DNA of 25,239 nt from a virus, in IMG/VR virus record IMGVR_UViG_3300037504_000397, positions 1 through 25,239 of that record; one strand, given 5' to 3'. The notes beneath the pieces were generated by a model. That model ran no database searches. It was not told the origin of the DNA and saw nothing but the letters and a program-made list of their open reading frames with translations. Made by a program: the position numbers and the translations under genes. This document shows, in pieces, positions 1 to 25,239 of this stretch; position 1 is the stretch's first letter; each line of letters begins with the position of its first letter.

Positions 1-521
1 TAGCCGAGACCGACAGCGACATAGTTGATGCGGCTATGAACATGGCAAAATTTAAAGAAGAGCTATGGCAAACGGTCGGCGAAGGTGCGCTACAAGCTGG
101 ATTACAATCGGCCCTATCAACTATCCGAGATATGTCAAGCGCATTGGCCTACGCAGGCGAAAACGCGCAAAGCATGGAAGAGCAACTTGCAAACGCGTTT
201 GATTCACTTTGGAATAACTTATCATCGATTTTCCTGTCGGCAGCAATGTCAGCATTCACGCACGGTGCTTTTGAGCTTGGTCTTGTTTTCCTTGGCCTTG
301 CCGGCGTGTCAGCCTTTGCAAGCGGCATCAGCAATGCAACCAGCCGACGCCTTGCCGACCAGCGGAACGGCTCAGACCTTCCGGAACCGTCTTCCGTTCG
401 GCGTGGTACAACGCATACAGGTGAGACGGTGGTGATCAATTACAACGGCGATGTATTCACCGGTGATGAGCGGGCGGCTACCACCTTGGCGACGGTACGT
501 GCTGCCGGAGGGAATCGGTAA
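1..521 (+). CDS. Probable tail tape-measure protein, C-terminal part (5' end outside window)
   Basis: The reading frame is open from base 3, so the gene almost certainly begins upstream; ATGs at 36 and 42 are internal and have no strong ribosome site. The visible 170 or so residues contain a helical Ala/Gln-rich segment, then a hydrophobic stretch (about 50 residues, near SSIFLSAAMSAF to ASGIS), and end in a short beta-rich tail with VVINYNGDVFTGDE. Helix plus hydrophobic segment plus a short 'hNhNG' strand near the end is typical of tape-measure C-termini, which set tail length and can insert in the host membrane. The gene stops one base before the ATG of the tail hub gene, as expected in a siphovirus tail operon. 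The role is inferred from position and texture, not from a diagnostic motif. Confidence 0.6.
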   Translation, partial: AETDSDIVDAAMNMAKFKEELWQTVGEGALQAGLQSALSTIRDMSSALAYAGENAQSMEEQLANAFDSLWNNLSSIFLSAAMSAFTHGAFELGLVFLGLAGVSAFASGISNATSRRLADQRNGSDLPEPSSVRRGTTHTGETVVINYNGDVFTGDERAATTLATVRAAGGNR

Positions 522-3500
522 ATGGCTATCAAGTCGATACCGACGGCGTGGAAAGATGAATTGCGCACCGGCACGCTTGCTGACCGTGACCTCCGGCTAT
601 ACTGCGACTTTCGCGGTATCGAATACCCCGACCTTGAGACAGGCAGCGCAGGCTACACTTTAGCGCGTGAAGACAACCTGATAGACCGGGGGAATTGCGA
701 GTCTACTACAGCGCCATATATCGACGATGGTGGTGCAGCTCCTGACTCTGATTGCTCTCCCACGAGGTCAAGCGATTACGCTCATGGTGGCGATTACTCG
801 TACAAGTGCACCAAGTCTGCGGCTGGTACAGACTTTTGGTATTGGACTACAGGGGGTTCGTCAAACACGACATTCACGGCAGGTCAAACAATAGAGGTTA
901 GTTTCTGGCTCTATTTGCCGACAGCGGGTGGCGCTGATTCGTCAGATGTATTTGTACTGATCCGTGAAGTTGATGGCGCGGCGTCGAATACCAATTATTC
1001 CTATGACGTAGATACATACGGCGACTCGACTACAGACGCATGGTTTGAGGTCAAGTTTTCCCATACTTTCGCGGATGATATGGACACGGCCGGTATTGCC
1101 TTACGTTGTCGCGAGACTCCAACGAGTGCAGGCGACGTGTGGTATGCAGACGACATTCGGGTAACCTCCCACACCGTACCCGGCAGCCACTACCTATCAA
1201 GCGGGTATATAGAGACGCTGTGTCCGATGACAGAGACTTTCACACTACAAATCAAGTTCAAGTCTAACTTTGCGCATGACACGGCATCTTATTATCGAAT
1301 ATTTGGATGGTATGTTAGTGGAACACAACGATTTATTGTAGAATGGAATGCTGGATCTGATTATTTTTATGTCTATTGGCAAGATGGAGGGACTGTTCGG
1401 CGATTAGTTTCAGCGCAGTATGATAATGGTTCGACGCATAGAAACATCAACCAATGGATTACTCTAACCGCTGCTATAGATTTATCAACTGGCACAACCG
1501 CAGGAAGTAGTCTATGGATGGATAAAACACTAGATGATACCGGCTGGGATGGTAATATTGATGCAAAGACAACAGAGTTTAATAAGGCAACTATACGGGG
1601 AGCAGTTGGAACTGCCGGAGATTACGACATAGCCTATGTACGTCTATTCTTTAACTACGTAGCAACCGACGATGACGTGCAAAACGACTTCAAAGACGTG
1701 GCGAATGAGGAAATATTCTGGTCACTCGACGGGCACGGGACGGGCAGGACGCGCGCAAACATCAACACGTCCGGCCACCGCGTGCTTGAGCACTACAACT
1801 CGTACAAGGGCATTAACGGCAAACTTATAGAGAGTTATGGAGCTAACACGCTTGGCTTCCGGCTCAACAATGACGCTGGCGAGTTCTCCGACGATCAAAA
1901 CGCGGCATGGGATCCGGCAAACGCTGTATACAACGGCACAAACGCGCAAAACTATTTGCAAAACAGATTCGGTGTCGTAGCCGAAAGTTGGTACAGCGGC
2001 GATTTCGATTACCTGTTTGTTGGCCGCGCGACTGAAGATGGCTTTAAGCGACAATCCAAAAATACCGATTATTCTCGCGTCAGATGTGACGCAGAGGATG
2101 GTGTGGGCGATCTTGATCGAGCCGTTGAAGAAACCGGGCGCGTATTCTCTGCAAACATGCTGTGCCGGCATGATACGCTGATCGACCGCGGGGGTTGCGA
2201 AAGCACAACAAACCCGGCAATGTACGGCGAGACATCGACCACGTTAAGCAACGCCACATTTGCGCGTAGTGAGACGCGATCTTATTCTGGGAGATATTCG
2301 TATCTCGGTACGAAAACAGTAGCGGCCGGAACGGCGGCTACTATTACACTAGCAGATAGCGAAGCCGCCGGAGACATGCACGGCCTGACCGCCGGAAATA
2401 CGTACACATTGAAAGCCGCAATTTATATCCCAACCGGCATGCTCGGTAGCGAGTTGAGTCTGGCGATAGTGGACTCTGCAGGCAGCACAACGCAGGCGGC
2501 AAGTAACACTTACGACGAGTGGCAAATTGTCGAGGTAGAGCACACGCTTGATGCAGGCGCAACCTATGCGTATCCGCAAATTCAGATTGCATCAGCCGCG
2601 GCGAACACGGAGACATTTCATATTGACCAGATCAAGCTGATACCAGATGACTTATCAGAGGCGCATGATATTAGCCTGTTTCACAACATTGCAAAGCGCG
2701 GCTACCGCATACAGCGCCAATATCTCGCCAACAACAATTTCGAGAACACAACAATAGGCGATTCGTGGCTGGTGACGACCGGCGGAACCATCACGAAGAC
2801 GGCGGATACCGATATGCTTGGCACGCATTCATGCAGACTGCAGCCTGGCGCCGCCGCGGAGCAGCTCTATCAGACTGTACTATTTACCGGGTCTCGAAAG
2901 CTTAACGTTGGTCAAACATACACGCTGCAATGCTATCTCAAATCATCGGCAGCGGCTTCCGGGTCCGATAACTATATCGAGATATCAGAGCAGGACAGCA
3001 GCGGCGAGAATGACAGCACTTCTGAGACTTACACTCTTGCAGGCGGCGAGGGATACAAGTTAGCGTCGGCGACGCACTCAATAACCGACAAGGATTCGGA
3101 CCGCATTGTAGTCAACATTGGCGCGGCGGCAAGTGATGACATCTACGTCAAAATGACGATGCTCTGCGAAAGTGATAATGAGATATATTATTTTGAAGAA
3201 AACGAAACAGACGGATCAAGCGGCGAAGTGTCCGCCGATGATTCGGCAGAAATGAGCTGGCCGTGGTTTGGCATTGACACCGGCAACGTCGACTATATAC
3301 ACCCGTGGCGGCGCATGGAGCAAAATAGCACGGTGTGGGAAAACCTCAAATCTATTGGAGCCGGAACCGGCGCGACGTATTGCGGTTTTGACGAATCCGG
3401 CACGCTTGTCAACAGGGCGATTCTCGACAACGGCTATAGCGATCCGGTGCCAATCGACACGGTGACCGATGTTGGCACGGATACAAATCACATTTTGCTT

Positions 3501-5909
3501 GACGGGTTGAATGTGTTTCTTGATGCAGCGCAGGCGAATTGTTTGTATGGGGTTGGCGATCGCTATGGCGTAGGGACTGAAGAGCGGCTCATCTGGCTTG
3601 GCAGCGCAAGCGGGGCTTTTGACGACACGTCCGGTAATAATCAAATCAACGAAACCGTAGCAAACGGCGATTACTTTCCTGACCCGGACACTTACGGTGA
3701 GTTTTGGGCGCAGTATGGCGCATCCGGCGACACGCCGCTGAGAACTGACCTGACTCTATTCCCATCCGGTTTGATTAAAAATGGCAACCTGCATATTCCT
3801 GGAGATATTCCGCTTGGCTCCATACTTTTTTTTACAAAACAATGGAACAACGCGTATCAACCGGCATCAAAATCAGACAAAATTATCGGTGTTCAAAGCG
3901 CGACGCTGTTCCACAAAACCGCCGGTGCGGGCGATGCTGATGGCGCGCTGTCTTACGTAACAAGCGGTGCATTGGTTTCCGGCCTTGACATCACCTCTCG
4001 GGCAGGCGAAGCGCGTATACTTCTGCTTAACGATACCGGTGGAAGCGAGAGGGTTATCGAAGTTGCGATAGTCGGCAAGCCGGTTTACAAGTTTACGGGT
4101 AGCGAGGGTTTCGTGCATGACTCGTTTATCGACCGGGCCGATGTGTTGAAAAACGGCGAGCGGTTGCTTGAGTTCGGCGGAGCTGATGTCATATCGGACC
4201 AACAGCTTAACCGCATGGCCGACTATCTTTGGAAAAACCGCGGCCAGCGAAAGCACATCTATATTTGCGCATCATACGGAGCGCTTCACGACATCGGGCC
4301 TAATGACTGGTACCGAATAGATGTTGGTCAATCGGGTACCGCTGAAGATGTTGCCGGGACAATGGTGGCCACAGGGATCAGAATATCAGCCGATGCGGAC
4401 ACGCACGGCAAAACCGAAATTACATACAGAGAAGTCGAGGAGGCGTGGAAGTATGACTCTAGCGCTATTGCTCGTTTTGTTGCTCGGGGGGTGCCAATAC
4501 GATCTCCCTCTACTGCAGGGGACACGGTTGTTGTAGGTGCTGAATATTCGACCGTTGACACTGATTTCCGTGTCCCCTCTGGAAACACGTCCGCAGAAGA
4601 CTTTATCAATCCAGCCATTACGCTAGCGAGTGAAACGCTCGGCGGCGGCACTGTGAAAGTAAAAAGCGGCACCTATAAAACCGATGGCCCGGTAGTAATG
4701 AAATCCAACGTCAAGCTACTTATGGAGCCGGGAGTTGTTATAGAGAAAAACCATAACGGGTATGCAATCACAGCGGCGGGGAGTTCCGGTAGTGAGCTTG
4801 AGAATATCATTATTGAAGGAGGGAAGGTCACACGGAATGCGAGCGATACGAATGTAAAAGACCTGATTTATTTCAATTATGTGGACGATTTCGCCATCCG
4901 TGGCGTAACGGCATACGACAGCAAGAACAACGGTATTTATTGCAATCATTGCGATAGAGGCGTCATTGAGAATTGCTTGATTGATACTTTTACTTATTAC
5001 GGGATACGTATTGGTGGAGAAGGTAGCGCAATAATAAATAACGAAATTAAGAATGGCGGCCAGCGCGGGATTAGTTGCGATTCTGGAAAAAACAGAATTG
5101 TCGCTAACAACATTTCCAGCTTTACTAACGCGGTATATGGCATATTAGCTGGTTCAGGCAGTGGAAACGGTAGCGTTATCGCCAACAATACAATAGAGAG
5201 TCTTTCTGGAGATGTTACTTGTATAATATGCGGCGCTACGAATAGTTCAATAAGCAACAACATGATACGCGATATTACCGCGTCTAACACTGATGATATC
5301 ACAGCAATTACGGCTGATGGCGCAGGGTCGACCGTAACAGGTAACTCGATACTTACCTTATCTGCAACTGGAAGCGGGGAAATCCGGGGCATAAATGCGG
5401 GGGTGTCTACTGTAATTTCAAGCAACACAATTGAGGATATATCTCATACAGGGACAGAGGGCATATACGCCATTCACTCAACAACTGTTGACGCTGAAAT
5501 AAATAACAACTCAATAGATTCTCTTGATATAAACAATGCTTCTAATAGCGGGGAGGCTGGCGGGATATATTTATCCAACGGCAGCGACAGGAATATCGTC
5601 AATGGGAATAAAGTATCAAATATAACTCTAACAAGTGGGGGCGTCTTGTCCTATGGAATATATGTCTACGATGCCTTATGTGTCGTCTCTGGAAATAACG
5701 CCTATACGGTTGATGATTACGGGATATATATTCTTGGGGATAATAATACTGTTTCTGGAAACACGGCATCCGGTTGTGATACAGGGATAGAAACGCGATC
5801 ATCAGCCGACCGCACCGTAGTAACCGGCAACCGCGCAACCTCAAATACCACAGACAACTTTGACGATAACGGCACAAATACAACGGATAGCGGCAATGAC
5901 TGGAATTAA
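522..5909 (+). CDS. Giant tail hub / receptor-binding protein with lectin-like modules and C-terminal beta-helix
   Basis: 1795 residues, starting immediately after the upstream stop codon. The domain order seen is: a short N-terminal segment; a jelly-roll-like module at about 52-215 opening with LIDRGNCEST; a LamG-like module at about 218-390; a hub-like block at about 395-548 (GKLIESYGANTLGFRLNND and FVGRATEDG, as in baseplate hub proteins); a second jelly-roll-like module at about 552-710 opening with LIDRGGCEST; a third at about 737-890; more hub sequence to about 1312 (ISDQQLNRMADYLW, YRIDVGQ, ITYREVEEAW); a pectate-lyase-like cap at about 1340-1410; and a right-handed beta-helix from about 1413 to the end with many N-N/S-N-x-I turns. 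It probably combines the tail-tip hub with host-surface polysaccharide binding or cleavage. No catalytic triad could be identified. The LamG stretch and the beta-helix are AT-richer than the rest. Confidence 0.85.
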   Translation: MAIKSIPTAWKDELRTGTLADRDLRLYCDFRGIEYPDLETGSAGYTLAREDNLIDRGNCESTTAPYIDDGGAAPDSDCSPTRSSDYAHGGDYSYKCTKSAAGTDFWYWTTGGSSNTTFTAGQTIEVSFWLYLPTAGGADSSDVFVLIREVDGAASNTNYSYDVDTYGDSTTDAWFEVKFSHTFADDMDTAGIALRCRETPTSAGDVWYADDIRVTSHTVPGSHYLSSGYIETLCPMTETFTLQIKFKSNFAHDTASYYRIFGWYVSGTQRFIVEWNAGSDYFYVYWQDGGTVRRLVSAQYDNGSTHRNINQWITLTAAIDLSTGTTAGSSLWMDKTLDDTGWDGNIDAKTTEFNKATIRGAVGTAGDYDIAYVRLFFNYVATDDDVQNDFKDVANEEIFWSLDGHGTGRTRANINTSGHRVLEHYNSYKGINGKLIESYGANTLGFRLNNDAGEFSDDQNAAWDPANAVYNGTNAQNYLQNRFGVVAESWYSGDFDYLFVGRATEDGFKRQSKNTDYSRVRCDAEDGVGDLDRAVEETGRVFSANMLCRHDTLIDRGGCESTTNPAMYGETSTTLSNATFARSETRSYSGRYSYLGTKTVAAGTAATITLADSEAAGDMHGLTAGNTYTLKAAIYIPTGMLGSELSLAIVDSAGSTTQAASNTYDEWQIVEVEHTLDAGATYAYPQIQIASAAANTETFHIDQIKLIPDDLSEAHDISLFHNIAKRGYRIQRQYLANNNFENTTIGDSWLVTTGGTITKTADTDMLGTHSCRLQPGAAAEQLYQTVLFTGSRKLNVGQTYTLQCYLKSSAAASGSDNYIEISEQDSSGENDSTSETYTLAGGEGYKLASATHSITDKDSDRIVVNIGAAASDDIYVKMTMLCESDNEIYYFEENETDGSSGEVSADDSAEMSWPWFGIDTGNVDYIHPWRRMEQNSTVWENLKSIGAGTGATYCGFDESGTLVNRAILDNGYSDPVPIDTVTDVGTDTNHILLDGLNVFLDAAQANCLYGVGDRYGVGTEERLIWLGSASGAFDDTSGNNQINETVANGDYFPDPDTYGEFWAQYGASGDTPLRTDLTLFPSGLIKNGNLHIPGDIPLGSILFFTKQWNNAYQPASKSDKIIGVQSATLFHKTAGAGDADGALSYVTSGALVSGLDITSRAGEARILLLNDTGGSERVIEVAIVGKPVYKFTGSEGFVHDSFIDRADVLKNGERLLEFGGADVISDQQLNRMADYLWKNRGQRKHIYICASYGALHDIGPNDWYRIDVGQSGTAEDVAGTMVATGIRISADADTHGKTEITYREVEEAWKYDSSAIARFVARGVPIRSPSTAGDTVVVGAEYSTVDTDFRVPSGNTSAEDFINPAITLASETLGGGTVKVKSGTYKTDGPVVMKSNVKLLMEPGVVIEKNHNGYAITAAGSSGSELENIIIEGGKVTRNASDTNVKDLIYFNYVDDFAIRGVTAYDSKNNGIYCNHCDRGVIENCLIDTFTYYGIRIGGEGSAIINNEIKNGGQRGISCDSGKNRIVANNISSFTNAVYGILAGSGSGNGSVIANNTIESLSGDVTCIICGATNSSISNNMIRDITASNTDDITAITADGAGSTVTGNSILTLSATGSGEIRGINAGVSTVISSNTIEDISHTGTEGIYAIHSTTVDAEINNNSIDSLDINNASNSGEAGGIYLSNGSDRNIVNGNKVSNITLTSGGVLSYGIYVYDALCVVSGNNAYTVDDYGIYILGDNNTVSGNTASGCDTGIETRSSADRTVVTGNRATSNTTDNFDDNGTNTTDSGNDWN
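4453..4536 (+). CDS. Possible nested micro-lipoprotein in an alternative frame of the tail gene
   Basis: In the +1 frame inside the tail gene, an ATG at 4453 follows GAGGAGG (4437-4443) by nine bases and encodes 27 residues. The product begins MTLALLLVLLLGGCQ, a hydrophobic run ending in a lipobox-like L-G-G-C, with 13 residues after the Cys. An upstream in-frame ATG at 4393 would add a basic n-region (KSRRRGS), making a better signal peptide but without an obvious ribosome site. Nested lipoproteins are known in phages (Rz1-type outer spanins), and small lipoproteins near receptor-binding genes can block superinfection. The mature part is very short and the reading may be chance overlap with the hub/beta-helix junction. 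Confidence 0.2.
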   Translation: MTLALLLVLLLGGCQYDLPLLQGTRLL

Positions 5910-5978
5910 ACGAAATACCAAACTTTTTGCGGGACGCAAGGAATCGAGCAACAGATTTACGACCGAGGTGAGCAGGTA

Positions 5979-6272
5979 ATGGACGAATTTAGAGACTTTC
6001 GCGCATATCTGGACGAGAAATTCAAACACTTGGAACTTGCTATAGCTGATGTGAAAGCCACGACTGCGGGCGATATACAGCGCCTACGCAACGACATCAG
6101 CGAGCTCTACGAGAAGGATAGAGAAATGCGGGACAAGGTGAGCTGTATCGCCGCCAGGGTTGGCGTTCTTGAAGACGACAAGAGCCAGCACAGCGATGAC
6201 CGGCGATTCACTCTCGCGCTTATCGGGCTGATTATCTCGTTCGGCCTTGCGGTGGCCGGGTGGTTGTTGTGA
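5979..6272 (+). CDS. Small coiled-coil protein with C-terminal transmembrane anchor (XhlA-like)
   Basis: 97 residues. A charged, heptad-rich helix covers about residues 1-75 (FRAYLDEKFKHLELAIADV, RLRNDISELYEKDREMRDKV) and is followed by one hydrophobic segment at the extreme C-terminus (LALIGLIISFGLAVAGWLL). This tail-anchored coiled-coil layout resembles the XhlA/hemolysin-accessory family that sits beside phage endolysins. GAGGTGAG lies just upstream of the ATG. The stop codon overlaps the GTG proposed for the endolysin, so the two are probably translationally coupled. Likely role: membrane accessory of the lysis cassette. It is not a classical i-spanin, whose anchor would be N-terminal. 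Confidence 0.75.
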   Translation: MDEFRDFRAYLDEKFKHLELAIADVKATTAGDIQRLRNDISELYEKDREMRDKVSCIAARVGVLEDDKSQHSDDRRFTLALIGLIISFGLAVAGWLL

Positions 6273-6832
6273 TTATTACTGAGCACCTACTACCGGTTAA
6301 CGCGTTTTCTCGCCCCGGATATAAGCGGCCGGAAACGCTCGGCATTGTATATCACTGGGTTGGTAACGCGGGCCAAAGCCAAGAAGGGGTTGCTCGCTAC
6401 TTTGAGCTGCTTGCGAAGCAAGACGACACAGACGACAAGCCAGACCGGTACGCCTCGGCGCATTATATCATTGGTATCGATGGCGAAATTGTCCGGGTAA
6501 TTCCAGACGATGAAGTAGCTTATCATGTGGGCGCGCGCAAGTACACAAGCACGGCGCAGCACCGACTCAAGGGCTACACAACCAACAAGCGGCAGGGGAC
6601 GCCCAACTGGTGCACCATCGGGATTGAAATGTGCCACCCGGATTGGACGGGAGTTTTCACCGACGCAACGCTTGAGGCCGCTGCGAAGCTCGGAAAGCAC
6701 TTAGTGCAGACCTATTTGCTCGGTCCACGTGATATCTATAAGCACTACGACATCACGGGGAAACTCTGCCCGAAGTGGTTTGTCGAGCACGGCGCCGCGT
6801 GGCTGTCGTTTTGCGAGGACGTCCAATTGTAA
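6269..6832 (+). CDS. Endolysin: N-acetylmuramoyl-L-alanine amidase (Amidase_2/PGRP family)
   Basis: About 187 residues from GTG at 6269, which overlaps the preceding stop as GTGA; an in-frame GTG at 6260 would add three residues. Cleaves the amide bond between N-acetylmuramate and L-alanine in peptidoglycan to lyse the host. Counting from 6260, the zinc ligands and catalytic residues of T7-lysozyme-type amidases are visible: His32 in IVYHWVG, Tyr69 in SAHYIIG, His162 in YKHYDITG, Lys168 and Cys170 in GKLCPKW; Glu123 in IGIEMCH is also typical. There is no signal peptide or separate wall-binding domain, so release should depend on the holin. Close to T7 lysozyme in size. Confidence 0.95.
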   Translation: MIITEHLLPVNAFSRPGYKRPETLGIVYHWVGNAGQSQEGVARYFELLAKQDDTDDKPDRYASAHYIIGIDGEIVRVIPDDEVAYHVGARKYTSTAQHRLKGYTTNKRQGTPNWCTIGIEMCHPDWTGVFTDATLEAAAKLGKHLVQTYLLGPRDIYKHYDITGKLCPKWFVEHGAAWLSFCEDVQL

Positions 6833-6865
6833 CTATGGCAACGTCAAATTGTCAGGGAGGGGATA

Positions 6866-7147
6866 GTGGATTTCACGATAGAGGACGAACGAATAGATCC
6901 GTCGCAGTTTGTACCGTCGTCGGTGGTGAGAGCTATTGAGATAATTGACGGCTTGCCGGATGGGAAGCTTCTCACCGGTGAGACATTATCGAGGCGCGTG
7001 GGCATCACCTCGCAAAGCTGGAACAACTATTGTAATCATCCGCTTATCGAAAGCCGGAAAGCGCTCGTTTATCACGGCAAAACCAACAAAAATCTGTACG
7101 GCAACGAGGCGACAATCGCGGCGTTCAAGGAGCAGGCAGCGGTATGA
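6866..7147 (+). CDS. Small protein of unknown function, possible winged-helix DNA-binding fold
   Basis: 93 residues from GTG 6866, preceded by GGGAGGGG at good spacing. An acidic N-terminus is followed by a helical section (SSVVRAIEIIDGLPDGKLLTGETLSRRVGITSQSW) with the feel of a helix-turn-helix (ETLSRRVGITSQSWNNY), and a C-terminal part (YHGKTNKNLYGNEATIAAF) like the tyrosine-rich wing of small phage DNA-binding proteins. No family is recognised. The stop overlaps the start of the metallophosphoesterase as ATGA, so the two proteins are probably made together; a DNA-targeting or regulatory partner is one inference. Confidence 0.6.
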   Translation: MDFTIEDERIDPSQFVPSSVVRAIEIIDGLPDGKLLTGETLSRRVGITSQSWNNYCNHPLIESRKALVYHGKTNKNLYGNEATIAAFKEQAAV

Positions 7148-8004
7148 GTGAAGAGATAGACGTACAAGAAGTATTAGAGCCGGTTGACGCTAAAGAGCTT
7201 CGTGGCCAGGTGGAAGCTTTGCAAACGGCGCTGGTGAAGTTGCAAGAGAAGCGGCATTACATTGTGCCGGCAAAAACGAAAGGCAACACAATCCGTTTCG
7301 GGCTTATCGGCGACACGCATATCGGGAGCTTTTACGAGCGTATTGACGCGCTAACAGAGTTCTATCAACATCTTGCGGCTGAAAAAATCACAACGTGCTT
7401 GCATGCCGGTGACATCATGGATGGTTGCAAGATGTACCGCGGGCAAGAGTTTGAGCTGTACGCGCACGGCTATGACGCGCAAGAGCGGGCCCTTGCTGAT
7501 AAGTGGCCGGATACCAAAGTGCACACCTACTTCATAACTGGAAATCACGACTATAGTTTTACCAAACAAATCGGCATGAAGGTCGGCGAAAAACTTGAAA
7601 AGGTTATCCCGAATAGCACATTTGTCGGAACGGACTCGGCAACCGTTGAGCTTATGGCAGGCAACGGGCAATCCGTCCGAGTTGGCTTGACGCACCCGGG
7701 CGGGGGAACGGCTTACGCGATTAGTTATAAGAGCCAGAAGCAAGCCGAGGCGATCCCTGGCGGGATGAAACCGGACATACTCGGCATAGGACACTACCAC
7801 AAAGCCGACTACCTGCCGATGTTTCGCAACATCCACATTTTTCAATCCGGCTGCTTCCAAAGTCAAACACCATTCATGGCAGCAAAACCGACGCCGGCGC
7901 ATGTGGGCGGCTGGATTGTCGAGGCAACGGTGGGCGACCGGGAGAACTTGGTAAGCCGTATCAGGTCCGAGTTTATCGCGTTCTACGAACCGGATAGCGG
8001 TTGA
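7144..8004 (+). CDS. Calcineurin-like metallophosphoesterase
   Basis: 286 residues. After a coiled N-terminal 40 residues, every dinuclear-metal motif of the family is present: GDTHIG (Asp57, His59), GD in LHAGDIMDG (Asp90), GNHDYS (Asn134, His135), the metal-binding His184 in GLTHPGGG, and GHYH (His217, His219). It should hydrolyse a phosphoester with Mn or similar metals; the substrate is not evident and could be DNA, a nucleotide or RNA. It overlaps the upstream HTH-like gene by four bases and lies between endolysin and holin. It is distinct from the SbcD domain encoded at 14558, which lacks a canonical GNHD. A morphogenesis, nuclease or counter-defence role cannot be told from sequence. 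Confidence 0.9.
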   Translation: MSEEIDVQEVLEPVDAKELRGQVEALQTALVKLQEKRHYIVPAKTKGNTIRFGLIGDTHIGSFYERIDALTEFYQHLAAEKITTCLHAGDIMDGCKMYRGQEFELYAHGYDAQERALADKWPDTKVHTYFITGNHDYSFTKQIGMKVGEKLEKVIPNSTFVGTDSATVELMAGNGQSVRVGLTHPGGGTAYAISYKSQKQAEAIPGGMKPDILGIGHYHKADYLPMFRNIHIFQSGCFQSQTPFMAAKPTPAHVGGWIVEATVGDRENLVSRIRSEFIAFYEPDSG

Positions 8005-8014
8005 GTAACTAAAA

Positions 8015-8043
8015 CGCAGTACATAGTCAGCCTATGTGTTGCG
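8015..8043 (+). promoter_or_regulatory. 12-bp stem-loop upstream of the holin gene
   Basis: CGCAGTACATAG (8015-8026) pairs with CTATGTGTTGCG (8032-8043), with two G-U wobbles, around a five-base loop. It lies between the phosphoesterase stop and the holin ribosome site. No U-tract follows, so it is not a standard terminator; it may be an RNA-stability or translation-control hairpin. Confidence 0.45.
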
Positions 8044-8069
8044 GCTGAGATTATCAAGGGGGTAAAAAT

Positions 8070-8552
8070 ATGGGATTAGCTCAATGGTTAGGAATAGGTA
8101 AGACGGTTGCCGACGTGACCGAAAAAGCAACAACCGGCGTTGCCGATATTATCACGGTAGCGAAGGGCGATATACCTCCCGAAGCAAAGGGAGAAATTGA
8201 AAAGCTCAAGGTGCAGATATCCGGTGATATAGAGAAGCTCGTTCAGAACAGCGTCAACGAGGCGCGTGATTTTGCGCTGCAGTATGAGGGGACTGCAGCG
8301 CAGGTGCCAAAATGGCTGTTGCTTGTGCGGTCTTTGATACGACCAACGGTAACGGTGCTCACGTTTGGCTGGTTCTTCTCGATTCTCTGCATCGATATGT
8401 TTCATATTGCCAAACAAACCGCAGATTATACGCTTTTGTTAGACAACATTCCGCAGGGGTTTTGGTGGATCCTTGGTATCATCCTCACGTTTTGGTTTGG
8501 CGGGAAGGTGGGTGAACGGGTAGCCGAAAAGGTCAGGCAAAAACCGAATTAA
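8070..8552 (+). CDS. Holin, 3TM superfamily (Holin_3TMs-like)
   Basis: 160 residues with an AAGGGGG ribosome site. An amphipathic N-terminal half rich in charged helix (IPPEAKGEIEKLKVQISGDIEKL) is followed by the family hallmark around residues 68-90 (ARDFALQYEGTAAQVPKWL then LVRSLIRPTVTVL). Membrane segments are seen at about 92-110 and 127-147, and the tail is basic (RVAEKVRQKPN). This is the layout of the 3TM holin family also found in gene-transfer agents and many prophages, which opens the inner membrane so that the endolysin can reach the wall. It is the last rightward gene of the tail/lysis block. Its TAA overlaps the integrase stop on the other strand, so the two transcription units are convergent with no spacer. 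Confidence 0.88.
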   Translation: MGLAQWLGIGKTVADVTEKATTGVADIITVAKGDIPPEAKGEIEKLKVQISGDIEKLVQNSVNEARDFALQYEGTAAQVPKWLLLVRSLIRPTVTVLTFGWFFSILCIDMFHIAKQTADYTLLLDNIPQGFWWILGIILTFWFGGKVGERVAEKVRQKPN

Positions 8553-9667
8553 AACAACGTATCCTGTATCTGCTTCACGTCTGCGAAGTCTTCCGGTCTG
8601 TAATCGGTATACCTATCCGTCATCTGTTCGCTCTGGTGGCCAGTAAGACCACGAAGCTTGGAGCCGTCAACGCCGTGCGAGCGCATAGTCGTGTTAAACC
8701 AATGCCGCCAGGAGTGGAACGACAAGCCCCGGCCTTTGGCGTCAATGCCGGCCCGCTCCATCGTGCGCCGGAAAAACTGCGCGATGGTTGAATGATTAAC
8801 AGGCTCGGTGCGGTTGACCGTAAACACCCATCCGCCACCCATCTTGTTGCACAACTGTTGCAATTTTGCAGCGGTCACAGACGGCAATGGCACGTACCTT
8901 TCGTGTCGCTTTTGCTCGGAATCGCCTACAACCCCATAGTGTCGCGTCCAGGAGCCTACAACGTGGATGTGATCCGGGTAGCAGTTGTCGACAGTTAGCG
9001 CCTGCAGCTCTCCCATTCTCAAGCCGGTTGACGCGGCCATAAGGTTAAGGGTGTAGTGCACAATATGCGAGCTCCAGAACGTGGCATAGTTTTCATCGGC
9101 GAACAGCTTGCCTACTTCCTCCACGGTCAAAAGCTTTATCTCTTTTTTTGGCTCCCGGAGGCGCCGCACAGTTCTGGCCGGGTTGCGCGTTACGTGCTCC
9201 AGACGCTCGGCCTCGTTGAACATAGTGTTGAGTGTACGCAAGCAGTGATTGATCATGTTAGCTGATCTACCGTCACGCTGCAGCTTGGCGATCCAAGCCT
9301 CAACATCAGACGGCCCGATATTCTCAAGCTTCATTGCCTGGAAGTACGGCAGGATATATGTCGTCAAATACCAGCGTTGCTGGTCTGCGTGCATGCGGCC
9401 TATCGCGCCGCGGCAGCTCTTAATGTAGCCGCATTTGTCCCATATCCACCAATCCCGCGCCCAATCGCTAAAGCGGACGGCGCCGGAGGTGACTAAGTTG
9501 CCTTGCTTGAGCTGGCGGTTGACCCAATTCCGCGCTGCTGACAGCGTGGTCTGTCCTGTAGATTTCCCGCGGCGTTTGCCGGTGTGGTCATATGCATAGT
9601 AATAGTAGACTTTCTTGCCAGATTTCAAACTGCGGGGGTAGAGTTGGTAGTCAGATTTTTGTCTCAT
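8549..9667 (-). CDS. int: Tyrosine recombinase / phage integrase
   Basis: 372 residues. The N-terminal part has an arm-binding-like beta region (YYYYAYDHTGKRRGKSTG), then a core-binding SAM-like domain (about 63-170), then the catalytic domain. The catalytic set is complete: Arg217 in TGLRMGEL, Lys253 near KRHERYVPLP, His318 and Arg321 in FHSWRH, His344 in LTGHQS, and the nucleophile Tyr353 in DRYTDY. It catalyses attP x attB integration and, with an excisionase, the reverse reaction. The 5' end lies directly beside the attP region, the usual arrangement. ATG at 9667 is used; the upstream sequence is the attP arm itself, so autoregulation by Int binding is plausible. Confidence 0.97.
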   Translation of the reverse strand: MRQKSDYQLYPRSLKSGKKVYYYYAYDHTGKRRGKSTGQTTLSAARNWVNRQLKQGNLVTSGAVRFSDWARDWWIWDKCGYIKSCRGAIGRMHADQQRWYLTTYILPYFQAMKLENIGPSDVEAWIAKLQRDGRSANMINHCLRTLNTMFNEAERLEHVTRNPARTVRRLREPKKEIKLLTVEEVGKLFADENYATFWSSHIVHYTLNLMAASTGLRMGELQALTVDNCYPDHIHVVGSWTRHYGVVGDSEQKRHERYVPLPSVTAAKLQQLCNKMGGGWVFTVNRTEPVNHSTIAQFFRRTMERAGIDAKGRGLSFHSWRHWFNTTMRSHGVDGSKLRGLTGHQSEQMTDRYTDYRPEDFADVKQIQDTLF

Positions 9668-9976
9668 AACTGTCTACACAATTGTAGTCACCACTATTTG
9701 CGCTTGTCAAGACTTGTAAACACAAAAAAAGCTAAGTACCTACGGTGTAAGCACTTAGCCGGATGCAGCAGAGAGGACTTGAACCTCCACGATCGCAATG
9801 ATCACTGGCCCCTCAAGCTGGACATATGGACTTAGCCAACGGCGGTGTAGCTTAGTAAGTATCGATATTACAAGCATTTACGTCTATTTTACGGCTTTCT
9901 GCAACGGTCAATATCGGCCTATTTTGATGGGGTTTTGTGTGCACAACTGTAGTCACGTCTAATAGCGTGTTATTGA
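9668..9976. other. attP: attP region (integration site) with arm-type repeats
   Basis: A 309-base gene-free stretch beside the integrase. At its centre is a tRNA-Leu 3' half (9764-9816), the likely core. The direct repeat CACAAYTGTAGTCAC occurs at 9677-9691 and 9942-9956 (14 of 15 identical), one on each side of the core, as expected for integrase arm-type sites. Copies of ACTTAGC(C) occur at 9731-9737 (inverted), 9753-9760 and 9830-9837, with a partial copy near 9850. Phage genes on both sides of this site show that the sequence is not in integrated order. Site functions are inferred from layout. Confidence 0.8.
9764..9816 (-). other. tRNA-Leu(GAG) 3' half forming the attP core (not a functional tRNA)
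   Basis: Read on the minus strand, this segment holds an anticodon loop TTGAGGG with GAG at 9812-9814, the 3' anticodon stem, a class-II variable arm with GATC/GATC pairing, a five-base T-stem around TTCAAGT (9777-9783), the 3' acceptor strand CTGCTGC and discriminator A. The 5' half is absent: upstream bases neither complete the anticodon stem nor supply GCAGCAG. This is the classic attP in which the phage restores the 3' end of the host tRNA on integration. The target is therefore a host tRNA-Leu(GAG) gene. Confidence 0.85.
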
Positions 9977-10327
9977 TTATAGCTGCCATGCAACTACTTC
10001 GCCGTTTTCAACATAGATATACACCCGCTCGTAATTATCATATTTATACACAAATTGCTTGTGCTCACCCCAACTACCGACAGAAATATTTACATCATCT
10101 GGGTAACAAAGCTCTATCAAGCTTTTTTCCGCCATACCAATATAGATCGCGCCCGTATTAAGTGCGCTTTTTACATCAACCGTAAACCCTACAGAACCGG
10201 AATAATTATTTTCCGGGAAGTCCGCCTTTTCGTATCCCATCGCTTCTAACTGGTCTATTGTCATATTTGACGTGACACAGGCAGATAAGAGGATCGCCGC
10301 GAAAATAACGCCTAATATTGTTTTCAT
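9977..10327 (-). CDS. Small lipoprotein, candidate lysogenic-conversion or superinfection-exclusion factor
   Basis: 116 residues with a textbook lipoprotein signal: Lys2, a hydrophobic core (ILGVIFAAILL) and lipobox L-S-A-C, so the mature protein starts at Cys17. The mature part begins VTSNMTIDQLEAMGYEKADF and ends with a beta-rich section (HKQFVYKYDNYERVYIYVENGEVVAWQL), somewhat like small SmpA/OmlA-type folds, although no family is certain. GGAAGG precedes the ATG. It lies between attP and the repressor on the same strand, a place where moron genes expressed in lysogens are common. Superinfection exclusion or an envelope role is inferred from this context and the lipid anchor. Confidence 0.85.
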   Translation of the reverse strand: MKTILGVIFAAILLSACVTSNMTIDQLEAMGYEKADFPENNYSGSVGFTVDVKSALNTGAIYIGMAEKSLIELCYPDDVNISVGSWGEHKQFVYKYDNYERVYIYVENGEVVAWQL

Positions 10328-10441
10328 GGCTTGGCCTTCCTAAATGGAATTATTTTACACTCAGCATTTTGCTGATGTGGTTTCAGGGTTTTGCCTATGC
10401 AGTTATTGGTACACGATGCCGTAAATCGACAATAGACGGTA

Positions 10442-10939
10442 TTACCCTGTGTTTTCTTTTTGGTCTCTCTCTTGATCTTTAAGTCCGTCAACATAAGATG
10501 ACGCCTTATCAATAAAACGCAAAAACTGGCTTGGGCTTAAGCTTGCAACCTCATCACAAAGCCGGTATATGCTTTCCTCGTTTTGAACAAAATCGAGAAC
10601 CTCGTCGCCTTGCTTACGATCCTCTTGAAGCTTGTTGTATTTCTGCGCTGCTTCTAATATTTCTCTTTGGTATTTACTTTCTTCGGGCTCGTGAAGATCA
10701 AGATCAGCTTGATTGATGTCATCTATCTGGCCAAAAACATACCTAGCATCCATATGCGTTTCATCGAGTAAGCGCTTGATAATGTCTGGGCCATAGCCAC
10801 CTTCTTTGCCTTTCTCTTTTCTCCCAAAAGAAGCTTCAGTGAGGCTTTTCCCGCGAAGGTCTTTAAACCATTGCGCGGCGACTTTTTGCGTTATTCCGCG
10901 GCGTTCCCGAATCTCGCGCAGCCGCTCGAACACATCCAC
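10442..10939 (-). CDS. Phage repressor, Cro/C1-type (XRE) helix-turn-helix
   Basis: 165 residues from a GTG at 10939 preceded by GGGAGGGAG. The N-terminal 65 residues form an XRE-type domain (VFERLREIRERRGITQKVAAQWF, then KEKGKEGGYGPDIIKRLLD and MDARYVFGQID, a common end of such domains), with some extra residues in the middle. The rest is helical and acidic, then basic at the end. There is no LexA/S24 peptidase domain, so induction cannot rely on RecA-stimulated self-cleavage of the usual kind. It is divergent from the RHH gene at 11053 across an operator region, the position of a CI-like master repressor. Confidence 0.85.
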   Translation of the reverse strand: MDVFERLREIRERRGITQKVAAQWFKDLRGKSLTEASFGRKEKGKEGGYGPDIIKRLLDETHMDARYVFGQIDDINQADLDLHEPEESKYQREILEAAQKYNKLQEDRKQGDEVLDFVQNEESIYRLCDEVASLSPSQFLRFIDKASSYVDGLKDQERDQKENTG

Positions 10940-10972
10940 TCATTAACTCCCTCCCCTCCCATATATATAAAC

Positions 10973-10987
10973 TAACGTATTACGTTA
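10973..10987. promoter_or_regulatory. Operator palindrome in the lysogeny switch
   Basis: TAACGTATTACGTTA is a perfect 7-1-7 palindrome between the divergent repressor and RHH genes. The half-site TAACGTA recurs at 11034-11040, and a near match TGACGTA at 11047-11053, both overlapping the rightward promoter and gene start. A weak leftward promoter (TTGCAA at 10992-10997, minus strand) would place the palindrome in its spacer, suggesting repressor autoregulation. Confidence 0.7.
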
Positions 10988-11017
10988 CTTTTTGCAATAG
11001 AAATATTAAAAATCTAC

Positions 11018-11046
11018 TTGACAGGCTAATGTATAACGTATAGTAT
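11018..11046 (+). promoter_or_regulatory. Rightward early promoter (PR-like)
   Basis: TTGACA at 11018-11023, a 17-base spacer, then TAGTAT at 11041-11046. The -35 box and spacing are ideal for sigma-70-type RNA polymerase. The expected transcription start, about seven bases after the -10 box, coincides with the ATG at 11053. An operator half-site overlaps the spacer end and the -10 box. Confidence 0.7.
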
Positions 11047-11052
11047 TGACGT

Positions 11053-11232
11053 ATGAAGCAAGTCAAAGAAAAGCCGAGGCAACGCCCCGCGTTAACATCT
11101 GTAGGAATACGCAAGTCTACTCAAGAGCGGTTAAGGGGACACATCTACTCGCTTTACCCGCGCCCGGTGATGTCAGACGTAGTTAGCGAAGCCGTAGAGC
11201 AATGGCTTGACAAACAAGAATCCAACGACTGA
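11053..11232 (+). CDS. Small ribbon-helix-helix-like regulator, probable Cro counterpart, leaderless
   Basis: 59 residues. The sequence has a basic N-terminus (MKQVKEKPRQRPALTSVGIRK), a short strand, and two helices (TQERLRGHIYSL and MSDVVSEAVEQWLDKQ) in the pattern of Arc/MetJ-type DNA-binding proteins. It is the first gene of the rightward early operon, in the cro position opposite the repressor. The ATG falls at the predicted transcription start and no Shine-Dalgarno precedes it, so translation from a leaderless mRNA is likely. Overall confident as a gene; the exact fold is from pattern only. Confidence 0.75.
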   Translation: MKQVKEKPRQRPALTSVGIRKSTQERLRGHIYSLYPRPVMSDVVSEAVEQWLDKQESND

Positions 11233-11236
11233 CCGC

Positions 11237-11410
11237 ATGACCCTTCTTGTAATCGCAGACGCATTCGGCCTGCGCGTTATCGAGCGCGAGAACAGCATTG
11301 TATTTGCTGACCGGCGCTATCGGTTTAACGAGCTGGATCAGATAACAGAGGTTTACGATTTCAGGACGCGGGAAAGGTTTTTAAGCGAATCGCCTCCGTA
11401 TGGAGGATAA
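11237..11410 (+). CDS. Hypothetical small protein
   Basis: 57 residues from ATG 11237, four bases after the RHH stop; a TTG at 11207 would extend it by ten residues. The sequence MTLLVIADAFGLRVIERENSIVFADRRYRF continues into a charged C-terminus and looks like a small alpha/beta protein. No strong ribosome site is visible, so it may depend on coupling to the upstream gene. No family recognised. Confidence 0.5.
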   Translation: MTLLVIADAFGLRVIERENSIVFADRRYRFNELDQITEVYDFRTRERFLSESPPYGG

Positions 11411-11415
11411 AATGT

Positions 11416-11483
11416 GGTCCGCCGTGGTGTGGCGAGGTCTGGCGAGGTCAGGTTGGGCCAGGTACGGTCTGGCAAGGTGAGGT
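11416..11483 (+). repeat. GGYNN pentamer array 1
   Basis: GGT or GGC recurs at exact five-base steps at 11426, 11431, 11436 and so on to 11481: twelve consecutive units, plus one at 11416 after a single degenerate step. The two bases between units vary. The array fills the space before the AGGAGG ribosome site of the gene at 11512 and ends in a T-run. The coding-strand G pairs at five-base spacing fit a two-tier G-quadruplex pattern. Confidence 0.95.
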
Positions 11484-11511
11484 TTTTTATTTCGACTACA
11501 GGAGGAATCAA

Positions 11512-12072
11512 ATGAAATTAGTCGAACGAAAGTATAAGGTTGTGGGTATTTTTCCGTTGCTCATGAACAATCCGGCAAAAATGGTTGTCGGTAGTAATGG
11601 GCCGAAAACAAAACACATTCCCACACCGGAAGAAGAAGCAGAGAAAGGGCTGTACGTCGACGACGACGGCAACTTTTATCTGCCGTCTAACATGTTTCGG
11701 GCTTGCCTGCTTAACGGCTTGAAAGGCAAGCGTATCGGCAAGTTAGGCGCGGCAACGGTTTTCAAGCCAGCGGTTTTTAACGTGGACGAGCAGACAGTCG
11801 TTCTCGACGCAAAAACCATGAAGCCCAAAAAGGATTACATCGTTGATACGCGGCGGGCGGTTGTGCAGAACAATGGCGTCATGCGGAGCCGTCCAAAGTT
11901 TACTGAATGGGCGGCAATTGTTCGCCTGTTGCTCGATGAAGAAGTCGTAAGCCCGGAAATGGTGGCGGAGCATTTGGACATTGCCGGGAAAACTACGGGT
12001 GTCGGCGATTATCGTATAGCGCGCGGCGGGCCGTTTGGTTCGTTTTACGTAGATGGATTTGGCGAAAAATAA
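11512..12072 (+). CDS. Conserved phage protein of unknown function, flanked by GGYNN arrays
   Basis: 186 residues with AGGAGG seven bases before ATG. Features are an N-terminal strand leading into IFPLLMNNPA, a central LPSNMFRACLLNGLKGKRIGK, a basic segment (VDTRRAVVQNNGVMRSRPKF) followed by WAAIVRLLLDEEVVSPEM, and a C-terminus GKTTGVGDYR then GGPFGSFYV. I recognise the PLLM.N and G.GDYR...GGPFG.F motifs as recurring in unnamed phage and actinobacterial proteins. The strand and glycine pattern is reminiscent of RAMP/Cas7-like ferredoxin folds, but this is a guess. It is an early gene between pentamer arrays 1 and 2, so nucleic-acid binding is plausible. Confidence 0.8.
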   Translation: MKLVERKYKVVGIFPLLMNNPAKMVVGSNGPKTKHIPTPEEEAEKGLYVDDDGNFYLPSNMFRACLLNGLKGKRIGKLGAATVFKPAVFNVDEQTVVLDAKTMKPKKDYIVDTRRAVVQNNGVMRSRPKFTEWAAIVRLLLDEEVVSPEMVAEHLDIAGKTTGVGDYRIARGGPFGSFYVDGFGEK

Positions 12073-12086
12073 GCCATATATAGTAA

Positions 12087-12159
12087 GGCTTGGTGGGGCA
12101 AGGTGAGGTTTGGTCAGGTGCGACATGGCGTGGCGCGGCGCGGCGAGGTGAGGTTTGGT
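12087..12159 (+). repeat. GGYNN pentamer array 2
   Basis: Fifteen positions at exact five-base steps from 12087 to 12157, fourteen of them GGT or GGC (12122 reads GAC). It starts 14 bases after the stop of the 186-residue gene. Its phase relative to array 3 is not a multiple of five, so the two arrays are separate tracts, split by about 34 AT-rich bases. Confidence 0.95.
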
Positions 12160-12193
12160 TATTTTGCGAAATTATTTGATTGAGAAATAATGT

Positions 12194-12266
12194 GGCGGGG
12201 TAGGGTGAGGTCTGGTGAGGTTAGGCCTGGTGAGGTTCGGTGCGGTAAGGCACGGCACGGTGAGGT
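12194..12266 (+). repeat. GGYNN pentamer array 3
   Basis: Fifteen consecutive GGT or GGC units at perfect five-base steps from 12194 to 12264, ending 22 bases before the ParB-like gene. A reading frame runs through it, encoding an Arg/Gly-rich stretch, but it has no ribosome site. The array is therefore more likely an untranslated leader or DNA element. Confidence 0.95.
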
Positions 12267-12288
12267 AAAGATTTTTATAGGGGTTGTT

Positions 12289-12993
12289 ATGAGTGAAAAA
12301 ATTATTGTTTCGGAATTAATTAAGGATTATGACATTTACCCGCGGGCATCCATTGATGCTACACACGTACAAGACTTAATAGATGCTGAGTTGGCCGGGG
12401 CAAAGCTGCCGCCAATAATCGCGGATAGAAAATCAAAACGTATTGTCGACGGCTTTCATCGTGTAAGAAAGCACGAAAAGCTTTACGGAGAAGACGCAAA
12501 AATAAGCGTCATATTTAAAGATTACGAAAACGAGCAGGCGCTTTATCTGGATGCGATTAAGCTTAATTCTGATGTAAAGAAAAAAATAAGCGGGGCGGAC
12601 AGGACGCATGCCGTGATTGTTGGCGTCAATTTGGGTATAAAAGATACAGCGCTCGCCGACGCATTTGGCGTAACCGTGGAGCGTGTGCAACAAATAATTG
12701 AGATAAAAACCGGCATTGTAAAATCTCCGCAAACTAAAAATAAGGCCGCGAAACAACGGGTAGTCCGCCTAAAAAACTCCGTCCGGCACGATTGGGGCAA
12801 ACACAGAGAATACACGCCAGAGCAAGCGACATGGATAGATAAGCATGCGCCAGGGCAAAACCAAACAACTCTTATCAACCAGCTTGTCGAATTAATTGAG
12901 CTGGATTTATTGGACAAAAATAACGCGGCGGTGATGTCTGGACTTGCCAGATTGCGCAGCCTTCTGTCCGATGTTGTGGAGATTCCCGCATGA
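12289..12993 (+). CDS. ParB/Spo0J-like nuclease-domain protein
   Basis: 234 residues from ATG 12289, preceded by AGGGG; the frame is open farther upstream through the pentamer array but without initiation signals. The N-terminal 90 residues form a ParB N-domain: IIVSELIKDYDIYPR, LPPIIADRKSKRIVDGFHR (Asp54-Gly-Phe-His-Arg58, the conserved D-G-x-H-R), then VIFKDYENEQALYLDAIKLN. A helix-turn-helix-like section follows at about 103-140 (DRTHAVIVGVNLGIKDTALADAFGVTVERVQQII), then a basic linker and a helical C-terminus. ParB-like domains can bind CTP or act as nucleases; DNA binding is likely. Its gene is directly preceded by array 3, which could be its binding site (inference). Its stop overlaps the next ATG. 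Confidence 0.85.
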   Translation: MSEKIIVSELIKDYDIYPRASIDATHVQDLIDAELAGAKLPPIIADRKSKRIVDGFHRVRKHEKLYGEDAKISVIFKDYENEQALYLDAIKLNSDVKKKISGADRTHAVIVGVNLGIKDTALADAFGVTVERVQQIIEIKTGIVKSPQTKNKAAKQRVVRLKNSVRHDWGKHREYTPEQATWIDKHAPGQNQTTLINQLVELIELDLLDKNNAAVMSGLARLRSLLSDVVEIPA

Positions 12994-13094
12994 CAATCCT
13001 AACCGCCCTAATCCTGTTCTCAATAATCGTGTTTCTGATAGGCGTAGCGTTTGGGTTTGTGTTGCGGAGTATTTGCAGGGAGCGTGAAGAATGA
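12990..13094 (+). CDS. 34-residue single-pass membrane microprotein
   Basis: ATG at 12990 overlaps the ParB-like stop (ATGA), and the stop at 13092-13094 overlaps the next gene's ATG in the same way. The product is almost all one transmembrane helix (LTALILFSIIVFLIGVAFGF) with a charged C-terminus (RSICREREE). The double overlap strongly suggests a real, translationally coupled gene. Function unknown; it resembles the tiny membrane proteins often found in phage early operons. Confidence 0.65.
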   Translation: MTILTALILFSIIVFLIGVAFGFVLRSICREREE

Positions 13095-13447
13095 GTGCAG
13101 CGAAAAATTTAGCTTTAATGGCCGGCATGTTAACCAAAGATATCCCGTGGGCGCGAGGCATACGCGACATGATGAACCACAGCTACAACAGGGGCGGGAT
13201 GAACTTTCACCAGGCGCATGCGTGGCGAGGCCGAAAAAAATCATTTTTGGGATATGGCTATTTGCCGCAAACCAAACAATCAAACGGGCGGACTTTTAAA
13301 CTTTTTCCGGACACTACATACATGGTGCGCAATGACGGCTCGTATGTGCGCGTTCACCCAACTACCGGCGGGAGAATGATTGTCGGGAGAAAAAACATTA
13401 AGCGGCACTTGGAAGAGTTGCGCAAAATCAACAAAGGGATTGTATGA
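13091..13447 (+). CDS. Hypothetical basic phage protein
   Basis: 118 residues, basic, with ATGA overlaps at both ends. The N-terminal half is helical (AAKNLALMAGMLTKDIPWARGIRDMMNHSYNRGGMNF); the middle is aromatic and glycine-rich (GRKKSFLGYGYLPQ); the C-terminal third contains short strands (YMVRNDGSYVRVHPTTGGRMIVGRK in part) and a helix (RHLEELRKINKG). High Lys/Arg content suggests nucleic-acid interaction. No family recognised; the operon position before the excisionase-like and recombination genes is the only other clue. Confidence 0.7.
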   Translation: MSAAKNLALMAGMLTKDIPWARGIRDMMNHSYNRGGMNFHQAHAWRGRKKSFLGYGYLPQTKQSNGRTFKLFPDTTYMVRNDGSYVRVHPTTGGRMIVGRKNIKRHLEELRKINKGIV

Positions 13448-13464
13448 CCACGGAGGGGAACTAC

Positions 13465-13656
13465 ATGCAAGAGCATAAGCGACTATTAGATTACCGCGAA
13501 GCGGCTGAGTACCTCGGAATCAAAAAGTCCACCTTGCAAACGATGGTGTGCAGGCGTCAAATCGAGTGCGTGAAAGTGGGCCGCCGCACCTACTTCACGC
13601 GCGAGATTTTAGAGCAGTTTGTAAGCGGGAATACGCAGCCTGCTATAACTGATTAG
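13465..13656 (+). CDS. Excisionase-like / MerR-type helix-turn-helix protein
   Basis: 63 residues from ATG 13465, which has GGAGGGG at ideal spacing; an upstream ATG at 13444 overlaps the previous stop and would add seven residues. The core is the HTH_17 pattern: LLDYREAAEYLGIKKSTLQTMV, then RRQIECVKVGRRTYFTREILEQFV, that is, helix-turn-helix followed by a wing with GRR and a final helix. This family includes phage excisionases and small transcription regulators. Given the tyrosine integrase in the same genome it could serve as Xis, though distance from int is unusual and a regulatory role is possible. Confidence 0.8.
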   Translation: MQEHKRLLDYREAAEYLGIKKSTLQTMVCRRQIECVKVGRRTYFTREILEQFVSGNTQPAITD

Positions 13657-13685
13657 TGATAAAGAAATACTGAAAGGAGTTGAGT

Positions 13686-14558
13686 ATGGATGAAAAGAAA
13701 GCGTTAGCAGTTATTGAAAAGCACAAGAATGAGGGGGCGCTCGTTTTTGTCAATGAAAACGACTTAAACCCGCAATCACTCTTCAAGACATTGACAACAA
13801 AAATACAGGCAGTGCCTACGGATTTTCACGAAAAACCTATTAACGGCGAAATGATGCCAAAGGCGCACCACCTGCAACGGATTGCGGAAGCTGCCGGAAT
13901 CACCTTCGACACGAAAGACATTGTTAAGAACGAAACATCCTGGACTGTGACCGTTACAGCGATCAGGCGCGGGCCGGACGGAATTATGTATCACGTCGAT
14001 GCCAGTTATGATTATGACTGGGTGGATCGGGCAAAAGACGGGCCTAAGAAATTTGCTTTACAGCGAGCAGAGACCGGGGCACAGCTTCGCGCTATTCGAA
14101 AGATTCTTGGCTTGCCAGTAACGTTCAACCGCGACAATTTCCAGCGTGCCGTTGTAGTCTGCCGGATTGTGGCGAACACAGACGAGCTCCTGAAAAATCC
14201 GGAGATGCGCAAAACCGCATTGCAGATAGCTACCAATGGTGCGTCTGACATCTACGGCCCGAAAGACGTAACGCCACAGATAGAGGCGTTGGAAGAACCG
14301 CAGGAAGAAACCGGAGAAGAGCCGATTGACTTCGGTGAAGATACCGCCAGCGACGACGGCGAAGACTGGGAGCTTGCTGCAGCAAAGCAAAGCCTTGAAG
14401 AGTACCAAAACAACGAGGCTGTGAAGTCCTACGTCAGTAAGGGGAACGGCAGGCATCCGATACAGGCGATTGAAGAGACCTTGAACAACCCGAATGTAAC
14501 TGTTGAGGAAATCAACAACTTAATTACGTTGCTCAAGAAGATTCCGGGGGTGGCGTGA
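13686..14558 (+). CDS. Putative recombination protein, possibly a single-strand annealing protein
   Basis: 290 residues from ATG 13686, with AAAGGAG six bases upstream (TTG 13680 is less likely). The central region has KAHHLQRIAEAAGITFD, then a strand-rich part (WTVTVTAIRRGPDGIMYHVDASYDYDW), then ALQRAETGAQLRAIRKILGLP. The last motif resembles the A-E-T-A-x-x-R-A-x-R helix of Rad52/Sak-type annealing proteins. The C-terminal third is acidic (EEPQEETGEEPIDFGED), as in ssDNA-interacting proteins that recruit partners, and ends in a helical domain. It directly precedes and overlaps the SbcD-SbcC fusion, which would supply resection. Function is inferred from motif shape and context. Confidence 0.55.
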   Translation: MDEKKALAVIEKHKNEGALVFVNENDLNPQSLFKTLTTKIQAVPTDFHEKPINGEMMPKAHHLQRIAEAAGITFDTKDIVKNETSWTVTVTAIRRGPDGIMYHVDASYDYDWVDRAKDGPKKFALQRAETGAQLRAIRKILGLPVTFNRDNFQRAVVVCRIVANTDELLKNPEMRKTALQIATNGASDIYGPKDVTPQIEALEEPQEETGEEPIDFGEDTASDDGEDWELAAAKQSLEEYQNNEAVKSYVSKGNGRHPIQAIEETLNNPNVTVEEINNLITLLKKIPGVA

Positions 14559-17500
14559 TGATAAAGCTCGTCCATTCTGCCGATTTTCATTTCAGCAGAG
14601 AAAACCAGATACCGGCCCTGCAATCCCTTAAGACCTTTGCAAACACCGGTATTGAGCAGGACGTTGACCTGTTTGTTATTGCCGGGGACTTGTTCGACAG
14701 GGCTGTCCAAAATACCGCGTCAAGCGGACTTCCGGAGCTGCAGCGAGTCATTCAACGCATGATGGACCACGCGCCTGTTGTGGCCGTAACAGGCACTCCA
14801 ACGCACGATATACCAGGCGCGTATGAAGTTTTGACTGAAACGAACGCGGAACACAAGTTTACGCTCTTATATCCAGGCGTTATCTACTTCCTGAAAAACA
14901 AAGTGATTCATGCGCATGACCATTCTGACGGCAAGCCAACCAATGCAGAACTTTTGATTTTCGGTTGCCCGGAGCCCTCTAAAGAATGGTTTCTGTCAGG
15001 TAGAAACGGCCTGAGTAGGGACGAAGCTACCCAGGCCGTAATCAAAGGAATGCGCGATATCTTTCTTGGCTTTGCTGCCACACGGAAAGAATACAGCGAC
15101 ATTCCTTGTCTCATGGTATATCACGGTGAAGTATCCGGGGCAAGCATGTGCAACGGCCAGACGCTACCGCAGGGCGGGATTGCTGTTGGGCGTGATGACT
15201 TGGCTATGGTCAATGCGGATTATTACGCGTTCGGACATATTCACCTGGCGCAACAGATTGGGGATTTGCCAGCGTACTATTCCGGGTCAGCGTTCCCGGT
15301 GGATTGGGGGGAAACTGAGCAGAAACAATTCAACATCGTCGAACTGAACGACCTCGCGCAGCGACGTGTCGAAGAAATGGCATGGGGTCAGTCTGTTGTT
15401 GCCCGGCTAACGCGCATCGACTACCCCCACCCGCCACGAAAGAAGATCGTCTGTGAGAAAATGGATCTCTTTGCTGACGGAGAGCTTGACGGCTACCAAG
15501 TATGGGCCGTGATCCGTGGCGACAAGCGAGACCTCGCAACCTTTGACACTGACCGAGCCTTGCGCGACATGCTCAATGATGGCGCTCTCCCCGGCTCCCG
15601 CGTAACAACCGAGATTATCCCAACCGAAACAATACGCGCCGGTGAAATCCAGGAAGCAAAAAGCTTGTGGGATAAGGTCACAATCTACGCCGAGAATACC
15701 GGCGAAGAAATCAGAAAGATTGACGTAACACTCCGCGAAAAAGCAGAAGCCCTCGAAGCCGAAGCCAGGCGCGAAGGGCTGGTGTCAGAAGGCGCACACA
15801 TTCGCATTGATTCGTTATCACTCCGTGGCGCTATCGGCATTAAAAAGGGGACGGGGAACGATGAAATATATCTGGATTTCAATAGCTTTGATTCTGGACT
15901 TATTGCTTTGCTTGGATCAAACGGTGCGGGCAAGACGACGCTTATCGAGAACCTTCACCCATACGCGACCATGCTTACCCGCGGCGGGAAGCTCCAGGAT
16001 CACTTCTTTCTGCGTGACTCGTGGCGCGATTTGCGTTTTACGGATTGCAAGACGGATAGCCAGTACCGGGCGCTGATACACATCGACGGCGCCAACGCTT
16101 CCGGATCCTGCGAGTATCACCTGTACCGCGACGGTCAACCGCTTGTAAACGGAAGGAAGGCGGACTATGAGGAAAAGATTACCGAACTCTTTGGCTCCCT
16201 TGCTTTGTACGTGCGCAGTGCGTTCACGGCGCAGAAAGCCAGCAAGCAAGCTCCTGATTTGGCGTCAGCTACGCAGAGCGAAAAGAAGGCGCTCTTTCGG
16301 GAACTCGCAGGGCTTGAATACTTACAGACCTACAGCGAAGCGGCCAGAGAAAAAGCCAAGGCGATAGAGAACGAAACCGAGCGCGACAAAGGCCGTATCG
16401 AGCAGATGAAATCGCAGGTCGAGAAAATGCCGGAGCTTGACGACCAGCATGCCGACCTCGTTGCCCGGCAAAAGGCCGCGTTGTTAGAGTTGGCGGACGT
16501 GGAAGAGAAAGGCGAGAAGGCAAAGCAGAAAGCCGCGGAGCTTGAATCTGTTGTAAGCGAGAACCGGCGCATTGAGTCCAGGACCGCAGAGCTCAAGCGA
16601 CAAGGCGAAGAGTTGGTCGTTGCAAACGTTGGGCTGGTCAGTGAGCGCGAAGGTTATGAGGCTGCACTTGAGAAACAAGCACAGGCGGAATACGAGCAAC
16701 AGGAATACGACAAACTGCAGAAGCGTAAGGGGGAAATAGAACGTGAACAGGCGGAAGAGTATAAACGCAGAGATCAGGCACGTACTGAATACGATTCTCA
16801 GCGCAAGGCTGTTGCAGATATCGAGCAGGAGCTACGCGCACAGTGCGAAAAAATACGGCAGGAAATTCAGGAAAAACGCGAAGAAAAGAGCCAAAAAGTC
16901 GGAAAAATTGACTATTTCGATGCCATATTACAGCAACCTATAGATACCACTTGTCCCACCTGTAAGCAGGAATTACCGCCGGACGTAGCAACGCAGCTCA
17001 AAGCCGAACGCGCAGAGCAGCAGAAGACGCTCGAAGGTTTGCAGGCGGAAGTATTCGATATTGACCAGGACATTGCCGCATTCGAAAAAGCCGAAGCGAA
17101 ACTCAAGGCCGACATTGATGCTTTGGAATGGCCGGCAGAGCCGCACTTTAAGGACGTTGACGATTCTACCTTGAGCCAGATTAACGAAAGCTTGACAACG
17201 TTTCCGGTTGAGGAAATTAGGATAACGCTTGAAAAAGCGAAAGTTGCTGCGGCGAAGCTTGAGACAATTGATGTACAGGTCAAGGCCAATAAAGACAAAC
17301 TTAAGGCTGTCAGGGCGGAAGTAGCCGAGCTGGAATCCAATTACAATTTTGAAGCGGATGAAGCCTACCAGGAAGTTACCCGGGAGCTTGAAGAGTTGCG
17401 CGATGACTACCAGAAGGCCAGGGAAAAGAAGACGGCCGTTGAAGTAGAGCTCAAGGGTGTTGAAAGGCAGATAGAAGCGTTAACGGAGACAGGGAAGGAA

Positions 17501-18079
17501 CTGGAAGCGCTTGAAGGCCAGGTTAAGCAAAAGGTTGAAGATGCGCAGGAATGGCGATACTTGGAGACGGCCTGCGGCCCGAACGGCATTCAGGCGCTTG
17601 AGCTTGACGCGCTGGCGCCGTCAATAGCTGACGTTGCAAACCGGTTGCTTGCCTCCGCCTATGATGCACGGTTTCAGATTGAGTTTAGGACAACGCGTAT
17701 TGCCGGAGAAGGTAGCAAAACAAAGCAGGTAGAGGACTTTGAGATCGTTATCCACGACAGCAAAGACGGATCAGAGCAACCGCTTGATACGCTATCAGGC
17801 GGGGAAAGCGTATGGATTAAGAAGGCGATTTATGACGCCTTTGGCATTATTCGGGCGAAGAACACCGGGACGCAATTCTTGACGGTTTTCCTTGACGAGG
17901 CCGACGGCGCTCTTGATACAGAGGCGAAGGTCAACTACTTCCGGCTTCTGGAAGCGGCTCACAACGAGTCAGGACGGCATCATACCGTTGTGATTACTCA
18001 CTCAACTGACATCCAGGAGATGATACCGCAGCGGATTGTTATGACGGAGCTGCAAGCGAAAGTGAAGGAGGTAGCGTGA
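14558..18079 (+). CDS. Single-polypeptide SbcD-SbcC (Mre11-Rad50) fusion
   Basis: 1173 residues from ATG 14558 (a GTG at 14555 is alternative). The nuclease half, about 1-340, has SADFHFS (Asp9, His11), AGDLFD (Asp44), GTPTHD in place of GNHD (79-84), VYHGE and FGHIH. After a linker (about 340-412) comes an SbcC/Rad50-type ATPase: Walker A GSNGAGKTT (453-461); coiled coil from about 600; zinc hook CPTC (799-802); return coiled coil to about 985; signature LSGGE (1079-1083); Walker B FLDEAD (Asp1113, Glu1114); and H-loop His1148. No frameshift or stop interrupts it. Such complexes resect or cut DNA ends and hairpins and, in phages, support recombination-dependent replication. Normally the subunits are separate genes. 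Confidence 0.95.
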   Translation: MIKLVHSADFHFSRENQIPALQSLKTFANTGIEQDVDLFVIAGDLFDRAVQNTASSGLPELQRVIQRMMDHAPVVAVTGTPTHDIPGAYEVLTETNAEHKFTLLYPGVIYFLKNKVIHAHDHSDGKPTNAELLIFGCPEPSKEWFLSGRNGLSRDEATQAVIKGMRDIFLGFAATRKEYSDIPCLMVYHGEVSGASMCNGQTLPQGGIAVGRDDLAMVNADYYAFGHIHLAQQIGDLPAYYSGSAFPVDWGETEQKQFNIVELNDLAQRRVEEMAWGQSVVARLTRIDYPHPPRKKIVCEKMDLFADGELDGYQVWAVIRGDKRDLATFDTDRALRDMLNDGALPGSRVTTEIIPTETIRAGEIQEAKSLWDKVTIYAENTGEEIRKIDVTLREKAEALEAEARREGLVSEGAHIRIDSLSLRGAIGIKKGTGNDEIYLDFNSFDSGLIALLGSNGAGKTTLIENLHPYATMLTRGGKLQDHFFLRDSWRDLRFTDCKTDSQYRALIHIDGANASGSCEYHLYRDGQPLVNGRKADYEEKITELFGSLALYVRSAFTAQKASKQAPDLASATQSEKKALFRELAGLEYLQTYSEAAREKAKAIENETERDKGRIEQMKSQVEKMPELDDQHADLVARQKAALLELADVEEKGEKAKQKAAELESVVSENRRIESRTAELKRQGEELVVANVGLVSEREGYEAALEKQAQAEYEQQEYDKLQKRKGEIEREQAEEYKRRDQARTEYDSQRKAVADIEQELRAQCEKIRQEIQEKREEKSQKVGKIDYFDAILQQPIDTTCPTCKQELPPDVATQLKAERAEQQKTLEGLQAEVFDIDQDIAAFEKAEAKLKADIDALEWPAEPHFKDVDDSTLSQINESLTTFPVEEIRITLEKAKVAAAKLETIDVQVKANKDKLKAVRAEVAELESNYNFEADEAYQEVTRELEELRDDYQKAREKKTAVEVELKGVERQIEALTETGKELEALEGQVKQKVEDAQEWRYLETACGPNGIQALELDALAPSIADVANRLLASAYDARFQIEFRTTRIAGEGSKTKQVEDFEIVIHDSKDGSEQPLDTLSGGESVWIKKAIYDAFGIIRAKNTGTQFLTVFLDEADGALDTEAKVNYFRLLEAAHNESGRHHTVVITHSTDIQEMIPQRIVMTELQAKVKEVA

Positions 18080-18351
18080 GAACCCAAATGGAAAACGCAG
18101 TAAGCATGAACGAAGGATTTTCACCTTACTTCGAAGATGGCGAAATACCGATTATGTTCTTCCGGTCTGAGCGGCGCTGTCCGAAGTGTAGGCGCTGTCT
18201 AAACATTGACGGCAAGGGTGATTTTCGTTGCCCTGGATGTGATTACACGGACAAGCAAGACGTAAGCAAGCTGTACGCCGCCGGACTTAACTACAACGTA
18301 CATTCCCGCAAACCAATGCGGGCATATCTCGCGAATTACAACATTAAGTGA
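18076..18351 (+). CDS. Small zinc-ribbon protein
   Basis: 91 residues from GTG 18076, which overlaps the SbcDC stop as GTGA; ATG 18088 is an alternative. It contains one zinc ribbon: CPKCRRC at about 35-41 and CPGC at about 52-55 (DFRCPGCDYTDK). The N-terminus is acidic and aromatic, and the C-terminus is basic (HSRKPMRAYLANYN). No family identified. Tight coupling to the SbcDC gene suggests use in the same recombination module. Confidence 0.75.
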   Translation: MRTQMENAVSMNEGFSPYFEDGEIPIMFFRSERRCPKCRRCLNIDGKGDFRCPGCDYTDKQDVSKLYAAGLNYNVHSRKPMRAYLANYNIK

Positions 18352-18677
18352 TGTAAAAAAGTATACACCTTAACCGTATGGTTGGGTATCACGGCGCAAA
18401 GCCGAAATTGGGAGGATCTTTACAAAGGGTGTGAGATGAGATGTCTCTCGCCTCGTATGCAACAAATACGCCGGGGTCAAACAAAGAGGCGGCCCCGGCA
18501 CATACAGAGCGTGACGTGTGCGCATGTCGTTGACTGCGCGTATCGGGTGACCGAGCGATGGAGGCGAGGCGTCTCGCCCTGGGGAGGTTTTTTGACACTT
18601 TTCCCCTGCCCAGGGACTCCGCGCCAACCCTGTCCGGTTCGATTCCGGCATGCTCTATTTTTGGAGGGGATAACCTA
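18352..18677 (+). other. 326-base non-coding, hairpin-rich region
   Basis: No coding sequence with an initiation signal is seen on either strand. It has many strong hairpins: AACC/GGTT near 18372, CGGC-GCAAA-GCCG near 18393, CGTAT/ATACG (18454-18470), GCCGGGG/CCCCGGC (18470-18499), then the candidate structured RNA at 18506-18657. It ends with the GGAGGGG ribosome site of the next gene. Such dense pairing in an otherwise compact operon argues for a functional RNA or leader. Confidence 0.6.
18506..18657 (+). ncRNA. Candidate structured RNA with tRNA-like T-arm/acceptor domain
   Basis: An 8-bp closing helix pairs AGAGCGTG (18506-18513) with CATGCTCT (18649-18656), with one G-U. Its 3' strand abuts a hairpin CCGG-TTCGATT-CCGG (18634-18648) whose loop is a perfect T-loop. 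Inside are TCGG-GTGA-CCGA (18543-18554), GGCGAG-GCGT-CTCGCC (18563-18578), GGGGA/TCCCC (18581-18606) and CAGGG/CCCTG (18611-18632). An acceptor-like helix next to a T-arm is the layout of tRNA or tmRNA, but no normal D or anticodon arm, CCA or tag frame is visible, and 150 nt is too long for a tRNA. It may be a new phage RNA, a tRNA relic with an insertion, or a leader. Confidence 0.4.
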
Positions 18678-18887
18678 ATGGACTACGACCTCGCAACCCG
18701 CAAGATGCTCTTGAAACGCTCCCGCAATTGCTGCGAGCAATGCGGCGTACATAACGACATCGGGCCAAATGCGGCGGCTACCAGAGGTAGGCGGTTGTTT
18801 GTTGCAGAAGGTGCCGAGGGCCCAATAGTGGTGTGCGGGGAGTGTAGGGAGAAGGGAGAGAGGCCAGCGCAGATGGAGTTGTTTTGA
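18678..18887 (+). CDS. Small zinc-finger (HNH-like treble clef) protein
   Basis: 69 residues from ATG 18678 with GGAGGGG upstream; the frame is open earlier but that part lies in the structured region. It has CCEQCG at 18-23 and VVCGEC near 51-56, spaced like the two Cys pairs of a treble-clef zinc fold found in HNH nucleases and similar proteins. No catalytic HNH residues are visible, so a small DNA-binding role or a degenerate nuclease is possible. It ends with a short QMELF motif. It precedes the replication genes. Confidence 0.7.
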   Translation: MDYDLATRKMLLKRSRNCCEQCGVHNDIGPNAAATRGRRLFVAEGAEGPIVVCGECREKGERPAQMELF

Positions 18888-18921
18888 CCTACCACGAAAA
18901 ACTATTGGCTGGGAGGGGAGC

Positions 18922-19845
18922 TTGAATAAAGGCGGACGACCAATAAAAGAAGGGCTCGATTTTATGCGCATCGACGTACATATGGATACGGATGACAAGA
19001 TCGCGCTCATAGAAGAAGATGCAGGCGATGCCGCTTTTGGAGTTGTTATTAAGCTTCTGATGCAAATCTATTCTACAAACGGATACTACTATCCATGGAC
19101 AGATCGGGAGGAAATGCTGTTTTGCAAGAAGCGAAATGTCAGCCGAGAGCTTTGTAAAATAGTCGTTGAATCAGCTTTGAAATGGCGACTTTTCGACCCC
19201 GGCATGTTTGAAGAGTACGGAATACTAACTTCACGGGGAATACAAAAACGATACTTTTTTGCTGCCCGATCTCGCGCCAAAATCGAAATTGACAAGAAAC
19301 TACTATTATTGGACGTCGGAGACTATATTTCAGAGGACAAAATCCTACTTGCAGAGGGGTTTTACCCACCCCAAAACCTACCCCAAGAAGGGAATTACCC
19401 TACCCAAAACCCCCATAGAACAGAACAGCAAATAACAGGACAGAACAGTACAGAACAGAACACCAGCGATGCGGCCGAAAAGGACATCCCGTATTTACCT
19501 TTGGCCAAACATCTAGCCGAGCGAATAACGGACAATGACGAGAATTACTTTCGAGGGAAGGACCGGCAACGAATAGAGTCGGTATGGGCTACCGATATTC
19601 GTTTGCTTGTGGAGCGTGACGGAAGAGACAAGAAAGTAGTCGAATCCGTCATTGATTGGTGTCAAGGTAATGATTTTTGGAAAGCCAATATTTTGTCAGC
19701 TAGTAAGCTCCGGAAGAAATTTCCAACCCTATTATTGCAAATGAACCGTAAGCAACCAACAAACGGAGGTCCGCGTGCGTCTCCGGAAGAGTGGGAGAAG
19801 TCTGATCCAGAAGAGTATTACAAGAACGAGGAGATAGAGTTTTGA
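18922..19845 (+). CDS. Phage replication initiator (DUF4373 / DnaD-type organizer)
   Basis: 307 residues from TTG 18922, preceded by GGGAGGGGAG; the next in-frame ATG would cut the conserved domain, so TTG is preferred. The N-terminal domain (about 2-140) has GRPIKEGLDFMRIDVHMDTDDKI-type sequence seen in Lin1244/Lin1753-like (DUF4373) initiators. A Gln/Asn/Thr-rich linker (about 150-190) is encoded by iteron-like DNA. The C-terminal part, VIDWCQGNDFWKANILSASKLRKKFPTL, is a motif I know from phage replisome organizers. It should bind the origin and recruit the helicase loader encoded next, whose start overlaps its stop (TTGA). Confidence 0.85.
   Translation: MNKGGRPIKEGLDFMRIDVHMDTDDKIALIEEDAGDAAFGVVIKLLMQIYSTNGYYYPWTDREEMLFCKKRNVSRELCKIVVESALKWRLFDPGMFEEYGILTSRGIQKRYFFAARSRAKIEIDKKLLLLDVGDYISEDKILLAEGFYPPQNLPQEGNYPTQNPHRTEQQITGQNSTEQNTSDAAEKDIPYLPLAKHLAERITDNDENYFRGKDRQRIESVWATDIRLLVERDGRDKKVVESVIDWCQGNDFWKANILSASKLRKKFPTLLLQMNRKQPTNGGPRASPEEWEKSDPEEYYKNEEIEF
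19366..19466. other. Candidate replication origin: iteron-like repeats inside the initiator gene
   Basis: A C-rich part carries repeated TACCC and ACCC(C)AAAACC elements (about 19366-19413). It is followed by AGAACAGAACA-type repeats (two fuller copies around 19417-19428 and 19451-19462, with ACAGAACAG between). They encode the low-complexity linker between the two domains of the initiator. Lambda places its origin iterons in the same way inside gene O. Function is by analogy. Confidence 0.5.
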
Positions 19846-20612
19846 AGCAGATAAATGAGATCGTAGATCGGTACGACGAGCCAGAAGGGGTTTGTGAAAA
19901 GCACGGCCCGTATATACCGCAAACGATATCCATAGCCGGAAGGAGTATGACGCTTGGCTGTCCGCAATGCGAAGAAGAGCGCGAACAGGCGAGAAAACAA
20001 GAAGAGCGCGAGCGAGAAGAACGGCTCAAATTATACAGGGTTGAGGAAGCCATCAAAAAAGCCGGCATACCGCCACGTTTTATCGATGCGACGTTCGATA
20101 ACTACAAAGCGGTTAGCGACAAGCAAAAAATGGTCCTCACCCGCTGCCGAGAATATGCGGCGAGCTTGTCAACGGGAAACGGCTCGTTGTTTTTGTGTGG
20201 ATCTGTTGGTACTGGCAAAACTCACCTTGCTTGTGCTGTGTTGATTGACTACATCAAGCACGAACACCAAGGGCAGTACATATCTGTTATGAAAATGATC
20301 CGGGAAATACGAAGCACCTACAGCAAGGAAGCAAAAGAGGATGAGCAAGACGCTATCGATCGTTTTACAAAAAAAGATTTGCTTGTCTTGGACGAGGTTG
20401 GCGTACAGCTTGGGACGGATTCGGAAAAGCTGTTGTTGTTTGAGGTAATCAATGGCCGGTATGAGCGAATGAAACCCACCGTACTTATATCAAACCTGAA
20501 CGTTAAAGACGTTACCGAATACCTTGGCGAAAGAACAATCGACCGCCTTCGAGAAAACGGCGGGAAGGTGCTCGGGTTTACATGGGAGTCACACCGAAAG
20601 GAATCAGCATGA
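19842..20612 (+). CDS. DnaC-like helicase loader (AAA+ ATPase)
   Basis: 256 residues from TTG 19842, overlapping the initiator stop; no in-frame ATG is available, and GAGGAG lies just upstream. The N-terminal zinc motif is Cys18/His21 and Cys40/Cys43 (CEKHG, CPQC), followed by a charged helix (REQARKQEEREREERLKLYR in part). The AAA+ core has Walker A GSVGTGKTH (120-128), Walker B LLVLDEVG (Asp184, Glu185), sensor 1 ISNLN (216-220) and a likely arginine finger in RTIDRL. It loads a host or phage DnaB helicase at the origin and needs ATP. The downstream nuclease start overlaps its stop as ATGA. Confidence 0.93.
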   Translation: MKQINEIVDRYDEPEGVCEKHGPYIPQTISIAGRSMTLGCPQCEEEREQARKQEEREREERLKLYRVEEAIKKAGIPPRFIDATFDNYKAVSDKQKMVLTRCREYAASLSTGNGSLFLCGSVGTGKTHLACAVLIDYIKHEHQGQYISVMKMIREIRSTYSKEAKEDEQDAIDRFTKKDLLVLDEVGVQLGTDSEKLLLFEVINGRYERMKPTVLISNLNVKDVTEYLGERTIDRLRENGGKVLGFTWESHRKESA

Positions 20613-20902
20613 CAGCCAACGACCTAAAAACCTACTGCGAAGAAATCCTTAACCTTGCAGGCTGGCATGTATTCCGGATCAACGCGGGCTACTCGGGCCG
20701 GTGGAACGTAAGGCAAGCCCCGGACGGTACTCCGGATATAATCGGCTGTGACCGTGACGGGCGCTATGTTGGCTTAGAGATCAAGGTCGGGCGCGATCAA
20801 TTGCGGGAGTCGCAAAAGGAAGAGCTTGAAAGGATTGCGAAACGCGGAGGAATAGCGAGGGTGATAACGTGCAAAGAAGATGTGGAGGCGTTGTTGAAAT
20901 GA
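20609..20902 (+). CDS. VRR-NUC domain nuclease
   Basis: 97 residues from ATG 20609, which overlaps the loader stop as ATGA. It carries the VRR-NUC signature of the PD-(D/E)XK superfamily: GTPDIIG with Asp43, VGLEIKVG with Glu57 and Lys59, Gln69 in ESQKEEL, and GGIARVITC. Such small proteins are structure-specific, Holliday-junction-like nucleases and are common next to phage replication genes. Probable role: resolving branched DNA before packaging. The stop overlaps the next ATG. Confidence 0.92.
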   Translation: MTANDLKTYCEEILNLAGWHVFRINAGYSGRWNVRQAPDGTPDIIGCDRDGRYVGLEIKVGRDQLRESQKEELERIAKRGGIARVITCKEDVEALLK

Positions 20903-21084
20903 ACGAAATGAATGCCGCTGATAGTCCGCAGCCTGAATGCTACATCCAAGTGCTTGCCGAAGATAGTGGTGGCACAACCTATCACTGTATAACGCATAAT
21001 GTAGTGTGGAACGCGGGAGTTTTTAATGGGATTCCTGTTAAATGTCCACAAGGGGAGAAGGACGCCACCGATGGAACGATGTGA
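20899..21084 (+). CDS. Hypothetical small protein with Cys/His residues
   Basis: 61 residues from ATG 20899, overlapping the nuclease stop as ATGA. The sequence includes a possible zinc site made of Cys16, His31-Cys32, His35 and Cys51 (PECYIQV, TTYHCITHNVVWNAG, PVKCPQGE). No family recognised. Its 3' end overlaps the start of the first Cys-rich cassette gene in another frame. Confidence 0.6.
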   Translation: MNEMNAADSPQPECYIQVLAEDSGGTTYHCITHNVVWNAGVFNGIPVKCPQGEKDATDGTM

Positions 21085-21268
21085 GACGTGTAAGTATTGG
21101 GACATAGACGATACTGACGATATGGGACCGCTGCACTATTGCTTACGTAAAAGTCCTCGACACGTTGCATGGGACAGGGGCGTCCCAATCAGGGCATGGC
21201 CCGCGACGTGGCCATCAGACTGGTGCGGCAAATACCAAAAGCGAGGTGAAAAAGATGGAACAATGTGA
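21071..21268 (+). CDS. Cys-rich small phage protein, cassette copy 1
   Basis: 65 residues from ATG 21071. It opens MERCETCKYWD, has HYC and WCGKYQ, and ends KYQKRGEKD. The C-x-x-C plus C and W-C pattern is common in small phage proteins probably binding one zinc; their function is unknown. It shares start and end sequences with the next gene, which looks like a diverged tandem copy. The codons for the C-terminal KRGEKD include GCGAGGTGAAAAAG, which serves as the ribosome site of copy 2. Confidence 0.7.
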   Translation: MERCETCKYWDIDDTDDMGPLHYCLRKSPRHVAWDRGVPIRAWPATWPSDWCGKYQKRGEKDGTM

Positions 21269-21410
21269 GACGTGTAGATATTTTACAGAGGCCACTAGGA
21301 GTACGGTTGATACTCACAGGTTATGTCCTATCTGGAGAACTTGGGTGCACCCTACACAACGGATATTCCAATGTGGCGAATATCAAAAGCGAGGTGAGAA
21401 AGATGACTGA
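21255..21410 (+). CDS. Cys-rich small phage protein, cassette copy 2
   Basis: 51 residues from ATG 21255, within the end of copy 1. It begins MEQCETCRYFTEAT and ends FQCGEYQKRGEKDD, closely matching copy 1 at both ends, while the middle is different and shorter. The nucleotide starts are nearly identical (ATGGAACRATGTGAGACG). The four-cysteine zinc pattern is kept (Cys4, Cys7, then LCP and QCG). Tandem duplication with loss of the middle is the simplest explanation. Confidence 0.65.
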   Translation: MEQCETCRYFTEATRSTVDTHRLCPIWRTWVHPTQRIFQCGEYQKRGEKDD

Positions 21411-21570
21411 ACAAACAAAACTACTCATGCTCAGTGAGATACTGGTGGTGTTCTTTGTCGCAGGGTTTTTCATGGCCAGAGCAGCTGAAAACTTCCAATG
21501 GTGGGTAGGCGCACTCGTGGGGACTGCGGCGTTCTTTGTAGCAAAGATTTGGCTTAGTAAAGCGAGGTAA
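21403..21570 (+). CDS. Small two-pass membrane protein
   Basis: 55 residues from ATG 21403, overlapping copy 2 by eight bases and using its GCGAGGTGAG as ribosome site. There are two hydrophobic segments, at about 8-25 (LMLSEILVVFFVAGFFMA) and 33-50 (WWVGALVGTAAFFVAKIW), with a short loop between and a basic end (LSKAR). No family recognised; it lies in an accessory block rather than the lysis module, so a holin role is unlikely. Confidence 0.65.
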   Translation: MTEQTKLLMLSEILVVFFVAGFFMARAAENFQWWVGALVGTAAFFVAKIWLSKAR

Positions 21571-21575
21571 TGAGA

Positions 21576-21779
21576 ATGGACAAGTATTTAGTTAAAGTAG
21601 GTGCGGCGGGTTACTGTAGAGGGACACAGGTGTTTGAAGTTGATGCAGAATCTATCGATGATGCCATGGAGACATGGTGGGCTGGTGAGTTGATCGAAGA
21701 TAAAATCACCAGAGATGATAGAGAACATGAGGTATGGTCTGTTAAAAAGAAAGAAGGTGATGAGAATGAACAAGATTAA
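21576..21779 (+). CDS. Hypothetical small protein
   Basis: 67 residues from ATG 21576 (ATG 21570 gives two more and overlaps the previous TAA). It looks like a compact alpha/beta protein: MDKYLVKVGAAGYCRGTQVFEVDAES, then a helix (IDDAMETWWAGELIEDKI) and a basic/acidic end (SVKKKEGDENEQD). The first half resembles small phage domains with a V-x-V strand and a following A-M-x-x-W helix. The gene end carries the GAAGGTG ribosome site of the next gene. Confidence 0.65.
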   Translation: MDKYLVKVGAAGYCRGTQVFEVDAESIDDAMETWWAGELIEDKITRDDREHEVWSVKKKEGDENEQD

Positions 21780-22452
21780 AGCATGGCACTTCCTCCCCAG
21801 AGACCGCCGCTTGCGGTGGGGAACACGCGAGGTTGTTGAGGTAGGCAAAACGTACTCAATAGAGTGGCCGTATGAGTACGATGGCGAGACGTACGACAGG
21901 CCTACTTTGTGCGCGGCTGGTTTGCATGGCAGCGAGAAAATATTGGATGCGTTGGGTAACGCGCCCGGTCCTATCTGTTGTCGTGTAGAGATATGGGGCG
22001 ACGTTGAGCGAGGTAATGGTAAGCTGGTAGGCCGCTACCGCCGTGTGTTATCGATGATTGACGCGACGAATATTCTGCATGAGTTTGCCTGCCGGTGCGC
22101 GGAACATGCCCTTAAGCGATACTGCAACGGTGACGAGCGTAGTTGGGCTGCTATCGAGGCCAAGCGCAAATGGCTACGAGGCGAGATAAGCGACAGCGAC
22201 CTTGCTACGGCGGAGTCAGCGGCGAGGTCAGCGGCGGAGTCAGCGGCGAGTTCAGCGGCGAGTTCAGCGGCGGGGTCAGCGGCGGAGTCAGCGGCGAGGT
22301 CAGCGGCGGGGTCAGCGGCGAGTTCAGCGGCGAGTTCAGCGGCGAGTTCAGCGGCGGGGTCAGCGGCGGAGTCAGCGGCGAGGTCAGCTCAAAACCGCCT
22401 ACTAACAGCGATGATAAGTAAAGCAATGGAGGAACAGAATGGACAAGATTAA
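21766..22452 (+). CDS. DUF7666-like phage protein with Ser/Ala tetrapeptide repeats
   Basis: 228 residues from ATG 21766 (21760 adds two). The first 125 residues are a family common in phages: KAWHFLPRDRRLRWG, VVEVGKTYSIEW, LCAAGLHGSEKILDAL, APGPICCRVEIWG and IDATNILHEFACRCAEHAL; function unknown. From about residue 148 the protein becomes S-A-A-X repeats, with X being R, E, S or G, encoded by a 12-bp tandem repeat (22216-22383), then a short helical end. Such Ala-rich tails recur in this family. The last 14 bases overlap the next gene. Confidence 0.8.
   Translation: MNKIKAWHFLPRDRRLRWGTREVVEVGKTYSIEWPYEYDGETYDRPTLCAAGLHGSEKILDALGNAPGPICCRVEIWGDVERGNGKLVGRYRRVLSMIDATNILHEFACRCAEHALKRYCNGDERSWAAIEAKRKWLRGEISDSDLATAESAARSAAESAASSAASSAAGSAAESAARSAAGSAASSAASSAASSAAGSAAESAARSAQNRLLTAMISKAMEEQNGQD
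22216..22383 (+). repeat. 12-bp tandem repeat (14 units) coding for Ser-Ala-Ala-X
   Basis: Fourteen units of TCAGCGGCG plus one variable codon. The variable codons in order are AGG, GAG, AGT, AGT, GGG, GAG, AGG, GGG, AGT, AGT, AGT, GGG, GAG, AGG. Only the variable codon differs; the AGT-GGG-GAG-AGG order occurs twice, pointing to block duplication. No stop codon occurs in any forward frame of the repeat. Confidence 0.97.
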
Positions 22453-24652
22453 AGAACCAAAGATTTATGAGAATGATAATGACGCAATAACCGAGCTTGG
22501 TGTTTGGGCCGAAAGAATAACAGAAGCCCACAACGCCACAGTAGACGCACTTGCAAAACTCACGGAGCAAGTTGATGCTATCGACGGATACGAAGGGGAT
22601 GTGAGTTTAGTCGCCGAAGAAACCCTAGAACGCCTTGACGACATAGACGAACGCCTGACAGACGTAGAGCGGCGCATACGAGAGTCGCAAGTTTCCGAAA
22701 AGCGACAAGAGCAGACTTGGAAGGCGAACGCCATGGCGCATTCCTGTTTAAGGGAACGACTTGATGGCATCGACGAACGCCTAACAGACGTAGAGGACAA
22801 CCAAGATACGTTCAGTGAGGATCTTGATGAAGCAGCCGACACCCTTGCTAAAATGAACCTCAAGTTTCAGTCGATGGAGCAGGACGGCTACCACGCCGAA
22901 GGCATAGTGAACATGATGAACGATATCAAGCAACGCCTAAAAGACATTGAGTGGCGCATACGAGAGTCGCAAGTTACCGAAAAGCGACAAGAGCAGGTTT
23001 TGAAGGGGAACGCCATAGCGCATTCCTATTTAGGGGAGCGACTTGACGGCATCGCCGAACGCCTGACAGACGTAGATGTCAAAATAGGCAAGCTTGATGA
23101 CAAGCTGGATAGCGAGCTGGACATTGTTGAGCAACGCCTTGATGCGTTGGAGAGAGGCAAACAGGCTAAACTAACTGAGGAACAAATAGACAGCATGGTG
23201 TCTTTTATAGCTGGTACGGGCGAGGATGAAGGAACCATAGTATTAAAACCCGACACACCGATAGAATCCACCACACCTGCCGACAACTGTGGCGTAGGTC
23301 CGCAAGACATGGACAACGGCCACTGGGAGTGCGGTGTTTGCGGCACAAACTATGGGAAAACTATTACGATCGGTGGCGTTATAATTAGTCACCATGAGTC
23401 TGCGGTTTGTGCATGCGGTGGCGTAATTACATGGCATCAAGACGTGGACAATCCTGACACTAAAGCGGTTGACGATAGCGAGACAATCGAGGGCCATTGG
23501 GAGTGCACTCTATGCGGCGAGGTGGTGGAGCCAAACATGGTAACGTATGAGGAAACACATGATTCCCGCTATGGAGGATGTGGAGGTAAGTGTGTGTGGG
23601 TTGAGAAGTCACAAACCGCAGACACATCTGAACAAGTGCATACAGATAGCGGCCAATCGCAAACCGATGAAACGCAGGAGCTAACGCCGAAGCTATGCCC
23701 TCATTGTCATAGCTCTATTATCGTGAGAGAGCCGATGGGTTGCTGGTGTGAATCATGCGGGTACAAGTGGAACTATTCAGACGGAACGCAGGAGCTAAAG
23801 CTGATTTGTCCGTTTTGTAGTAGCGATAACGTATCTGAACGTGTGATTTCCGCGGTACGAAGACAGTTTCACTGTACCGATTGTGGTGCGGATGTATATG
23901 TAGACTCCCCCGCTGAGTATCAATCCCGCCCCATAGAGGACGAACTACGCGCTGAGATAGAGCGCCGAGAAGGCTACGAAAGAGCTCTCCTTAGTGAAAA
24001 AGTTGCCCTCCGGAAAATGCTGAATGAATCAGACGACGAGATAGCCAACCTCAAGGCTGACCTTGACAAACGCGCCATAGCAATTGGCGAATTAAGCAAT
24101 ACCGTAGAGCAGCGTGATAATCAGATAGCCGACCTCAAAGCCGAGAACGAACTAGGGGCTAAAGAGATAGAGCGTTTAGTGACGAGCAAGGCGGAAGCCG
24201 TAAATGATTGGAGAGAGCAGCGCAGCGAACTTAGTGCCAAGATAGACAACCTCAAAGCTGAGAACGATCGGCTAACAAGAAAACAAATACAGATGGTGCG
24301 AGAAGCCGACAACCTCAAAACCGAAAACGCCGAGCTACGCAAAAACTGCGAAAGCCTCAACGAGTCATGCGATCAGTATGAGCAAAAGAACGCCGAGCTA
24401 CAACTCAAAATGGATGACATCCAAGAAGAACGAGATTACTGGAAGTTTCACGCAGAAGATGGCGCTCACAACAATCAACAACTGGAGGAAAAACTGTATT
24501 ATTTCAGAAAAGACAACGACGAGCTACAGAAGCGGATAGAGCGGTTGAGGGAAGTTGTACACTACTCTGATATCAGCATCATGCGGGACACGCGCACATA
24601 TCTGTTACGGATTATCGGCGCTTCAGATAGCGATACAGGAGAGGGAAAATAG
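22439..24652 (+). CDS. Large coiled-coil protein with four central zinc ribbons
   Basis: 737 residues from ATG 22439 with GGAGGAACAG upstream. The N-terminal coiled coil contains two near-identical segments (about 64-121 and 164-218: RRIRESQV-EKRQEQ, then ERLDGI-ERLTDV). A central Cys-rich region holds four ribbon-like units: HWECGVCG/CACGG, HWECTLCG/GGCGGKC, CPHC/CESCGYKW and CPFC/CTDCGAD (about 295-485). The C-terminal 230 residues form a long coiled coil with repeated DLKAEN/NLKAEN/NLKTEN. This resembles a dimeric rod with a zinc head, but no known family matches. The position among accessory early genes gives no function; DNA binding or a scaffold role are possibilities. Confidence 0.85.
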   Translation: MDKIKEPKIYENDNDAITELGVWAERITEAHNATVDALAKLTEQVDAIDGYEGDVSLVAEETLERLDDIDERLTDVERRIRESQVSEKRQEQTWKANAMAHSCLRERLDGIDERLTDVEDNQDTFSEDLDEAADTLAKMNLKFQSMEQDGYHAEGIVNMMNDIKQRLKDIEWRIRESQVTEKRQEQVLKGNAIAHSYLGERLDGIAERLTDVDVKIGKLDDKLDSELDIVEQRLDALERGKQAKLTEEQIDSMVSFIAGTGEDEGTIVLKPDTPIESTTPADNCGVGPQDMDNGHWECGVCGTNYGKTITIGGVIISHHESAVCACGGVITWHQDVDNPDTKAVDDSETIEGHWECTLCGEVVEPNMVTYEETHDSRYGGCGGKCVWVEKSQTADTSEQVHTDSGQSQTDETQELTPKLCPHCHSSIIVREPMGCWCESCGYKWNYSDGTQELKLICPFCSSDNVSERVISAVRRQFHCTDCGADVYVDSPAEYQSRPIEDELRAEIERREGYERALLSEKVALRKMLNESDDEIANLKADLDKRAIAIGELSNTVEQRDNQIADLKAENELGAKEIERLVTSKAEAVNDWREQRSELSAKIDNLKAENDRLTRKQIQMVREADNLKTENAELRKNCESLNESCDQYEQKNAELQLKMDDIQEERDYWKFHAEDGAHNNQQLEEKLYYFRKDNDELQKRIERLREVVHYSDISIMRDTRTYLLRIIGASDSDTGEGK
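22672..23075 (+). repeat. Two direct repeats of about 123 bp inside the coiled-coil gene
   Basis: 22672-22794 and 22953-23075 are highly similar (nearly nine bases in ten by eye) and in the same frame. They share GCGCATACGAGAGTCGCAAG and the end CGCCTRACAGACGTAG. The interval between copies is unrelated. This is a duplication of one coiled-coil segment. Confidence 0.85.
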
Positions 24653-24671
24653 TTTTCTGGGAGGGGAACTT

Positions 24672-24839
24672 ATGACAGAGCAAGAACTAATATGCCACAT
24701 GGCGTGGCAGTGGGTCGAGAACGGCGGGGATCAGTACAGCTTTCGGGGCAATGCCCAGGAAATAGATGAGAAGATAGGCGAGGTGACGCAAGACATTATT
24801 GCCGATCAATGTGACATGATTAAGCAGTATTTGGTATAA
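24672..24839 (+). CDS. Hypothetical small protein
   Basis: 55 residues from ATG 24672, preceded by a strong GGGAGGGG. It is helical and acidic, with MTEQELICHMAWQWVENGGD and a second helix (IDEKIGEVTQDIIADQCDMI). No family recognised. Its last codons contain the candidate promoter for the HNH gene. Confidence 0.6.
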   Translation: MTEQELICHMAWQWVENGGDQYSFRGNAQEIDEKIGEVTQDIIADQCDMIKQYLV

Positions 24840-24840
24840 T
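24811..24840 (+). promoter_or_regulatory. Strong extended -10 promoter before the HNH gene
   Basis: GTGACA (24811-24816), an 18-base spacer, and TGGTATAAT (24832-24840), a perfect extended -10 element. The predicted start, about seven bases later, is at or next to the HNH ATG (24846), and no Shine-Dalgarno is seen there. The promoter lies in the end of the preceding gene. Confidence 0.6.
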
Positions 24841-24845
24841 GGCCT

Positions 24846-25220
24846 ATGAGTCTGAAACGTAGACGAGCATGTGCGAAGCCAGGGTGCCCGAATATTACAA
24901 CCGAGGGTCAGTATTGTGACGAGCATAGGCCGAAGGATACAAGGCGGCGCACAAACCCATTGTATTTAAGCGCAGACTGGAAGCGCGAGCGAGCCAAATA
25001 TCTACGAGATCATAAATGGTGTACATGCCCGGAGTGCAGTAAGTCAGGCAATCCGTTACCGGCTGATACTGTAGACCACATCAAGCCACACAAAGGCGAT
25101 TTGCGGTTGTTTTGGGACAAGTCTAACTGGCAGGCAATGAACCGCCGCTGCCATTCGCGGAAAACAGTTGAAGAAGGGAATGCTTTTCGGTCTAAAGGGG
25201 TAAGGGGTGTTTCATCATGA
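24846..25220 (+). CDS. HNH endonuclease
   Basis: 124 residues from ATG 24846, which lacks a Shine-Dalgarno and sits at a predicted transcription start. An N-terminal zinc site (Cys9, Cys14, Cys24, His27) is followed by a basic helix and the HNH core: C-x-C-x-x-C at 59-64, VDHIKPHKGD (Asp77, His78), SNWQAM (Asn94) and RCHSRKT (His103). Phage HNH proteins of this type usually lie next to terminase genes and help packaging, so the gene after it may belong to that module. Its stop overlaps the next ATG as ATGA. Confidence 0.93.
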   Translation: MSLKRRRACAKPGCPNITTEGQYCDEHRPKDTRRRTNPLYLSADWKRERAKYLRDHKWCTCPECSKSGNPLPADTVDHIKPHKGDLRLFWDKSNWQAMNRRCHSRKTVEEGNAFRSKGVRGVSS

Positions 25221-25239
25221 AGGTCGTGGGGCTTGGAAC
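25217..25239 (+). CDS. Start of next gene (truncated by window end)
   Basis: ATG at 25217 overlaps the HNH stop. Only the first residues, MKVVGLG, are visible. In many phages a terminase small subunit follows HNH, but nothing here proves that. Confidence 0.45.

Follow-up and report, generated by a model that had tools for sequence, protein, structure and literature searches.

The 25,239-nt viral stretch analysed here (hereafter the window) very probably carries a phage-borne VIPR system (Viral Interference Programmable Repeat), in which three tracts of GGYNN units would be guide-RNA genes, with expression, guide loading and silencing assigned by homology. The locus is a divergent member of a kind of system that was already described in 2026: a preprint of that year reports a phage-borne RAMP protein, Vipr, that binds vrRNAs made of 9-16 YNNGG repeats plus a 3' tail; the NN pairs of these vrRNAs base-pair with DNA, one target base is skipped per repeat, usually the codon wobble base, and the effect is transcriptional repression, with targets in competing phages and satellites (PMC13142463). 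Transcription of vrRNAs and their copurification with Vipr were shown for the SUSP1 VIPR and for a related VIPR of a Pseudomonas fulva prophage, while the 1-nt-skip code and silencing were shown for the SUSP1 VIPR (PMC13142463). A literature search found no other description of VIPR; the original prediction, which knew of no described function for such tracts, is out of date in this respect. Features of VIPR that we find in the window are homology to Vipr, a predicted RAMP/RRM-type fold, arrays of 14, 15 and 15 units with hypervariable NN, linkage between arrays and gene, and an adjoining gene for a predicted DNA-interacting protein.

A scan of the whole window finds 41 GGY units spaced at exactly 5 nt, all on the + strand and in three tracts, as had been described from first inspection of the DNA. 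The strict run of tract 1 has 12 units (11426-11483) and can be extended back to 11416 (GGTCC-GCCGT-GGTGT...), giving 14 units with one degenerate; tract 2 has 7+7 units (12087-12159), split by a single GACAT unit at 12122, the one exception to the pattern that had been pointed out; tract 3 is a strict run of 15 units (12194-12266). The - strand and the rest of the window have no GGY run of four or more at 5-nt steps. The three arrays are far beyond chance: in 2,000 simulated windows (first-order Markov) the longest GGY run was 5, reached once, and the value was nearly always 0 or 3. Since the unit has either C or T at its third position and variable bases at its last two, the tracts are not simple tandem repeats, and the earlier view of a periodic constraint holds; because the NN positions vary, Tandem Repeats Finder registers the tracts only as weak 5-, 10- or 15-nt repeats. 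A repeat of a different kind lies at 22215-22388, where 14.5 copies of a 12-bp unit (GTCAGCGGCGAG) within the ORF at 21715-22452 encode an Ala/Ser/Gly-rich AASSAAGSAA stretch.

The tracts are noncoding or leader sequence, and they frame one gene and adjoin a ParB-like gene, again as predicted. Array 1 (11416..11485, +), which consists of GGTCC and GCCGT followed by 12 strict GGYNN units, lies 5' of the vipr gene and within its leader, the tract ending 28 nt before the start of the 186-aa ORF; its NN series, read directly from the sequence, is CC GT GT GA CT GA CA TG CA AC CT AA GA TT. Array 2 (12087..12161, +), with 15 units of which 14 are GGY, starts 14 nt past the stop codon of the same ORF and reads TT GG AA GA TT CA GC AT GT GC GC GA GA TT (TA). 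Array 3 (12194..12268, +) is in the leader of the ParB-like gene, tract 3 ending 22 nt before the likely ATG (12289), and its 15 strict units read GG AG GA CT GA TA CT GA TC GC AA AC AC GA (AA); a longer ORF from an ATG at 12190 traverses tract 3 into the ParB-like gene. Each of the three arrays terminates in GGTGAGGTWW, to which array 2 adds one unit, with AT-rich sequence beyond, and this terminal motif might serve as a minimal 3' handle; we recognised no conserved structured tail like that of SUSP1 downstream of the arrays. Upstream of the locus, a consensus scan gives a possible early promoter at 11018..11046 (+; TTGACA-17-TAGTAT, 10/12 to consensus), which is a weak candidate because the number of promoter-consensus sites in the scan is near the shuffle mean.

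The gene between arrays 1 and 2 (vipr, 11512..12072, +) encodes the 186-aa protein, for which a Cas7/Csm3 (RAMP) fold is predicted at high confidence. It matches phrog_4652 (E 2.8e-20), as do all 41 aligned family members (41/41), the function being given there as unknown; no Pfam model covers the family. Searched alone against the PDB, the window protein matches 36pp_D, "SUSP1 Vipr protein", with E 2e-10, and the family profile matches this one PDB sequence with E 2e-42. The conserved columns of the family are G12, R127, W133, G159, G163, R168-P169, G176 and F178 in window numbering; the ORF is intact, and the invariant W133, G159, G163 and G176 columns are kept. The AlphaFold2 model has a mean pLDDT of 94, and its top Foldseek matches are Cas7-type chains of type III, VII and IV CRISPR systems, mostly Csm3 (E 1e-5); VIA-align places the model on a Csm chain (9g9f_E) with Z 12.0 and 3.9 Å over 163 residues, at a sequence identity to the structural matches of about 6-14%. 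A shared Cas7 fold alone does not show function. The window protein is on a long branch of the Vipr tree; exact peptide seeds, which are too strict for this use, found no close relative in viral and genome contigs, and no near DNA relative of the window was found among 50,697 phage records.

The arrays and vipr are genetically linked across phages. A scan of a viral collection of 2.9 million contigs with the pattern (GGYNN)10 alone matched at least 120 stretches, and 80 loci were fetched; two or more GGY runs of 8 are present in 55 of these 80. The arrays are confined to one strand per contig in the fetched loci, with the exception of one short extra run in L037; GGC is commoner than GGT, and all 16 NN dinucleotides are used. 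Homologues of the window protein occur in about 50 of the 80 loci by single-sequence search and in 58 of the 80 by iterative search, which bears out the linked array-gene system that had been predicted; relative to vipr, the arrays of these relatives are upstream, downstream and multiple. The 22 loci with no Vipr match (L015, L031, L038, L065 and others) comprise some short or edge-truncated contigs and some with other genes beside the arrays; those that are not edge-truncated may use divergent Vipr proteins or none. One viral contig (L183) has two Vipr homologues, at about 3411 and 5479, with a GGYNN array between them.

In the opposite direction, starting from the protein, GGY runs of at least 6 units at 5-nt steps were found on the Vipr strand and near the gene in 9 of the 11 phage or plasmid loci that have a Vipr, among them phage SUSP1 of the reference set, which has the same array-gene layout. 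This is the comparison on which a linked system had been expected to fail if related phages carried the genes without arrays. Phages phiHSIC (L235) and Medea1 (L237) have a Vipr homologue and no GGY run of four or more within 2.5 kb; possibly they use a different scaffold consensus, have distant arrays or have lost them. As a control we used the order-reversed pattern (YGGNN)10, which gave 100 stretches, with 80 loci fetched: two or more runs of 8 were present in 1 of 80 loci, compared to 55 of 80 for GGYNN, the median fraction of distinct units was 0.2 as against 0.7, and the control loci are mostly low-diversity tandem repeats. Ten control loci do have a Vipr homologue, and their arrays also satisfy GGYNN, the last N being a pyrimidine.

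By homology with the published systems, we suggest that transcripts of the three tracts form part of vrRNAs, and that copies of Vipr would assemble along each vrRNA, probably with one protomer per 5-nt GGYNN unit. Vipr would hold GGY as a scaffold and present the NN dinucleotides, which would pair with double-stranded DNA with one base skipped per unit, so that each array would specify a gapped target of about 42-45 bp (for array 3: GGnAGnGAnCTnGAnTAnCTnGAnTCnGCnAAnACnACnGA). Binding of the Vipr-guide complex would then block transcription of the target, probably in competing phages or satellites, and the ParB-like protein would probably be a DNA-binding accessory.

When the arrays are decoded by the published 1-nt-skip rule, the resulting gapped targets are readable as sense-frame codons (TGn and TAn stop readings omitted): P V V D/E L D/E H/Q C/W H/Q T L K/N D/E F/L for array 1, F/L G K/N D/E F/L H/Q A I/M V A A D/E D/E F/L for array 2, and G S/R D/E L D/E Y L D/E S A K/N T T D/E for array 3. 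This codon readability is suggestive only. Seeds of 9 units from the three decoded arrays gave a few viral matches, none extending past the seed; matches of this kind, such as L131 (a phage gene, QAIVAAD) and L135, were judged to be chance because they stop at the seed edges. Among 392 Planctomycetota genomes none matches the decoded target of array 3 at up to 3 mismatches. These negatives count for little, since a seed from phage LESphi2, used as a positive control, likewise gave no match in the viral set. We see no convincing self-target in the window: the best self match under the 1-nt skip covers 7 of 14-15 units, and other skip lengths give similar values. In the NN statistics of 197 arrays, TA and CA are depleted and GC and AA enriched within units, and cross-unit pairs are mostly near 1.0; this is consistent with copying of NN from DNA, but it is also expected of ordinary adjacent bases, and we thus do not use it as proof of the code.

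That the arrays are DNA sites, iteron-like, parS-like or recombination-enhancing, bound at 5-bp steps by the ParB-like or recombination proteins, is a reading we consider very improbable. A ParB-like gene does directly follow array 3, and sites in tandem at 5 bp might in principle be suited to a protein that forms filaments on DNA; however, the ParB-like family is present in only 3 of 59 Vipr loci, as compared to the Vipr family in 58 of 80 array loci, and an RNA guide accounts better than a protein site for the hypervariable NN and for the strand of the arrays relative to the gene. The suspicion that such tracts go with recombination genes found no support either: the linked gene is the RAMP/Cas7-fold vipr, and no homologue of the putative recombination protein of the window (p3, 292 aa) was found in other array loci. 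The idea of a RecT/SSAP protein taking up 5 nt per protomer was dropped because no association of the arrays with the putative recombination protein of the window was found; a literature search for pentanucleotide repeats near phage recombinases found nothing.

The placement of two arrays in gene leaders, together with GG every 5 nt, from which two-tier quadruplexes could form in our inference, might instead point to structured RNA leaders or G-quadruplex-like attenuators of the flanking genes that have no guide function. We regard this as extremely improbable: predicted secondary structure, quadruplexes aside, is no better for the array RNAs than for dinucleotide shuffles (z 0.24, -1.57 and 0.21), arrays in relatives are found on either side of the gene and in several copies, and a published homologue uses its arrays as guides (PMC13142463). 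It is also improbable, if slightly less so, that the locus is a former VIPR system, decayed or repurposed in this phage, for example after its foreign targets were gone. One broken unit each in arrays 1 and 2 and the empty target searches would be in line with such decay, but the Vipr ORF is intact with its invariant residues, array 3 consists of 15 perfect units, and the window holds no convincing self-target.

The ParB-like gene downstream (12289..12993, +; 234 aa, a ParB N-terminal domain plus helix-turn-helix) is a candidate VIPR accessory gene (vap). Its product matches phrog_1033 (E 1.5e-7), and its model matches ParB/Noc/KorB with a mean pLDDT of 71, residues 1-140 being mostly above 80 and the C-terminal part low. 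Strong full-length relatives are present in 2 of the other 58 Vipr loci, L076 and L066. A search of a collection of genomes from 84,980 species with the ParB-like family gave one relative, in a Planctomycetota MAG (L244), where a Vipr gene lies about 370 nt upstream of the ParB-like gene; among 392 Planctomycetota genomes this genome has the sole strong full-length match, and a further Planctomycetota locus (L247) has a weaker match near its Vipr. The Vipr tree joins the window protein to that of L244 with support of 100/98 and places L076 and L066 elsewhere, so that at least three Vipr lineages have the ParB-like gene as a companion. As all the strong full-length relatives of the ParB-like protein that were found lie beside Vipr genes, and in at least three lineages, the protein is likely to be a VIPR accessory. 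It does not belong with the relatives of SUSP1 vap1, nor with those of the gene most often found downstream in other loci, and no ParA-like match was found among ten window proteins scanned. The preprint, which distinguishes VIPR types I-VII and accessories vap1-6, predicts DNA binding for the accessories of types II, VI and VII (PMC13142463). A more specific idea, which we put forward only tentatively and think rather unlikely, is that of a VIPR subtype in which a ParB/KorB-like clamp accessory loads or spreads at the gapped target marked by Vipr and enforces silencing, and in which the scaffold (GGY or [C/G]GC) co-diversifies with Vipr.

According to one proposal, VIPR resembles an ancestor of CRISPR effectors and has a new, noncontiguous guide code. 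The locus described here adds a divergent member, from a phage that has no close relative in the reference set, and links VIPR to a predicted ParB-like DNA-binding accessory that accompanies Vipr in at least three lineages. The neighbours of vipr are the ParB-like protein, an unknown 118-aa protein, an excisionase-like HTH protein and an SbcC/D-like protein. The last of these, encoded just downstream of the locus (14555-18079, +; 1174 aa), has an SbcD-like nuclease N-terminus and is SbcC-like ATPase over the rest, and is thus an apparent SbcD-SbcC fusion.

With class 1 CRISPR-Cas effectors (type III Csm3/Cas7 and gRAMP/Cas7-11) the window protein has the Cas7 fold in common over nearly the whole of Vipr (Z about 12). 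The guides differ, however: those of class 1 systems come from repeat-spacer arrays, while the window has a 5-nt tandem-repeat scaffold. A tandem-repeat scan of the window found no interspersed direct-repeat (CRISPR) array, no cas operon was seen there, and PADLOC gave no cas match for four window proteins scanned. With the SUSP1 VIPR (PMC13142463; PDB 36pp) the locus shares a homologous Vipr, flanking GGYNN arrays on the gene strand, a small accessory gene downstream and its location in a phage. The two Vipr proteins are about 27% identical over 146 residues and are not grouped in the tree; the accessory of the window is ParB-like and not homologous to SUSP1 vap1, and in place of the structured tail of the SUSP1 type the window arrays have AT-rich 3' ends that finish in the common terminal motif.

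The closest Vipr that we found is that of the Planctomycetota MAG (L244, JAJVHW010000047.1), which is 36% identical over 180 residues; it too is followed by the ParB-like gene, whose product is 33% identical to that of the window. The 5-nt-periodic arrays of this locus (L244 4620-8124) differ in having a [C/G]GCNN scaffold where the window has GGYNN: the tracts, at 4650-4684, 4806-4865, 4895-4934, 6591-6670, 7590-7629, 7967-8041 and 8075-8124 on the strand shared by the Vipr and ParB-like genes, have 7 to 16 units, mostly with CGC and some with TGC, CGT or GGT. Shuffles of this GC-rich locus reach 8 units at most, so that the 7- and 8-unit tracts are weak when taken alone. Since the preprint mentions "a related consensus" for the scaffold (PMC13142463), we do not claim [C/G]GCNN as new. 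The window and L244 nonetheless form a natural comparison, GGYNN against [C/G]GCNN, from which the protein features that determine scaffold recognition could be mapped directly.
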